The notes under the pieces are model-generated. The model saw only the letters and a list, made by a program, of their open reading frames with translations. It had not been told where the DNA came from and did no database searches. A stretch of 64,000 nucleotides of DNA, taken from positions 58,483 to 122,482 of the forward strand of contig JABDPB010000135.1 in assembly GCA_013042995.1 (NCBI GenBank), read 5' to 3'. Of this stretch, positions 1 to 64,000 are shown one piece after another. This DNA comes from Ignavibacteriaceae bacterium (lineage in GTDB: Bacteria; Bacteroidota; Ignavibacteria; Ignavibacteriales; Ignavibacteriaceae). Made by a program: the position numbers and the translations under genes. How positions within the stretch are numbered: the first letter of the stretch is position 1; each line of letters begins with the position of its first letter.

Positions 1-1140
1 AGCGTTTTCTAAATTCAAATCAGATGAGGTCGTAAATGGTAAATTATTTTCAACAGAAAATTTTTCAATTGCATTTATCCTGTTTTTGATCGAAGGATGA
101 CTGTAGAAAAACCATTCTACAAATGGGTGAGGCTCTTTGTCCCCAAGATTTTGATCTGTTAATTTTTCCAATGTTTTCTTGAAGGCAAAAGGATTTCTAG
201 TTTCAAATACAGCATATTCATCAGCCTCAAATTCAAATTTTCTGCTCAATATATTTCCTAAAGGAGTTGTAAGTAAACCAATTATCATTGACCACAATGC
301 GAGCAAAGGAATTGCTCTAACCTGTGTAATGCTTTCAAATCCAAACCAGCTTAAGGAGTTCTTGTAAAGAAGTGCAATTAAAAATAATGTTAAAAAACTT
401 GAAAGCGTTCCAATTACAATATTTTTTATAATATGCTTCTTTTTGAAATGTCCAAGTTCGTGTGCAATTACTGTTTCAATTTCATCAGTGGTGTAACCGT
501 CGAGCAAAGTATCACCCAAAATAATTCGTTTGGTTTTTCCCAAGCCGGTAAACGCAGCGTTCGCTTTTTTTGTGTTCTTGCTCATATCGAACTTGTAAAC
601 ATTTTCTACTTTTAAGTTTGCATTTTGAGCAAGTTTTGTAATTCGATCTTTGAGCTCTACATCTTCAATAGGAGTTATTTTATAGAAGATAGGAAAGATT
701 AAAATGGGAAAAATCTGAGAAAGCACCACCGAAATTAAAAACATGATTATTGCAAACGGTAGCCACCACAAATCACCGAATTGGTTGAGCGAAAAATAAA
801 AAAGTAGTAAAATTGGGATTCCGATTGCAAGTGAAACAAGCAATCCTTTAAAATTTTCCCAAATCCATTTCCAAATTGTCTGATTAGAAAGATCGTACTT
901 ATGCTCGAGATAAAAACCTGTGTAATAACTAATTGGAAATGATATGATTGAGCCAACAATTCCAATCACTAAAACAAACGAAATAAAAAGCAGGTATGAA
1001 TTGTAAATATAGTTCGCTAAGTATTTTTCAAGCTGCAGGCTGTAGCCCAACCACACAAAAAGCAGAAGCAGAATAAATGAAGCAATCCCCTCACCTATTC
1101 CAACAGCTAGTTTAATATTATTGTATCTTTTTGCTTCCAT
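1..1140 (-). CDS. M48 (Ste24/CAAX-protease-like) membrane zinc metallopeptidase, C-terminus cut off by the window
   Basis: The ORF track misses this gene because the frame runs off the left edge without a stop. Translation from the ATG at 1140 gives 380 open codons. Several hydrophobic segments fill the first half (for example FILLLLFVWLGYSL). The zinc motif HELGH lies at about residues 227-231, and the downstream acidic ligand region EFEADEYA begins at about residue 303, as in M48A/Ste24 enzymes. Full-length members are about 410 residues, so only the tail should be missing. Ste24-type enzymes are integral membrane endopeptidases; a role in membrane protein quality control is inferred. It lies downstream of the Cys-rich secreted protein, separated by a terminator-like hairpin, so it probably has its own promoter. 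Confidence 0.9.
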   Translation of the reverse strand, partial: MEAKRYNNIKLAVGIGEGIASFILLLLFVWLGYSLQLEKYLANYIYNSYLLFISFVLVIGIVGSIISFPISYYTGFYLEHKYDLSNQTIWKWIWENFKGLLVSLAIGIPILLLFYFSLNQFGDLWWLPFAIIMFLISVVLSQIFPILIFPIFYKITPIEDVELKDRITKLAQNANLKVENVYKFDMSKNTKKANAAFTGLGKTKRIILGDTLLDGYTTDEIETVIAHELGHFKKKHIIKNIVIGTLSSFLTLFLIALLYKNSLSWFGFESITQVRAIPLLALWSMIIGLLTTPLGNILSRKFEFEADEYAVFETRNPFAFKKTLEKLTDQNLGDKEPHPFVEWFFYSHPSIKNRINAIEKFSVENNLPFTTSSDLNLENA

Positions 1141-1191
1141 AGATGTAAAAATAATTATATAGGTTTTGGTAAGCAATGAAGGTACGATACA

Positions 1192-1224
1192 TAAAAAACC
1201 CGAAGCTAATAAATAACCTCGGGT
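1192..1224 (-). terminator. Rho-independent terminator-like hairpin after the Cys-rich protein gene
   Basis: Read on the minus strand, ACCCGAGG and CTTCGGGT form a stem of 7-8 pairs with an 11-base loop, followed directly by a run of T. It lies just past the stop of the Cys-rich gene and before the M48 peptidase start, so it should end the former transcript. A-richness on both sides would allow weak action in the other direction too. Confidence 0.6.
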
Positions 1225-1249
1225 AAAAAATTATTGTTATTGTTAAAAG

Positions 1250-1609
1250 TTACCCTTTACCAGATGACTCTTCTGTTTCTAAGGTTTCTTCAGTATCATT
1301 AGCACAGCATTCCATTTTACAATCAGGTTTACATTCTTTTGTATCCATTCCATCAGAACTCATATTAGAGCCTGCATTTTTCTTCTCTTCACAGATTCTT
1401 TTGCATTCTTCTTTACTTTCTGCATTACATTCATGCTTAACTTCTTCACTTGTAGAAAGAGTTGACTGATTATTTGTTGAACTTTGGTTCGTTTCGAATG
1501 TTTGATTCGTTTTTATAGTCTGTTCAGTTCTTATATCACTCTCAGACTGTGCATTCGCATTAAAAGCGAAAAACAGAACAAGAGATATAATTGCGATAAA
1601 GGTTTTCAT
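1250..1609 (-). CDS. small secreted Cys-rich protein of unknown function
   Basis: A 119-residue protein with a clear signal peptide (hydrophobic core IAIISLVLFFAF, likely cleavage after NANAQ). A Thr/Asn/Gln/Ser-rich linker follows (about residues 22-55), then an acidic tail with seven cysteines spaced mostly by charged residues (HEC, EEC, RIC, KEC, PDC, MECC). I do not recognise the family. Cys spacing with many Glu/Lys would suit metal binding or disulfide cross-linking in the periplasm or at the surface, but that is inference. It is separated from batE by about 117 bp containing a near-perfect 22-bp palindrome, so it may be regulated independently of the Bat operon. Confidence 0.7.
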   Translation of the reverse strand: MKTFIAIISLVLFFAFNANAQSESDIRTEQTIKTNQTFETNQSSTNNQSTLSTSEEVKHECNAESKEECKRICEEKKNAGSNMSSDGMDTKECKPDCKMECCANDTEETLETEESSGKG

Positions 1610-1700
1610 GTGATTTCTTTCAATAATTATTATTTTAGTATGATTTTCTTAATCGAGAGTAAATATGAGGAGATAATTTACAAAATTATCAATCATTTAC

Positions 1701-1722
1701 AAGTGGCAAATATTTACCACTT
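1701..1722. promoter_or_regulatory. 22-bp near-perfect palindrome between batE and the Cys-rich gene
   Basis: AAGTGG-C-AAATATTT-A-CCACTT reads almost the same on both strands, with one mismatched pair. It sits 5 bp past the batE stop and about 92 bp upstream of the Cys-rich protein start. No T-run follows on either strand, so a dimeric-repressor operator for the small secreted protein fits better than an intrinsic terminator, though a processed 3' hairpin of the Bat transcript cannot be excluded. Confidence 0.4.
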
Positions 1723-1726
1723 AATA

Positions 1727-2509
1727 CTAAATTTTTTCAACACTTTCTTCTAATAACCAACCGACTTTACCATCAGCCAATCTAATTTTCACCCAATCAT
1801 CTAGTTTGTCTTCAAGTTTTAGCTTTAATCCTTCGTGAATTACAAATGCATCTGTGCTTTTAGTATCGGGAGAAGTTTTAACTGTGATTGACTGCTCCAC
1901 TACCACACCACTGATTTGCGTTTGCTCTCGATTTGCTTTCACAATTAAAAGAGAAACTGTAATAGCTAAAACTGCAAGCGTAGCTAAACCTGAAAATAAA
2001 ATAATTTTTTGCTGCGAGATAGATGTTGCAAAGAAATAAAAAACAAAAAGGAAAAGTAAAATCAAGTAAAATATAAACGCTGTATAAGTCCAAGCATTTA
2101 CTGAAAATGATTCAAGGATTACTTCCCACCACTCAAAAAGAAAAAAAGTTGGCAATGGTTGTATTCTATCAACTGTGCTAAGGTTTGCAAATGCAAGATT
2201 ATGCTTTATATCTTCATCTGTTGGAGAAAATTTTAAGGCCCGCTCGTAATTTACAATTGCGTAACCCAGTTCTCCGACTCTATAGTAAGAATTTGCAAGA
2301 TTAAAATAAAGCGATGTGCCTTCGTATCCCTCATTTCTTAAATCTTCATAAATTTCTATGGCTTTATCAAATTCACCATTTCGATAAAATTCACCTGCCT
2401 GCTGCATTGCTTCACTTTCATCTGCAAATCCAGATTTAGTAAATAAAATGAAGACTAGTACAAGGGCTAGAAAATTTAGAGAAGGAATAAGAAGTCCAGC
2501 TTTACGCAT
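1727..2509 (-). CDS. batE: BatE: TPR and SH3-like membrane protein of the Bat operon
   Basis: The track ORF begins at 2638, but the first 43 residues lie inside batD. The start at 2509 (ATG) is chosen because it overlaps the batD stop (ATGCGTAA) and has GGAAAAGGAAG just upstream, giving 260 residues. It has an N-terminal hydrophobic segment, TPR repeats at about residues 30-105 (EFDKAIEIYEDL, GYAIVNYERALKFSP), two membrane segments at about 130-190, and a C-terminal SH3b-like region (VKTSPDTKSTDAFVIHEG, DDWVKIRLADGKVGWL). This is the usual BatE layout. It is last in the operon. Bat proteins are linked to oxidative stress tolerance and envelope function in Bacteroidota and Leptospira, but their biochemical role is unsettled. 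Confidence 0.88.
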   Translation of the reverse strand: MRKAGLLIPSLNFLALVLVFILFTKSGFADESEAMQQAGEFYRNGEFDKAIEIYEDLRNEGYEGTSLYFNLANSYYRVGELGYAIVNYERALKFSPTDEDIKHNLAFANLSTVDRIQPLPTFFLFEWWEVILESFSVNAWTYTAFIFYLILLFLFVFYFFATSISQQKIILFSGLATLAVLAITVSLLIVKANREQTQISGVVVEQSITVKTSPDTKSTDAFVIHEGLKLKLEDKLDDWVKIRLADGKVGWLLEESVEKI

Positions 2510-4322
2510 AGCTTCCTTTTCCAATTTTTTGAGGAACAATACTTTTCTCAATATTAATGATGACATCGGCAATTTCATCGTACATTTCTTGCTTTGCCGC
2601 AGATTTTTCTGCACTGGGAGCAAAACGAACAAATTCACATTTTTCTGCGCCGGATTTTAAATTATTAATTAATTCATCAGAAACGTTTTTAATTCTTAAT
2701 TCATTTGCTGCTCGATCAAGCGTAAACTCGGATTTCGGTATGTGAAGTTTATCCTCCAAATATCCAAACAATGCAGATGAAAGTTCCGTATAGAACTCTT
2801 TGTGTTGCTGTGTGTCCATTAATTTCTTTGCAAGTTTTAAACGGTTCTTTGCAATCTTTTGAGCTTTTTGATACCGCAGAAGAACAACATTACCATGCAG
2901 TTTATCGTATCTTCTCTTCCATCCGATAAATCCAATTGCTAAAACAAAAGGAAGGACACTAGCAACAATAAATCCAGTTGAGTTAATTATGTAATTCTTC
3001 CTTTTTTCAATATCATCATAAGAAGTTTTAATAAATCGAATATCGCTTCCGAGTTCGCGAATATCTTCTTTACCTACTATTTCAGTTGAAGCTATTTTAT
3101 CTCCAGGTTTAATATCAATTTTAAAAGGTTCAGAACTAACAGTGATGTACTTTCCCTTTGAAGGATTATAGAAAGAAAATTCAAGTGGTGGAATTTCTCT
3201 TAGTCCAACAACCCTCGGCACAAAAAGATACTCTCCGGTTTTACTACCGTTTATTCTTCCTTTTCTATTTATCTGCTCTTCAATTTTTGGCTCGTATTCT
3301 TCGAATCCATTTGGGAAATTTATTTTAGGCAGATCAAGTAGTTTTATGTTTCCCGAACCAGAGACTTTTACATTTAGCGTAAGTGGTTCATTTGATTTTG
3401 TTTTTGTGCTGCTTAAATCAGCTTTAAACGAAAAATCACCTACTGCACCGTTAAAAGATTCAGGGGCACCCGCCGGTAAAGGTTTAACAATTATTTTAAT
3501 TATATTTGATTTAAAATCTAAGTCTACAGTCTCATATCTATTGAAAGGATCACCGAAAAAATCATCCCAGATGTTTTTTCCTTTTTGTTTTTTCATAGCT
3601 ACAGGAATTTTTAAATCCAACGGGGTAACTTCCAAGGTCCCAACTTGGGTTGGAAAAAGTGCAACTTTTAATAATTCTCCAACTTCAAATCGCTTTCCAT
3701 TTACAACTTCAACTTTAAAGTTAATAGTTTTATCAGTCTCCAATTCTTCTGCCCAAAAACCTTGATATTTAGGCATTTGATTTGGAGACAATTGTCCTAT
3801 TAAAATACTTTTATATAATTTATATGTAAGTATTATTTGTTCCCCCACAAGTGCTTTAGTTTTATTAACAGTGGCACGAACAAAAAGATTTTTCGCAATT
3901 TCATCGTAAGAAATTTGAGAATCATTTTTCTTCTGTTGCGGTTTATCTTTTCCTTTTACAACGGTAATTTTTATTGGTTTAGTTTCATAAGTTGTTTCTG
4001 CCTGAATAATACTTGCTGAGCCAATATTAAAAGTTCCGACAGATTTTGCTTGTACAATAAATGAATAAGTTAGTGAAGCAGTCTGCGCACCATTAATTAT
4101 TTGAATACTCGTTGACTGACTTGGACCAGAAAGGATCATAAAATTGTTAAAAGATGGAGGAGAAAATTTTGTAAGATTATTTATATTCGATCCGGAAAAT
4201 GTAAACGAAATCTGGAATCTTTCATTGTCTGCGACTGTAGTTTCATTTACAGATGCAGTAAATTCCTGTGCAAAAAGAAGTGTTGGCAGGAAAATAAAAT
4301 ATGTAAGTAGAGTTTTGATCAC
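2502..4322 (-). CDS. batD: BatD: large periplasmic/membrane protein of the Bat operon
   Basis: About 606 residues with a signal peptide (LLTYFIFLPTLLFAQ), long beta-rich repeats typical of BatD (ETTVADNERFQISFTFSG; ATVNKTKALVGEQIILTYKL), one membrane helix near residue 450 (GFIVASVLPFVLAIGFIGW) and a helical cytoplasmic tail. The track starts at TTG 4328, but the in-frame GTG at 4322 overlaps the batC stop (TAGTG) and is correctly spaced from AAAAGGA, so GTG is preferred. Translational coupling to batC is implied. BatD-family proteins are presumed to scaffold the vWA proteins BatA and BatB at the inner membrane; that is family knowledge of limited depth. Confidence 0.9.
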   Translation of the reverse strand: MIKTLLTYFIFLPTLLFAQEFTASVNETTVADNERFQISFTFSGSNINNLTKFSPPSFNNFMILSGPSQSTSIQIINGAQTASLTYSFIVQAKSVGTFNIGSASIIQAETTYETKPIKITVVKGKDKPQQKKNDSQISYDEIAKNLFVRATVNKTKALVGEQIILTYKLYKSILIGQLSPNQMPKYQGFWAEELETDKTINFKVEVVNGKRFEVGELLKVALFPTQVGTLEVTPLDLKIPVAMKKQKGKNIWDDFFGDPFNRYETVDLDFKSNIIKIIVKPLPAGAPESFNGAVGDFSFKADLSSTKTKSNEPLTLNVKVSGSGNIKLLDLPKINFPNGFEEYEPKIEEQINRKGRINGSKTGEYLFVPRVVGLREIPPLEFSFYNPSKGKYITVSSEPFKIDIKPGDKIASTEIVGKEDIRELGSDIRFIKTSYDDIEKRKNYIINSTGFIVASVLPFVLAIGFIGWKRRYDKLHGNVVLLRYQKAQKIAKNRLKLAKKLMDTQQHKEFYTELSSALFGYLEDKLHIPKSEFTLDRAANELRIKNVSDELINNLKSGAEKCEFVRFAPSAEKSAAKQEMYDEIADVIINIEKSIVPQKIGKGSYA

Positions 4323-5014
4323 TACCAATCCTTTTCTGTTTTAACTCTTTGTCCTTTTATTTTTCTCAATTTCTTTTGCAAGTCTTTTTCATTTTCTTTT
4401 AAAGCTTCTAAAATTCTTTCTGCTTCCTGCTTTGTTATTTCCTGTTCGCGTTGCTGCTGATGTTGCTTTTGTTGCTCTTGTTCTTTTTGCTGCTGATTTT
4501 GGTTCTGTTGATCTTCCTTTTCATTCTTCTCCTGTTCATTCTTATCATTTTGCTGCTGCTGATTTTGATCCTGATTGTTCAACATATTCAATGCATACGA
4601 AAGATTGTACTTTGTTTCTTGGTCATTCGGGTTCAATTTTAATGCTTCTTTATATGCACCTATGCTTTCTTTAATTTTTTGAGATTTGAGCAGTGAGTTC
4701 CCAACGTTGTGATATATTTTTGCTTTTTGTTCATCTGTTTTTGCAATAGCTAGTGCCGATTGAAATGATTTCATTGCTTCATCATATCTTTGCTGTTTGT
4801 AGTATGCATCTCCCAGATTGAATTGCGCTTCAAAACTTTCAGGATCTAATTCTATACCTTTTTTAAAGTTCACTTCAGCATCTGCAAATTTTTGTTCATC
4901 GTATTTTTCAACACCTTCGTTTACTAATCCACGAGTTGATTGAGCAATGGACACAGATACTGCAGCGAAGACAATAGAAATTATCACAATTAAATATTTT
5001 TTTACTAATATCAT
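4322..5014 (-). CDS. batC: BatC: TPR protein with Gln/Glu-rich tail
   Basis: A 230-residue protein with a signal or anchor segment (YLIVIISIVFAAVSVSIAQ), then TPR repeats at about residues 30-145 (FADAEVNFKKGIELDPES, YDEAMKSFQSALAIA, IKESIGAYKEALKLNPND). The last third is strongly low-complexity, Gln/Glu/Lys/Asn-rich, probably coiled or disordered. Order batB-batC-batD and the TPR content identify it. Its ATG overlaps the batB stop (ATGA) and its own stop overlaps the batD GTG. Plus-strand ORFs in this interval are shadows of the glutamine-rich coding. Confidence 0.88.
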   Translation of the reverse strand: MILVKKYLIVIISIVFAAVSVSIAQSTRGLVNEGVEKYDEQKFADAEVNFKKGIELDPESFEAQFNLGDAYYKQQRYDEAMKSFQSALAIAKTDEQKAKIYHNVGNSLLKSQKIKESIGAYKEALKLNPNDQETKYNLSYALNMLNNQDQNQQQQNDKNEQEKNEKEDQQNQNQQQKEQEQQKQHQQQREQEITKQEAERILEALKENEKDLQKKLRKIKGQRVKTEKDW

Positions 5015-6051
5015 TGTTCCAAACCTAATTTTTTATTAATTCTTGCGTATAAAGGTGATTTCTTTTCTGAAATAAAGAATTCTATTACCAATAAAATTAT
5101 TGCAGGAATTAAAAAATAATAAAAACGATCTTCGTAATCAGTTACTTTTTTCACCCCAAATTCTGCCTGTTCAAGTTCTCCAAGTTCTGTGTAAATTTTA
5201 TCAAGGTAATCTTCATAATTTGTTCCGCGGAAATATTTTCCACTACCGGCAACTGCAATTTGTTTCAATGTCTCTTCATCAAGCTTGGTTAAAACTGTAT
5301 TACCGACTTTGTCTTTTTTGAAGCCCACTGACTGACCGTACTTGTTGTAAATCGGTATTGGTACGCCGCCACTTGAGCCCAAACCAATCGTATAAATTTT
5401 AATATTTTTTGAAACTGCATTTTCAACTGCTTCCACTACATCACCTTCGTGATCTTCACCATCAGTAATTGCTATTATAACTTTATCCGTTGATAGAGAA
5501 TCGAAAGAATTAACTGCCAAGTCTATAGCAGAAGCGATGGCTGTGCCCTGAGAGGGAACAGAATTAACATCGACAGCGGAAAGAAAAAGATTTGCTGCCG
5601 AGTAATCAGTTGTTAAAGGAATTTGAATATAAGCCTGCCCCGCAAATATTATAAGACCAATTCTATCACCGCGCAGTTTATTAATCAAATTTGATATCTG
5701 GTATTTTGCTTTTTCAAGTCTGCTTGGCTTAATATCTTCTGCATTCATACTGAAAGAAACGTCCAGTAATATAAAAACATCAATGCCGGTTTGTTTAACC
5801 TCTTGCATTTTTGTGCCAACCTGTGGGTTAGCCGCCGCAAAAACCAGACAAGCAAATGCTAAAATGATAATTACAAACTTTACCCATCTTTTTATGGAGC
5901 TGTCTGTTGGAAAAAGTGTTTTGTGCAAGTCCAAATCGGCAAATTTTTGTAAAAGCTTTTTCCTGTTCCTGTTTAGCAACCAAAACAACACAATAACAAC
6001 AGGAATAAAGTAAAGTAGATTCAAATATTCAGGATTTGCAAAGCGAAACAT
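5011..6051 (-). CDS. batB: BatB: vWA-domain membrane protein
   Basis: A 346-residue protein with N-terminal membrane segments (about residues 11-27 and 57-73), a central vWA domain with a complete MIDAS signature (DVSFS at about 97-101, plus TDGEDHEG) and a C-terminal membrane helix (YYFLIPAIILLVIEFFI). This is the TM-TM-vWA-TM layout of BatA/BatB. It starts 3 bp after batA stops and overlaps batC. vWA domains bind protein partners through a metal ion; here the domain should face the periplasm. BatA next door is a close paralogue. Confidence 0.92.
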   Translation of the reverse strand: MFRFANPEYLNLLYFIPVVIVLFWLLNRNRKKLLQKFADLDLHKTLFPTDSSIKRWVKFVIIILAFACLVFAAANPQVGTKMQEVKQTGIDVFILLDVSFSMNAEDIKPSRLEKAKYQISNLINKLRGDRIGLIIFAGQAYIQIPLTTDYSAANLFLSAVDVNSVPSQGTAIASAIDLAVNSFDSLSTDKVIIAITDGEDHEGDVVEAVENAVSKNIKIYTIGLGSSGGVPIPIYNKYGQSVGFKKDKVGNTVLTKLDEETLKQIAVAGSGKYFRGTNYEDYLDKIYTELGELEQAEFGVKKVTDYEDRFYYFLIPAIILLVIEFFISEKKSPLYARINKKLGLEQ

Positions 6052-6054
6052 ATT

Positions 6055-7050
6055 CTATGGTAATTTTCTAAAAATTGTTTTTGATAATCCTAATTCAAAG
6101 AGCAGCAAAATCAAACCGCCCCAAAGCCAGCTATGATATTTTTCACTTGCATTTCTATAAGATGTAATTTCAATTTTTGTTTTCTCCAGCTTATCAATTT
6201 TTTCATAAATATCTTGCAGAGCTCGGTTGTTTGTTGCACGGAAATACTGACCTTCAGTGATTCCAGAAATTTCTTTAAGTACTTCTTCATCTATTTCAAC
6301 GGGCACCATTTGATATCGCATTCCAAAAGGAGTTTTTACAGGATAAGGGGCATTCCCACGTGTGCCAACACCAATTGTATATATTCTTATATCAAATGCA
6401 TTAGCAATTTCTGCCGCGCTAATCGGGTCAACTTCACCACTATTGTTTACGCCATCTGTAATTAAAATAAGTATTCTGCTTTTAGCATCGCTTTCTTTCA
6501 ACCTATTTACACCGTTTGCAATTGCATTTCCCATGGCAGTGCCATCTTCAATCATACCACTTTTAATATCGATTAGAAGATTTCTTAAAACGTTGTAATC
6601 GATGGTAAGTGGACATTGAGTAAAAGCTTCTCTCGCAAAAACAACCAATCCAATTCTGTCTGATGTTCTTCCCTCAACAAAATTATCAATTACATCTTTT
6701 GCAGCTTCCAAACGATTTGGTTGAAAATCTTTCGCAAGCATGCTGCTAGAAATATCAAGAACCATCGCAATATCAATTCCTTCTGTAGTTACATTTTCTC
6801 CCGAAGTAAAACTTTGTGGTCTGGCAAGTGCAACAATAAGTAATCCAATCGCAATCAGTCGCAATGAAAACGGAACGTGTCTTAAATATTCACGTATAGT
6901 TGATGGCACATCTTTAAATATATTTATTGAAGAGTATTTAACAGACGATTGAACTTTCATTCCTCTGAAAATATACCAGGCGATCATCAGCGGAATAATT
7001 AAAAGAAAATAGAGAACCCAAGGATACGCAAACGTTACTCCGCTAAGCAT
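6055..7050 (-). CDS. batA: BatA: vWA-domain membrane protein
   Basis: About 331 residues from ATG 7050. The track start at 7068 is replaced because GAGGAG lies at ideal distance before 7050 and this ATG overlaps the upstream stop (ATGCTTAG). Layout matches BatB: two N-terminal membrane segments (WVLYFLLIIPLMIAWYIF; LRLIAIGLLIVALA), a vWA domain with MIDAS residues D99-x-S101-x-S103 (DISSS) and TDGVNNSGE, and a C-terminal helix (WLWGGLILLLFELGL). Paralogous to BatB and presumed to work with it. Confidence 0.92.
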   Translation of the reverse strand: MLSGVTFAYPWVLYFLLIIPLMIAWYIFRGMKVQSSVKYSSINIFKDVPSTIREYLRHVPFSLRLIAIGLLIVALARPQSFTSGENVTTEGIDIAMVLDISSSMLAKDFQPNRLEAAKDVIDNFVEGRTSDRIGLVVFAREAFTQCPLTIDYNVLRNLLIDIKSGMIEDGTAMGNAIANGVNRLKESDAKSRILILITDGVNNSGEVDPISAAEIANAFDIRIYTIGVGTRGNAPYPVKTPFGMRYQMVPVEIDEEVLKEISGITEGQYFRATNNRALQDIYEKIDKLEKTKIEITSYRNASEKYHSWLWGGLILLLFELGLSKTIFRKLP

Positions 7051-7990
7051 TTTGCAGCTCCTCTTCAACTTTTTCTATTTTAGTTGGGATTGTTTTGTTT
7101 ACAATCTTTTTAGCTTGTTTCATCATTTCTTCATTAACAGAAGCGATAGGAATAAATTTTGCAAATTTTACTAAATCAGCATTGTTTAAAAATTGATTTG
7201 TTTCTTCTAAAATAATTTCTGCCGCTGATACTTTTTTTAGCTGCTCCATCTGTTCAGTTGTTGTTAATTCCAGTGCCGGAAGTTCAAAGCGTTCTTCGAA
7301 ATAGTTACGGACAATTCCTGTAATATTTGAATGATATTCTTTTACTTTTCCTTTTTGCCAGAGCTGTTCGCTTTCAAGCTTATCAAGTGCAGCAAGCGCT
7401 TTTACATGCGGAGGAATTGTAATAATCTTTTTCTTTACAGGAACTGCAGCTTTCTTTTTTTTGTATCGAAGGTACAAATAAATAGCCAGTGCAATCAGTA
7501 CTAAAACAATAAAAATAATTAACAAAATAAATTTCCAATTGAGCGGAATTGTAAGTGGTTCTTTTACATCTTTTATCTCAGCCTGCTGTTCAACTGGAAC
7601 TGTGTGCACTGTAAATGTAACTGAATTTGAGAGTACTTCCTGCTCCTCACCATCTAAGGTTTTATATTTAACTGCTATTCGAGGAATTGTAACCGACCCT
7701 GAATCGTAATATGACACTATAAAATGATAAACAATTGCTCTTTTTTCTTCAGTTTCAACAATTGATGGTTCAAGCTCTTTAATAACTTCAACTTCCTTTA
7801 AGCTATCACGAATAAACGGTGCAATAATTTCTACATCTTTATCAGTTCTAAGTTCTAAAGAGTAATTAATGTAATCGCCAACTAAATAATCGCTTGAATC
7901 AACTGAAGCTAATGCTGAAACTGATTGAGCAGAAACTTCAGCATAAAAAATTAAAAGTGATATGAAAAATATTCTTAGAATATTTACCAT
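7043..7990 (-). CDS. single-pass membrane protein of the Bat operon, unknown role
   Basis: A 315-residue protein with a signal peptide (ILRIFFISLLIFYAEVSAQ), a beta-rich periplasmic part of about 125 residues that resembles a single BatD-type repeat (DSSDYLVGDYINYSLELR), one membrane helix at about residues 153-174, a Lys-rich stop-transfer (RYKKKK) and a helical cytoplasmic tail. This gene regularly sits between DUF58 and batA in such operons, often annotated only as hypothetical. Its ATG lies within the end of the DUF58 gene (ATGGTAA) and its end overlaps batA, so it is translationally coupled on both sides. I infer an adaptor linking DUF58/MoxR in the cytoplasm to BatA/B outside. Confidence 0.8.
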   Translation of the reverse strand: MVNILRIFFISLLIFYAEVSAQSVSALASVDSSDYLVGDYINYSLELRTDKDVEIIAPFIRDSLKEVEVIKELEPSIVETEEKRAIVYHFIVSYYDSGSVTIPRIAVKYKTLDGEEQEVLSNSVTFTVHTVPVEQQAEIKDVKEPLTIPLNWKFILLIIFIVLVLIALAIYLYLRYKKKKAAVPVKKKIITIPPHVKALAALDKLESEQLWQKGKVKEYHSNITGIVRNYFEERFELPALELTTTEQMEQLKKVSAAEIILEETNQFLNNADLVKFAKFIPIASVNEEMMKQAKKIVNKTIPTKIEKVEEELQNA

Positions 7991-8859
7991 CGTCTTTCAC
8001 GCATTCTGAAAAAATTTACAAGTGGCGCAATATAATTTGAGCCTGCTTGAACGTAAATGCTATCCAATCTACTTGAAATAAAAAGAGATTTTCTTTTAGT
8101 AACTATTTCGTTTCTTCTTTTTAGTAGGGCATCCTGAACACGTTTACTGCTTGTATCAACCCATCTTTCTTCACTTGTTTCCGCATCGGTAAGTTTTATC
8201 AATCCCATTTTTGGAATTTCAGATTCACGTCTGTCATCAAGCACAATTCCGATAAGATCGTTCTTCTTTCCAACGGCTCTTAAAATTTTTTCATAACCTT
8301 CATCCATAAAATCGGAGAGAAGAAAAACTATTGAACGTTTTTTGATTGCACCGTTCATAAATTCAAGCGCAGTTCGTAAGTTTGTTTGATTTCCTTCTGG
8401 TTCAAATGATAGTACATCGCGGATTATTCTTAAAACATGTTTATTTCCTTTTCGCGGCGGGACAAATTTTTCAACTTTATCTGTAAACAAAATTAAACCT
8501 ACTTTGTCATTATTCTTTAATGCAGAAAAAGCAAGAATTGCACTCAGTTCAGCAGCCACTCTCTGTTTTGTTTTTGAAAGTGATCCAAACATTTGTGAAC
8601 CGCTCAAATCAACCATTAAAATTACTGTGAGCTCACGTTCCTCTTCGAAAATTTTAACAAAAGGGTGTCCAAATCGTGCAGTAACGTTCCAATCAATGTT
8701 TCTTATATCATCACCAAACTGGTATTCGCGCACTTCCGAAAATTCCATTCCCCTTCCTTTAAAAACAGAATGGTATTCACCCGAAAAGACTTGATTGACA
8801 AGTCCTTTAGTACGAATTTCAATTTGTCTGACTAGTTTTAATAATTCTTTTGTAAGCAA
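7984..8859 (-). CDS. DUF58 (vWA-like) protein partner of MoxR
   Basis: A 291-residue soluble protein. The DUF58 hallmark (GRGMEFSEVREYQFGDDIRN followed by DWNVTAR) is at about residues 36-65, followed by a vWA-like fold with DLSGSQ. The start codon is TTG at 8859, two bases after the moxR stop; no better in-frame start exists before residue 38. DUF58 proteins are near-universal partners of MoxR AAA+ ATPases, which are thought to insert or remodel metal-binding or vWA substrates. Here it links moxR to the Bat genes. Confidence 0.9.
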   Translation of the reverse strand: MLTKELLKLVRQIEIRTKGLVNQVFSGEYHSVFKGRGMEFSEVREYQFGDDIRNIDWNVTARFGHPFVKIFEEERELTVILMVDLSGSQMFGSLSKTKQRVAAELSAILAFSALKNNDKVGLILFTDKVEKFVPPRKGNKHVLRIIRDVLSFEPEGNQTNLRTALEFMNGAIKKRSIVFLLSDFMDEGYEKILRAVGKKNDLIGIVLDDRRESEIPKMGLIKLTDAETSEERWVDTSSKRVQDALLKRRNEIVTKRKSLFISSRLDSIYVQAGSNYIAPLVNFFRMRERRW

Positions 8860-8861
8860 TT

Positions 8862-9845
8862 TTACGGTACTTCAATTTTATTTAGAATTTCACTGATAAT
8901 TGATTCAGGAGAAATTTCTTCTGCTTCTGCTTCATAGGTTACAGCAACTCTGTGCCTCATTACGTCGTAACAAATTGCTCTTACATCTTCCGGAATAACA
9001 TATCCCCTTCGTTTTATAAATGCCATTGCCTTTGCACCAAGCGCAAGATTTATCGAAGCTCTGGGTGAGGCACCGTAACTTATCAAATCACCTAAATTTT
9101 CTAATCCAAAATCTTTTGGTGTGCGAGTGGCAAAAACAATATCGAGAATATATTTTTCTATTTTTTCATCAATATATACTTCGTGGATGAGCTCTCTTCC
9201 CTTTAAAATATCTGCAGATGAAATAACAGCATTCGGAGTTCCTAATGTATCATTAATGTTATGTCGCATTATTTCAAGTTCTTCTTTTCTACCTGGATAA
9301 GTGATTTTAATTTTCAGCATAAACCTGTCTACCTGTGCTTCCGGCAATGGATATGTTCCTTCTTGTTCGATTGGATTTTGTGTTGCGAGAACAAGAAACG
9401 GTTCTTCAAGTTTAAAGGTTGTTGCACCAATTGTAACCTGTCGTTCTTGCATTGATTCGAGCAAAGCACTTTGGACTTTTGCTGGTGCACGGTTAATTTC
9501 ATCTGCAAGAATAAAATTTGAAAAGATAGGTCCTTTACGGATTAAAAAATTACCCTCTTTCTGGTTATAAATTTGCGTTCCGATTAAATCTGCCGGAAGA
9601 AGATCAGGTGTAAATTGAATACGCTGAAACTTTGCTTTCATTGACTGTGCAAGCGTTTTGATTGCAAGTGTTTTTGCCAAACCAGGTACACCTTCAAGTA
9701 AAATATGTCCATTGCCCAGCAAACCCACCACGAGCCTTTCCACCATTTCCCTCTGCCCAACAATTACTTTTCCTATTTCAGAAAAAAGTAAATCAATGAA
9801 TGCACTTTCATTTTTAATTTTCTCATTCAATTGTGCGATATCCAC
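8862..9845 (-). CDS. MoxR-family AAA+ ATPase
   Basis: First gene of the Bat operon. The track begins at 9899, but the GTG at 9845 has AAGAGG six bases upstream and yields the usual MoxR length (327 residues). Walker A-type loop EGVPGLAKT, Walker B region ILADEINRAPAKVQ, sensor 1 ATQNPIEQEGTYPLPEAQ and the arginine-rich stretch GASPRASINL are all present. MoxR ATPases act as chaperones with vWA proteins. The intergenic space to 10065 should hold divergent promoters for this operon and the plus-strand pair. Confidence 0.92.
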   Translation of the reverse strand: MDIAQLNEKIKNESAFIDLLFSEIGKVIVGQREMVERLVVGLLGNGHILLEGVPGLAKTLAIKTLAQSMKAKFQRIQFTPDLLPADLIGTQIYNQKEGNFLIRKGPIFSNFILADEINRAPAKVQSALLESMQERQVTIGATTFKLEEPFLVLATQNPIEQEGTYPLPEAQVDRFMLKIKITYPGRKEELEIMRHNINDTLGTPNAVISSADILKGRELIHEVYIDEKIEKYILDIVFATRTPKDFGLENLGDLISYGASPRASINLALGAKAMAFIKRRGYVIPEDVRAICYDVMRHRVAVTYEAEAEEISPESIISEILNKIEVP

Positions 9846-10064
9846 TGTAAACCTCTTGTTAATATTAAACTTTAATAAATATGGAATTTCATTCCTCACG
9901 TTTAGAAGCTGAGGAATAAATACGATTAGACGGGGGCAAACTTATGAATGTTGCGTTTTTTAATCAAGAAATCATTTGACGACCTATATTTTCAGAAATC
10001 TATTTTTTTTAAGAATCCAGATTTGTAACCTCCATTTAAAAGATATTGCTTAATTTTGAATGCT

Positions 10065-11879
10065 ATGTTACGATTTTCATTTCTTTTCTTACTTTTCATA
10101 CTTTCTAATCCAGCTATTCCGCAGGATAATTTTGTAGCATTAATAACAAACCCGGAAGTTGGTGCAAATAAAAATGCGCAAAACCTTCTAGCAGCAGTTG
10201 ACAGTATAAATCAAGCTCAAAAAGTTTCTCACGTTGTTGTTCTGGGTAACATAACCGCAAACGGAATTTTTGATGAATTCATTTGGACAATGGAAATTTT
10301 GGATGGATTATCTGTTCCTTATTCAGTTGTAGGAGGAGAAAACGACTATTTGCTGAGTGAAGGAAGAGGTTCAGAAATATCATTGCTTTGGGACGATGAT
10401 AAACGTATTACATCAAATAAAAACTTCAGCTTGGTTTGTTTGAATACGATCATCCCGGAATTTGATAAAAAAATATTTATTGATGCTGAAACACTTGATT
10501 GGTATAATGACCGAATCTCTGAAATTCAATCCAAAAGAATTCTATTTTTCTCTTATTATCCAATGCTTAGTATCGAAACCAACTTAAAATTTTTCGAAAA
10601 CATTACTGACAAAAAATTATTCTCGTTCGTCAGCAAAAAGGATAGATCAAATAAAAGCAAAATTGTAAATGAAGGTTTTTATTTAAACAGAAAAAATGGC
10701 TGGGGTTATTCTTTAATTTCCATCAAATCTGATTCTTTGTTTATTGATAATATACTTATTACTGATTCAAAAAAATCAGAATTAATTAAAACTAATTTTT
10801 CTAGTGTAAGTTTTGAAAAATCAAGTAAAACTGAAAGTAAGATTGTTAATCAAAATGTGATTTGGGAAAAGAAATATAACAGATCTACTTTTGTTAATTC
10901 TGCTTTTTCTGGTGATAAAATTTTCCGTGCATTTAAAGACGGCACAGTAGTTTACATTGATGATTCAGGTAAAGAAAAATGGAGTTACCAAACAAACGGG
11001 AGAATTTATTCTTCGCCAATTATTGAAGGGGATCTTCTTGCAGTTGCGACAAATGAAGGAGATCTACAAACACTTAATGCAAATACGGGCAGCCTTGTAC
11101 AAGTAATTGGAATCGGGGAAACCATATCCTCTGAAATTTGTATTGTTGATAATAAAGAAGATGGCGGGACCACAAAAGCAATAGTAGCAGGAACTTCAAA
11201 CGGAAATTTATACTGCTACAATGTTTATACTTTAGAACCTCTGTGGATAAATCAATCTGCAAACAACGGTTTAGGTAACCGCATCATTTCCTCAATCGCG
11301 TCAGCTGATAACAAAGTCTTGTTTCAAGATTTTAACGGTACACTTTATTGTGTAAGCTCTCTAAATGGCTTACTGCTATGGTATTGGAAACCACCGGTAA
11401 AAAATTCAAACCCACTTTTCAAAACTAATTTAATTGTAAAAGAAAATAATATTTATTTAATTGATACAGGCGGCAGCTTACACTGTATTGATTATTTGCT
11501 CGGGACAGAAATATGGAATATTAAAAATATAGATGCAACGGGAATTGTCAAGACTAGCAAAAATGGTTTAATACTTTCGACAGAAAAAAATAAATTATTA
11601 ACAATATCTACAAAGCTTGGTAAGGTTGTTAATCAAATCACTTTTTCACCTGAATTAAAATTTGAAACTATTACCGATTTTATAGTAAATAATGATAATA
11701 TAATTGCAGGATTTTCTGACGGTTCAGTTTACAAAGTAAAACCAAAACAAAAACCTAAATTGATATTTAAATCATCGTCTGCCCCAATTGTTTCATTGAG
11801 TATGGTTAAAAGCAACCTCCTCATTGCAGATTATAATGGTAGTCTTACTTTGTTAAATGATTCTCAGGACAAAAAATGA
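10065..11879 (+). CDS. secreted protein with degenerate phosphoesterase-like N-terminus and PQQ-type beta-propeller
   Basis: The track starts at TTG 10056; ATG 10065 directly precedes a good signal peptide (LRFSFLFLLFILSNPAIPQ) and is preferred (604 residues). Residues about 25-230 follow a calcineurin-like phosphoesterase plan, but the motifs are eroded: LITNPEVG, VVLGNITANG and GGEND where active enzymes carry D-x-H, GD and GNHD. From about residue 260, PQQ/WD-like repeats follow (AFKDGTVVYIDDSGKEKWSY, ATNEGDLQTLNANTGSLV, FQDFNGTLYCVSSLNGLLLW), a bladed propeller as in BamB-like proteins. It is probably periplasmic. The stop overlaps the next ATG (ATGA), so it is co-translated with the HAD phosphatase. 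Function unknown. Confidence 0.75.
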   Translation: MLRFSFLFLLFILSNPAIPQDNFVALITNPEVGANKNAQNLLAAVDSINQAQKVSHVVVLGNITANGIFDEFIWTMEILDGLSVPYSVVGGENDYLLSEGRGSEISLLWDDDKRITSNKNFSLVCLNTIIPEFDKKIFIDAETLDWYNDRISEIQSKRILFFSYYPMLSIETNLKFFENITDKKLFSFVSKKDRSNKSKIVNEGFYLNRKNGWGYSLISIKSDSLFIDNILITDSKKSELIKTNFSSVSFEKSSKTESKIVNQNVIWEKKYNRSTFVNSAFSGDKIFRAFKDGTVVYIDDSGKEKWSYQTNGRIYSSPIIEGDLLAVATNEGDLQTLNANTGSLVQVIGIGETISSEICIVDNKEDGGTTKAIVAGTSNGNLYCYNVYTLEPLWINQSANNGLGNRIISSIASADNKVLFQDFNGTLYCVSSLNGLLLWYWKPPVKNSNPLFKTNLIVKENNIYLIDTGGSLHCIDYLLGTEIWNIKNIDATGIVKTSKNGLILSTEKNKLLTISTKLGKVVNQITFSPELKFETITDFIVNNDNIIAGFSDGSVYKVKPKQKPKLIFKSSSAPIVSLSMVKSNLLIADYNGSLTLLNDSQDKK

Positions 11880-12523
11880 AACAACTCTTTGACGCTTATA
11901 TATTTGATATTGACGGCACACTTACTAACACAAATCAGCTCATATTCGATTCTTTCAACTTTATTGCAAAAAAATATTTAGATAAGACATTCAGTGATGA
12001 AGAAATCATTTCACTTTTTGGACCTACTGAAGATGAAATATTACGAGAATGGTGCGGTGATCAATTTGATGAAGCTAAAGAAGATTATTACAGCTACTAT
12101 ACTAATTATCACTCAATTGCTCAATTATATCCTGGAATTAAAGAAATTTTGGAATATTTAAGAAATAATAAATATCCGCTTGGAATTTTTACAGGCAAAG
12201 GCAGAGAAGCCTCAATGATTACATTAAAATATTTAGGCGTTGAAAAATATTTTGATTTAATTATAAGCGGTGATGATGTTAAAAACCATAAACCATCCGC
12301 AGAAGGAATATTAAAATTTTTAAATCATTTCAAATTAAAGCCGAAAAAAGTTTTAATGATTGGAGATTCTGTAAGCGATGTCAAAGCAAGTAAAGAGGCG
12401 GGAATTAGAATAGCATCTGCATTGTGGGACAGTTACGGCGAAGAAAAAGTTAAGACTCTAGAGAGTGATTATTATTTTTATTCCGTGGGAGAATTGAAAA
12501 AGTCCATTTTGAAAAACTCATAA
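11876..12523 (+). CDS. HAD-superfamily hydrolase (phosphoglycolate phosphatase-like)
   Basis: A 215-residue cytoplasmic protein with all HAD motifs: motif I DIDGT with nucleophile D11 and D13, motif II FTGKG, motif III lysine in NHKPSAEG, and motif IV MIGDSVSDVKAS. The helical cap between motifs I and II is the C1 type seen in Gph/PpaX-like phosphatases. The substrate cannot be told from the sequence. It overlaps the propeller gene by 4 bp. Its 3' end faces the broken nuclease-family gene with 22 bp between them and no visible terminator. Confidence 0.88.
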   Translation: MKQLFDAYIFDIDGTLTNTNQLIFDSFNFIAKKYLDKTFSDEEIISLFGPTEDEILREWCGDQFDEAKEDYYSYYTNYHSIAQLYPGIKEILEYLRNNKYPLGIFTGKGREASMITLKYLGVEKYFDLIISGDDVKNHKPSAEGILKFLNHFKLKPKKVLMIGDSVSDVKASKEAGIRIASALWDSYGEEKVKTLESDYYFYSVGELKKSILKNS

Positions 12524-12545
12524 AAACCTGTTGATGTTTATATTC

Positions 12546-13697
12546 CTATTTAATAAGCATCATTTTCTTTGTTTCTGAATAATTTCCTGCAATGAGTTTA
12601 TAAAAATATATTCCACTCGGTAATGATGTGCCATCAAATCTGACTTCGTAGTTCCCTGCACTTTTATCTTCATTCACTAAAGTTGCAATTTCATTTCCTA
12701 GACTATCATAAACTTTTAGTTGTACGAATGCAGTAATATTAGAAACAATTGATGGGACAGTATATTCTATCATCGTTTCCGGATTAAACGGGTTAGGATA
12801 GTTTTGAAATAACTTAAATTCATCAGGATAAACTGAAGATTCAGCATCTACATCCAAAACTCCATCTTTCAAATATGTCAATACTCCTAAGTGATCCGAA
12901 CAATAGCTGCTGCCACTGTACGGTTGGTTCATAACAACTGAAGATTCAAAAGGGACAATGGTCGCTGTGTTTTTTAGAAACACATAATCAATTTTGGATG
13001 TTGGGGAATTTGATGGAACTGTATAACCGGGACTGCTAGGGTTTACGTAAACATACGTGCGAACATAAAAAGTGTTTGTTGCTGTGTTTATTAATTGCTG
13101 AATCGATTGAGCACTTGCTACATCATTAAAGTCTCCGGTTAAGATTGTGCCAATTGCAGGATGGCTAAGTTCTATACTTTCTATATAAGAAATTATTTGC
13201 TGTACTTGAGTTGTTCGGACACTTGCACTATTGAAAGATAGGTGTGTGTTAAAAAAGTTAACAATTCCGAGTGGTGTAATTATTTTATTCCAGACAACTT
13301 TCCTAGGAAAAACACCTGCCACAAGCTGGTAAAAACCGGTTTCTTCCACTGGATATTTTGTAATTATTCCAATAAACTCTCTAAACTGGTTATTCCAGGA
13401 GAGATGAGTAAACTCTTTGTAGTAGTAATATGGAATTCCAAAATAAGCACTAAGCGAATCGGCAATAATTTTTCCTTGGTTATCTGCACCGCTTCCGCTA
13501 AGAGATTCATTTATTTCCTGAAGTCCTATTATATCAGAATCAATTTAAATTAGCTTATCAATTATGTGAATAATGCGAACTTCCGGTTCCGTCCCAGGTT
13601 TCATCCCTTGTAGATTATAAGTTAATACTTTTAAGGAATCACTCCCCGCCAGGATGGTTCCGTAAAAAATTATAGATAGTAATACTGTTTTTAACAT
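12546..13697 (-). pseudogene. secreted endonuclease/exonuclease/phosphatase-family protein with T9SS sorting domain, interrupted by one in-frame TAA
   Basis: The track shows only 267 residues from a GTG at 13349, but the same frame reads back to ATG 13697, which begins a signal peptide (LKTVLLSIIFYGTILAG) and the EEP motif VLTYNLQGM. One TAA (13545-13547) interrupts residue 51, and the frame resumes at once with IDSDIIGLQEINES, the expected metal-binding Glu motif. Downstream are LTGDFND, SKIDYVFLKN and CSDHLGVL, the other EEP catalytic motifs, then a C-terminal sorting domain (LFQNYPNPFNPETMIEY). Full length would be about 383 residues. It is either a recent nonsense mutation or a base error. 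Without the stop it would be a secreted DNase- or phosphatase-like enzyme. Confidence 0.85.
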
Positions 13698-13755
13698 TAC
13701 CTTAACTTAAAAAATTAACTCTGATCAAAAAAAATCTTTAATGATTAGAGGAAAT

Positions 13756-16700
13756 CTATTTCACAATGGCAAGCTTCTGGGTTATGTCTTCAGTTTTATC
13801 ACCGGCTTTCATTATTACTTTATACAAATAAACTCCGTTTGCTAATATATCACCGTCTTCATCCCTGCCGTTCCAGTATATTTTGTTAAAATCAAACTTT
13901 AAGTCTGAGGAAGTAAGTTTTAGCTCCTTAACAAGTCTACCAGCAATTGTGAATATTTTTATTTTAATTTCTTCGGGAATTTGAGTTAGCTTAAATGTGA
14001 AGTGAGTCTCGCCATTTGTTGGATTAGGATAATTGTAGACATTTAAAATCTTAGCTTCATTTGATATAAGGAAATATTTACTGACACCGCTCGAATCAAC
14101 AATATTTCCATTCGAATCCCGCCATAAAACTTTCAGCTCATATTCACCATCGGAAAGAGTGGGTGTGAAGTCTACAACCACTTTTGGATTATCTTCAGAA
14201 AACTGATAATTAATAACTGAAGTATCCGATGGTATTAGTTCTTCATTCAAATAAACCAGTACAGAGGTTGGATCGGTTATTGGTAGCAATGACTGGTCAT
14301 TTAGTTCAATATGAATTTCAGGATTTGGAGAGATATATTCGCCATCGAGGATGTCAGCTCCATCTATTGTTAAAGTAATAGAGGGAGTTGTAGTATCCGG
14401 TTTAACATAGAATGGAATTGTGAAAAAGTTGTTGTCTTCGAAGAGTTCTGTAATCTCATCATCTGGATCAATTTCTATCAAAAAGGTTTTATTCCCACTG
14501 CCAGTTGATGTATTATATGGTACTACGAAAAAATGTTTGTCCCTCTCTTTAAGGGAGTCTAACTTTTGAGAAAAAATATTCTCACGAGAGTTATCATCTC
14601 TTACAACATCTACCAATATTTTAAAACTATCTGCTGTTGTTTCCCCAACATTGTAAACGAAAAATTTAAGAATAGCATCTTCACCGATTAGAACAGAATC
14701 GCTTGCAATAGTTACCACTTGATAGTTTGTGCCGAGCTCAGGTACTAAATCATAATCGACTTTGAATTGATTTATTAAAGGTGAATTTCCATATTCATTA
14801 GAATTAATTTCGACAAGAAAGCTAATTGGAATTTCTAAATAACTATTAAGGTAACCAATATTTGCAGTTCCACTTACCAAATTTATCTCAGCAAGAGTAT
14901 CTTTTTCTACATTGTGAATGATTGGTCTGATTGCTATTTGAGAATTACTGAAAATCGAATCAGCGTTAATATTCAAAGACTTCCAGTTGCCTGAATTCCC
15001 TATTAAATTGGAAGAAAATGACCCTGACAGATGATTCCTAACAAAAGTAGTATCAAATCCCACTGGACCAGTGCTTGAAAAACCCTCTGGGACTGACCCT
15101 GGTACTGATCCAAGCCTGCCTAACATAAACCATGAAGTATACCAGGTGACACTATCAATATAGGTGCTTCCAAATTCCTTAAGCTTATCTTTCAATTCTT
15201 GCAGGACTACAAATCCACCACAAGAACCACCAATGGATATGGCAACTAATTTATCTGAGTCGATTGTATTTAAATAATCGTAAAATGCTTCATGGCTATT
15301 TGGTACATTCCAATAATTAAACCAGCGGTAATCTTCGTATTGTATTAAGTCTTCATCAAATACTACAATGTGAAAACCGCAACCGAAAGAGTTTTGAGGG
15401 TAATCAACTCCATCCAATTCTATTTTAGCGATCCCTCCATCCTCGTAACCAGCTGAATTTATATCAAGAAGAATGTTATTCTCAGCTAGTTGAATTGACC
15501 CGTTAGTGAATGAAGAATTAGTAAAATTAAAGTCTTTTGTACTAAGTGAATCACTAAAATTAAAATTATAATTTACACTATCATGATAAATGAATGAGTT
15601 TGTCTCAAAAATGGTTTCAGGAGAAGATAATAAACTTGTCCTATACCAATATCGTTCATTTTCAATAAGATTTGTGAATAGAGACTTGCTAATTAAAGTA
15701 TCAAACGGAATAATATGCGAACTATATTGTTGAAAGTCAGGAGTTGAGCTCAGACGTACGAGAATCGTATCAGAAATGGGATCTCTAACTGAATTTAAGA
15801 AAGCTAGATTTCCATTGTTTACAATTTTAATTGAATCAGCTACAATTGCTCTTACCGATGAGCTTAATACATTAAAACTAGTAGTGGCTGAATTATCACT
15901 TGTATATATCTCATCAATTTCATTATTCGAATCCAAAGTAACAACAAGAGTATGTTCACCGGGTCTATTCTTAATAGGTATTTGTACTTTCATAAATTTT
16001 TCATTGAGAGGTAACTGATGCTGGATGACCTTCTGAAAAACCAACGTACTATTCAGATAATCCTCCACGAGAATTGAGAAAGAATTTGAATCTACCCTTC
16101 CTAAGTTTCTGTAGTTTATATTTATTTCAATTGAGTCAAGATTATCATCTAAAAATGATGGAATCCTAATGTCAGAAATATTGATGTTAAGATTCGGTTT
16201 AGCTGGTATCCTGAGTGAGATAATTGGATCGCCGAGAAGACTGTTAGTAAGCACAAATAATTTTATTGACCCGCCCATTCCATAGTTTTCTAATAGACGT
16301 AGTTTAGCAGAAATATGAGCACTGGATATATTTGTATTCTCAAGATTTGTAATTTGTTCAAAATATAATTTAGGGTAATTATATGATGTAGATGTAAAGC
16401 CTAGTGAGGAATTTCCTAAATATGATATAGCGTCACCATCCAAGCCGTTCGTAAAGGTCTCTGAAAATGATACGATATCAGGTTCGGCAAACTTCCCTGT
16501 AGAACAACCAAAATCGCTAATAAGTGGGTATTTGTTAAATTTGTTTTTAAGTTGATTTACATCTTCTATCCCGTTATCCCAAATTTTCGTTCCGCTATGG
16601 CCAACATAGGATACTATAATTCCCCCAATACCAAATATACTATCTATATAAGCTTGGCTGAACGGGCCAAAATTAGTTAGGGGATTTTCAGTTGCATATA

Positions 16701-19101
16701 ACTGACTAGGATATCCACCCACTGGTGAGGTTTGGATATAATTCGGGATTAAGAAATCATTCACTGATTTTGCTATTAATTTTTGACTTTCTCCAAATCC
16801 TCCGGAAAGTAGAAAATAGGTTTTATTCCAGTTGTTATATGTTTGTGTTAAATAGTCTGTATGTTTATTTAAATAGTGAATAAATTCTTCTTTTGATTTT
16901 ACCGCTATCCTACCTACAAACATCTGAGGAATAGTAGCAGCTGAGTCCCACATAACATACCAGTTATCAGAGACCGGATGACCAAATGAAGGGACATAAT
17001 TAAATATATAATCTGAATTCAAGCCATAATTATGATAATCATAATTTGCTTCTCCAACTAAAAACAGATAGGAAGGTTTGGGATTTGACCAATTTTGATT
17101 GGCTTGAACTAAAAATTCTTTAATAGTCTCAGGTTTAAAGAAACCATAATTAAACTGATCATAAATATCCAGCACATTTACAAACTTAGTGGTTACTTCA
17201 TAATTTTCATTAATAAAGTTAATATAATTATCGGCTTCTGATTCAAAATATGGATGAGTTATAAGTAAATAGTCTGCTTGTATATTGCTATTGCGCAAAT
17301 TCTGAAACTGCTTCTTATAATATATTTTTGGTTTATAAATTTTATTAACATTCGTTATGTAATATGAATCACCAGTTTGTGCCGAATCAATGAAAAACAA
17401 TTCATCAGTCACCTGTAAGTAAGATTCTATTCTCTTTTTATTTTTGCCAATCTTATAGACTATATATTGATTTACTTGAGATGTGTTTTGCAGATTTATC
17501 CCATAAAGTTTCTTCTCTAAACTTTGATTGAAACGAAACTTTAATGAATCATCAATTAGATGATTGTAGCGTGGATATTCTACTTCATACCAATCCCTAA
17601 CGATTGAATTTATATTTGATCCTTCAACTGGAAAAACAATAGTTTTTAAAGTGTTATTTCCATTTTGCAATAAACTGGTTGGAATTTTTGCTGTTAAAAC
17701 TTTTTGGCTGTATTTATCAATATAACCCGAATCATAAACCGTCGGATCCGAATTAATGCTAATACCAAGATTATGAGCGTTTTCATCACCGGGAAGATCG
17801 CTTGCCCAGCTAAGTGCTCTAAAAAACACTTGTGCAGAATCATAAGGCACTAATTGGCTTATCGAAAAATTTCTGTTTGCAGAACCTACATTCTGTCCTC
17901 CCCAAAACCAGGTTTCATTTCGTATCCACTCAGGATTTTGCGCATCGACTAAATTTTTTACAAAGTAGTCTAAAAATCTATTATTCTCGTAATGGGATAT
18001 CTCTGCATATTGTTTTATTGTATCCTGGAAGCTAACTCCAACAAAGCTTGATGTATCTATTCTTAATCCTGGGTTACCTCCCCATGTTAACCAATAAACG
18101 GTAGTATCAGTATACCTATCAATATATTCTGTGTATGGTTCACCTATTGAATTAGCTTGTCTGTAATTTATAGAGCCGTAATTTATTGTCCCATAAAATT
18201 CAATAAAATCATTATCATCAAAAGAAGCATCATCTTCACCTGATACATATATAGGAAACTCATTGCCCTTTAAAAAGAATTTGAAATTGCGTGGATCTAT
18301 ACTTTCAGTGTTTACTTCAAAGCTTTCCAAATCACTTTTGAACAGCCTGTAGATACCATCTGCCGCAACACCTAATTTTAAATATTCAGCATTAAAATCT
18401 ATCCAATCGCCTGTGGAATCATCTCTTATTATAGCCTTCTTATATGATCTCAAATTCTCTGCCTGACGATAATTAAAAATAATATTTTCAAGATTTATAT
18501 CGAACGCACCAACAGGTTCTCTATTTATTATAAATGGTTTAATATCATAAAAATCCAATTGAACTTTTGCTTTTATTAACTCAACTATCTCACGTTTTTT
18601 CCAATTATATCGGTGAGTATTAATTCGTATTACAGCGCAGTAGTAATCGCGAATCCAAGTGTAATATTCTAATTCAATTTCTTCTAAAGGATAAGATTCT
18701 GTTTCGGAAAAAACTGGATTAATTTTTGTGTTCTTGTAATTCAGACTTGAATCACTTTCTAATTCAATTAATGGATTACTTTTTGGGACAACAGAACTTA
18801 GCTTATTAATTGTTTTATCAATTATTTCAAATCGAATTTTACTATCGGGAGGTATTGCTAAAATAATGGTTCTAGATGGCAGAACAGGATATCCGGGTTT
18901 GCTTTCATCAATTGAATTAAAATAGTTAACTACTTGACCATTTTTCCCTTCAGATTTAAAGGGCTGCTTTTCAAATGAAAGACTAAGAATAAAGCCGTTA
19001 TCCTTTTCAATTACCTGTTTAGAGGAGATCTGGGAATATGCATCTGTAAAAAATACAATAAAGATAAGTGTGAGAATTTTTAATGAATTAACTTTTTTCA
19101 T
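13756..19101 (-). CDS. giant secreted gingipain-type C25 peptidase (PorU-like) with ILEI/FAM3-like insert and T9SS C-terminal domain
   Basis: 1781 residues from ATG 19101 with a signal peptide (ILTLIFIVFFTDAYSQ). Residues about 60-330 resemble the PorU/gingipain front region (PGYPVLPSRTIILAIPPDSK; FKSDLESFEVNTESIDPRN). The C25 domain spans about 605-960 with catalytic His835 (YVGHSG) and Cys866 (DFGCSTG). CARDB-like segments lie near 970-1080 and 1450-1570. Between them, about 1215-1335, is a block resembling the ILEI/FAM3 lectin-like fold (GCGFHIVVFDEDL, HEAFYDYLNTIDSDKLVAIS). The end (NVYNYPNPTNGE to the C-terminus) is a T9SS sorting domain. PorU is the T9SS sortase, but this protein is much longer than usual PorU, so it may be a surface protease rather than the sortase. 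Confidence 0.85.
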   Translation of the reverse strand: MKKVNSLKILTLIFIVFFTDAYSQISSKQVIEKDNGFILSLSFEKQPFKSEGKNGQVVNYFNSIDESKPGYPVLPSRTIILAIPPDSKIRFEIIDKTINKLSSVVPKSNPLIELESDSSLNYKNTKINPVFSETESYPLEEIELEYYTWIRDYYCAVIRINTHRYNWKKREIVELIKAKVQLDFYDIKPFIINREPVGAFDINLENIIFNYRQAENLRSYKKAIIRDDSTGDWIDFNAEYLKLGVAADGIYRLFKSDLESFEVNTESIDPRNFKFFLKGNEFPIYVSGEDDASFDDNDFIEFYGTINYGSINYRQANSIGEPYTEYIDRYTDTTVYWLTWGGNPGLRIDTSSFVGVSFQDTIKQYAEISHYENNRFLDYFVKNLVDAQNPEWIRNETWFWGGQNVGSANRNFSISQLVPYDSAQVFFRALSWASDLPGDENAHNLGISINSDPTVYDSGYIDKYSQKVLTAKIPTSLLQNGNNTLKTIVFPVEGSNINSIVRDWYEVEYPRYNHLIDDSLKFRFNQSLEKKLYGINLQNTSQVNQYIVYKIGKNKKRIESYLQVTDELFFIDSAQTGDSYYITNVNKIYKPKIYYKKQFQNLRNSNIQADYLLITHPYFESEADNYINFINENYEVTTKFVNVLDIYDQFNYGFFKPETIKEFLVQANQNWSNPKPSYLFLVGEANYDYHNYGLNSDYIFNYVPSFGHPVSDNWYVMWDSAATIPQMFVGRIAVKSKEEFIHYLNKHTDYLTQTYNNWNKTYFLLSGGFGESQKLIAKSVNDFLIPNYIQTSPVGGYPSQLYATENPLTNFGPFSQAYIDSIFGIGGIIVSYVGHSGTKIWDNGIEDVNQLKNKFNKYPLISDFGCSTGKFAEPDIVSFSETFTNGLDGDAISYLGNSSLGFTSTSYNYPKLYFEQITNLENTNISSAHISAKLRLLENYGMGGSIKLFVLTNSLLGDPIISLRIPAKPNLNINISDIRIPSFLDDNLDSIEININYRNLGRVDSNSFSILVEDYLNSTLVFQKVIQHQLPLNEKFMKVQIPIKNRPGEHTLVVTLDSNNEIDEIYTSDNSATTSFNVLSSSVRAIVADSIKIVNNGNLAFLNSVRDPISDTILVRLSSTPDFQQYSSHIIPFDTLISKSLFTNLIENERYWYRTSLLSSPETIFETNSFIYHDSVNYNFNFSDSLSTKDFNFTNSSFTNGSIQLAENNILLDINSAGYEDGGIAKIELDGVDYPQNSFGCGFHIVVFDEDLIQYEDYRWFNYWNVPNSHEAFYDYLNTIDSDKLVAISIGGSCGGFVVLQELKDKLKEFGSTYIDSVTWYTSWFMLGRLGSVPGSVPEGFSSTGPVGFDTTFVRNHLSGSFSSNLIGNSGNWKSLNINADSIFSNSQIAIRPIIHNVEKDTLAEINLVSGTANIGYLNSYLEIPISFLVEINSNEYGNSPLINQFKVDYDLVPELGTNYQVVTIASDSVLIGEDAILKFFVYNVGETTADSFKILVDVVRDDNSRENIFSQKLDSLKERDKHFFVVPYNTSTGSGNKTFLIEIDPDDEITELFEDNNFFTIPFYVKPDTTTPSITLTIDGADILDGEYISPNPEIHIELNDQSLLPITDPTSVLVYLNEELIPSDTSVINYQFSEDNPKVVVDFTPTLSDGEYELKVLWRDSNGNIVDSSGVSKYFLISNEAKILNVYNYPNPTNGETHFTFKLTQIPEEIKIKIFTIAGRLVKELKLTSSDLKFDFNKIYWNGRDEDGDILANGVYLYKVIMKAGDKTEDITQKLAIVK

Positions 19102-19198
19102 ATGTATTTAAAACAATTTTTGTTTTTAATCTCTCAAATAACGATTATAATTTATTGGATAAATAAGATACTAAAAAGTCAGATTCAATTTCTTTTCA

Positions 19199-19933
19199 TT
19201 AATTTTTAGAAAAACGTAATCGAACTAATCGAAAAATAAATAAAGGAATTCCGATTATATATCTTTTCCAAAGTCTTTTAGGTTCAAAAAATAACCTAAC
19301 AAGCCACTCTAGTCCAAGTTTCTGAAATACTTTTGGACCTCTTTTTTTCGTATTAGAAAAAACCTTTATCCCATCTCCAACTGCTATAACAATTTTAACA
19401 TCTAAATTCCTCTTGCAACTTATTATCCAATCTTCCTGTTTGGGAGCCCCCATACCAACAACAAGTATATCAGGTTTTGAATTGTTGATCATACTGAAAA
19501 GTTTGTCATTTTCATAGGTAAATCCATTGTGATAGCCAGCGATGATTATATCCGGGTGGACTGAAGATATTTTTTGAAGAGTTTCATCCTTATCACCAAA
19601 GAAAAAAAAGGACCATCGCTCTTTGATTGCAGCCTTTATGAGTAGGTGATAAAAATCAGAACCTGTGAATCTTTTATTAAAACCTTTATTCCCATATAAG
19701 AATTTAGATGCCAGAAAAATTCCAATCCCATCAGGATGGATGATATCAATTTTGTTGAATTTATGTAAAGTTGATTTATCTACTTGAGCGATATTTATAA
19801 AATTTACATTTGCATACGCAATAGTTAATTGATCTCGTAGTTGAATGGCATCTTTAATTTTTTCAATGAGAGTTATTTCATCGAATTTGGATACCTCGAT
19901 ATCTAATATGTCAATGGAAGAATTAACTAACAT
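19199..19933 (-). CDS. WecG/TagA/CpsF-family glycosyltransferase (GT26)
   Basis: A 244-residue protein with the GT26 signatures: AYANVNFINIAQ near residue 40, IIHPDGIGIFLASK near 65, and VGMGAPKQEDWI near 155, plus GDGIKVFSNTKKRGPKVFQ. The C-terminus is basic and hydrophobic, as in members that attach peripherally to the membrane. GT26 enzymes add ManNAc(A) or Glc-type sugars to undecaprenyl-linked intermediates; the exact donor is unknown. Its ATG overlaps the stop of the upstream glycosyltransferase. It is the last gene of the polysaccharide cluster. Confidence 0.9.
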   Translation of the reverse strand: MLVNSSIDILDIEVSKFDEITLIEKIKDAIQLRDQLTIAYANVNFINIAQVDKSTLHKFNKIDIIHPDGIGIFLASKFLYGNKGFNKRFTGSDFYHLLIKAAIKERWSFFFFGDKDETLQKISSVHPDIIIAGYHNGFTYENDKLFSMINNSKPDILVVGMGAPKQEDWIISCKRNLDVKIVIAVGDGIKVFSNTKKRGPKVFQKLGLEWLVRLFFEPKRLWKRYIIGIPLFIFRLVRLRFSKN

Positions 19934-20999
19934 TAGAAATCTCAGAATAGACTTTCTCTAATTTTGGTAATAATTGAGTGACCTGACAATTATTTAAGAC
20001 CTTCTCATTCAGATTTTTTGCAATGTCATTAGCATAATTTTTATCTTTTATAATTTTTACTATTGCATCAATTAATCCATCTAATTCTTCCGAATTAAAT
20101 AATAAACCACTTATTCCATCTTCAATAAATTCAGCAATTCCATCCACTTTAGACCCAATAAAGGGTTTTTTGCATAGTCCTGCTTCAAGCATAACCACGG
20201 GAAAAGGATCAGTCCTTGATGGTAAAACGATTAAATCGGAAATCAAATAGTATTTATAGATTTTTTCTGTCGAAGGTAAAATTTTGGCATTTATATTATT
20301 AGAACGAATAGTATTATCAATTTGATCTTTCTCTTCTCCTTCTCCAATCATTAGTAAGATGACTTCGTTATAATTTAATTGAATTTTATTGATTGCATTT
20401 AGTAGTATATCAACACCCTTTTCCTTTGAAAATCTGCCAATAAATGTTAAAATGAAATCATTATCACAAAACCCTAAATCATTTCTATTAAAGTCTCGTT
20501 CATCATTAGTCAGAATTTCATTTGGATCTATAAAATTATTTATTAATTTTATTCTTTTTTCATCAATTAAAAATTCTTTAATCAAATGATTCTTAATAGC
20601 TACGCTTACTGCGATTAGTATTTTTGATTTATAGCTGAAAAGTTTTCTTTTAAATACTTTACTTTGAACGGACATAACTGTTTTAACGTTAATAATTCTC
20701 GAAATTACAAATGCAAGGAAATCGAAATACCTATGGTGTGAGTGTATAATGTCAATTTTATTTCGTTTGCAAAACGAAGTAAGAATGAAAAATATTTTAA
20801 TAGACTTAAATAAGATGAGTCCCGAATTTTTTATTATTTGGGGGTTTATTCCTTGTGCGGTAAACCTGGAAACTCCATTGCCCCCAAGTGCAATAATTTG
20901 ATGATGAATAACAGGGGATGAATTTTTCACAATCAGTAGTATAGATTTTGTTACACCACACGACAGGTTTAATTCCTTTTGTAGATGAAGTATTTTCAT
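19923..20999 (-). CDS. GT4 glycosyltransferase
   Basis: A 358-residue GT-B enzyme. The N-terminal acceptor domain begins MKILHLQKELNLSCGVTKS and has IIHSHHRYFDFLAF. The donor domain carries FIGRFSKEKGVDILLNAI and the EX7E-type region PSRTDPFPVVMLEAGLCKKP. The family transfers a sugar from a nucleotide-sugar donor to a growing lipid-linked oligosaccharide on the cytoplasmic face of the membrane. The specific sugar cannot be read from the sequence. It is co-translated with the GT26 gene downstream. Confidence 0.9.
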   Translation of the reverse strand: MKILHLQKELNLSCGVTKSILLIVKNSSPVIHHQIIALGGNGVSRFTAQGINPQIIKNSGLILFKSIKIFFILTSFCKRNKIDIIHSHHRYFDFLAFVISRIINVKTVMSVQSKVFKRKLFSYKSKILIAVSVAIKNHLIKEFLIDEKRIKLINNFIDPNEILTNDERDFNRNDLGFCDNDFILTFIGRFSKEKGVDILLNAINKIQLNYNEVILLMIGEGEEKDQIDNTIRSNNINAKILPSTEKIYKYYLISDLIVLPSRTDPFPVVMLEAGLCKKPFIGSKVDGIAEFIEDGISGLLFNSEELDGLIDAIVKIIKDKNYANDIAKNLNEKVLNNCQVTQLLPKLEKVYSEISNVS

Positions 21000-21018
21000 T
21001 CGGATTCAATCGTTTTTC

Positions 21019-22056
21019 TCAAACTATCAGATTTTGATAGAGGTCATCTATGCTATTTATCATTTTCGCAAAATTGAACATTACGGAACGTTCCTTATGG
21101 AATTTACTTAAAGCCGGTAAATCAAATTCAAGTGAATAATATTTAGAAACTTTCGGAAATAAATCATTTTTATCCTTCATATACAATGGATAATCATCTC
21201 CAAGAATTTCCACAACTCCTTGCAAGGGATACGTTATTACACCAACATCGAATGAAATTGCTTCGAGTATAACTAACGGCAATCCTTCCGGTGCAGTTGA
21301 TAGAAACATTAATAAATCTATTTGTTTATAAAACTTTTGAATACTAAATGATGGTGGAATTAGTTTTACATATTTACTATTCGTTTTTGTTTCCCCCATT
21401 GCTACAATATTTAATTTTTGCTGACATGTCTTTAATTTTTCACTTAAAAATAGAAATGTTTGAAAACCTTTTTCTTCTGTAAATCTTCCTATATATCCAA
21501 CTGAGTTACTTATTGACTCTTTTTTCTGAAACGAATATGGAACACTGTTTTTTATAAGCTTAAGGTTTTCTGTTGATTCTACCTTTGATTTGTATTCTTC
21601 AAATACATGATCTGCAACTGCAACTTGATTAGTGAGTTTTGAAATGATTTTTAAAAGTAATAAATGAATGATTGAAATATTTTGTTGGGAATTATCACCA
21701 ATCAAATTTCCACTGTGTAAATGATGAATAATCAGGGCTTTTTTTCTAAAGATGGTTACTAATAATAAAACTCCAATTCCCCCATTGTGATAATGTATTA
21801 TATCATATCTATTTTTTCTTAAGAATTTGATCATTTTTATATATTTAAGAAGTAAGTGCCTATAATTTATTGAACGTTTATTTAAAAGAGATACAGAATT
21901 AATATTTAGAGCATCGATTTCTTCATCTGCATCTCCTTTATAACAAGAAAGTATTTCGTGATCATATTGAGGAAGGTGCTTTATCAATCTTATTGTGTAG
22001 GATGTAACTCCATCATACGAAGATTTATTTATTATGTGTAGAATTTTCTTTGGCAA
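21019..22056 (-). CDS. GT4 glycosyltransferase
   Basis: The track ORF starts at TTG 22152, which would overlap the preceding GT2 gene by 83 bp. The first residues there are just the GT2 coding region in another frame, whereas KKILHIINKSSYDGVTS is the normal GT4 beginning, so the TTG at 22056, 13 bp after the GT2 stop, is preferred (345 residues). No strong ribosome site marks either. Motifs: IIHYHNGGIGVL in the acceptor domain, GYIGRFTEEKGFQTFLFL, and STAPEGLPLVILEAISF in the donor domain. It acts in the same glycan pathway as its neighbours. Confidence 0.83.
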   Translation of the reverse strand: MPKKILHIINKSSYDGVTSYTIRLIKHLPQYDHEILSCYKGDADEEIDALNINSVSLLNKRSINYRHLLLKYIKMIKFLRKNRYDIIHYHNGGIGVLLLVTIFRKKALIIHHLHSGNLIGDNSQQNISIIHLLLLKIISKLTNQVAVADHVFEEYKSKVESTENLKLIKNSVPYSFQKKESISNSVGYIGRFTEEKGFQTFLFLSEKLKTCQQKLNIVAMGETKTNSKYVKLIPPSFSIQKFYKQIDLLMFLSTAPEGLPLVILEAISFDVGVITYPLQGVVEILGDDYPLYMKDKNDLFPKVSKYYSLEFDLPALSKFHKERSVMFNFAKMINSIDDLYQNLIV

Positions 22057-22069
22057 TTTATCTTTATTT

Positions 22070-23035
22070 CTAAAATAATTTAGCAAAAATCTGGATTGCT
22101 CTTGAAATCGGGCTAAATCCTCCGTAAAAGACTTTACGATATTTAAAAGCAACTTTTAAACCTGAAAAATGAATTCCCAATTTTAACATATCTTCATAAT
22201 AAACTTTTAAATCTAACAGGAATTCACTAGCTGCTTTATTGTCACCCATATGACTTAGCAAGTAACATTTAATTCTATCTAGAGAATTTTGATATCTTTT
22301 TTTTCTAGTATCTCTTTCATTCTTACTAAGATATTTTTTTATCCGGATAAAGAAATTATCTTCTTCCGATATTGATACATTTGCGTTGTGTTTCCTCTTA
22401 AGAATTAGTTGGTCATTAACTACAATAATTCTTCCAAGAAGCGCTGCATTCGCAGCAATCCACCAATCGTGAGAAATTGATTCTTCCGGAATGGGTAAAA
22501 CGCGTTTTAATAGTGATCTATTAAATAGCATCGTGCATCCTAACGCAAAGTTTTGATATACAACCTCGTAAAAAACAAATTTTTTCTTGGGAATATATAT
22601 TGATTGAAATTCAAACCATGAAGGACTAATAATTTTTTTTTCAGTATCAATAATAATTGCATCGCTACAAATCATTAATACATTTTCTTCGCTTTCGATG
22701 CCATCTAAAAGCTTTACTATCTTTTCTTCATACCAAATATCGTCTTGATCAGAAAGGGCAATATATTCGCCAGCACAAAGTGAAATCGCTTTGCTAAAGT
22801 TATTTATTACACCTAGTCTTCCACTATTTTTAAATATTTTAATGTTTTTTTGTTCTTTATAATTATTTAAAATATCAATAGTCCTATCCGTTGAGCAATC
22901 ATCAACTATAATCAACTCAATATTTTTATAACTTTGAGCTAGTATCGATTCAATTTGTTCAGCCAAATAAGACTCACCATTATATGTGGTCATTGCTATT
23001 GAAACAAGTTTCCGCTTTTGACTTAGACTATTCAT
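22070..23035 (-). CDS. GT2 glycosyltransferase
   Basis: A 321-residue GT-A enzyme. VSIAMTTYNGESYLAEQIES opens the nucleotide-binding half, DDCSTDRTIDIL follows, and ALSDQDDIWYEEKI holds the DxD-type metal site. HDWWIAANAAL is the region equivalent to the catalytic ED motif, and the overall order resembles rhamnosyl- and galactosyl-transferases of O-antigen clusters. The C-terminal 80 residues are basic and helical. Sugar specificity is not determinable. Confidence 0.9.
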   Translation of the reverse strand: MNSLSQKRKLVSIAMTTYNGESYLAEQIESILAQSYKNIELIIVDDCSTDRTIDILNNYKEQKNIKIFKNSGRLGVINNFSKAISLCAGEYIALSDQDDIWYEEKIVKLLDGIESEENVLMICSDAIIIDTEKKIISPSWFEFQSIYIPKKKFVFYEVVYQNFALGCTMLFNRSLLKRVLPIPEESISHDWWIAANAALLGRIIVVNDQLILKRKHNANVSISEEDNFFIRIKKYLSKNERDTRKKRYQNSLDRIKCYLLSHMGDNKAASEFLLDLKVYYEDMLKLGIHFSGLKVAFKYRKVFYGGFSPISRAIQIFAKLF

Positions 23036-23047
23036 AATAGAACAATT

Positions 23048-24142
23048 TTAAATTAGTAGATTATTGTAGAGAAGCTTATAATCAGAGGATATTTTATCCC
23101 AGTAGAAGTTTTTTGAAAAATTAATAATTTCTGAGGATAGCGAAAATTTTTGAATATTATCCATCTCTAAACAGAATTTTATTCGATCAATTAAATCATC
23201 TGTTTTTCCATTTCTAAACACTAGGCACTTTAAATTTTGATCAAATCTCTCCGTCAAGCCAACTCTCGTTGACACTAAAAAAAGTATACCTGTATTCATA
23301 GCTTCCAGTAATGATATACTAAAAGATTCATATTTTGAAGGGAGTATAAATATATCATTTACAATTAATGCTTGTCTAAATTCTACTTCACCGAGAGGAT
23401 CATGCATTTGCAATTCTACATTTGTCGGAATGTTAGTTACAGCTTCAACTGGCCTATCATAACCATAAACTGAGAGTTTAACTTGTAACTTTAATATTGA
23501 AAGAGTATCAAGCAACAAGTAAAAAGCTTTTTCCTTTCGATCGATCTGACCAACAAAAGCAATTCTTAATGGAGATCTAAATGAAAAGTCCTTTTTGTGG
23601 ACGTTGACTTCGTTAAAGCCATTATTAACAATTATAATTTTTGCTGGTCTGATTTTATAATACATTGATATATATCTTTTGTCTCTATTAGAATAAACAA
23701 AAACGTAATCCGAAAACTTCACCAGAAGATACTCGATAAGTAGAAACCTAAATTTTTGAAATCCTTTAATTGAAGTATGACGTGGAATTACATAACGGTT
23801 AATTGAGTGCAAAGTTGAAATAATCTTATAGTGAAATAGAAATCTTAAGAAAAACAGAGGGAAATAATATAATCCTGGTGTATTAATATGTATTAGTTGC
23901 GGTTTGAATTTTATAACAAAAGACAATAGAGGTAATATACCGGTTCTATATACTCGGTCGGTTATCTTTTCAAATCCAAATAACTTCTGATTCCTAGAAT
24001 ATATATTTCCATCCTGAAAATAAGGCAGATAAAAAACGTTATAACCATAATTTTTGAAAGACATAAATAGTTCTTTACCTACTTTAATTGGTGCGAGTAC
24101 TATTTCCCCAGGATCATATTCACCAAGATAGAGTATTTTCAT
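23048..24142 (-). CDS. GT4 glycosyltransferase
   Basis: The track starts at TTG 24163; ATG 24142 (MKILYLGEYDPGE) is the natural GT4 start and gives 364 residues. The acceptor domain contains LIHINTPGLYYFPLF. The donor domain contains RIAFVGQIDRKEKAFYLLLD and LPSKYESFSISLLEAMNTG, the EX7E-like glutamates of retaining GT-B enzymes. It lies 12 bp upstream of the GT2 gene and is probably in one transcript with the other glycosyltransferases. Confidence 0.88.
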   Translation of the reverse strand: MKILYLGEYDPGEIVLAPIKVGKELFMSFKNYGYNVFYLPYFQDGNIYSRNQKLFGFEKITDRVYRTGILPLLSFVIKFKPQLIHINTPGLYYFPLFFLRFLFHYKIISTLHSINRYVIPRHTSIKGFQKFRFLLIEYLLVKFSDYVFVYSNRDKRYISMYYKIRPAKIIIVNNGFNEVNVHKKDFSFRSPLRIAFVGQIDRKEKAFYLLLDTLSILKLQVKLSVYGYDRPVEAVTNIPTNVELQMHDPLGEVEFRQALIVNDIFILPSKYESFSISLLEAMNTGILFLVSTRVGLTERFDQNLKCLVFRNGKTDDLIDRIKFCLEMDNIQKFSLSSEIINFSKNFYWDKISSDYKLLYNNLLI

Positions 24143-24218
24143 AGGGCATGATTTAATTGACAATATTTATTCTGGTAATTATTATTTAAGCATACCCAAA
24201 ATAATAGAATATTTACTT

Positions 24219-24916
24219 TTAATTATTTCGAGATGCAATTAAAATAAGATCTGGTGTAATGATATTTGATAATTTAATATTGTACAACTTTTCAATTATC
24301 CTCTGATAGCACTTCACAGCAAAAAGTCTCTTTTTACCAATATAAGTATTATGAACCTCCAGCTTTGAAAACTCAGCTTGATTAAAAACCTGCTTTATAC
24401 TTTCCTCTGTAAATCCGACTTCATGTGTAAAATCAATGTATCTGTTTCTCAAACCAAACAAACTTCCCATATTTGGTGTACGAATTATTATCTGCCCGTT
24501 AAGATTTAGTGACTCATGTAGGAGTTTGACGAATTCAATAATACTATCACGACTAATATGTTCGATTAAATCATAAAGGATAACTAAATCATATTTTTTT
24601 CATTTTTCACTAGAAAACTTAGTGCTTCATCTTTAATAACTTTATGCGTAACATATTTCATGCAGATTGACAATTGTTCTTCAGAATGATCAACACCTAA
24701 GTAGTTAGTTACCCCTATACTCTTTAAATAAAATAAAAGACCACCAATGCCACATCCCAGTTCTAGTACTTCTTTGTTTTCAAGTGAATCAACATATGGC
24801 ATAAAATTTCTATCATATATATCAATTACTCCTTCATACCATTTTTTTATTGATTTTTCAGAAGTCGGATAAATTTCATTTATTTGTGCATAATGCTTTG
24901 AGAAATACTTCTTCAT
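24219..24916 (-). pseudogene. class I SAM-dependent methyltransferase, frameshifted in an A7 run
   Basis: Two track ORFs (24584-24916 and 24219-24470) are pieces of one gene. The first has the SAM-binding glycine motif (VLELGCGIGGLLFYL) and the acidic loop LGVDHSEEQL, and ends at a TAG after LVKNEKNMI. Restoring one A in the A7 run at 24594-24600 reads on as KKYDLVILYDLIEHISRDS, the expected continuation (the DLIEH of Methyltransf_11/23 families), and runs through the second ORF to its stop. Total is about 232 residues. Causes may be a real mutation, a reversible slippage site or a sequencing error. The substrate is probably a sugar of the surface glycan, by context. Confidence 0.85.
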
Positions 24917-24943
24917 ATGTTATATCTCAAGAACGAAATTAAA

Positions 24944-24957
24944 AAATACTAGTATTT
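24944..24957. repeat. 14-bp perfect palindrome
   Basis: AAATACTAGTATTT lies in the 111-bp gap upstream of the frameshifted methyltransferase. It is AT-rich and may be an operator half-site pair or chance; there is no T-run making it a terminator. Confidence 0.3.
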
Positions 24958-25027
24958 AAAGTAGTGAAAAAACTATGACTGCATTTAATAAGAATAATTT
25001 TAATACGCAAAATTGCTAAGCCAAATT

Positions 25028-25693
25028 CTAAATCAAATTTGTAATCAAATATGACTTTGGAATAAAGAAGTATCTCTCAGTAATAATTTTTGCATTTTCA
25101 AATATTAGTTTCAATTCTTTTTTCTTCATAATTCTAATTGAATCAATCAATTTCTCTGCTTCCAATTGATTTTGACATTTTTCAAACCAACCCAGACTAA
25201 AATTCGAAACCAACTTTATTCTAACTTTTCTTGGTAACCAATGAAAAAAAGGAAAAAGAAAGTGAGGCTCTAATGGAGAAATAAATGCTGGAGTCTGAAC
25301 AAAACAAAATGTAGCTACTCTTTGTATGTTCTTTACCATTTCAATTTGCGCATCCAAGCTAGAAAGATGCTCAATCATTGAATTTGAATATACAACATCA
25401 CAACTTTTATCTTTTATAAATGAGAGAGACTTTCCATCACCCCTAATTCCAAAACAATTCTCATTTTTTAACTGCTCTTCTGAAATATTAACTACTACTG
25501 GTTTAATTTCTTTCTGATGATGTTTATTCATTAAATCCCAGTAATTACAGGTGCCTCCTATATCAATAATTTTAGGATTTTCAACATTGATATTTTTTAG
25601 AAAATCTAAAAAGAGTAGAAATCTTCTTTTCCTAAAATTTGAACTAAAGGAATTGAAATTATCAGTAGATGCATATTTTCTAAGTATTTTCAC
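25028..25693 (-). CDS. class I SAM-dependent methyltransferase
   Basis: A 221-residue protein with GTG start (25693). The SAM-binding motif is a variant, PKIIDIGGTCNYWDLMNK, followed by an acidic loop and the post-motif CDVVYSNSMIEHLSSLDAQI, which is typical of Methyltransf_11-like enzymes. Such genes are common in O-antigen and exopolysaccharide loci, where they methylate sugars or chain ends, and that is the inferred role. The 59-bp gap to the flippase suggests the same transcript. Confidence 0.85.
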   Translation of the reverse strand: MKILRKYASTDNFNSFSSNFRKRRFLLFLDFLKNINVENPKIIDIGGTCNYWDLMNKHHQKEIKPVVVNISEEQLKNENCFGIRGDGKSLSFIKDKSCDVVYSNSMIEHLSSLDAQIEMVKNIQRVATFCFVQTPAFISPLEPHFLFPFFHWLPRKVRIKLVSNFSLGWFEKCQNQLEAEKLIDSIRIMKKKELKLIFENAKIITERYFFIPKSYLITNLI

Positions 25694-25752
25694 CTATATC
25701 ACTATAGTTATAGCTAACCTATGTTATAACGTAGTACTATATTTGTAACAGG

Positions 25753-27012
25753 CTAAACTAATTTTCGTTTGTAAACAAAAAAGAAAGTAAATAATAACAC
25801 AATAAATTCGGTGAGCACCACAGCATAAGCAGTTCCAACAGCAAAATATTTTGGGACTAATACTAAAAGTAGTATGAGATGTATAATTGCTGCACTGCTT
25901 ATAATTTTATTAAAAACTTTATCATATCCCATTGATAAAATAGTTTGAATTCCAAACACGTTGCTTATGGATACAATTAGGGGAATGACAGAAATTATTC
26001 TTAAAATTTCTCCAGAAACTATAAACTTTTCTCCTAACAGAAAATCTGCGATTTGATAAGAAAAAATAAACATTACCAAACTTAAAATAAATCCAATTGA
26101 AGTTTCTATCTTCAATAGTAATCTAATAAATGATTTGAACTTTTGATATGATTCTTGGTAAAGATTGTTAACATAAGGAAATACAGATTGAGATAGAACA
26201 CTTAAGATTCCCTGAAATGCAATCCTGATTTTATCTGCAGCAGCATAATATCCAACTACTGTTTCACTAGCAAATAATCCCAGGATGAACGTATTGGAAG
26301 TGGTATAGAAATTAATCGCAATCATTGATTGAAAAATGTTCCATCCGGATTTAAATTGATTTTTTACATCTATAAATGCAGGAATGCAAAACTTAACGTG
26401 GAATTTTACTCGAACGACGATTAGTCCAGCAATTCCTATTAAAATTTGTGCGATTGAATGAAGAATTACAAGCAGAAGATAATCGCTTTCTTGCTTTATT
26501 AAAATAAAGATCAGGACTGTAATAATACTTCTAACTATAACCTGAATAATAGTTATATATTTCATCTTTTCGATTCCCTGATAAAACCAACCAGGAAAAA
26601 GTATCCATCCTATTACCATACCAAAACTTAATAAGTAAATTTCCCAGTTATTATTAAAAAACGGGATTGAATAAACAATTACCAGCAGTATTACAAATGA
26701 AAAAACAGAGAGAACAATTTTGATGAATAATATCACCGAAAAAGTACGAGAAAGTTCTTTTTTACTATCACGTACTAACGAGATAGCTTTTGTTCCTGAT
26801 AAATTAAACCCATATTCACTTATTAAATTGAAATATGCTATAAACGCCACTGCAAAATTTATTAGTCCGTATTTACCAGGCCCAAGTACGCGGACTACAT
26901 AGGGTAAAATAATTAGAGGGAATAAATAATTTGCAGCTTGTAAAACAGAAAGTGAAGTAAAATTTGAAACTAAAGTTCGATAGGGTTTTAATTTCTCCTT
27001 TAAATTTAGCAC
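25753..27012 (-). CDS. Wzx-type polysaccharide flippase (MATE/MOP exporter superfamily)
   Basis: A 419-residue polytopic protein with about 12 hydrophobic segments and the RfbX/Wzx N-terminal pattern (LQAANYLFPLIILPYVVRVL followed by GPGKYGLINFAVAF). It should flip undecaprenyl-linked repeat units across the inner membrane. The apparent start is GTG with no clear ribosome site, so the N-terminus may be off by a few residues. It is the first gene of the polysaccharide cluster on this strand. No Wzy polymerase, Wzz or initiating phosphoglycosyltransferase is present in the window. Confidence 0.92.
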   Translation of the reverse strand: MLNLKEKLKPYRTLVSNFTSLSVLQAANYLFPLIILPYVVRVLGPGKYGLINFAVAFIAYFNLISEYGFNLSGTKAISLVRDSKKELSRTFSVILFIKIVLSVFSFVILLVIVYSIPFFNNNWEIYLLSFGMVIGWILFPGWFYQGIEKMKYITIIQVIVRSIITVLIFILIKQESDYLLLVILHSIAQILIGIAGLIVVRVKFHVKFCIPAFIDVKNQFKSGWNIFQSMIAINFYTTSNTFILGLFASETVVGYYAAADKIRIAFQGILSVLSQSVFPYVNNLYQESYQKFKSFIRLLLKIETSIGFILSLVMFIFSYQIADFLLGEKFIVSGEILRIISVIPLIVSISNVFGIQTILSMGYDKVFNKIISSAAIIHLILLLVLVPKYFAVGTAYAVVLTEFIVLLFTFFFVYKRKLV

Positions 27013-27039
27013 AGTAAAAGAGCTAATTATATTTGAGAA

Positions 27040-28278
27040 TTACTTTTTTGCAAGCCACAACTCCGGGTTTTGTTTGTCGCGTGAGTTCCAGATTTCAAAA
27101 TGCAAAATTTCGCCTTCAATTGTTTCATCAACTTTAGCTAAAACAGCTCCACTTTTTACCCTATCTCCTTCGGCAACAAAGATCTCTGACAGGTGTCCGT
27201 AGACAGTTCTGTAATTATCTTTATGTGAAACGATAATCACATTTCCGTAACCGGGCAGCCAGTCAATTGCAGAAACGAATCCTTCTCCAACACAGCGAAC
27301 ATTTTTATCGCTTTTTGCTTCAATATCAATACCGTAATTTAAAGTAACTGTGTTTAACTTCTTGTTTTTGTTTTCCCCAAACCTTCTGATTATTTTACCA
27401 TTGTGCAAAGGCATTATCATTTTGCCCTTTAAATTCGAAAAAGAAGAAAAAGTTGAAGTGTTAAAATCGTATTCAATTCCCGAATTTCGATCTTCAGTTT
27501 CCATTTTTTTTTCTGAAGCAATCTGATTCACTTTGTTTATTTCCGTTTCCTCTCTTATTCGCTCAGCCTCAACAAGTTTAACAATCAATTCTTCTATTTG
27601 CTTTTGGGAATTTTTCTTCGCCGATAATAATTTTCTTAATTCTTTATTATCATTTTGAATTGAATTTAATATTTGTTTTCGTTCGGTCAGTTTTTTCCGA
27701 AGATTAATATTCTCATTATTCTTAAGCCCAACTAATTCAAGCTTTTCCTTTTGTTCTGATATAAGTTTTTTCTGATTTGATAATAACTCATTCTTTTTCA
27801 GTTTTAAATTTTCTAGATCCTTTTCACGCTTTTCAGCAAACTCCTGCAAATAATGCAACCGCAATACAGCTTGCTGCAGCGATGATGCATCTACTAAAGC
27901 TTCCAATTCATTATATGCACCTTTTTTATAAATAGCGACAACATATTTAGCATAATTATCCTTTATTATATCAATTTCATTTTCAATTTGATCAATTTTA
28001 TTTTCCAATCGGGATACTGATATTCCTTTTTCACTAATAATTTTCTGCAATGAATTAATTGCTTTATTCAATAAGTGACTTTGCCTGCTTAAATTTTCAA
28101 TAGCTTCAAAAGATTTTTTCTCTGCTGCAGATTTTTCTATCAGCTCTTGCTCGAGTTCTCTTATCTCTTGTTTTATTAGTCCGAGCTCCACTTCCTTTTC
28201 GGAAATTTTGGAATCCTGTGGATAGGTTAGAATAGTAAACAGAAGTGCAATTAATATATACTTAGAGTATGTTACCAC
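27040..28278 (-). CDS. EnvC-like coiled-coil protein with degenerate M23 (LytM) domain
   Basis: 412 residues: N-terminal hydrophobic segment, a long coiled coil at about 25-260 (KEVELGLIKQEIRELEQELI), and a LytM/M23 domain at about 295-410. The zinc-site motifs are incomplete: NYGID replaces the usual HxGxD histidine, and EILHFEIW lacks the first histidine of HxH, while YGHLS and the last His remain. E. coli EnvC is likewise catalytically dead and activates septal amidases, so an amidase activator role is inferred rather than hydrolysis. GTG start overlaps the stop of the DUF4292 gene (GTGGTAA). Confidence 0.87.
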   Translation of the reverse strand: MVTYSKYILIALLFTILTYPQDSKISEKEVELGLIKQEIRELEQELIEKSAAEKKSFEAIENLSRQSHLLNKAINSLQKIISEKGISVSRLENKIDQIENEIDIIKDNYAKYVVAIYKKGAYNELEALVDASSLQQAVLRLHYLQEFAEKREKDLENLKLKKNELLSNQKKLISEQKEKLELVGLKNNENINLRKKLTERKQILNSIQNDNKELRKLLSAKKNSQKQIEELIVKLVEAERIREETEINKVNQIASEKKMETEDRNSGIEYDFNTSTFSSFSNLKGKMIMPLHNGKIIRRFGENKNKKLNTVTLNYGIDIEAKSDKNVRCVGEGFVSAIDWLPGYGNVIIVSHKDNYRTVYGHLSEIFVAEGDRVKSGAVLAKVDETIEGEILHFEIWNSRDKQNPELWLAKK

Positions 28279-29057
28279 TCTACAATTGAAGCATCATCTG
28301 GTAAAATAAAATTAACGTAAAGGTCTCTATTATTAACAACAATGTTTTTATAATTTATTATAATTTTTTGATTTTCAATTTTATTAAACACTTCAATTTC
28401 AAATGGGATTGCAACATTCTCAATCAGCTCAAAGCTCGAATAGTTTCCTTCAAGATTTAAATCATCAGCATTTGATTGAATTAAATAGTTTGTAATACCT
28501 AATTCACGAATATCTACTTTATATTTTGTAGTAATCCCTCCCGCAGCATCAATATAAGTTAAAACATATTCTTCACTCTGAACTAAATATTCATCAGGTT
28601 GTTTATACAGATTTTTTGTGAGATTAACCGATCCAACAAAAGCATCTAAAAGATCTGTAAATGAAAGATTAATTTTGAAAATTTCTCTTAAGACATTCTC
28701 ATTAACTTCACCAGTATAAGCAGTGTTCTCTAACGCATCGTAAAAAATATATTTATCTTTTGTAACGAGTGATTGAGCAAGCTCAATTCCAAATGGTCCC
28801 ATAATTGTAAAGTAAACAGAATCTGGTTTTTTCATTATTACTCGAAAGCTTGCACTGTTATCGTACTGTTCTGATTCAATTTCAATAATGCCAACACCTT
28901 CAAAATTTTTAATTTTTCTTCTATTAGCCTCTAGTTTATTTATAAGTCTTTCTGAAGGTAGCAGTTCTATTTCATCAGTTGGTTTAGAAGGCACACAACC
29001 GTTATAGAAAACAGGAATTATAGTTGTAACAATTAAAATTCTAAAAATAAATTTCAA
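28272..29057 (-). CDS. DUF4292 / LolB-like lipoprotein
   Basis: A 261-residue protein with a lipobox ending in FYNGC near residue 21, then a LolB/LolA-like beta fold (FEGVGIIEIESEQYDNSASF; VIMKKPDSVYFTIMGPFGIE). Bacteroidota carry this family next to TPR lipoproteins and EnvC-like peptidases, as here. The start is TTG overlapping the upstream stop (TTGA) with GGGGAT upstream. A role in outer-membrane lipoprotein handling is plausible from the fold, but unproven. Confidence 0.85.
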   Translation of the reverse strand: MKFIFRILIVTTIIPVFYNGCVPSKPTDEIELLPSERLINKLEANRRKIKNFEGVGIIEIESEQYDNSASFRVIMKKPDSVYFTIMGPFGIELAQSLVTKDKYIFYDALENTAYTGEVNENVLREIFKINLSFTDLLDAFVGSVNLTKNLYKQPDEYLVQSEEYVLTYIDAAGGITTKYKVDIRELGITNYLIQSNADDLNLEGNYSSFELIENVAIPFEIEVFNKIENQKIIINYKNIVVNNRDLYVNFILPDDASIVEW

Positions 29058-30871
29058 ATTATCCCCGTTTCAATTTTCTGTTTTAATACTTCGTTTGATT
29101 CATCGAGTTTAAAAGCATTGTTCCAATATTTTAATGCCTCATCTTTTTTTTCCTGCTTGAATAAAACATCGCCCAAATGCTCAAGCAAAATGGCATTGTC
29201 TTCTCCATCAATATCAATTGCCTTTTTAATATAATAATACGCATTGTCATATTCTCCAAGTTTAAAGAATATCCAACCGTAGGTATCTAAGTAAGATGAA
29301 TTTGATGAATCGGCATTCATTGCAATTTCTATCATTTTCAAAGCGCGATCTAATTGCAAATCCCTTTCTGAAAGAGAATACGCATAGTTATTGTTTACAA
29401 GGGCGTTTGCTGAATCTAATTCGAGTGCTCTTTCGTAAATGCTGTCACTTTCTGCCATCATTTCTAAATTATTATAAGTCAAACCTAATTGTCCAAGCAG
29501 GTTAACATTGTTAGGATCAATTTTAAGAGCCATCTTCAAATATTTTACTGCTTCTTCATTTTCATTTAACTGTCCCAACGCAAAGCTATAAGCTGACAAA
29601 GCATTTAAATCGTTTGGATTTAATTCAGTTGCTTTTTTTAAATATACTTTACCTTCTTCACTTTTCCCCTGCTGTGCAAGTGACAAACCTAAAATTAAAT
29701 TAACTGCAAACTCATTCGGGAAAAGTTCGATAGCCTCATTCATTATTTTTTCTGATTCTTCATATTTCTGATTATCGAAATAAAGTCCTCCTAATTGTAT
29801 CCACGCATCCGAGTTATATTTTGCATTTTCTGTTACGAATTTAAATTGCTCAATTGCTGTTGAATCATCGCGCTCAGAAGTTGCAATTGCACCTAAATAA
29901 AGTTTTACCCGCCAATGGCTTGTGTCTGCATCAATTGATTGGAATAATTCTTTTGCAATAGGAATTGCTGTGGAATCAGAGAAAGATTTATTGAAGTAGG
30001 TTGCACCGATACTAATTTTTACATCTAAAGGAACATCCGGTTGCTCTAAAATATATTTGTACTCAGTCGCTGCATCTTCCCAATTGTTTTGCTGAATAAA
30101 AATCTGGGCTTTCCGCTCGCGTGCATCTAAATCATTAGGAGTTAATTCAAGAATCTCATCTAACATTGCAATTGCACTTTCGTAGTTTTCGTTCCTGAGA
30201 TGAAAATCTATTATCATTTTTTGCAGTGCAATATTACTAGGATCAATATTTAATAAATTACGCAATGATTGCTCAGCTTCTTTTTTATATCCAAGCTTTT
30301 CATATAAATCTGCAACTCTGATTAGAACGTTCCATTCGGGACCAATTATTTCAGTTAACTTTTCGTAAACTTCAATTGCCTTTAAAGGCTTCGCGTCTTC
30401 ATATATTCTGCCAAGTTTGTAGTATGTATTTAAATTAGAGGGATCGACTTCAATTATCTTTTCAAGCACAACTATTGCTGAATCATTTTCTCTGGCCTGT
30501 ATGAAAACATTGGCAAGTAAGTCCAAATATTCAATTTCAGTTGAATCAAGACCAACTGCCAGTGAAGCAAAATTACGCGCAGCGGCAAGCTTATTTATTG
30601 ATAAATAATTTTTTGCCAGGGCAAAATAAATTCCAGCACTAGTATCATAGTTTAACGCCTTATTGAATTCCTGGATTGCAGTTGCAAAATCATTATTATT
30701 CTGAGCTATTGAGCCATTTAAAAAATATTCGAAAGCTTTTTGCTTTCTTTTCTCCGGATCGGCAATCTGCTCAACCTCGCTGATTTCGTCTGTTGTAACC
30801 TTTGAACCTGTGCATCCGGCTAACAAGGCAAGCAATAAACTTAGTATTAATAGGTTAAAAATCGTTTTCAT
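29054..30871 (-). CDS. TPR-repeat lipoprotein
   Basis: The track starts at TTG 30877; ATG 30871 gives 605 residues and a compact lipoprotein signal (LLALLAGC, Cys20). The rest is about a dozen tandem TPR units (FATAIQEFNKALNYDTSAG; YEESEKIMNEAIELFPNEF; NEEAVKYLKMALKIDPNN), an all-helical solenoid for protein binding. It heads a three-gene operon with the DUF4292 lipoprotein and the EnvC-like protein, pointing to envelope or peptidoglycan assembly. The 216 bp upstream to the divergent gene contain no clear motif. Confidence 0.9.
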   Translation of the reverse strand: MKTIFNLLILSLLLALLAGCTGSKVTTDEISEVEQIADPEKRKQKAFEYFLNGSIAQNNNDFATAIQEFNKALNYDTSAGIYFALAKNYLSINKLAAARNFASLAVGLDSTEIEYLDLLANVFIQARENDSAIVVLEKIIEVDPSNLNTYYKLGRIYEDAKPLKAIEVYEKLTEIIGPEWNVLIRVADLYEKLGYKKEAEQSLRNLLNIDPSNIALQKMIIDFHLRNENYESAIAMLDEILELTPNDLDARERKAQIFIQQNNWEDAATEYKYILEQPDVPLDVKISIGATYFNKSFSDSTAIPIAKELFQSIDADTSHWRVKLYLGAIATSERDDSTAIEQFKFVTENAKYNSDAWIQLGGLYFDNQKYEESEKIMNEAIELFPNEFAVNLILGLSLAQQGKSEEGKVYLKKATELNPNDLNALSAYSFALGQLNENEEAVKYLKMALKIDPNNVNLLGQLGLTYNNLEMMAESDSIYERALELDSANALVNNNYAYSLSERDLQLDRALKMIEIAMNADSSNSSYLDTYGWIFFKLGEYDNAYYYIKKAIDIDGEDNAILLEHLGDVLFKQEKKDEALKYWNNAFKLDESNEVLKQKIETGII

Positions 30872-31087
30872 AATCAAAAATATTTAATTAAAAAATATAT
30901 TACTCGGTTCTTTCAATAACAAGCGAATAAAGACTGATTAAGGTGTAAATTAGAATTGGAATTTGTTCTGCTAAACCTTAGCATGATTTCCAGTCTATTA
31001 ACTTTCGTATGGTTATAAAAAACTCCGCCAATATTTTTTATTCTTATTAATGCTCATTAAATTTTGTTATAAAATTTAACATCTTGT

Positions 31088-31861
31088 ATGAAAAAACTTA
31101 TTCTAACCGGCATTTTACTTTTTTCAGCAGTATTCAATATTTATTCTCAGGGAACTGCAGGCGAAAAAGCGAAGTTCGAATATCGCTATCTTATAGATAT
31201 GCCGACGGGCGGCATACTGGAAAAAGGTGCTGTTGGATTAACAACAGATATACTACCTGATGGAGTATTGGTCACAACACTTGAAGCTGGTGTATTCGAA
31301 AATGTAAGCTTTGGAATTTCTTACGGTGGCTCCAACTTAATCGGTTCAGGGAAAGTAGAATGGTACAAATTACCTGGAGTAAACTTTAGAGTACGAATAT
31401 TAAATGAAACCATTCTTCTTCCTGCTTTAACTTTAGGTTTCGACTCTCAGGGAAAAGGAGTTTACAACAATGATGTTAAAAGATATGCAATTAAGTCCCC
31501 CGGATTTTTTGCTGCTGTTAGTAAAAATTTTGACTTTCTTGGTTACCTAAGCTTGCACGGATCAATTAATTACTCTCTAGAAGGAAAAGACGGCGATAAT
31601 TTTGTAAACATAAGAGCAGGTGCAGAGAAAACTCTTGGTTCCAGTTTTTCATTATTAATTGAGTACGATTTCGCTTTAAATGACAATAAGTCAGCATCTT
31701 TTGGAGATGGCAAGGGATATTTAAACACTGGAATTCGATGGTCTGTTGGATCCGGTTTAACAATTGGATTTGATTTGCGCGATCTTCTAAGCAACAAAAG
31801 TGAAACTAAAAATGCAGCTGATAGAGCCCTAAGAATTGAATTTATAAAGACAATTTTCTAA
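31088..31861 (+). CDS. predicted outer-membrane beta-barrel protein (YjbH-like), function unknown
   Basis: A 257-residue protein with signal peptide (LILTGILLFSAVFNIYSQ) and alternating hydrophobic/polar strands throughout (LEAGVFENVSFGISYGG; GYLSLHGSINYSLEG), ending in a strand with terminal Phe (RIEFIKTIF), a beta-barrel C-terminal signal. The motif DMPTGGILEKGAVGLTTDI resembles the start of YjbH-like barrels of exopolysaccharide systems, but the match is weak. It is a lone gene, followed by a small symmetric hairpin. Confidence 0.7.
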   Translation: MKKLILTGILLFSAVFNIYSQGTAGEKAKFEYRYLIDMPTGGILEKGAVGLTTDILPDGVLVTTLEAGVFENVSFGISYGGSNLIGSGKVEWYKLPGVNFRVRILNETILLPALTLGFDSQGKGVYNNDVKRYAIKSPGFFAAVSKNFDFLGYLSLHGSINYSLEGKDGDNFVNIRAGAEKTLGSSFSLLIEYDFALNDNKSASFGDGKGYLNTGIRWSVGSGLTIGFDLRDLLSNKSETKNAADRALRIEFIKTIF

Positions 31862-31879
31862 TCCTACCTAGTTTATTAC

Positions 31880-31901
31880 ACTGTATTTTTTTTAATACAG
31901 T
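31880..31901. terminator. symmetric hairpin after the beta-barrel gene, weak terminator candidate
   Basis: ACTGTATT and AATACAGT form an 8-bp perfect stem around a T-rich loop, 19 bp past the stop. No T-run follows the stem on the plus strand, so termination is uncertain. Confidence 0.35.
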
Positions 31902-32031
31902 TCAGTTCACATATAACTACAAAAGTTATAAGAATATAAAACTTTTATATCATTTCTGAACTTTTTAACCGCCTTTAAACAGGCTTGATTATTGACTAAT
32001 TTCATCAAGTAATAACAAGCGAGGGATAAAA

Positions 32032-33330
32032 ATGAAATTCAATACAAAATTTTTCGGATTCTTACTTGTGTTTGTTGCATTTTCAATAACAGGATGCTAC
32101 ACTCAAGTCGCCACTACTGATTCTTCCACAATCCCATTAACCACAAATGAAGATGAACAATACAGTGATTATTATTATGAAGGAGAGGAAGAAGTTGATT
32201 CAAGTTATTTTGCTGAAGAGGAAACAGAGTATTATGAAGATGAAAGTGCTATAGTGAATAATTACTACTATGGTTATCCCTCAAGCACATATTATGCTAG
32301 CAGTTTTTATCCATCATTTAGTTTTGGTTTAACCGTAGGATTTGGGTTTGGATTCAGCTACGGATGGGGGTATCCGTACTACTATTCTTCCTATTATCCT
32401 TATTGGTCGTACTGGCCCGGATGGTGCGGATATGGATATTACTACCCGTCCTATTGTTATTACCCCTCTTACTATTCCGGTTACTATTCTGGCCATTACT
32501 ACTCGTATGGTGGATATGGCTATCCTTACTACAAATACAGAACTAGAGATAGCTATGTAACAAGAATACGGAACAACTCCGGCGGCAGAAATTATGGAAC
32601 AAGAAACAGAGATCCGATTGGAAGAAACACGGGTGGCACTGATTCTAGAACACGTGATGTTCTGACAAGAGATAAAGGTAGAGATTTAACAACTATTACA
32701 AACCGAGATGAAATCAATAGAAAAAACATTGGGACGCGGGATAGAGATGTTGTAAATGATGTAAGAAAAAAAGACGTTGTAAGAAATAAAACGGATAGAA
32801 CACTTAGAACAACAAAGACAGACAAAACATTCACCAGAGATAAAGACAAAGTTCGAAAGAACTATCTCGGAAAGGATAAAACAACTGATTTTACAAGGAA
32901 ATTTGGAACTAAGGAAGTAAACAGAAAAAAATCTTTTACATATAATAAAAACAAAAGAACTAATACAACTACTAACAGAAATACCGTTAGAGAAAACAAA
33001 ACAACAAATAAAAGATTTACTCCAAATACAAGAAAAAATAATACTACAAGGTCATATAGACCTCCAAAAACTAATAAATCACCTAAGCGGTATACAACAC
33101 CAAAACGTACGAATAAAACTCCAAGAACCTATTCTCCACCAAAGCGGAATAATAAGCCTCCGAGGACATATACTCCTCCTAAAAGGAATAATACACCAAA
33201 GTCGTATTCTCCGCCCAAAACTAATAGAACACCGAGGAGCTATTCTCCACCAAGGACGAATAATTCACCTAGAACAACTTCTCCACCAAGAAATAGTGGC
33301 GGTAACCGCACTAGCGGAAGAAGGAGATAA
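32032..33330 (+). CDS. Tyr/Gly-rich and Lys/Arg/Pro-repeat lipoprotein, unknown function
   Basis: 432 residues with lipobox SITGCYT (Cys22) and AGGG before the ATG. Four compositional zones follow: acidic Glu/Tyr stretch (about 45-80), a very Tyr/Gly/Ser-rich zone (about 80-175), an Arg/Thr/Asp/Lys zone (about 175-330), and a C-terminal block of repeats around PPKRNN/PRTYSPP with period near 11-12 residues (about 340-425). The strongly basic tail could bind polyanions such as polysaccharide or nucleic acid; this is inference from composition. It starts a four-gene cluster with two smaller lipoproteins and a barrel. Confidence 0.75.
   Translation: MKFNTKFFGFLLVFVAFSITGCYTQVATTDSSTIPLTTNEDEQYSDYYYEGEEEVDSSYFAEEETEYYEDESAIVNNYYYGYPSSTYYASSFYPSFSFGLTVGFGFGFSYGWGYPYYYSSYYPYWSYWPGWCGYGYYYPSYCYYPSYYSGYYSGHYYSYGGYGYPYYKYRTRDSYVTRIRNNSGGRNYGTRNRDPIGRNTGGTDSRTRDVLTRDKGRDLTTITNRDEINRKNIGTRDRDVVNDVRKKDVVRNKTDRTLRTTKTDKTFTRDKDKVRKNYLGKDKTTDFTRKFGTKEVNRKKSFTYNKNKRTNTTTNRNTVRENKTTNKRFTPNTRKNNTTRSYRPPKTNKSPKRYTTPKRTNKTPRTYSPPKRNNKPPRTYTPPKRNNTPKSYSPPKTNRTPRSYSPPRTNNSPRTTSPPRNSGGNRTSGRRR
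33055..33295 (+). repeat. in-frame tandem repeat coding PPK/R-T/N-rich units
   Basis: The 3' end of the lipoprotein gene repeats a degenerate unit of about 33-36 bp encoding variants of YSPPKRNNKPPRT. Units differ at many third positions, so the array is old rather than freshly expanded. Confidence 0.6.
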
Positions 33331-33335
33331 TTAAA

Positions 33336-33695
33336 ATGAGAGGGGTTACATTAATAATAGGTTTTGGTTCGCTTTTGGCTTTAACAAATGGCTGTTACAC
33401 CATTGTCTCTAATTCAAACAATGTAAATGGTGATGTAAGCAATATAACAGTAATAAATTATCCACCACCACCACCTATATTTGATCCGATTATTGTGGTT
33501 CCTCCATCACTTCCTCCTGCACCACCATACAAGGAACGACCGGTTGTTACCAGACCTCCGGAAGAGAGACCAAAATGGAACCCTTCTTATGGGAAAAGAG
33601 ACCCTCTTCGTGGTCATGGAGAAAAAGGAACGACCGGTCATAGAACTTCCGATACAATAAAAAGAGATGGAAACAAAACCGGAAGTAGAAGATGA
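33336..33695 (+). CDS. small Pro-rich lipoprotein, unknown function
   Basis: 119 residues with lipobox LTNGCYT (Cys20). Past the signal it has a proline run (YPPPPPIFDP, PSLPPAPPYKERP) and a basic C-terminus (GKRDPLRGHGEKG). It starts 5 bp after the preceding lipoprotein and its end overlaps the next start (ATGA). The N-terminal ten residues of the mature form resemble its neighbours, suggesting an old family relation, but the rest has diverged in composition. Confidence 0.65.
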   Translation: MRGVTLIIGFGSLLALTNGCYTIVSNSNNVNGDVSNITVINYPPPPPIFDPIIVVPPSLPPAPPYKERPVVTRPPEERPKWNPSYGKRDPLRGHGEKGTTGHRTSDTIKRDGNKTGSRR

Positions 33696-34099
33696 AAGCA
33701 ATTACCATCATCATTACATTTACCTTTATTAGTTTCTTAACTGGATGTTACACCACGTTAGGAATCATAGAAGAAAAACAAACTGACTATTCAGAGAATA
33801 TAGAAATTGAAGAATTGGAATTAGAAGAAGATAACATAACCTCAAGTTATTTTGATGAGGATATGGAAGAAGTTTATTATGAAGAAAGCGAAATGGAGCA
33901 GAACGATGTTTACTATGAAGAAAGTACAAATGATTTCTTTACGATTTTTTTAGGTGCCGTCTCGGAGTTTTTTTCATCAGGAGCTTTCAATATAGTAATT
34001 GATTTATCCTCAGGCTCTTCAAGCAGCAGTTCAGACAGCAACTACAGTGATAACAATTCAAGAAATAATTCAGGCAGCAGAAATTACGATGGGAGATAA
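33692..34099 (+). CDS. small acidic lipoprotein, unknown function
   Basis: 135 residues with lipobox FLTGCYT (Cys19), an acidic Glu/Tyr region (IEIEELELEEDNITSSYFDE; EEVYYEESEMEQ) like the acidic zone of the large lipoprotein upstream, a short hydrophobic stretch (FTIFLGAVSEFFSSGAFNIVI) and a Ser/Asn-rich tail. It pairs in charge with the basic tails of the two preceding lipoproteins, so an electrostatic complex is conceivable. The stop is 3 bp before the barrel gene. Confidence 0.65.
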   Translation: MKAITIIITFTFISFLTGCYTTLGIIEEKQTDYSENIEIEELELEEDNITSSYFDEDMEEVYYEESEMEQNDVYYEESTNDFFTIFLGAVSEFFSSGAFNIVIDLSSGSSSSSSDSNYSDNNSRNNSGSRNYDGR

Positions 34100-34102
34100 A
34101 GA

Positions 34103-35566
34103 ATGAAAAGATTTTTATACTTAAACATAATTTTAATATTTGCATTTTTACTGGCTAATACATCGGCACAAAACTACAATGATGCCCTTATATTAAGTGA
34201 ACCAGGATTTTATACAAGCGCCAGAGCACTTTCATTAGGAAATAGCTATACTTCAATGAGCAATGATTTTAGCGGTGTACTATTCAATCCCGCCGGGATA
34301 GGTCTTGTAAAAAATGTACAGCTCTCCGGTGGAATGAATTTTAATGCATTCAGTAACAGTACAACATTTTTTAATTCACAAACCAACTCTTCAAAAAATG
34401 CTGTTAGTTTAAACCAGTTTGGAATCATTTATCCAATTCCCACTTTACAAGGCAGTTGGGTATTCGCAATTGGTTACAACCGCGTAAAAGATTTTAATCG
34501 TACGTTAGAATTTGATGGCTTTAATAATGGTAATACGTCTATGATTCAGGATTTAACCGGCGAGTTCAACGAGCAAATTCCAATAACAAATGATTTGGGA
34601 TTGGCTTATGAAATCCGGGACCCAAACACAGATCAATATATAAGAGATACAACATTAATAGATGGTTTATTAAATCAATCCGGAAGAATTAGGAGAAAAG
34701 GAAACATTGGTAAATGGTCTTTTTCTAGTTCAGTTGAAGTTGCAAGAGGATTTTTTATCGGAGGAACTTTTAACATTCTTTCAGGATCATTTAAAAGTGA
34801 TAAAGATTATTGGGAAGATGATACAGGAGATATTTACGGAGCAGGTTTGGAACTGGTACCCGGTGATCCAACCACGAGAGATTTCCAATCATTTTATTTA
34901 AATGATATTATTGAGTGGAACTTATCAGGTTGGGATGCAAACTTAGGTGTTCTTTACAGTTGGCAAAATCGGTTTCGGTTTGGTGCATCGGTTAAATTTC
35001 CAAGCTATTTTACGGTTAAAGAAACATATTACGTAGATGCTACCACTGATTTTGGAGTAAGCAGTGGATATGCACTGCAGCCAATTGTTGATAAAATAGA
35101 GTACGGAATCAGAACTCCTTTTGAATATGCTTTAGGTGCATCTGGAACATTTTCTATTGTTACTTTAAGCGGTGACATAAAAATTATTGATTACACTCAA
35201 ATGGATTTTAATAAAGGTTTTGATTCACAATACAGAATTGAAAGAAAACGCGAGATAGAAGATTTGTTTACAACAGTGGTTAATTTGCACGCAGGTGCTG
35301 AATTTAAATTTCCTCAAACTCCCGTTTTAGGAAGATTCGGTGTGATGTATTTACCATCTCAATTTGAGGGCGATCCATCAGAATTTGATAAAAAATATTT
35401 AACTGCTGGTGTAGGAGTCTACCTTGCTAATATGTTTAAGATAGACGTTGCGTACGCCTACGGATGGTGGGAAGATTTTGGTGATAATTATGGCGTAAAT
35501 GCATCAAGAACTCTTCAGGATATAACTGTGAACAATTTTATTGTAAACTTTATTGTAAATTTGTAA
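34103..35566 (+). CDS. PorV/FadL-like outer-membrane beta-barrel protein
   Basis: 487 residues with a signal peptide (IILIFAFLLANTSAQ) and the typical opening of the PorV/PorQ/FadL-like family, FYTSARALSLGNSYTSMSND then VLFNPAGIG. The barrel region shows regular amphipathic strands, and the last strand ends NNFIVNFIVNL. PorV is the T9SS shuttle porin, but this superfamily has many members, so the exact role is open. It is last in the lipoprotein cluster, followed by a good terminator. Confidence 0.83.
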   Translation: MKRFLYLNIILIFAFLLANTSAQNYNDALILSEPGFYTSARALSLGNSYTSMSNDFSGVLFNPAGIGLVKNVQLSGGMNFNAFSNSTTFFNSQTNSSKNAVSLNQFGIIYPIPTLQGSWVFAIGYNRVKDFNRTLEFDGFNNGNTSMIQDLTGEFNEQIPITNDLGLAYEIRDPNTDQYIRDTTLIDGLLNQSGRIRRKGNIGKWSFSSSVEVARGFFIGGTFNILSGSFKSDKDYWEDDTGDIYGAGLELVPGDPTTRDFQSFYLNDIIEWNLSGWDANLGVLYSWQNRFRFGASVKFPSYFTVKETYYVDATTDFGVSSGYALQPIVDKIEYGIRTPFEYALGASGTFSIVTLSGDIKIIDYTQMDFNKGFDSQYRIERKREIEDLFTTVVNLHAGAEFKFPQTPVLGRFGVMYLPSQFEGDPSEFDKKYLTAGVGVYLANMFKIDVAYAYGWWEDFGDNYGVNASRTLQDITVNNFIVNFIVNL

Positions 35567-35593
35567 GGTTATCCCAATCTCGAATTACAATTA

Positions 35594-35621
35594 GGGAGGC
35601 ACAATTTGCTTCCCTTTTTTT
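35594..35621 (+). terminator. Rho-independent terminator after the lipoprotein/barrel cluster
   Basis: GGGAGGC and GCTTCCC pair (one G-T wobble) around a 7-base loop and are followed by seven T residues, 28 bp after the stop codon. Confidence 0.85.
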
Positions 35622-35840
35622 ATTACTTATCTCAAACAGTATTAATACATTTCAACATTTCTATTTAAATTTGGATTAGATTAGTTAAACTCTATTTTAA
35701 TATTACAATCAATTTAAAGTTGCAGCATCATCAAAGGAATTATAATAAGAATAGAAAGCAAACAGATTTACGTTCTTCCTGAAGAGAAAGAAGAAACAAT
35801 AATTTGTTCACTCCGTGGCAAGTTTAAAAAAGATTACGCC

Positions 35841-36686
35841 ATGAAAAAAGATAAACTATATTTTACTGATTTTGCTGCCGTAGGCGATAATGTTGAATTC
35901 GAAATGAATAAAGACAGCTCCGGTGTAATCACAAAAGTTCAAAAAAGAGTAAATTATGTCTCGCGTAAAGCTCCTAAAATAAAGGGTGCAAGTTTTCGCG
36001 GCGAAAGGCTTGAACAGGTTGTTGCAGTAAACATTGATAATGTAGTAGTTGTAACCAGCATATATTTTCCTGATTTTAATAATCGTGTACTAGACAGATT
36101 TTTAGTTGCCTCTGAAAGTTCAAGCATAAATCCTATAATTGTTATTAATAAAACAGATCTTGATAATAATTCTATTTCTGAAAAATGGAACGATTTGTAT
36201 GAAAAAATCGGTTATAAAGTATATTTAACAAGTGTTTATACTAATACTGGAATTAGAGAACTTCAAAAATCGATATCAAATAAAAAAAATCTTTTCTGGG
36301 GACATTCAGGCGTTGGAAAGTCTTCAATTTTGAATAAAATGTTTCCAGGTCTAAACTTAAAAATTGGTGAAGTGAGTGATTATAATTCCAAAGGTAAGCA
36401 CACTACTGTAACAGCAAATATGATTAAAGTAAAAGGAAATACTTTTGTAATTGATACTCCGGGTCTGCGTGAAATTGATCCCTATGGAATTCAGAAACAG
36501 GACTTGGGTCACTATTTTATTGAGTTTGATAATTATATGAATGATTGCAAGTTTAATACTTGCACACATCATCACGAGCCGGGCTGTGCCATTATTGATG
36601 CAGTTGAAAAGAAATTTATTTCTGTTGAAAGATATGATAGTTATTTAAGAATGCTCGATACCATTGAAGAGGATATTAATTTCTAA
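35841..36686 (+). CDS. rsgA: RsgA: ribosome small-subunit-dependent GTPase
   Basis: A circularly permuted GTPase for late 30S assembly. Visible are G4 NKTDL, the P-loop GHSGVGKSS, G3 DTPGLREID and the zinc finger CKFNTCTHHHEPGCA. The annotated ATG is the first standard start, but the open frame continues upstream to 35718 and encodes conserved OB-fold sequence (IIRIESKQIYVL, CSLRGKFKK). The real start is therefore probably near 35727, where ATCATCAAAGGA stands in place of ATG. The stop overlaps the menF start (TAATG), so rsgA leads the menaquinone operon. Confidence 0.92.
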   Translation: MKKDKLYFTDFAAVGDNVEFEMNKDSSGVITKVQKRVNYVSRKAPKIKGASFRGERLEQVVAVNIDNVVVVTSIYFPDFNNRVLDRFLVASESSSINPIIVINKTDLDNNSISEKWNDLYEKIGYKVYLTSVYTNTGIRELQKSISNKKNLFWGHSGVGKSSILNKMFPGLNLKIGEVSDYNSKGKHTTVTANMIKVKGNTFVIDTPGLREIDPYGIQKQDLGHYFIEFDNYMNDCKFNTCTHHHEPGCAIIDAVEKKFISVERYDSYLRMLDTIEEDINF

Positions 36687-38086
36687 TGCAAATCAATGTT
36701 CAAAACATTGTTGGAAACTTTAATTCTTTCATCAATTCTTTAGATGAATTTACAAATCAGCACCTTGTAAGTTTCGTATTTCAAGTTGATAAATTTGATT
36801 TGCTCTCTTCACTAAATCCATTGTCTATTGCTTTTAAGAAAATATTTCTCTTTCAAAGTCCGGGCTCAAAATACTCTTTCGTCGCTCTGAACAGTGCAAC
36901 TAAATTATCAGAAAGCGGGCATTCTAATATTTCTGAAACAATAGAAAATTATGAATTTCTTAAAAAGAGTTTTATAAACAATTGGAATGAATTTCAATTA
37001 GACTCTTTGCCAATTATTTGCACTGCAATAAAATTCGATCCACAAAAAATATCTGATGACTGGAATAATTTTAATTCAATTAATATTTTCATTCCTGAAT
37101 TGGCATTTTATACGAACAATGGAAACACGTACGGATGTTTTAACTTCATTGATAGTGAAAAACCGAATATTCAAAAGTACTTTTCAAGTCTGCTAAATAC
37201 TGTCATTCAAATAACTAATGAAAAAACATCGGAAGATAAAAAGGTTAACGGGTATAATTATATTGAAACTGAAGATGAGAAAGAGCAGTGGCTAAAAACT
37301 TCCAGGGAAGCGATAGATGTTCTTTCAAATGATAAAATCCAAAAGCTTGTTATTTCACGCTCTCATAGTTTTAATTTAGTACACAATCCAAATTTTAAAG
37401 AGCTACTTCAAAAATTAACAAATCGTTTCCCTGACTGCTATTTGTTTTATTTAAAACAAAGTGAGTCACATTTCTTTGGCTCTTCTCCTGAAATGTTTTT
37501 AAAAATTTTCGGCAACCTTGCAGAAGTAGAATCTGTTGCTGGTTCAGCACCACGTGGCAAAAAATATGATTCGGATGAAAAACTTGAAGAGTATCTAAAA
37601 TCTAGCAAAAAAAATCACAAAGAGCATGAGTTTGTAACTGATTTTATTTCAAACACTTTAAAGAAGTTTTCAGATAAAGTAAAGATTAAAGAAGAGAAGC
37701 GAATTAAAAAATTGGATAACATTCAGCATCTTACAACAAAAATTTCTGCAGAATTAAAAAGCAATGTGCACATTTTTAAAATTGTTGATTCACTCTTTCC
37801 CACACCTGCTGTTTGCGGTCTGCCAAAAAATGAAGCGATGGAAATTATTCGAAAATTGGAAACTCACGACCGGGGGTTATATTCCGGATTAATTGGCTGG
37901 ATGGATTTTGATGGAAATTGTGAACTTGCAGTTTCAATAAGATCAACACTTGTAAAAAATAATAACGTAACAGCTTACGCAGGTGCAGGATTAGTAAAAG
38001 TTTCAAACCCAGAAGATGAATTCTTAGAAACAAAATTAAAACTCGATCCCATACTGTCTCTCTTTAAATTATCTGCTGCTAAATGA
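36686..38086 (+). CDS. menF: isochorismate synthase (MenF type)
   Basis: 466 residues. The C-terminal chorismate-binding domain has LVISRSH, GSSPEMFLKI, VAGSAPRGK, HEFVTDFIS, HLTTKI, PTPAVCGLPKNEAM and YSGLIGWMDFDGNCELAVSI, the standard order of MenF/EntC enzymes. It converts chorismate to isochorismate, first committed step to menaquinone. The N-terminal 200 residues are less conserved. It overlaps both rsgA (1 bp) and menD (4 bp). Confidence 0.92.
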   Translation: MQINVQNIVGNFNSFINSLDEFTNQHLVSFVFQVDKFDLLSSLNPLSIAFKKIFLFQSPGSKYSFVALNSATKLSESGHSNISETIENYEFLKKSFINNWNEFQLDSLPIICTAIKFDPQKISDDWNNFNSINIFIPELAFYTNNGNTYGCFNFIDSEKPNIQKYFSSLLNTVIQITNEKTSEDKKVNGYNYIETEDEKEQWLKTSREAIDVLSNDKIQKLVISRSHSFNLVHNPNFKELLQKLTNRFPDCYLFYLKQSESHFFGSSPEMFLKIFGNLAEVESVAGSAPRGKKYDSDEKLEEYLKSSKKNHKEHEFVTDFISNTLKKFSDKVKIKEEKRIKKLDNIQHLTTKISAELKSNVHIFKIVDSLFPTPAVCGLPKNEAMEIIRKLETHDRGLYSGLIGWMDFDGNCELAVSIRSTLVKNNNVTAYAGAGLVKVSNPEDEFLETKLKLDPILSLFKLSAAK

Positions 38087-39849
38087 AAATAAAAATTAAT
38101 AAAAATCATATTTGGGCAAATACATTTGTAAATCAGCTCGCAGCAATTGGAGTGAAGCTTGCATGCATGTCTCCGGGTTCCAGAAGCACACCGCTGATTT
38201 ATTCACTAGCAGAGAATAAAAAAATTAAATGCTTTGTAAATATTGATGAACGAAGCTCAGCATATTTTGCTTTGGGTTTAGCAAAGGCAAGCGGCACGCC
38301 TGTTGTTATTGTTACAACTTCCGGAACTGCGACTGCAGAACTTTATCCTGCGATAATTGAAGCATACCAGCAGCGGACTCCACTTATTATTTGCACAGCA
38401 GATCGTCCGCCTGAATTAGTCGGAACAGGTGCAAACCAGACTATTACTCAACACAACATTTATCGAAATCACATAAGGTTGTTCAGAGATGTTGGACTGC
38501 CTTCGATAAAAGAGCACAGCCTGAATTATCTCCAGAAAATTGCACTCAAAGCATTTAAAATCAGTGTAACTCAAAAAGGTCCCGTTCATATAAATTTCCC
38601 GTTTGCAAAACCGCTGGAACCATTTTCATTAGATAATGAAATTGATAAAAAATTATTGAAGTCGCAACCAATTATTGAATCGATAAAAGATACACATAAT
38701 ATTAAAATTGAAAGTGATAGAAAAGTAATTAAGCTAGCAGAAAAAATAGTGCAATTTGAAAAGGGATTGATAATTGCGGGTCCCATGGAAAACGATTCCG
38801 AAGCAGTTAAAAATATTATAGCTTTAGCTTCATTAACTAAATATCCGCTTTTCGCAGATGGAGTTTCGTATTTACGATTCAAAAAATTGAAATCAATTAA
38901 AAATATAATTTCAAATTATAATTCATTTCTAACATCAAAAATATTTTGTGCAAAGTATAAACCCGATTTGATTCTTCACTTTGGAGGGACTCCAACTTCA
39001 GCTAACTTATTAAATTATCTCTCTGAGTGTGATGCTGAACGATTTCAGATTAACGAATACGGTGATCTAAACGATCCTTCGCGAAAAACCAAAATGATCT
39101 TTAAATATTCGGCAGAGTTATTTAGCAAAACATTAATTGCACATATTAAAAAAGAAGAATTTATCCGGATACAATCAAAATGGCTTAATACTTTTACGAG
39201 TGCAGAAAGTATTTCTGAAAAATTAACATCTGGTATTTTAGACAAAGAGAAAAAATTACACGAACCGAAAATCATCACTGAGTTGTTAAAAGTACTTCCA
39301 TCCACAACAAATTTGTTTATAGGAAACAGTCTTCCAATAAGGGATTTTGATTGCTTCTCAGGTAGTTCCACAAAAAAAATTAATCTTTATTTTAATCGTG
39401 GTGCAAGTGGAATAGATGGGTTAGTTTCAACAGCACTTGGTGTAGCATCAATAAAAGAACCAACCGTTCTGCTTGTCGGCGATCTTTCTTTTCTGCACGA
39501 TTTGAATTCACTTCTAATAGCAAAAAATTATAACATCCCTCTTTTGATTATTGTTATAAATAATAATGGCGGAGGGATTTTTAAGACGCTTCCAATTTCT
39601 AAAAAGAAAAAACTGCTGCGAGAATGTTTCATTGCTCCGCAAAATATGAATACAAAATTAATGGTTGAAGCTTTTGGGATTAATTACAGACTAATAAAAA
39701 ATAAAAATGAATTAAAGAGTACATTTGAAAATTTAGAAATAGAAAACCCATTAGTTCTGGAAATTCAAACGAGTGCAGATGAATCTGCAAATCTTCGAAA
39801 TGAAATATTTAGTTCAGTTAAAACTGAAATTGAAAATCAATTCTCTTAA
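38083..39849 (+). CDS. menD: MenD: SEPHCHC synthase
   Basis: 588 residues of thiamine-diphosphate enzyme: CMSPGSRSTPLIYSLAE at the start, DERSSAYFALGLAKASGTPV with the catalytic Glu region, TADRPPELVGTGANQTI, and the TPP/Mg site VGDLSFLHDLNSLLIAK with NNNGGGIF. It adds 2-oxoglutarate-derived succinic semialdehyde to isochorismate. It is coupled to menF (ATGA) and to menH (TAATG). Confidence 0.95.
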   Translation: MKIKINKNHIWANTFVNQLAAIGVKLACMSPGSRSTPLIYSLAENKKIKCFVNIDERSSAYFALGLAKASGTPVVIVTTSGTATAELYPAIIEAYQQRTPLIICTADRPPELVGTGANQTITQHNIYRNHIRLFRDVGLPSIKEHSLNYLQKIALKAFKISVTQKGPVHINFPFAKPLEPFSLDNEIDKKLLKSQPIIESIKDTHNIKIESDRKVIKLAEKIVQFEKGLIIAGPMENDSEAVKNIIALASLTKYPLFADGVSYLRFKKLKSIKNIISNYNSFLTSKIFCAKYKPDLILHFGGTPTSANLLNYLSECDAERFQINEYGDLNDPSRKTKMIFKYSAELFSKTLIAHIKKEEFIRIQSKWLNTFTSAESISEKLTSGILDKEKKLHEPKIITELLKVLPSTTNLFIGNSLPIRDFDCFSGSSTKKINLYFNRGASGIDGLVSTALGVASIKEPTVLLVGDLSFLHDLNSLLIAKNYNIPLLIIVINNNGGGIFKTLPISKKKKLLRECFIAPQNMNTKLMVEAFGINYRLIKNKNELKSTFENLEIENPLVLEIQTSADESANLRNEIFSSVKTEIENQFS

Positions 39850-40670
39850 TGCTCCTTTCCTACTATGATATCAAATTAAATGTTGAATTCTTTTCAGAAT
39901 TTAATCCAAAAAATAAATCAATTTTATTTTTACACGGATTTACTGGTTGCGCAAATGATTGGAAAGAAGTTGCAGAAAAAATTGGTCCGGAGTTTAATAA
40001 AATAGCCTTGGATTTGATTGGGCACGGCAAAAGTGATTCGCCTGGAGTCGTAAAATTTTATAAAAGTGATGAGTCGAATGAACAAATATTATTTATACTA
40101 AATCATTTTGAAATTGATAAACTAATTTTATGTGGATATTCAATGGGCGGAAGAACAGCATTGAGGTTTGCTTCTACTCATCCTGAAAAAATCTCTACGT
40201 TAATCTTAGAAAGCACTTCTGCGGGAATTGAAAACGAAGCAGAAAGAAAATCAAGAATTAAAAGTGATGAAACGCTTGCAAATTTTATCGAGTCTCATTC
40301 AATTGAAGAGTTTGTTGAAAAGTGGATGGGATTGGAAATTTTCAAATCACAAAAAGCTTTACCGAAGGAGAAGATTCAAAAATTAAAAAATGCTAAATCG
40401 AAGAACTTAAAAATTGGATTGGCAAACTCACTCAGAGGTTTTGGAACAGGTGTAATGCCATACCTGGGAAATGAATTAAAAAAAATGAACTTTCCCATTT
40501 TGCTGATTACCGGCGAACTCGATGAAAAATTTACAATAATAAATGGAGATTTGGTTAAGTATTTTAAAAATGCAGAACATAAAATTATACCAGATGCAGG
40601 ACATAATGTGCATTTGGAGAAAACTATCGAGCTCGTTTCAGTCATAAAAGAATTTCTCATTCAATTCTAA
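39849..40670 (+). CDS. menH: MenH: SHCHC synthase (alpha/beta hydrolase)
   Basis: 273 residues with oxyanion-loop motif HGFTGCANDW, nucleophile elbow GYSMGGRTAL (the arginine after SMGG is characteristic of MenH), acid region LLITGELDEKF and catalytic His in GHNVHLEK. It removes pyruvate from SEPHCHC to give SHCHC. Position immediately after menD supports the specific assignment over a generic hydrolase. Confidence 0.92.
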   Translation: MLLSYYDIKLNVEFFSEFNPKNKSILFLHGFTGCANDWKEVAEKIGPEFNKIALDLIGHGKSDSPGVVKFYKSDESNEQILFILNHFEIDKLILCGYSMGGRTALRFASTHPEKISTLILESTSAGIENEAERKSRIKSDETLANFIESHSIEEFVEKWMGLEIFKSQKALPKEKIQKLKNAKSKNLKIGLANSLRGFGTGVMPYLGNELKKMNFPILLITGELDEKFTIINGDLVKYFKNAEHKIIPDAGHNVHLEKTIELVSVIKEFLIQF

Positions 40671-40727
40671 TTAAATACTTTTTTCAATATTTTTGCCCTA
40701 CCAATCAATAAGTAAATCAGGAATATT

Positions 40728-41561
40728 ATGAGTTTTAAATGGAAAAAAGTAAAAGATTATAAAGATATCATTTATCAAAAAGAGGACGGAATTGCTAAGA
40801 TTACAATTAACCGTCCGGAAATCAGAAACGCTTTCCGACCTGAAACAGTTATAGAAATGTACGATGCATTTTCAGATGCGCGCGAAGACCAAACAATTGG
40901 AGTAATTTTACTAACAGGTGCCGGACCAGCGAAAGATGGTAAGTATGCATTCTGTTCTGGCGGCGACCAGCGAATACGTGGCGATAGAGGTTATGTGGAT
41001 GATACTGGTGTTCCGAGATTAAACGTTCTCGATCTCCAAAAATTAATAAGAAGCATTCCCAAAGTTGTTATTGCACTTGTTGCAGGATACGCTATTGGCG
41101 GCGGGCACGTTCTGCATGTTGTTTGTGATTTAACTATTGCTGCCGATAACGCAATCTTCGGTCAGACAGGACCAAAAGTCGGCAGCTTTGATGGCGGATT
41201 TGGTTCGAGCTATCTTGCAAGAATTGTTGGACAGAAAAAAGCCCGTGAGATATGGTTTCTTTGCAGGCAGTACGATGCGAATCAGGCTCTTGAAATGGGA
41301 TTGGTAAACACTATTGTTCCTGTGGATGAACTTGAAGATGAAGGAATAAAATGGGCAACGGAAATCTTGCGACACAGCCCAATGGCAATCAGAGTTTTAA
41401 AGTCAGGATTCAATGCAGAGCTTGATGGACAGGCAGGCATACAGGAATTAGCTGGCAATGCAACTCTGCTTTACTATATGAGTGAAGAAGCGCAAGAGGG
41501 TAAAAAAGCGTATTTAGAGAAGCGTAAACCAGACTTTAAAAAATTTCCTAAACTTCCATAG
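40728..41561 (+). CDS. menB: MenB: 1,4-dihydroxy-2-naphthoyl-CoA synthase
   Basis: 277 residues of crotonase fold. MenB-type motifs are [51 protein letters not shown] and [17 protein letters not shown], plus the C-terminal [19 protein letters not shown]. It closes the naphthoquinone ring from succinylbenzoyl-CoA. 57 bp separate it from menH, enough for an internal promoter but most simply the same operon. Confidence 0.96.
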
Positions 41562-41667
41562 GTTTTTAATAGTCAAACTAAACAATGTGAAGTTTCTATT
41601 CTTAAAAGAGTTGAGATCATTTGTCGCTTTGCTCCTCAAAATAACTTTCGCATGTTGTTAAATAAAT

Positions 41668-42552
41668 ATGAATGATAAAAACAAATTAAACTCCTGGATA
41701 TTAGCAAGCAGACCAAAGACACTACCGGCAGCAGTAGTCCCTGTGCTGGTAGGCTCTGCACTTGCGGTTTCTTATGATAAGTTTTATCTCCCCTACTCTA
41801 TTGTTGCACTGTTGTGTGCACTTTTGATTCAAATCGGAACTAACTTTACAAACGATCTTTACGATTTCTTAAAAGGTGCAGACAGCAAACAACGCAAAGG
41901 TCCAAAAAGAGTTTTAGTATCCGGATTGATAACTGTGAAGCAAATGAAATTCGGTTCGGTTGTTTTATTTGGATTAGCTTTTCTGTTAGGTTTGTATCTA
42001 GTTTATTCTGCAGGATTAGTAATTCTCTGGATTGGAATCATTTCAATTTTTGCTGGAATAATTTACACAGCAGGTCCCTTTCCGCTTGCATACAACGGTT
42101 TAGGCGATTTGTTTGTTTTTGTATTCTTTGGAATTGTTGGAACGATGGGAACTTTTTATTTGCACACACAGGAATTTTCAATTTTGTCTTTTTTAGTTTC
42201 ACTTCCGGTAGGCGCGCTAACAACTAATATTTTAATTGTAAATAATTACCGCGATGTTGAAGAAGATAGAGCTGCAGGCAAAAATACACTTGCAGTTTAT
42301 TTAGGAAGAAATTTAACCCGTTTAGAGTTTATTATATTTCTGTTTCTAAGTTATGCTGTTTCTTTAATTTTGTTTTTAAAATTTGATTTCAACTACTGGA
42401 TTTTTCTGCCTTACATTACTATTCCGTTTACTATTTTACTTGTTCGAATGCTCTTTACACTAAACGGAGAAGCTTTAAACAAAACACTTGAACTAACAGC
42501 AAAATTTGCCGGTTTTTATGGTTTGCTTTTTTCCGCAGGATTAATTTTATGA
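41668..42552 (+). CDS. menA: MenA: 1,4-dihydroxy-2-naphthoate polyprenyltransferase
   Basis: 294 residues with eight or nine hydrophobic segments. UbiA-family signatures: ASRPKTLPAAVVPVLVGSAL, first Asp-rich motif NDLYDFLKGAD, second motif NNYRDVEEDRAAGKNTLAVY. It attaches the prenyl tail to DHNA at the membrane, giving demethylmenaquinone. It overlaps menC by 4 bp. A 106-bp gap with no terminator lies before it. Confidence 0.95.
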   Translation: MNDKNKLNSWILASRPKTLPAAVVPVLVGSALAVSYDKFYLPYSIVALLCALLIQIGTNFTNDLYDFLKGADSKQRKGPKRVLVSGLITVKQMKFGSVVLFGLAFLLGLYLVYSAGLVILWIGIISIFAGIIYTAGPFPLAYNGLGDLFVFVFFGIVGTMGTFYLHTQEFSILSFLVSLPVGALTTNILIVNNYRDVEEDRAAGKNTLAVYLGRNLTRLEFIIFLFLSYAVSLILFLKFDFNYWIFLPYITIPFTILLVRMLFTLNGEALNKTLELTAKFAGFYGLLFSAGLIL

Positions 42553-43574
42553 ATAAAATCGAATTGAATTATTCACCTTATATTATGAAACTTAAAACAC
42601 CTTTTGAAACATCAAAAGGAAAAATTTCTGAAAGAAAGGGTTTTATAATCACCTTAAAAAGCGAAAGCGGAAAAACGGGAATCGGAGATGCAGCACCTTT
42701 TCCTGAATTTGGTTCTGAAAGTTACGAGGAAGCCGAAGAAGCATTAAATAAAATAGATCTAAAAATAAATGTTGATATTAATGATATTAGAAAATCAGTT
42801 ATATACACTTATAAGGATTTTCAGGCATTTCCTTCTTTAAAGCATGGATTAGAGCAGGCACTTCTAAATTTAATCTGCAATGAGCAGAAAATTTCCCTCG
42901 CAGAGTTGCTTAACTTGAAAATGAAAAAGGAAGTAAAAGTAAATGCAGCAATTGGTTTTCTAAGTCCAGAAGATGCTGTTAAAAAAGCAAAAGAATTTAC
43001 GAAAGCTGGATTTGATACATTAAAATTAAAAACGGGAAGAGAGAATTTTGACGATGATTTAAGGACAATTAAATCGGTACGCAGTGCAGTTGGTAGTGAT
43101 GTGAAGATCAGAATTGATGCGAATGGGAAATGGAATCTTGACTCCGCAACCAGAAATTTACAGCAGCTTGAGGAATTAAATATTGAATATGCAGAACAGC
43201 CTGTAAATTCTATTGAAGATTTTTCAGAGTTAAAAAAAATTGTATCTATTCCATTAGCTGCAGATGAGTCAATTCGTAATTATATTTCGGCAAAAAATTT
43301 CATTTCAACTAAAGCAATTGATGTGATTGTATTAAAGCCAATGCTGATAGGCGGTTTAATTCAAGCTCTTGAAATAATTGAACTTGCGGAGAGCAGTAAT
43401 GTCGTTCCTGTAGTAACTTCCTCTTTTGAATCCGCAGTTGGAAGAATGAATGCAGTTATTGCAGCAGCAAGTGTTTTACAAGATGTTGCACATGGTTTGG
43501 CTGTTTCACAGTATTACGAAGCAGATATTGGAAGAGAAATATTTCCTATTAATTCTGGTAAGATTACAATTTAA
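42549..43574 (+). CDS. menC: MenC: o-succinylbenzoate synthase
   Basis: 341 residues of the enolase superfamily. Catalytic and metal residues are visible as the KxK of TLKLKTGRENFDDD, the Asp of RIDANGKWN, the Glu of EYAEQPV and the Asp of LAADESI, with VLKPMLIGG carrying the second catalytic lysine. It dehydrates SHCHC to o-succinylbenzoate. It is adjacent to menE with no gap (TAAATG). Confidence 0.93.
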   Translation: MNKIELNYSPYIMKLKTPFETSKGKISERKGFIITLKSESGKTGIGDAAPFPEFGSESYEEAEEALNKIDLKINVDINDIRKSVIYTYKDFQAFPSLKHGLEQALLNLICNEQKISLAELLNLKMKKEVKVNAAIGFLSPEDAVKKAKEFTKAGFDTLKLKTGRENFDDDLRTIKSVRSAVGSDVKIRIDANGKWNLDSATRNLQQLEELNIEYAEQPVNSIEDFSELKKIVSIPLAADESIRNYISAKNFISTKAIDVIVLKPMLIGGLIQALEIIELAESSNVVPVVTSSFESAVGRMNAVIAAASVLQDVAHGLAVSQYYEADIGREIFPINSGKITI

Positions 43575-45023
43575 ATGCAAGCACCACCAACCAATAGATT
43601 TGTTCTGCAAAATCAGGACCTGAGAGCAAAAGCGGTCATCACAGAAAACTTTAATTTAAACTTTAAAGAGCTGACTAAAAAAGTTTTGTCTAGCGCATCT
43701 AGTCTAATAGAAGAAGGGATTTCAAAAGATAATTGTGTCGGAATTTACTCGCCAAATTCTCCAGAATATTTAATTAACGTACTTGCATTATGGCAGATTG
43801 GCGCAATTCCTGTCCCGCTTAATACACGGCTTTCAAAAGAAGAAGTGCAAAACCAAATTCAAATTTCTGGTATTAAAAGCGTATTAGTTAAAAATGATAT
43901 TGATTTCCCCATTGATAGTGTCACAACAAAAAAAATTGAATTCCCTAAAAGCGAAAAAAATAAAAATGAATTCCTTCAAAGAACTGAAATTGATTTAAAC
44001 AATGGTGCTGCAATTATTTTTACATCCGGATCAGGAAAATTTCCGAAAGGCGTGAAACTTACTTTTAACAGCTTTTATCAAAGCGGATTTAACAGCAACA
44101 AGCTATTGAGATATTCGCATAGTGACCGCTGGCTTTTAAGCCTGCCACTTTACCATATTGGTGGATTTTCAATTTTAACACGTGCAATTTTGTGGGGCAT
44201 TCCTATAGTTTTTCCAAAATCTTTTTCTGAGAATGATCTGGCAATTGAGATGAAAAATTCTCATCCGACTTTTATTTCACTCGTTGCCGCACAGCTAAAA
44301 TATTTAGTCGATAAAAACGTAGCCCCGAATCATGAACTAAAAAATTGCCTGCTTGGAGGTGGCTTTAATGATTTTAAATTGGTCAAAAAAGCTATTGAGT
44401 TAGGTTATCCAGTAAACGTTGTTTATGGTTCAACAGAAACTGCTTCATTCATAACTGCGCTGCTAACAGACGAATTCGATGTAAAAAAAAATTCTGTGGG
44501 AAGAACCGTTCCACCTTCAAATATTTTTATAAATGATGAAAACGGAAACGAATTAAAACCTTACGAAGTTGGAAATATTACAATTGGAACAACCGCTTTG
44601 ATGGATGGATATATTAATGAACAAAATGAAAAAGTAAAAAACGGATTATATTTTTCCGGTGATATTGGTTATCTCGATGAGGAAGGTTATTTATTTTTAA
44701 TTGGCAGAAAAGATTCTATTATATCAACCGGTGGTGAAAATGTAAATCCACTGGAAGTGGAAACTGCTCTTTTAGAGTATCCAGAAATTAGTGAAGCAGT
44801 TGTGTTCGCTTTAAAGGATCCAAAATGGGGAGAAATCGTTGCAGCTTCAGTTGTACTTAAAAACAAAACCAATCAAATAAACATTAAAGAGATACAAAAT
44901 TTTTTGGTAGAAAAGATTTCAAAGTATAAAATTCCCAAAAAAATATTTTTTGAAAAAGAACTGCCGAAAACAGAACTTGGAAAAGTTGAGAGGGAAAAAC
45001 TTATAAAAAATTATATGTTGTAA
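43575..45023 (+). CDS. menE: MenE: o-succinylbenzoate-CoA ligase
   Basis: 482 residues of the ANL adenylating family. The phosphate loop reads FTSGSGKFPKGV, a variant of TSGTTGxPKG. Other motifs: LPLYHIGGFSIL, YGSTETASF, FSGDIGYLDEEGYLFLIGR, and the C-terminal lysine region KTELGKVER. It activates o-succinylbenzoate to its CoA thioester for MenB. It ends 13 bp inside the convergent thioesterase gene, so the two transcripts overlap. Confidence 0.93.
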   Translation: MQAPPTNRFVLQNQDLRAKAVITENFNLNFKELTKKVLSSASSLIEEGISKDNCVGIYSPNSPEYLINVLALWQIGAIPVPLNTRLSKEEVQNQIQISGIKSVLVKNDIDFPIDSVTTKKIEFPKSEKNKNEFLQRTEIDLNNGAAIIFTSGSGKFPKGVKLTFNSFYQSGFNSNKLLRYSHSDRWLLSLPLYHIGGFSILTRAILWGIPIVFPKSFSENDLAIEMKNSHPTFISLVAAQLKYLVDKNVAPNHELKNCLLGGGFNDFKLVKKAIELGYPVNVVYGSTETASFITALLTDEFDVKKNSVGRTVPPSNIFINDENGNELKPYEVGNITIGTTALMDGYINEQNEKVKNGLYFSGDIGYLDEEGYLFLIGRKDSIISTGGENVNPLEVETALLEYPEISEAVVFALKDPKWGEIVAASVVLKNKTNQINIKEIQNFLVEKISKYKIPKKIFFEKELPKTELGKVEREKLIKNYML

Positions 45024-45424
45024 TCTCTGCGATGCGATTGTAGCACAGCTCTGATGTCTTCTGGAATGTTAATTTTACTCCAGCTTTCCTTATCTAAAAA
45101 AATGTGCACCGTTCTGGCTTTTGCTACAATTTCGCCACCATTATTGAACCATTCATAGGTTAGTTCAAAGGAATTTTCTTTCAGAAGAGTAACTGATAGA
45201 TTAATCGAAATCTGATCTTCTGCTTTCACAGGTTTTAAATACTCGCCATCGGTTTTTATTATTGGTACTACAAAGGTTTCACTATCCCAGTAATCATTTT
45301 TTAAATTAAAACTTTCAATCATCTCTTCGTAAGTGGAGTGATTAATTTCAAACAGCTTTGCATAAAACAAAATACCCGCAGGGTCACAATCGAAAAAATT
45401 AATTCTTCTTTTTATGGTAAACAT
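45011..45424 (-). CDS. menI: hotdog-fold acyl-CoA thioesterase, probable DHNA-CoA hydrolase
   Basis: 137 residues of the 4-hydroxybenzoyl-CoA thioesterase family: INFFDCDPAGILFYAKLFEI contains the catalytic Asp (D-x-x-G). In menaquinone makers this family supplies MenI, which releases DHNA from DHNA-CoA between MenB and MenA; the men operon otherwise lacks that step. It is encoded convergently with menE, overlapping by 13 bp, so the assignment rests on family plus position. Confidence 0.78.
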   Translation of the reverse strand: MFTIKRRINFFDCDPAGILFYAKLFEINHSTYEEMIESFNLKNDYWDSETFVVPIIKTDGEYLKPVKAEDQISINLSVTLLKENSFELTYEWFNNGGEIVAKARTVHIFLDKESWSKINIPEDIRAVLQSHRRDYNI

Positions 45425-45599
45425 TAAAAAATTCTATCCTCAGTTAAATTTAATACTCAAATATAATTAGTTGCTTGAAACTTTTTGCACTTAAAATTAT
45501 CCTATATATTTGAATCATTGATAATAAAGTGCTTTTATTTGCCTCGCACAAAGGGCAAACGTAAATTTGCGCATCTAAATCTTAAATCCGTTAGATTAA

Positions 45600-46007
45600 T
45601 TGAGAAACAACATCATTCAAATAAGACCAGAACGATCAGGAATTTATCGCATTTTATTTTTAATCAGTGGAATTATTTTGGTAATAATTGGAGTAATTGG
45701 AATATTCGTTCCCCTTCTGCCTACAGCAATATTTTTAATACTTGCATCTGCTTGTTTTGTTAAAGGCTCACCAAGAGCAAACAAGTGGCTTCGTAATCAT
45801 AAAATCCTTGGTGCCTACGTAAAAAACTATCAGGATAATTCAGGTTTAACAATTAAAGTTAAAATTATTAACATTGTCTTTTTATGGTTAATGATTCTAA
45901 CTTCAGCACACTTTTTTACAGAAAATCTTTATATTAGGTTAATTCTACTAGCAATAGCAGTTGGAGTTACAGTTCATTTAGTATTTGTGAAAACAAAAAA
46001 AGAATAA
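45600..46007 (+). CDS. DUF454 (YbaN-like) small membrane protein
   Basis: 135 residues with start TTG. It shows the DUF454 core: ISGIILVIIGVIGIFVPLLP, TAIFLILASACFVKGSPR, WLRNHKILGAYVKNY, then two more hydrophobic helices. YbaN-like proteins are inner-membrane proteins of unknown function, sometimes beside heme or stress genes. Here it lies 29 bp before katG, so cotranscription is possible. The 175 bp upstream of it hold no feature I can support. Confidence 0.85.
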   Translation: MRNNIIQIRPERSGIYRILFLISGIILVIIGVIGIFVPLLPTAIFLILASACFVKGSPRANKWLRNHKILGAYVKNYQDNSGLTIKVKIINIVFLWLMILTSAHFFTENLYIRLILLAIAVGVTVHLVFVKTKKE

Positions 46008-46024
46008 TTATTATCAATGATTAA

Positions 46025-48235
<2,211 letters not shown>

Positions 48236-48275
48236 TAATTTTTGAAAAATAGTAAGATAAATCGTGATAACTTTA

Positions 48276-48307
48276 AAATGCCAGATTTTAAAAATCTGGC
48301 ATTTTTT
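48276..48307. terminator. strong Rho-independent terminator between convergent katG and nitrilase genes
   Basis: AAATGCCAGATTTT and AAAATCTGGCATTT form a near-perfect stem with a tiny A-rich loop, followed by a T-run on the plus strand. The complementary strand also has a short T-run, so it may act in both directions. It ends at the nitrilase stop codon. Confidence 0.92.
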
Positions 48308-49064
48308 ATATTAGTTTAACATCCTCAAGAAAAGGAAATTTTTCCCTCACTTCATTAACATAATTTTTATTCAAATCAACTTGAATTAATTTCTCTTCAT
48401 TTTCAACAGAAATTAATTCTTTTCCCATTGGATCAAATACACTGCTGAAACCATTGTAGTGTAATTTTGGATCATCACCTACCCTGTTTACTGCTGCAAT
48501 GTAACATTGGTTTTCAGTCGCACGTGCTTTGAGTAAGGTTCGCCAGTGTTCAACTCTAGTATCAGGCCAATTGGCGATGTTAATAATTATGTGTGCACGT
48601 TTCTTTCCATATTTTCTAAAAATTTCTGGGAAGCGAAGATCGTAACAAATCGTTAAACCAATTTTCCATTTTCTTATTTTACTTAATGCGGGTCTAGCAC
48701 CGGCACTGTATTGTTTTTCTTCTCCTGAATAAGAAAACGGATGTACTTTTCTGTATAGCTTTAGAAATTTGCCATCCGGTTTTATATGAATAAGAGTGTT
48801 GTAATACCTTTCTTTTCTTTTTTCAACAATACCCGCCATTACATTTGTTTTTTTATCCAACGCCAGTTCAGAAAAAAATCTAAAGCTAGCACCCCCTATT
48901 CCCTCCCCTATTTTTTGGGGCTCCATCGAAAACCCTGTTAAACTCATTTCAGGAAAAATTAACAACTCGCAAGATTCTGTATCTCCGATCAATTCAAGAA
49001 TTTTTTTCTTGTTTGCTTCTTTATCTTCCCAGACAGGATTGTATTGTACTAAAGCTATTTTCAT
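48306..49064 (-). CDS. carbon-nitrogen hydrolase (nitrilase superfamily, omega-amidase-like)
   Basis: 252 residues with the full Glu-Lys-Cys triad: Glu39 (FPEMSLTGFS), Lys106 (YRKVHPFSYS) and Cys140 (TICYDLRFPE). Length and the motif context match the Nit2/YafV omega-amidase branch, which hydrolyses 2-oxoglutaramate/2-oxosuccinamate in metabolite repair; substrate is inferred. It stands alone between the katG terminator and the divergent asd gene (66 bp). Confidence 0.88.
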   Translation of the reverse strand: MKIALVQYNPVWEDKEANKKKILELIGDTESCELLIFPEMSLTGFSMEPQKIGEGIGGASFRFFSELALDKKTNVMAGIVEKRKERYYNTLIHIKPDGKFLKLYRKVHPFSYSGEEKQYSAGARPALSKIRKWKIGLTICYDLRFPEIFRKYGKKRAHIIINIANWPDTRVEHWRTLLKARATENQCYIAAVNRVGDDPKLHYNGFSSVFDPMGKELISVENEEKLIQVDLNKNYVNEVREKFPFLEDVKLI

Positions 49065-49130
49065 AGGTAAGGAAATTCAATATTTATTATCTTAGACCGT
49101 TAAAAATAATAAATATTCATTGAATAAGAT

Positions 49131-50180
49131 TTGAAATCATTAAAAGAAAAAATAGCCGTTGCAGTTTTGGGTGCTACAGGCAGCGTAGGGCAAAAGTTTA
49201 TCGAGATGCTTGCAGATCATCCCTGGTTTGAAATTAGGGAGCTTTGTGCATCGGATAAATCAGCGGGGAAAGAATATCAAGATGCTGTTGATTGGTTCCT
49301 CTCTTCAACACTACCAAGTTCTGTAAAAAAAATAGTTGTCAAAAGATGTGAACCAAACTTAAAATCAAAAGTTGTTTTTTCCGGGTTGGATTCAAGTGTG
49401 GCTGGTAAAATTGAAACAGAATTTGCAAAAGAAGGATACACGGTTATTTCAAACTCAAAAAACCATAGAATGGATAATGATGTTCCTCTCTTAATACCAG
49501 AAGTAAATCCCGATCATCTTACATTAATTAAAAAACAGAATTACGGCAGTGGCTGCATAGTTACAAATCCTAACTGTTCCGTTATTGGATTAGTAATCGC
49601 ACTTAAACCGCTTGCAGATAAGTTTGGATTAGAAGCTGCAAATGTTTCAACAATGCAGGCAATATCCGGTGCAGGACATCCGCGTGTCGCAAACCTAGAT
49701 ATTGAAGATAATGTAATTCCTCTTATTAAAGGAGAGGAAGATAAGGTGGAAACTGAACCTTTAAAAATTTTAGGCACAATTAAAAATGAAATATTGGAAT
49801 TTGAAAATTTCAAAATAAGTGCTCAGTGCAACAGAGTTAATGTATCTGATGGTCATACAGAATGTGTTCAAATTAAATTAAAGAGAAAAGCTACTAAACA
49901 AGATTTAATTGAAGCCTGGCAAAATTTTTCATCATTACCACAGGAATTAAATCTTCCGTCTGCGCCTTATAAACCAATTCACTATTTAAATGAAGAAAAA
50001 CTGCCTCAACCCAAATATCAAAGATCCGCCGACAAGGGCATGGCAGTTTCTGTTGGCAGATTAAGAGAAGATCCGCTCTTTGATTTCAAATTTGTTGTAC
50101 TTTCTCACAACACAGTACGCGGTGCCGCGGGCGGTGCAATTCTATGTGCAGAATTGATGAAAGCTCAAGGGATTATTTAG
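49131..50180 (+). CDS. asd: aspartate-semialdehyde dehydrogenase
   Basis: 349 residues from a TTG start (no ATG fits the conserved N-terminus). NADP site VLGATGSVGQKF at the front and active-site Cys149 in TNPNCSVIG. Length and the motif CIVTNPNCSVIGLVIALKPL match the archaeal/fungal-type ASADH branch rather than the classical bacterial one. It reduces aspartyl phosphate to aspartate semialdehyde for lysine, threonine, methionine and diaminopimelate synthesis. A single-gene unit. Confidence 0.93.
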   Translation: MKSLKEKIAVAVLGATGSVGQKFIEMLADHPWFEIRELCASDKSAGKEYQDAVDWFLSSTLPSSVKKIVVKRCEPNLKSKVVFSGLDSSVAGKIETEFAKEGYTVISNSKNHRMDNDVPLLIPEVNPDHLTLIKKQNYGSGCIVTNPNCSVIGLVIALKPLADKFGLEAANVSTMQAISGAGHPRVANLDIEDNVIPLIKGEEDKVETEPLKILGTIKNEILEFENFKISAQCNRVNVSDGHTECVQIKLKRKATKQDLIEAWQNFSSLPQELNLPSAPYKPIHYLNEEKLPQPKYQRSADKGMAVSVGRLREDPLFDFKFVVLSHNTVRGAAGGAILCAELMKAQGII

Positions 50181-50295
50181 TCTTGACTCATTTTTCCTTC
50201 TAAATTACATCGAAAATCACTCGTTTTTAAGCTATATTTAGCAGTCATTTTAAGATAAACTTTTCATATTTAGAATTTGTTTTTCAAAGAAACGA

Positions 50296-51735
50296 ATGGT
50301 GTCTAAAGTAAAAAATATTGATTTTAAAATTTTCGATTCGCTACCGGATATGTATTTTCTTTTAAACATGAAAGGAGAAATTTACACATTCAATAAAGCG
50401 GCCAGCCAATCATTGAACTTGAAAGAAAATGATACTTCATTAAAATTCATTGATTTGTTCGCACTCCGTGATAAGGGAAAAGTAAACGAAAAGTTCCTGG
50501 AATGTCTTTCAAAAAATACCATAACTAATTTAGAAACAAGATTTTATGCGAATGAGAAATTTATCAATATTAGGCTTTCTTTCTCATTGCCTGAAACAAT
50601 TAATAACGAGCAGACAAGTTTTGTAATTGCCACTGCCCGAGATATAACGACAGAAAAAAATATATTGATTGATCTGCAGAGGTTTTTTAATATCGTCGAA
50701 AATAGCATAAACCCAGTGCAGATTACAGATTTAAACGGTAAAATGATTTATGTTAATCCTGCATTTGAAATAGCAAGCGGCTATAGTAAAGCTGAATTAA
50801 TTGGGGAAAATCCACGAATATTTGGCAGCAGTAAACAGCCGAAAGCTTTTTGGGATAAAATGTGGAATACCGTTTCTTCCGGTAAAGCATGGTTTGGAGA
50901 AGTTGAGGATACAAAGAAAAACGGACAGCCATACTACTCGCAGCTTTTAATCTCACCAATGATCGATAACGACGGCAAGATAAGCGGATACTTTGGAATA
51001 CATAGGGATATGAGTGAGAAAAAAACTCTTGAACAACATCTGATTCAAACACAGAAGATGGAAAGTATTGGAACACTTGCCGCCGGTATTGCGCATGAAG
51101 TTGGAAATCCGCTTGCATCAATTTCGGCTTTAGTACAAGTTGCACAGCGTAACACAAAAGATGAATTTGTTTTAGAAAAGTTAGGTTTAGTTAAAAGTCA
51201 GGTGACTCGTATTTCAAAAATTATAAGGGATCTAGTTGACTTCTCTCGCCCATCAAACTTTGAACTGCAAAAAATGGATATCAACCAAAGTATTAAAGAA
51301 TCGGTGGAAATAACAACTGTAGGAACAAAAGCGAAAGATATTAAATTTGAATTGAATTTGAGTAATGATTTACCTTCAATGCCGCTAGTTTCCGATCAGT
51401 TGGAACAGGTGTTTGTGAATGTTCTATTAAATGCCGTTGATGCGATGAACGAAATAAAGGACGAAGACCACAAGAAAATAATTAGAGTTGAATCCGGCGT
51501 GGTTGATGATATGGTTAGCATAAAATTTTCAGATACCGGACCTGGAATTAAAGAAGAAAACTTGAATAAAGTTTTTGAGCCGTTCTTTACTACAAAAAAA
51601 CAAGGTATAGGTACCGGGTTAGGTCTTTGGGTAAGCTATGGAATTATTAAAAGTTTTCATGGTAATGTAAAAGTTAAAAGTGAAAATGGAAAAGGAACAA
51701 CATTCGTTATTGAATTGCCATTAAATAAAACATAA
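50296..51735 (+). CDS. soluble PAS-PAS histidine kinase (NtrB-like)
   Basis: 479 residues with no membrane segment. PAS domains lie at about 10-120 and 130-245 (VQITDLNGKMIYVNPAFEIA). The dimerisation/phosphoacceptor motif has His267 (GIAHEVGNPLASI). The ATPase domain has the N box (NVLLNAVDAMNE), G1 (DTGPGI), F box (FEPFFTTK) and G2 (GIGTGLGLWVS). It is 12 bp upstream of the NtrC-type regulator, clearly its partner. The input is cytoplasmic and could be redox or a small ligand. Confidence 0.93.
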   Translation: MVSKVKNIDFKIFDSLPDMYFLLNMKGEIYTFNKAASQSLNLKENDTSLKFIDLFALRDKGKVNEKFLECLSKNTITNLETRFYANEKFINIRLSFSLPETINNEQTSFVIATARDITTEKNILIDLQRFFNIVENSINPVQITDLNGKMIYVNPAFEIASGYSKAELIGENPRIFGSSKQPKAFWDKMWNTVSSGKAWFGEVEDTKKNGQPYYSQLLISPMIDNDGKISGYFGIHRDMSEKKTLEQHLIQTQKMESIGTLAAGIAHEVGNPLASISALVQVAQRNTKDEFVLEKLGLVKSQVTRISKIIRDLVDFSRPSNFELQKMDINQSIKESVEITTVGTKAKDIKFELNLSNDLPSMPLVSDQLEQVFVNVLLNAVDAMNEIKDEDHKKIIRVESGVVDDMVSIKFSDTGPGIKEENLNKVFEPFFTTKKQGIGTGLGLWVSYGIIKSFHGNVKVKSENGKGTTFVIELPLNKT

Positions 51736-51747
51736 AGGGTGGTTTAA

Positions 51748-53103
51748 ATGCCTAAAAAGATATTAGTAGTTGATGATGAAGATATAATTCGTGAATCGCT
51801 TTCATACACTTTACGAAATGAAAATTACGAAGTTGATGAAGCGTCTAACGGAAAAGGTGCATACACAAAATTAAAGGAGTCCTCGTACGATCTTGTTATT
51901 ACAGATATTGAAATGCCGGAGATGAAAGGCACTGAACTTTTAAAAGAAATGAGCGCGATGAATCTTCAAACTTCATCAATTGTAATTACGGCTTACGGTT
52001 CTTTGGAAACCGCAATTTCAGCTTTACGCAGCGGTGCAAGTGATTATATTTTAAAACCTGTTGAGTTTGATGAATTAATTATAAAAGTAAAACGTCTTTT
52101 TGAAGTAAGAGAACTTCTACTGGAAAACAGGGTTTTACGTAAAGAATTGCAGCGTGAGTATAACTACAACAACATTATAGGAAAAAGTAATGCAATCACG
52201 CAAGTTTTTGATATAATAAAAGCAGTTGCCGATACAGACAGCACTGTGCTAATTGCAGGAAACAGCGGTACAGGTAAAGAACTTGTTGCAAAAGCACTTC
52301 ATTATAATTCGCACAGAAAACACAAACCATTTATAGCCGTAAACTGCGGAGCTATATCAGAAAATTTGATTGAGAGTGAATTGTTCGGGCATAAAAAAGG
52401 AGCATTTACTGGAGCAATAACAGATAAAGAAGGATATATGAAGGCAGCGGAGGGTGGAACACTCTTTTTAGATGAGATAAGTGAAATGCCCCCGCAGCTC
52501 CAGGTTAAATTACTTCGTGCTGTGCAGGAAAAAGAATTTACCCCTGTTGGCACCACAATCAGCATACCTATCAACATAAGGTTTATTGCATCAACTAATA
52601 GAAATTTAGAGGAGCTTGTCAACGAAGGAAAATTCAGAGAAGATTTGTACTACAGGCTAAATGTAATTGAAATAAAACTGCCTTCACTTAAAGAAAGAGA
52701 AGGTGATATTCCTCTACTTGCAGACTACTTTCTAGATGTTTACCGTAAACAGATGAACAAACAAATAAAAGGTATTTCCAACGATGCAATGCGTGCACTA
52801 ATGAATCACGAATGGAGAGGTGAAGTAAGAGAACTTGAAAACATAATTGAAAGAGCTGTAATTTTTTGTAAAGATGAATTTATTACCATTAATGATTTGC
52901 CATCACATTTTAGAGCTGATGGTGATCAGACAAGTTTTTCTGTTTCAGGTTCACTTGATGATTCGGTAAAAAGATTTGAAAAGGAAATAATAACCCGTGC
53001 TCTGGAAACAAATGAATTTAATAAAGAAAAAACTGCGGATACACTTCAAGTCGGTTTATCAACTTTGTACCGCAAAATGAAAGAATTAAACATTCAAATC
53101 TGA
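51748..53103 (+). CDS. NtrC-family sigma54-dependent response regulator
   Basis: 451 residues: receiver domain with phosphoacceptor Asp53 (ITDIEMPEMKG), AAA+ domain with Walker A GNSGTGKE, intact GAFTGA loop (KKGAFTGAITDKEG), Walker B GTLFLDEISEMPPQLQ, and a Fis-type helix-turn-helix at the end (FNKEKTADTLQVGLSTLYRK). The intact GAFTGA means it can activate sigma54 polymerase. The cytochrome module starts 300 bp downstream on the same strand and is a candidate target, but I did not find a convincing -24/-12 site. Confidence 0.94.
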   Translation: MPKKILVVDDEDIIRESLSYTLRNENYEVDEASNGKGAYTKLKESSYDLVITDIEMPEMKGTELLKEMSAMNLQTSSIVITAYGSLETAISALRSGASDYILKPVEFDELIIKVKRLFEVRELLLENRVLRKELQREYNYNNIIGKSNAITQVFDIIKAVADTDSTVLIAGNSGTGKELVAKALHYNSHRKHKPFIAVNCGAISENLIESELFGHKKGAFTGAITDKEGYMKAAEGGTLFLDEISEMPPQLQVKLLRAVQEKEFTPVGTTISIPINIRFIASTNRNLEELVNEGKFREDLYYRLNVIEIKLPSLKEREGDIPLLADYFLDVYRKQMNKQIKGISNDAMRALMNHEWRGEVRELENIIERAVIFCKDEFITINDLPSHFRADGDQTSFSVSGSLDDSVKRFEKEIITRALETNEFNKEKTADTLQVGLSTLYRKMKELNIQI

Positions 53104-53403
53104 TAGAAGATAACATTTTGCGCCTATAAAAATAAACTGGATTTACAGCTTTGAACACAACCAAGATGTTAGTGAAAAAGCTTTAGTTGAGTAAATATTT
53201 TTCCAATTAAATTATTCAGTTTTTTAGCTATTTCTAATTTATGCGAATGCATTACTACAAGTTCCCACCAATGAGAAGAAGATCAAGTGAATATTGCGTT
53301 TTTAATCTAAAAATAATCTTTTCCTGTGGTATCCGATTTGTTTGCAATTAGCAAATGATTCTGTTTATTTATCAATAATTAACAATAGATTAAAGGAACA
53401 AAA
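53104..53403. other. 300-bp intergenic region before the cytochrome module
   Basis: AT-rich with no ORF, strong hairpin or recognised promoter. It ends in a good ribosome site (AAAGGAAC) for the monoheme cytochrome. Its length compared with the tight spacing elsewhere suggests that it carries the promoter and control sites of the cytochrome operon. Confidence 0.4.
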
Positions 53404-53763
53404 ATGAAAAACACTTTTTTCTTCTTGCTCTTCATCTCTGCAATTGTTGCACTTTTTGCATTTGCATTCTCATTTTCACAATCTGATGAAGTAGATGGAC
53501 AGCAGATTTTTACTGATAGCAAATGTATTAAATGCCATTCCGTTGAATCTTTAGAGATTACATCAAAAAAAGATGATGCACTTGATCTTTCAAATGTTGG
53601 TGCTGATAGTGATGCTGAATTCCTGAAAAAATATTTGGTTAAAGAAGAAACTATGAATGACAAAAAACACAAAACAAAATTTAAAGGCTCTGAAGAAGAA
53701 CTTAACACACTAGTTGACTGGCTGCTTACTTTAAAGACAGAAGAAGTTGAAACAGAGGGATAA
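53404..53763 (+). CDS. small monoheme cytochrome c
   Basis: 119 residues with a signal peptide or anchor (FFFLLFISAIVALFAFAFSF) and one heme site (CIKCH) near residue 40, in a QQIFTDSKCIKCHSVESL context typical of class I cytochromes. Met in EETMNDKKHKTKF may be the axial ligand, and the C-terminal helix ELNTLVDWLLTLK is the usual closing helix. It is first in the cytochrome module, 56 bp before the 13-heme gene. It probably acts as a periplasmic single-electron shuttle. Confidence 0.85.
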   Translation: MKNTFFFLLFISAIVALFAFAFSFSQSDEVDGQQIFTDSKCIKCHSVESLEITSKKDDALDLSNVGADSDAEFLKKYLVKEETMNDKKHKTKFKGSEEELNTLVDWLLTLKTEEVETEG

Positions 53764-53819
53764 TTAAAATTAACTTTATCCAGACAACACTTAATGTGAT
53801 AATGACTATTTTAGACTAA

Positions 53820-55976
53820 ATGATTTCTTTTCCTTTTATAAGAAGAACACTAATGACAATATTTGGTGTTCTTTTTTTATTTTTATGGAATATCTCAGCA
53901 CAATCAAATGAAGATTGTTTGATGTGCCATGACGACGATGAATTTACGATGGAGAAAAATGGTAAAACTGTTCCAATTGACGTTGATGAAAAAAAATACA
54001 GCAACTCTAAACATGCAAAGCTAAAGTGCACTTCATGCCACATCAACTTCGATTATGAAGCGATTCCTCACAGCGAAAATTTAATCCCAAAATCTTGCGG
54101 TAACTGTCATCAAAAGCAAATAATAAAACACCTTTTTCATCCCCGACTTCTAAAATCATCCGGTAATGAAAAAAGTAAAGATGTAAATTGTATAAACTGC
54201 CACGATTTCCATTATGCGAAGGATCCAAATGATGTTGGAGGAAAATGGAGTGCTGAAAATTTGGCGACATCTTGTGGTAAGTGCCACATTGAAATCAAAA
54301 AGCAATATCTTTCTTCAGAACATTTTGTTGCTTTTGAAGAAGGTATGCTTGGCGCACCAAACTGCTTACATTGCCATAAAAATCCTGTTGCAAAAGTCCA
54401 CACAGATGAAGATTCTGTAAGTGTAAAAATATCACAGGAAAAATTGTGTTTGTCCTGTCATTTGGATTCACCTGAGGTCCGGGCAAGAACAACACCTTCA
54501 GCAGGTTTTATTACAAGTTACGATAAAAGCGTACACGGGTCTTCCTTAAATTCGGGAAATCACAAAGCTGCAAATTGCGTGGATTGTCATGGCTCACATG
54601 AAGTTTTAAGAGGTACCAGCAAATCACGCACTTCAAGAAAAAATCTACCTAAAACGTGTGGAAATTGTCATAAGGAAATCTCTGTTGAATATTACGAAAG
54701 TATTCATGGGATTGCTTTAAGAAAGGGAATTAAGGAATCACCTACTTGTACTGATTGTCATGGGGAACACAACATTTTAAAGCACGATGACCCCAAATCT
54801 CCTGTAGCTTTTCAGAATTTATCTAGGGAAGTTTGCTCGCCTTGTCATAGTTCAGTAAGACTTTCTCAAAAATACGGCATTGTAAGTGACCGTTATGATA
54901 CATTTTTCGATAGCTACCATGGATTAGCAATTGAGGGTGGTTCTGTTGAAGTTGCAAATTGTGCAAGTTGTCACGGCAACCACGATATTAAACCTTCCTC
55001 CGATTCAACTTCAAGTGTGCATAAAAGCAATTTAGTGGAAACCTGTGGAGGATGTCACCCAGGAGCTAATGAGAATTTTACAATTGGAAAAATCCACATC
55101 ACGCGACAGGATGAAAGCGAACCAATAATATATACTATTGCTACAGCGTACATAATGTTGATCTTTACAATAATTGGTGGAATGTTTATACATAATCTAC
55201 TCGACTTTTTCAGAAAGTCTAAAATTAAAAAGAAGAAACAGAGAGGCTTGATACGCGAAGAGGAATTTGGACACTCGCTTTATTTAAGAATGAATCTGAA
55301 TGAAAGAATTCAGCATGCTTCCCTTGCGATCAGCTTTTTATTATTAGTTGTTACAGGTTTTATGTTAAGCTATCCGAACTCGTGGTGGGTCACACACATA
55401 AGAGATTTAAGCAGTCACGCATTTGAATATAGAAGCTTGCTTCACCGTATTTCTGCTGTGGTTATGGTTGCTGTAAGTTTGTACCATATTTATTATATAT
55501 TCTTTGTACCTCGCGGCAAAGAATTATTAAAAGATTTGCTTCCGCGTTATAAAGATATACGAGATGCAATTGATGTGGCAAAGTTCAATATTGGTATTTC
55601 AAAAGAGAAACCTAAACTGGATAGATTCAGCTACGTTGAAAAAGCTGAATACTGGGCTTTAGTTTGGGGAACAATCGTGATGACTGCAACTGGCATTATT
55701 ATGTGGTTTGATAATACTTTTATGGGACTGTTTACAAAACTCGGATGGGATATCGCAAGAACAATTCATTATTACGAAGCCTGGCTTGCATTTTTAGCAA
55801 TAGTTGTCTGGCATTTCTACTTTGTAATTTTTAATCCGGACGTTTACCCTATGAATTTAGCTTGGTGGACAGGTACAATTTCAGAAGAGGAGATGGCTGA
55901 AGAACATCCTTTGGAATATGAAAAGTTAAAAGAAAAAAATAAAAATTCTGATAACGAAATAAATCAATCAGTATAA
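53820..55976 (+). CDS. 13-heme cytochrome c fused to b-type cytochrome membrane domain (CbcL-like architecture)
   Basis: 718 residues. After a signal peptide (MTIFGVLFLFLWNISAQ) there are 13 CXXCH sites between residues 33 and 413, spaced in cytochrome c7/doubled-CXXCH style (CVDCHGSHEVL, CTDCHGEHNIL, CASCHGNHDI). A helix at about 437-462 leads into a four-helix b domain with candidate heme ligands His499, His542, His556, His650 and His665, as in HydC/FdnI-type subunits. Fusion of a periplasmic multiheme head to a quinol-reactive b domain is known from Geobacter CbcL, with fewer hemes. It should pass electrons between menaquinol and periplasmic hemes. The next gene starts 4 bp on. Confidence 0.9.
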   Translation: MISFPFIRRTLMTIFGVLFLFLWNISAQSNEDCLMCHDDDEFTMEKNGKTVPIDVDEKKYSNSKHAKLKCTSCHINFDYEAIPHSENLIPKSCGNCHQKQIIKHLFHPRLLKSSGNEKSKDVNCINCHDFHYAKDPNDVGGKWSAENLATSCGKCHIEIKKQYLSSEHFVAFEEGMLGAPNCLHCHKNPVAKVHTDEDSVSVKISQEKLCLSCHLDSPEVRARTTPSAGFITSYDKSVHGSSLNSGNHKAANCVDCHGSHEVLRGTSKSRTSRKNLPKTCGNCHKEISVEYYESIHGIALRKGIKESPTCTDCHGEHNILKHDDPKSPVAFQNLSREVCSPCHSSVRLSQKYGIVSDRYDTFFDSYHGLAIEGGSVEVANCASCHGNHDIKPSSDSTSSVHKSNLVETCGGCHPGANENFTIGKIHITRQDESEPIIYTIATAYIMLIFTIIGGMFIHNLLDFFRKSKIKKKKQRGLIREEEFGHSLYLRMNLNERIQHASLAISFLLLVVTGFMLSYPNSWWVTHIRDLSSHAFEYRSLLHRISAVVMVAVSLYHIYYIFFVPRGKELLKDLLPRYKDIRDAIDVAKFNIGISKEKPKLDRFSYVEKAEYWALVWGTIVMTATGIIMWFDNTFMGLFTKLGWDIARTIHYYEAWLAFLAIVVWHFYFVIFNPDVYPMNLAWWTGTISEEEMAEEHPLEYEKLKEKNKNSDNEINQSV

Positions 55977-55980
55977 TTAA

Positions 55981-57963
55981 ATGAATAAAATAATATCACT
56001 ATTGGTTTTTATAATTCTCAGCTTTCCGCAGATTTTTTCACAATCGAATGAAGAATGTTTAATGTGTCACGATGATCCCAGATTTAAAGCAAAAATTAAT
56101 AAAAGGACCGTTTCACTGCATGTAAGTCCAAATTCGTTTACATCATCCGTGCATGGCGATCTAGACTGTGTAGACTGCCATGAAGATATTGACGCTGAAA
56201 ATATTCCGCACAGATCTGAACTAACTAAGGTTGAGTGTGGCGACTGTCACGATGAAGTTCAGGAACTTTATGTTGAATGTTTTCATGGGAAAGCAAAAGA
56301 AAAAGGTGATCCCCTCGCCCCACTCTGCCAGGATTGCCATGGTAACCACGATATTATTCCTGTCAAAGACCATTATTCTGCTGTAGCTCCACTGAAAATC
56401 CCATCTCTTTGTGGAAGATGTCATCGTGAAGGAACCCCTGTTCAACTACAAAGAAATATTCCACAAGATAGAATACTTGAAAATTATTCGCAGAGTATTC
56501 ATGGCGAAGGATTATTGAATAAAGGTTTAGTTGTTTCAGCAACATGTGTTTCATGTCATTCTCCACATCGAATTTTGCCACATACAGATCCACGCTCAAC
56601 AATTTCTCGACAAAATATTGCCTCAACCTGCGCTGTTTGTCACGCAGAAATAGAAACTGTACACAGGCAAATAATTAGAGGAGAGCTTTGGGAAAAGCAG
56701 GCTCATATTTTACCTGCTTGTGTAGATTGCCATCAGCCTCACGAAATACGCAGAGTTTATTACGATTATGGAATGGCTGATAAAGACTGTCTTGAGTGCC
56801 ACGATAATCCAAACATTGTTGCTTCAACCGATGGAAGATCTCTTTTTATAAATTATGAAGAGTTAAAACTTTCTCGACATACAAATATAGCCTGTGGTCA
56901 ATGTCATTCAGAAGTTAATTTATCCAAGCATCGACCATGTGAAACAATTGAAAAGGATGTTGATTGTTCTACATGCCACGAAGAGGTGGGAGTAGAATAC
57001 TCAATAAGTATGCATGGAACTTTAGTTGCAGAAATGGATGAAAATGCTCCAACTTGTAAAGAATGCCATGGAACTCATGGCACGCTGGGCAGACTCAATC
57101 CACAGTCTCCAACATTTGCGATAAACATTCCTAATTTATGCGGCAAATGCCATAGAGAAGGTGAAACTGCTACTGTCAGATATACTGGTACCGAAAAAGA
57201 TATTGTTAACCACTATTCTCAAAGCATACATGGTAAAGGATTATTAAAAAGCGGATTAACTGTTACAGCAACTTGCACAGATTGCCACACTGCGCATAAG
57301 GTATTACCTCATACAAATCCGGAATCAAGTATTAATCATAATAATATTTCAAATACATGTGGAACTTGTCATCATGGTATAGAGGAGCAGTTTGCAAAAA
57401 GCGTACACTCCCCTCTCATTTCAGATACAGATAAAGAGCTGCCGGTATGCTTCGATTGCCACAGTGCTCATGAAATTAAGAGAGCTGATACGGAAGGATT
57501 TAAACTTGAAATTATGACTCAATGTGGAAGATGCCACGAAGAAATCGCAGAAACTTATTTTGATACTTACCACGGTAAAGTTTCACAACTGGGTTACACG
57601 AAAACAGCTAAATGTTACGATTGCCATGGAGCGCACGACATACTTCCAACGATCAATCCTGAATCGAAGCTGAGCAGAGAGAACGTTGTAGAAACATGTA
57701 GAACGTGCCATCCATCAGCAAACCGGCAGTTTGCAGGTTATTTAACTCATGCTACTCATCACGATCCAGATAAATATCCATTTTTATTCTGGGCTTTTTG
57801 GGGAATGACAGGACTTTTAGTCGGTACGTTTATAATTGCTGGTGCTCACACTTTACTTTGGCTGCCAAGATCGCTTGAGTGGAGAAGAAAATTAAAAAAG
57901 ATGAAAAAAGAAAATGATGAAAAATCTGAAATAAATGAAGAAAATATAGAAGAGAAAGAATGA
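55981..57963 (+). CDS. 19-heme cytochrome c with C-terminal membrane anchor and internal duplication
   Basis: 660 residues with signal peptide (LLVFIILSFPQIFS), 19 CXXCH sites from residue 26 to about 577, and one membrane helix near 603-628 followed by a Lys/Glu-rich cytoplasmic tail. Residues about 86-274 and 329-519 are two copies of one block offset by 243 residues (YSQSIHGEGLL against YSQSIHGKGLL; CGRCHREG against CGKCHREG). The first 90 residues are paralogous to those of the 13-heme protein (QSNEECLMCHDD against QSNEDCLMCHDD). It overlaps the free b subunit by 4 bp, so both likely form one complex: a split equivalent of the fused protein upstream. Confidence 0.9.
   Translation: MNKIISLLVFIILSFPQIFSQSNEECLMCHDDPRFKAKINKRTVSLHVSPNSFTSSVHGDLDCVDCHEDIDAENIPHRSELTKVECGDCHDEVQELYVECFHGKAKEKGDPLAPLCQDCHGNHDIIPVKDHYSAVAPLKIPSLCGRCHREGTPVQLQRNIPQDRILENYSQSIHGEGLLNKGLVVSATCVSCHSPHRILPHTDPRSTISRQNIASTCAVCHAEIETVHRQIIRGELWEKQAHILPACVDCHQPHEIRRVYYDYGMADKDCLECHDNPNIVASTDGRSLFINYEELKLSRHTNIACGQCHSEVNLSKHRPCETIEKDVDCSTCHEEVGVEYSISMHGTLVAEMDENAPTCKECHGTHGTLGRLNPQSPTFAINIPNLCGKCHREGETATVRYTGTEKDIVNHYSQSIHGKGLLKSGLTVTATCTDCHTAHKVLPHTNPESSINHNNISNTCGTCHHGIEEQFAKSVHSPLISDTDKELPVCFDCHSAHEIKRADTEGFKLEIMTQCGRCHEEIAETYFDTYHGKVSQLGYTKTAKCYDCHGAHDILPTINPESKLSRENVVETCRTCHPSANRQFAGYLTHATHHDPDKYPFLFWAFWGMTGLLVGTFIIAGAHTLLWLPRSLEWRRKLKKMKKENDEKSEINEENIEEKE
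56236..57537 (+). repeat. two-copy internal duplication within the 19-heme cytochrome gene
   Basis: Copy one runs about 56236-56802 and copy two about 56965-57537, offset by 729 bp (243 codons). Matching blocks keep that exact offset over at least four anchor motifs. Identity is clear in protein but diverged in DNA, so it is an old duplication. Confidence 0.75.
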
Positions 57964-58796
57964 GCATAAAGGATAAATATGTTTTGCGATTTACTCGCCT
58001 TAACCGTGGGCTGCATGTTTTTATGATAATAAGTTTTCTTATTCTTTCTTTAACAGGAATGAGTTTAAAATTTTCTTACACTGGCTGGGCAAAAGTACTT
58101 TCAAAATTTTTTGGCGGATTTGAATCTGCAGGCTACTGGCACCGTTTTGCAGCAGTAATTATGATTATAGTTTTTGTAGCACATTTAGTGGATGTAGTAA
58201 GAGTTAAAAGAAAAGAATTCAGTTCGTGGAAGGCTTTATTGATTGGAAAAAATTCAATGCTCTTTAATAAAAAAGACTGGCAGGATTTTAAAGAATCCCT
58301 AAAGTGGTTCATTGGTAAAGGAGAAAGACCTGAATACGGTAGATGGACTTACTGGGAAAAGTTTGATTATTTTGCGGTCTTTTGGGGTATGTTTGTAATT
58401 GGTTCTACCGGAATGACACTTTGGTTCCCGGAATTTTTTACGAATTTTTTTCCCGGCTGGATGCTAAATGTGGCAACAATTATCCATAGTGATGAAGCTT
58501 TGTTAGCAACAGGATTTATTTTTACAATTCACTTCTTCAACACACACCTTAGACCGGAAAAATTCCCGATGGATATTGTTATTTTTTCGGGAAGAGTTCC
58601 TCTGGAAGAATTTAAATTAGACAGACCACAGGAATATAAAGAGCTTGTTGAAAAAGGCGAGCTTGATAAATACATAGTTGAGCAGTATCCACCAATTGTT
58701 TTGCGTGGAATGAAAATTTTTGGATGGACTGCGTTATCAATTGGATTCAGCATAATTATCTGGATAATTTACGCGATGATTTTCGTGTATAGATAA
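57960..58796 (+). CDS. b-type cytochrome membrane subunit (HydC/FdnI/b561-like)
   Basis: 278 residues with about four to five membrane helices. Candidate heme ligands are His19, His61, His75, His176 and His191; the 14- and 15-residue spacings of the last two pairs are the same as in the b domain of the 13-heme fusion (542/556 and 650/665). Shared text includes YWEKFDYFAVFWG against YVEKAEYWALVWG, and an HF...P..FPMD/YPMN end. An extra C-terminal helix follows (LSIGFSIIIWIIYAMIFVY). It should be the quinol-reactive anchor for the 19-heme subunit, with which it overlaps. Confidence 0.9.
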   Translation: MSIKDKYVLRFTRLNRGLHVFMIISFLILSLTGMSLKFSYTGWAKVLSKFFGGFESAGYWHRFAAVIMIIVFVAHLVDVVRVKRKEFSSWKALLIGKNSMLFNKKDWQDFKESLKWFIGKGERPEYGRWTYWEKFDYFAVFWGMFVIGSTGMTLWFPEFFTNFFPGWMLNVATIIHSDEALLATGFIFTIHFFNTHLRPEKFPMDIVIFSGRVPLEEFKLDRPQEYKELVEKGELDKYIVEQYPPIVLRGMKIFGWTALSIGFSIIIWIIYAMIFVYR

Positions 58797-58841
58797 TGTT
58801 ATTTATTCGAACAGTTTCATTTTAAATAGTATATTTCTTTT

Positions 58842-60383
58842 ATGCGCAGAATTTTCCCGCGAATAGTTTATAATCCTGTTACACTAATTGGTGCCGGCAT
58901 TGCAACAGTAAGTTTCGGGCTGATTGTTTTTCTTTTCATACTAGATCTATTCAGCGGTGAATCTCGACCTTACTTGGGAATAATTACATTTATTATCCTT
59001 CCCGTTTTTTTAATCATGGGTCTACTATTAATAGCTTATGGTATTATTCGCGAAAGAAAAAGAATTAAAAGAGGTTTAGTTCGAAGCGGTAAATTTTTAG
59101 TAATAGATTTAAACGATGTTAAGCAGCGAAGAATGCTAGCTACTTTTACATTAGGGACACTCTTCCTTTTAATATTTTCTGCGTTTGGTAGCTACAAAGC
59201 TTTTGAATACTCAGAATCGGATGAATTTTGTGGATCAATTTGCCATGAAGTTATGGAGCCAGAATACTCTGCGTATCTTTCATCGCCACACTCAAGAGTC
59301 GGCTGCGTTGGATGCCACATAGGTTCTGGTGCAAACTGGTTTGTTAAATCAAAAATTTCCGGTGCGTACCAGGTTTACTCTGTTTTGTTTAATAAATATT
59401 CAAAACCAATTCCAACTCCAGTAAGAGAACTTAGACCCGCCGAAGGAACCTGCGAACAGTGTCATTCACCTGAACACTTTTTTAGCGAAATTAAATTCAA
59501 ATCGAATTATTATCTATATGATGAAGCAAATACTAAATCAAGTATTTCTATGCTTTTAAAAATAGGCGGTGGAAATACTGAGCTTGGCAGAGCAGAAGGC
59601 ATTCACTGGCATATGAATATTGCGAATAAAATGGAGTACATACACACCGATGAATTAAGAGATACAGTTCCCTGGGTAAAACTGACAAACGATAAAGGTG
59701 AAGAAATAATCTACAAAAGTACTGAAGTCAGTTTTAATGAAAATGATTATCCGAAAGAAAACTTGCGAACAATGGACTGCATTGATTGCCATAACAGACC
59801 GTCACATATTTTTAATCCTTCTGATAAATCAGTTAATTTATCAATGGCATTGAAAAGAATAGACGAATCACTTCCGTACGTTAAAAGTGTTTCTGTAGAA
59901 GCTCTTGAAAAATATTACACAACAAAAGAATCAGGGTTGAATAAAATTAGAATCTTTGTTGATGAGTTTTACAAATACAACTATCCTGAAATTTACAGTT
60001 CAAAGAAGAATATAATAGATAATAGTATTAAAGAAATACAAAAAATTTATTCCAGGAATTACTTCCCGAAAATGAATGTTAGCTGGCGCGCATTTCCAAA
60101 TCATATTTCACATTTATATGATACAGGCTGCTTCCGCTGCCACGATAATAAACATGTGAGCGATGACGGGCAAGTAATCCGAAAAGATTGCAATTTGTGC
60201 CACACAATTATTGCTCAGGTAACACCAGATGGCGAAGAACATCTTTCGCTGAAAGGATTAGACTTTATTCATCCTGTGGAGATTGAAGAACCACTTTTAG
60301 AACAGGTTTGTGTTGATTGCCACGCAAGGGAGAGTAAAACTAAGCATGAGCAAATCCTACAACAGATCTCACATTCAGATTAA
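58842..60383 (+). CDS. NapC/NirT-type heptaheme cytochrome c membrane protein
   Basis: 513 residues. Three hydrophobic segments open the protein (ITFIILPVFLIMGLLLIAYG; TFTLGTLFLLIFSAFGSYKA). The first heme site is CGSICH (CX3CH), followed by six CXXCH (CVGCH, CEQCH, CIDCH, CFRCH, CNLCH, CVDCH). The run CHEVMEPEYSAYLSSPHSRV then GCVGCHIGSGANWFVKSKIS is the NapC/NirT quinol-dehydrogenase region. Such proteins take electrons from menaquinol and hand them to periplasmic reductases. It is last in the module, 45 bp after the b subunit, followed by a hairpin. Confidence 0.88.
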   Translation: MRRIFPRIVYNPVTLIGAGIATVSFGLIVFLFILDLFSGESRPYLGIITFIILPVFLIMGLLLIAYGIIRERKRIKRGLVRSGKFLVIDLNDVKQRRMLATFTLGTLFLLIFSAFGSYKAFEYSESDEFCGSICHEVMEPEYSAYLSSPHSRVGCVGCHIGSGANWFVKSKISGAYQVYSVLFNKYSKPIPTPVRELRPAEGTCEQCHSPEHFFSEIKFKSNYYLYDEANTKSSISMLLKIGGGNTELGRAEGIHWHMNIANKMEYIHTDELRDTVPWVKLTNDKGEEIIYKSTEVSFNENDYPKENLRTMDCIDCHNRPSHIFNPSDKSVNLSMALKRIDESLPYVKSVSVEALEKYYTTKESGLNKIRIFVDEFYKYNYPEIYSSKKNIIDNSIKEIQKIYSRNYFPKMNVSWRAFPNHISHLYDTGCFRCHDNKHVSDDGQVIRKDCNLCHTIIAQVTPDGEEHLSLKGLDFIHPVEIEEPLLEQVCVDCHARESKTKHEQILQQISHSD

Positions 60384-60422
60384 AACTGTAAATAAGTACC
60401 CTCTTACTAATAAAAAACTAAT

Positions 60423-60475
60423 AAAGTTCCTGGTTCAAAAAAATATTTTTGGTTGAGGAACTTTTCATAAAAAAG
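60423..60475 (+). terminator. hairpin after the cytochrome module, probable terminator
   Basis: AAAGTTCCT and AGGAACTTT form a 9-bp stem; the long loop can fold further (AAAAATATTTTT). Only a short T-run follows, so strength is uncertain. It lies 40 bp after the last cytochrome stop and 57 bp before the next gene. Confidence 0.5.
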
Positions 60476-60531
60476 CAAAGTGAAACACTCAACTTTTGAC
60501 TTAATTTTTAACATAATTTTGGAGAACTAAA

Positions 60532-61656
60532 ATGAGACGCCAATTCGTATTTCTTTTAAGCTTTTTCACATCTCTTGTATTATTCGGAGACAAAGCCGTA
60601 TCAAACGAAAAACCTAACACCAACACCGTTCAGCTTGCAATTCTTTTAGATACAAGCAATAGCATGGATGGATTAATAGACCAAACAAAGACACAACTTT
60701 GGAAGATTGTAAACGAAATGGCCCGATCTAAAAGAGATGGGCAAAGCATTAATCTTTATGTTGCACTTTACGAATACGGCAATGATGGTTTATCCGCAGA
60801 TGAAGGATTTGTTCGTTTGGTTGCTTCTTTGACAAACGATCTCGATAAAATTTCCGAAGAACTATTTAAGCTGCAAACAAATGGCGGAAGCGAATACTGC
60901 GGAACTGTTATTTCAGAGGCAATTAAAGATTTAGATTGGACAAAAAGCACAGACGAATATAAAGTAATATTTATTGCAGGAAATGAACCATTTACACAAG
61001 GTGAGATTGATTATAAAGTATCTTGTAAAGAAGCAATAAGTAAAGGAATAATAATTAATACGATTTACTGCGGTAATTATGATGAAGGCGTGCAGACAAA
61101 CTGGAAAGATGGTGCTGATCTTGCAGATGGTAAATACATAAATATAGATCAAAATCAGGAAATAGTTCATATAGATACTCCTTTTGATGACGAATTAGTT
61201 GAACTTGGGCAGCAGCTGAACGATACTTACATTGCATTCGGTTATGAAGGTGATGAAATGAAAATGAGGCAGGAGGAACAGGATAAAAATGCCGGCACAC
61301 TTGCACCGGAAGTTTTAGTTGAAAGAACTGTAACAAAAGGCAGTGGGCAATACAGAAATGAGTCTTGGGATTTAGTTGATGCTGATAGAGAAGGCACAGT
61401 TGAAATTGAAGAAATTCCAGAAGACCAGTTGCCTGAAGAAATGCAAAAGATGAACGTTCAAGAACGTAAAGCTTACGTTGAGAAGAAAGCAAAAGAACGA
61501 GAAAAAATTCAAACTCAAATAAATGAATTGGATAAAAACCGTAGAGATTTTATTGCTCAAAAGCTTGCGGAAAATAGTGAAGAAAATACAATTGATGCTG
61601 CAATGCTGAAAATCATAAGGGAACAGGCTTCTAAGAAAAATTATAAGTTCGAATAA
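60532..61656 (+). CDS. secreted vWA-domain protein
   Basis: 374 residues with a signal peptide (FVFLLSFFTSLVLFGDKAVS), a vWA domain at about 30-240 with MIDAS start LDTSNSMDGL, and a charged, helical, Glu/Lys/Gln-rich C-terminus (about 310-374). TTGGAGAAC precedes the ATG. No membrane helix or sorting domain follows, so it should be periplasmic. This family occurs widely in Bacteroidota-like genomes without known function. The next gene, 88 bp on, is another vWA protein. Confidence 0.85.
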   Translation: MRRQFVFLLSFFTSLVLFGDKAVSNEKPNTNTVQLAILLDTSNSMDGLIDQTKTQLWKIVNEMARSKRDGQSINLYVALYEYGNDGLSADEGFVRLVASLTNDLDKISEELFKLQTNGGSEYCGTVISEAIKDLDWTKSTDEYKVIFIAGNEPFTQGEIDYKVSCKEAISKGIIINTIYCGNYDEGVQTNWKDGADLADGKYINIDQNQEIVHIDTPFDDELVELGQQLNDTYIAFGYEGDEMKMRQEEQDKNAGTLAPEVLVERTVTKGSGQYRNESWDLVDADREGTVEIEEIPEDQLPEEMQKMNVQERKAYVEKKAKEREKIQTQINELDKNRRDFIAQKLAENSEENTIDAAMLKIIREQASKKNYKFE

Positions 61657-61744
61657 TATTATTCAACTGTCATTCCGGATAATTCCAAATTTATTGGAAT
61701 CATCTGGCATCTGTTTTACGCTTATAAAAAGTTCGAGGTACAGC

Positions 61745-63949
61745 ATGAAAAAATTAAAAATATTTAAACTGTTAATAATCGCTTTTTTACTTGTAGCTCA
61801 ATCAGCACTGGCGGATGGATTAATCATAATTCCAAGACCTGAACCACTGCCAACGCCCTACCCACTTGAAGTGGTTTATCATCACGTTGATGTAAAAATA
61901 AATGGAAACATTGCTGAAACTCTTATTGACCAGGAATTCTATAATCCATCAAACCATCTTTTAGAGGGCTACTACATTTTCCCGATTCCCAAAGGTGCCG
62001 TGATAAATGAATTCAGTATGGAAATTAACGGTGAAATGGTTTATGCTGAACTGCTCGATGCAATTAAAGCCAGGCAAATTTATGAAGATATTGTAAGGCA
62101 GATTAAAGATCCTGCTTTATTGGAATACACCGGACAGGGAATATTTAAAGTTCGCATTTTTCCAATTGAACCGAAAAGTAAAAAGAAGGTTACAATTAGC
62201 TATCGCGAAGTTTTAAGTTCTGATAACGGATTATATGAATATGTTTATCCGCTCAATACAGAAAAATTTTCTGCCAAACCTCTAAAAAATGTCAGAGTGA
62301 AAGTTGATTTAAAGACAAACAAAGAAATAAAGAATATATACTCACCCACTCATCCCGTGGATGTTGTAAATAAAGATAATCACAATGCTGTAATTTCATT
62401 TGAAGAGGAAAACACAAAACCAGATATTGATTTCAAACTTTACTACAGCACAAACAATGATGATGTTGGATTGTCTTTACTTACTTATAAAACCGGAGGC
62501 GAAGATGGCTACTTTCTTTTAACCGCTGCTCCGTCTTTTATTATTGATGAAAATCAAATTGATACCAAGGATATAACTTTTGTTTTGGACGTTTCGGGAA
62601 GTATGGCCGGTGAAAAATTGCGGCAAGCAAAAAAAGCACTCCTATATTGTGTTAATAATTTAAATAAAGGAGATGGATTTGATATTGTAAAATTTTCTAC
62701 GGAAGGTTACTCACTCTTTGGGCAAATTGAATCTGCAACTGAACCTAATATTAAAAAAGCAGAGAAATTTATTAATGGATTAAAACCTATTGGTGGAACT
62801 AACATTGAAGATGCCTTAAATCTTGCGCTAGATGAAAAAAGAAATAGTAATCGTACTCATTTAATTATTTTTATTACGGATGGAAATCCAACTATTGGCG
62901 TGATAGAAGATGAAAATCTTCTCAAAAAAATTGAAAATATGAATGACGACAAAACAAGAATTTTTACATTCGGAATTGGAAATGAAATCAACACACATCT
63001 GCTCGACAAAATAACTGAGCAGACAAGAGCATTTAGAACATACATTTCTGAAAATGAAGATATTGAAATAAAAATTTCCAGTTTTTACGATAAAGTGCAA
63101 TCGCCTGTTTTAACCAATATTTCATTTTCATTTAGTAATGGAATAAGAACATTCCAAACTTACCCAAGCAATTTGCCCGATCTGTTCAGAGGTTCCAGCT
63201 TAACGATTTTTGGCAGATACAGCAGCAATGGCAGTTCACGCATCACTTTAGACGGAACAGTTAATGGTGAAAAAAGAGTCTTCAATATCGATACGGATTT
63301 TACAAATGAAAAAGATGAGTATGATTTTATTCCCCCGCTTTGGGCTTCTCGGAGAATTGGATTTTTGCTGGATCAAATCAGATTAAATAGAGACGAGAAA
63401 GAATTGGTTGATGAAATTACCCAGCTTGCGCGCGAGCATGGAATTGTAACACCGTACACAAGTTATTTAATTATGGAAGATGAAGAAATCCGTGTGAGTA
63501 GAAATGAGTTAGTAGATCATTTTCAAACGCTTCCTCCTGCACCTGAACTAAGAAGAGAAAACGAAGGTGATTTTGATGCGATGAAAGAAAAAAGTGGAGA
63601 CAGAAGTGTTACAGCAAGTGAAGAACTGCAGGGCTTAAATCAGGCCAGCAACTATGGTGAAACAAAACAAGGCAGCGGAAGAATGAAGTATGTTGATGAA
63701 GCGGGAATTGAAAGAAATCTAACTCAGCAAGTAAGAAATATTCAAGGCAGAGCAGTTTACCAGAGCGGTAAGTTTTGGGTTGATTCTGATTTACAAAATG
63801 AAAAAGTGAAAAATCAAAAACGTATTCAATTCAATTCTGATGAATACTTTAAGCTGTTAAATGAAGAGCCTGAAACTGCACAGTTTCTTGCACTGGGGCA
63901 AAATGTTAGATTCTATTACGATAATACTTATTATGAAATTTATGAGTAG
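61745..63949 (+). CDS. VIT-vWA protein (inter-alpha-trypsin-inhibitor heavy-chain-like)
   Basis: The track starts at TTG 61694; ATG 61745, with CGAGGTACAGC just upstream and a signal peptide right after (LLIIAFLLVAQSALADG), gives 734 residues. The VIT domain is at about 25-170 (VDVKINGNIAETLIDQEFYN; YEDIVRQIKDPALLEY), the vWA at about 275-460 with MIDAS DVSGSMAGEK and TDGNPTIG, and a long C-terminal region with an RIGFLLDQIRLNRDEKELVD helix. Similar proteins are secreted in many Gram-negatives and some are sortase targets, but here no LPXTG or T9SS domain is visible. Likely periplasmic or peripheral; partner unknown. Confidence 0.88.
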   Translation: MKKLKIFKLLIIAFLLVAQSALADGLIIIPRPEPLPTPYPLEVVYHHVDVKINGNIAETLIDQEFYNPSNHLLEGYYIFPIPKGAVINEFSMEINGEMVYAELLDAIKARQIYEDIVRQIKDPALLEYTGQGIFKVRIFPIEPKSKKKVTISYREVLSSDNGLYEYVYPLNTEKFSAKPLKNVRVKVDLKTNKEIKNIYSPTHPVDVVNKDNHNAVISFEEENTKPDIDFKLYYSTNNDDVGLSLLTYKTGGEDGYFLLTAAPSFIIDENQIDTKDITFVLDVSGSMAGEKLRQAKKALLYCVNNLNKGDGFDIVKFSTEGYSLFGQIESATEPNIKKAEKFINGLKPIGGTNIEDALNLALDEKRNSNRTHLIIFITDGNPTIGVIEDENLLKKIENMNDDKTRIFTFGIGNEINTHLLDKITEQTRAFRTYISENEDIEIKISSFYDKVQSPVLTNISFSFSNGIRTFQTYPSNLPDLFRGSSLTIFGRYSSNGSSRITLDGTVNGEKRVFNIDTDFTNEKDEYDFIPPLWASRRIGFLLDQIRLNRDEKELVDEITQLAREHGIVTPYTSYLIMEDEEIRVSRNELVDHFQTLPPAPELRRENEGDFDAMKEKSGDRSVTASEELQGLNQASNYGETKQGSGRMKYVDEAGIERNLTQQVRNIQGRAVYQSGKFWVDSDLQNEKVKNQKRIQFNSDEYFKLLNEEPETAQFLALGQNVRFYYDNTYYEIYE

Positions 63950-63965
63950 CCCTCTCCAAAATATA

Positions 63966-63998
63966 AGATATACCGGACAATTGTGATCTGGCATATCT
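63966..63998 (+). terminator. imperfect inverted repeat at the window end
   Basis: AGATATACCGGA and TCTGGCATATCT pair over 12 positions with one mismatch and one wobble, 17 bp after the VIT-vWA stop. The window ends before any T-run could be seen. Confidence 0.35.
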
Positions 63999-64000
63999 AA

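What the first reader, a model, noticed from the sequence alone, without database searches (positions are those of the whole stretch)
31088..35566. Three GCYT lipoproteins of opposite charge next to outer-membrane barrels
Three consecutive lipoproteins share Gly-Cys-Tyr-Thr at the lipidation site. The first combines an acidic, a Tyr/Gly-rich and a strongly basic repeat zone, the second is Pro-rich and basic, the third acidic. They run into a PorV/FadL-like barrel within 3-5 bp spacings and end at one terminator. I do not recognise this as a known system; a surface-fibre, adhesion or secretion assembly is possible.
Basis: partly seen in the sequence, partly recalled or inferred. Interest (0 to 1): 0.6.

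Follow-up and report, generated by a model that had tools for sequence, protein, structure and literature searches.

The report
Conserved barrel and charge-block lipoprotein cluster
A small gene cluster found across a large group of little-studied bacteria makes two outer-membrane pores and one to three unusual fat-anchored proteins (acidic, then tyrosine-rich, then strongly basic); it looks like an undescribed machine that builds or holds something at the cell envelope, but its function has not been tested.

Summary
The three lipoproteins are the only GCYT lipoproteins found in a 91.6%-complete assembly; a 479-kb sample of it held 26 lipoprotein-like ORFs. Around the barrel in 46 informative loci (14 numbered families plus named contigs), 44 have a CYT-type lipoprotein directly upstream and 38 also an upstream 257-aa-type barrel. 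The trio also occurs in other classes of the phylum. In 43/43 large lipoproteins the order is acidic, Tyr/Trp-rich, strongly basic.

The large barrel has a FadL fold. Its closest solved fold is BamG of the Bacteroidota BAM complex, but it is not BamG: this genome has its own above-cut-off bamG elsewhere, also just downstream of a lipoprotein gene. The small barrel resembles the N-terminal, FapF-like barrel of YjbH/GfcD.

Best explanation: an envelope-assembly module in which the FadL-fold barrel is a BamG-like platform for charge-block lipoproteins docked by their shared Cys-Tyr-Thr N-terminus. Docking, location (surface or periplasm) and biological role are inference. The lipoproteins lack the usual Bacteroidota surface-export signal, so a periplasmic tether remains a serious rival. 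No description of the cluster was found in the open-access library.

The parts
31088..31861 (+). 257-aa small outer-membrane barrel (12 predicted strands), relative of the N-terminal FapF-like barrel of YjbH/GfcD; one copy per genome
   Evidence: Pfam YjbH, N-terminal part of the model, in 20 of 27 family members, best 6e-7 (window copy 4e-4, below cut-off); AF2 pLDDT 83; FapF top Foldseek hit, TM about 0.5; one match per genome in 93 genomes
32032..33330 (+). Lipoprotein A, 432 aa: CYTQ N-terminus, acidic block, Tyr/Trp-rich block, long Arg/Lys/Pro-rich tail ending SGRRR
   Evidence: ORF; block charges -17/+2/+56; same block order in 43 of 43 relatives; alignment A3
32095..32103 (+). Cys-Tyr-Thr codons at the lipidation site of lipoprotein A
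   Evidence: C, Y and T invariant in the 29 aligned relatives, which were chosen partly by this motif
33336..33695 (+). Lipoprotein B, 119 aa, GCYTI, Pro-rich, net +6, ends GSRR
33692..34099 (+). Lipoprotein C, 135 aa, GCYTT, acidic (net -25), ends RNNSGSRNYDGR
34103..35566 (+). 487-aa, 14-strand FadL-fold barrel with a 40-residue mature N-terminal tail up to the N of NPAG
   Evidence: Pfam Toluene_X in 32 of 36 members; AF2 pLDDT 90.8; best PDB fold BamG 9hiv_F, E 4e-19; tail length 40 in all 33 measurable members
35593..35615 (+). terminator-like hairpin with T run that closes the unit

Best explanation
It is an ancient, mostly single-copy outer-membrane assembly module. Shown by sequence and model: a FadL-fold barrel is preceded by one to three lipoproteins, the main one having the fixed block order acidic - Tyr/Trp-rich - basic, and usually by a small YjbH/FapF-like barrel. 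Inferred: the large barrel is a protein platform, not a transporter, used as BamG is used for BamH. Its long N-terminal tail and outer loops dock the lipidated N-terminus of the lipoproteins, and the shared Cys-Tyr-Thr is that docking motif, which is why adjacent lipoproteins share it. The charge-segregated chains then associate with each other (the acidic lipoprotein C and the acidic block of A with basic tails) and with anionic envelope polymers, giving a cohesive layer or scaffold; the small barrel would help export or position one component or a polymer.
For: Synteny over 46 loci: 44 with a CYT-type lipoprotein, 38 also with the small barrel; further classes. CYT is unique to this cluster in the genome. 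Block order in 43 of 43 and an Arg in the last three residues of 68 of 72 cluster proteins, against 90 of 429 other ORFs. Barrel fold nearest to BamG. Mature tail of 40 residues with no length variation in 33 sequences, against 42 in this genome's BamG and 32 in its FadL (sequences, these two counted by hand) and 33 in E. coli FadL (mutant numbering). In BamG an extended tail threads the lateral opening, and the conserved lipidated N-terminus of BamH packs against BamG (PMC12611786, PMC12578637). This genome's bamG likewise lies directly after a lipoprotein gene.
Against: No interaction, location or phenotype was tested. At least two acidic residues at +2 to +7, the usual surface-export signal, occur in 1 of 67 cluster lipoproteins against 9 of 23 other lipoproteins of this genome, so surface exposure is doubtful. 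In several more distant families the partner lipoprotein lacks CYT, so the docking motif would be lineage-specific. Loci were chosen by the barrel and aligned lipoproteins partly by the motif, and some families were only sampled. The invariant mature Gln of the barrel follows from the Bacteroidetes Q-rule (PMC5837995) and is no evidence of docking.
Confidence: 0.4

Rival explanations
1. [quoted passage not shown]
For: No canonical surface-export signal (1 of 67 with two or more acidic residues at +2 to +7, against 9 of 23); the long basic disordered-looking tail ends in Arg in 68 of 72.
Against: The tail ends in Arg, not the Lys used for covalent peptidoglycan linkage by Braun lipoprotein (own knowledge). 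A Tyr/Trp block of about 43% is unusual for a tether. It is unclear whether the acidic-residue rule holds in this class.
Confidence: 0.25
2. FadL-type uptake: the large barrel imports a hydrophobic molecule and the lipoproteins are accessory capture or gating factors.
For: Pfam Toluene_X in 32 of 36; FadL and TodX among the top folds.
Against: BamG ranks above FadL; the N-tail is 8 residues longer than in this genome's FadL and of fixed length; a separate, much better Toluene_X match exists in the genome (4e-63); low-complexity lipoproteins are not part of known FadL systems (own knowledge).
Confidence: 0.12
3. Secretion or assembly of a low-complexity fibre or of a polysaccharide through the small YjbH/FapF-like barrel, the lipoproteins being the fibre subunits or the anchor of the polymer.
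For: The small barrel matches the N-terminal part of Pfam YjbH and FapF in fold, agreeing with the published statement that the N-terminal halves of YjbH and GfcD resemble FapF (PMC9603273); the gfc operon pairs such a barrel with a lipoprotein and a Thr-rich low-complexity protein (PMC8592465).
Against: It lacks the C-terminal PgaA-like barrel of YjbH; TM about 0.5 is close to generic for small barrels; the small barrel is often encoded elsewhere while the lipoprotein-large barrel pair stays together; no OPX, polymerase or FapC-like gene in the cluster.
Confidence: 0.13
4. A branch of the type IX secretion system: the large barrel is a PorV-type shuttle and the lipoproteins are its cargo or attachment factors.
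For: NCBIfam PorV_fam and PorV2 match 35 of 36 members; the window copy is far below both cut-offs.
Against: SprA is present in 292 of 294 genomes of the class, including families without the cluster; PorV ranks 30th by fold.
Confidence: 0.05

Closest known systems
BamG-BamH of the Bacteroidota BAM complex (PMC12611786, PMC12578637)
   Same: FadL-fold barrel with a long N-terminal tail; the lipoprotein partner has a conserved N-terminus; lipoprotein gene next to the bamG gene in this genome; best solved fold match
   Different: The window barrel gives no NF053685 match while another gene in the genome scores 265 bits (cut-off 250); the lipoproteins are low-complexity and lack the acidic surface-export signal that BamH-K carry
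FadL / TodX hydrophobic transporters (Pfam PF03349)
   Same: 14-strand fold, NPA motif, N-terminal tail
   Different: Longer fixed-length tail, lipoprotein partners, no reported Toluene_X match for the window copy itself
YjbH / GfcD (Pfam PF06082) and FapF
   Same: Small barrel matches the N-terminal half of YjbH by sequence and FapF by fold
   Different: No second, PgaA-like barrel; no capsule, exopolysaccharide or Fap genes next to it
PorV / PorQ of the type IX secretion system
   Same: Distant FadL-superfamily barrel
   Different: Window copy far below family cut-offs; type IX secretion is present with or without the cluster

Membership tests
BamG (NCBIfam NF053685) | score over the curated cut-off of 250 bits | tested here: not met
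   Own-genome search: only G000:C25 passes (265 bits); the window barrel is not among the five matches at E<=1
BamG | FadL fold with an N-terminal tail about 10 residues longer than FadL | tested here: met
   AF2 model and Foldseek; tail 40 against 32-33 in FadL and 42 in own BamG.
BamG | binds BamA and BamH | not testable with these tools
   needs pull-down or complex structure
BamH | folded two-domain surface lipoprotein with two or more acidic residues after the Cys | tested here: not met
   Low-complexity block composition; acidic signal in 1 of 67
FadL/Toluene_X (PF03349) | family match and 14-strand fold | tested here: met
   32 of 36 members by profile, fold by model; the window copy itself has no reported match
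PorV (type IX) | score over NCBIfam PorV cut-offs | tested here: not met
   window 29.8 bits against 90 for PorV_fam and 20.5 against 325 for PorV2
YjbH (PF06082) | full-length double barrel and score over the cut-off | tested here: not met
   19.8 bits against 24; only profile positions 10-108 of 658 covered
Bacteroidota surface lipoprotein (LES) | two or more acidic residues within six residues after Cys | tested here: not met
   None in the three window lipoproteins (contexts); 1 of 67 in relatives

The most novel reading that the evidence does not exclude
A previously undescribed outer-membrane system, conserved in Ignavibacteria and sister classes, in which a BamG-like FadL-fold platform assembles phase-separating or gel-forming charge-block lipoproteins (acidic - Tyr/Trp - Arg-rich) through a shared Cys-Tyr-Thr docking motif, without the canonical surface-export signal.
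Probability: 0.35. Interest if true: 0.78.

Novelty: new variant of a known kind. Interest (0 to 1): 0.58.

Why it matters
FadL-fold barrels were recently shown to serve as protein platforms in Bacteroidota (BamG, PorV). This cluster would be a further, independent use, paired with low-complexity lipoproteins whose block order is kept while their sequence diverges. It gives a precise target (one cluster, a three-residue motif, cultured relatives in the class) for the open questions of how lipoproteins are sorted in Ignavibacteria and what low-complexity envelope proteins do.

Tried and rejected
BamG identity was suggested by NCBIfam hits in relatives but rejected by the own-genome search. A tie to type IX secretion was tested by co-occurrence and gave no discrimination, because SprA is nearly universal in the class. 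The invariant Gln at the barrel's mature N-terminus was first taken as a docking feature and dropped after finding the Q-rule (PMC5837995; Ignavibacterium album Q-value 77%). FapF as a functional match was not pressed, because TM is about 0.5 and many generic barrels follow. Literature searches on FadL, lipoprotein, Ignavibacteria and tyrosine-rich found nothing on the cluster; the library holds open-access papers only. The putative bamH neighbour had no PDB or Pfam match, so its identity rests on position and lipobox only. The C-terminal R-N-x-G type motif (59 of 72 against 23 expected by shuffling) was defined after looking at the tails and has no functional explanation.

Full report
What is in the window. 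Five genes on the + strand: a 257-aa small barrel (31088-31861); after 170 bp three lipoproteins of 432, 119 and 135 aa; and a 487-aa barrel ending at 35566, closed by a hairpin with a T run. The last four genes are spaced 5 bp, -4 bp and 3 bp, so they are probably one transcript. Neighbours are an rsgA-like GTPase and menaquinone genes downstream (named from sequence by own knowledge), and divergent TPR and DUF4292 genes upstream. The related contigs fetched by the barrel are Ignavibacteria-type (Ignavibacterium, Melioribacter and others).

Is the GCYT sharing more than chance? Yes. In the whole assembly (91.6% complete) GCYT-coding DNA has 11 matches against 12 for the reversed control, but only the three in this cluster lie at lipidation sites. 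In 479 kb of the genome, 26 ORFs look like lipoproteins and only these three have Cys-Tyr-Thr.

Conservation. The barrel was found in 235 of 294 genomes of the class with one query sequence. A profile search of 19 chosen genomes finds one strong hit (E 1e-77 or better, next unrelated hit 4e-13 or weaker) in ten families of the class where the single-sequence match was absent or weak, but only weak hits in one genome each of four families (f6, f8, f15, f16). In 46 informative loci picked along the ranked list (14 numbered families, plus named contigs), 44 have a Cys-Tyr/Phe/His-Thr/Pro/Ile lipoprotein directly upstream, and 38 have the small barrel upstream of that. The number of genes in between is 1 in 21 loci, 2 in 21, 3 in 3 and 0 in 1. 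Other classes of the phylum keep the same trio (L123, L125, L126, L129, L130). In more distant families the barrel still follows a basic-tailed lipoprotein, but without CYT (L167, L170, L171, L172, L176). So the lipoprotein-large barrel pair is the core, the small barrel a frequent companion, and CYT a lineage-wide mark. The small barrel is present once per genome in all 93 genomes where it was found, sometimes away from the pair.

The lipoproteins. The large one shows in 43 of 43 relatives an acidic start (mean net charge -11), an 80-residue stretch with on average 43% Tyr plus Trp (lowest 34%) and a basic tail (mean +30); these 43 were selected by position, length and CYT-Q/E/K, not by charge. 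Identity to the window copy is 21-43%, so architecture is kept while sequence drifts. 68 of 72 cluster proteins have Arg in the last three residues, against 90 of 429 other ORFs of the same loci, and 59 of 72 have an R-N-x-G type motif near the end, against 23 expected after shuffling their own tails. No Pfam or NCBIfam model recognises them. Only 1 of 67 has the two acidic residues after the Cys that mark surface lipoproteins in Bacteroides, against 9 of 23 other lipoproteins of this genome.

The large barrel. AF2 gives a confident 14-strand model (pLDDT 90.8). The best solved folds are BamG (B. thetaiotaomicron, F. johnsoniae, P. gingivalis) and FadL. It is not BamG: in this genome another gene passes the BamG cut-off (265 bits) and the window barrel does not match at all. 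That other gene overlaps an upstream lipoprotein gene, probably bamH (inferred from position and lipobox only, no PDB or Pfam match). The mature N-terminal tail up to the N of NPAG is exactly 40 residues in all 33 members measured; counted by hand from the sequences in that output, this genome's BamG has 42 and its FadL 32; E. coli FadL has 33 by the mutant names. In BamG the extension threads the lateral opening and meets BamA, and the lipidated N-terminus of BamH packs against BamG (PMC12611786, PMC12578637).

The small barrel. Twenty of 27 members match the N-terminal part of Pfam YjbH, and the AF2 model (pLDDT 83) hits FapF first. This agrees with the published finding that the N-terminal halves of YjbH and GfcD resemble FapF (PMC9603273). 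It lacks the second barrel.

Interpretation. By analogy with BamG-BamH I propose a platform barrel that docks lipoproteins by a common N-terminal motif, with charge-block chains forming a cohesive envelope layer. Shown: genes, conservation, folds by prediction, compositions. Inferred: docking, association, location and function. The missing surface-export signal is the main argument for the tether rival. Type IX secretion does not explain the distribution.

Limits. Families are numbered, not named; loci were picked by hand from the ranked list, so counts are not a random sample; gene calls are mechanical; E-values are per genome. All interaction claims are untested.

Noticed in passing
G000:C25:16855-18036 (L141:7847-9097, - strand) and L141:9097-10275 (-): This genome's true BamG (265 bits) overlaps an upstream 393-aa lipoprotein (SCTDEPSS), probably BamH though without Pfam or PDB match: a lipoprotein-FadL-fold pair of the same layout as the finding.
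   Followed up: partly
window 24219-24916 (-): A SAM-methyltransferase-like reading frame is split in two: the first part stops near 24584 and the continuation lies in another frame; frameshift in the organism or in the assembly.
   Followed up: partly
L123:3856-4620, L129:4505-5137, L165:3320-4000 (coordinates with the anchor gene turned to the + strand): In other classes a second lipoprotein follows lipoprotein A, with GCGSFT, GCMTYT or GCGFTK in place of GCYT, and an Arg-containing end.
   Followed up: no
L167, L170, L172, L176 (lipoprotein upstream of the barrel): Partner lipoproteins without CYT share an aromatic Y-F-G-Y or W-G-Y-N motif shortly after the Cys, perhaps an alternative N-terminal motif.
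   Followed up: no
L009:447-848, L012:2886-3254, L013:2487-2900, L014:2946-3332: A small protein of 122-137 aa with one N-terminal hydrophobic segment sits just upstream of the small barrel in relatives (after cysS in several) but not at this place in the window.
   Followed up: no
L072, L076, L078, L082 (upstream of the small barrel or lipoprotein): A 462-514-aa protein with a conserved LPK..R..FG(E/D)D tail lies between cysS and the cluster in several families.
   Followed up: no
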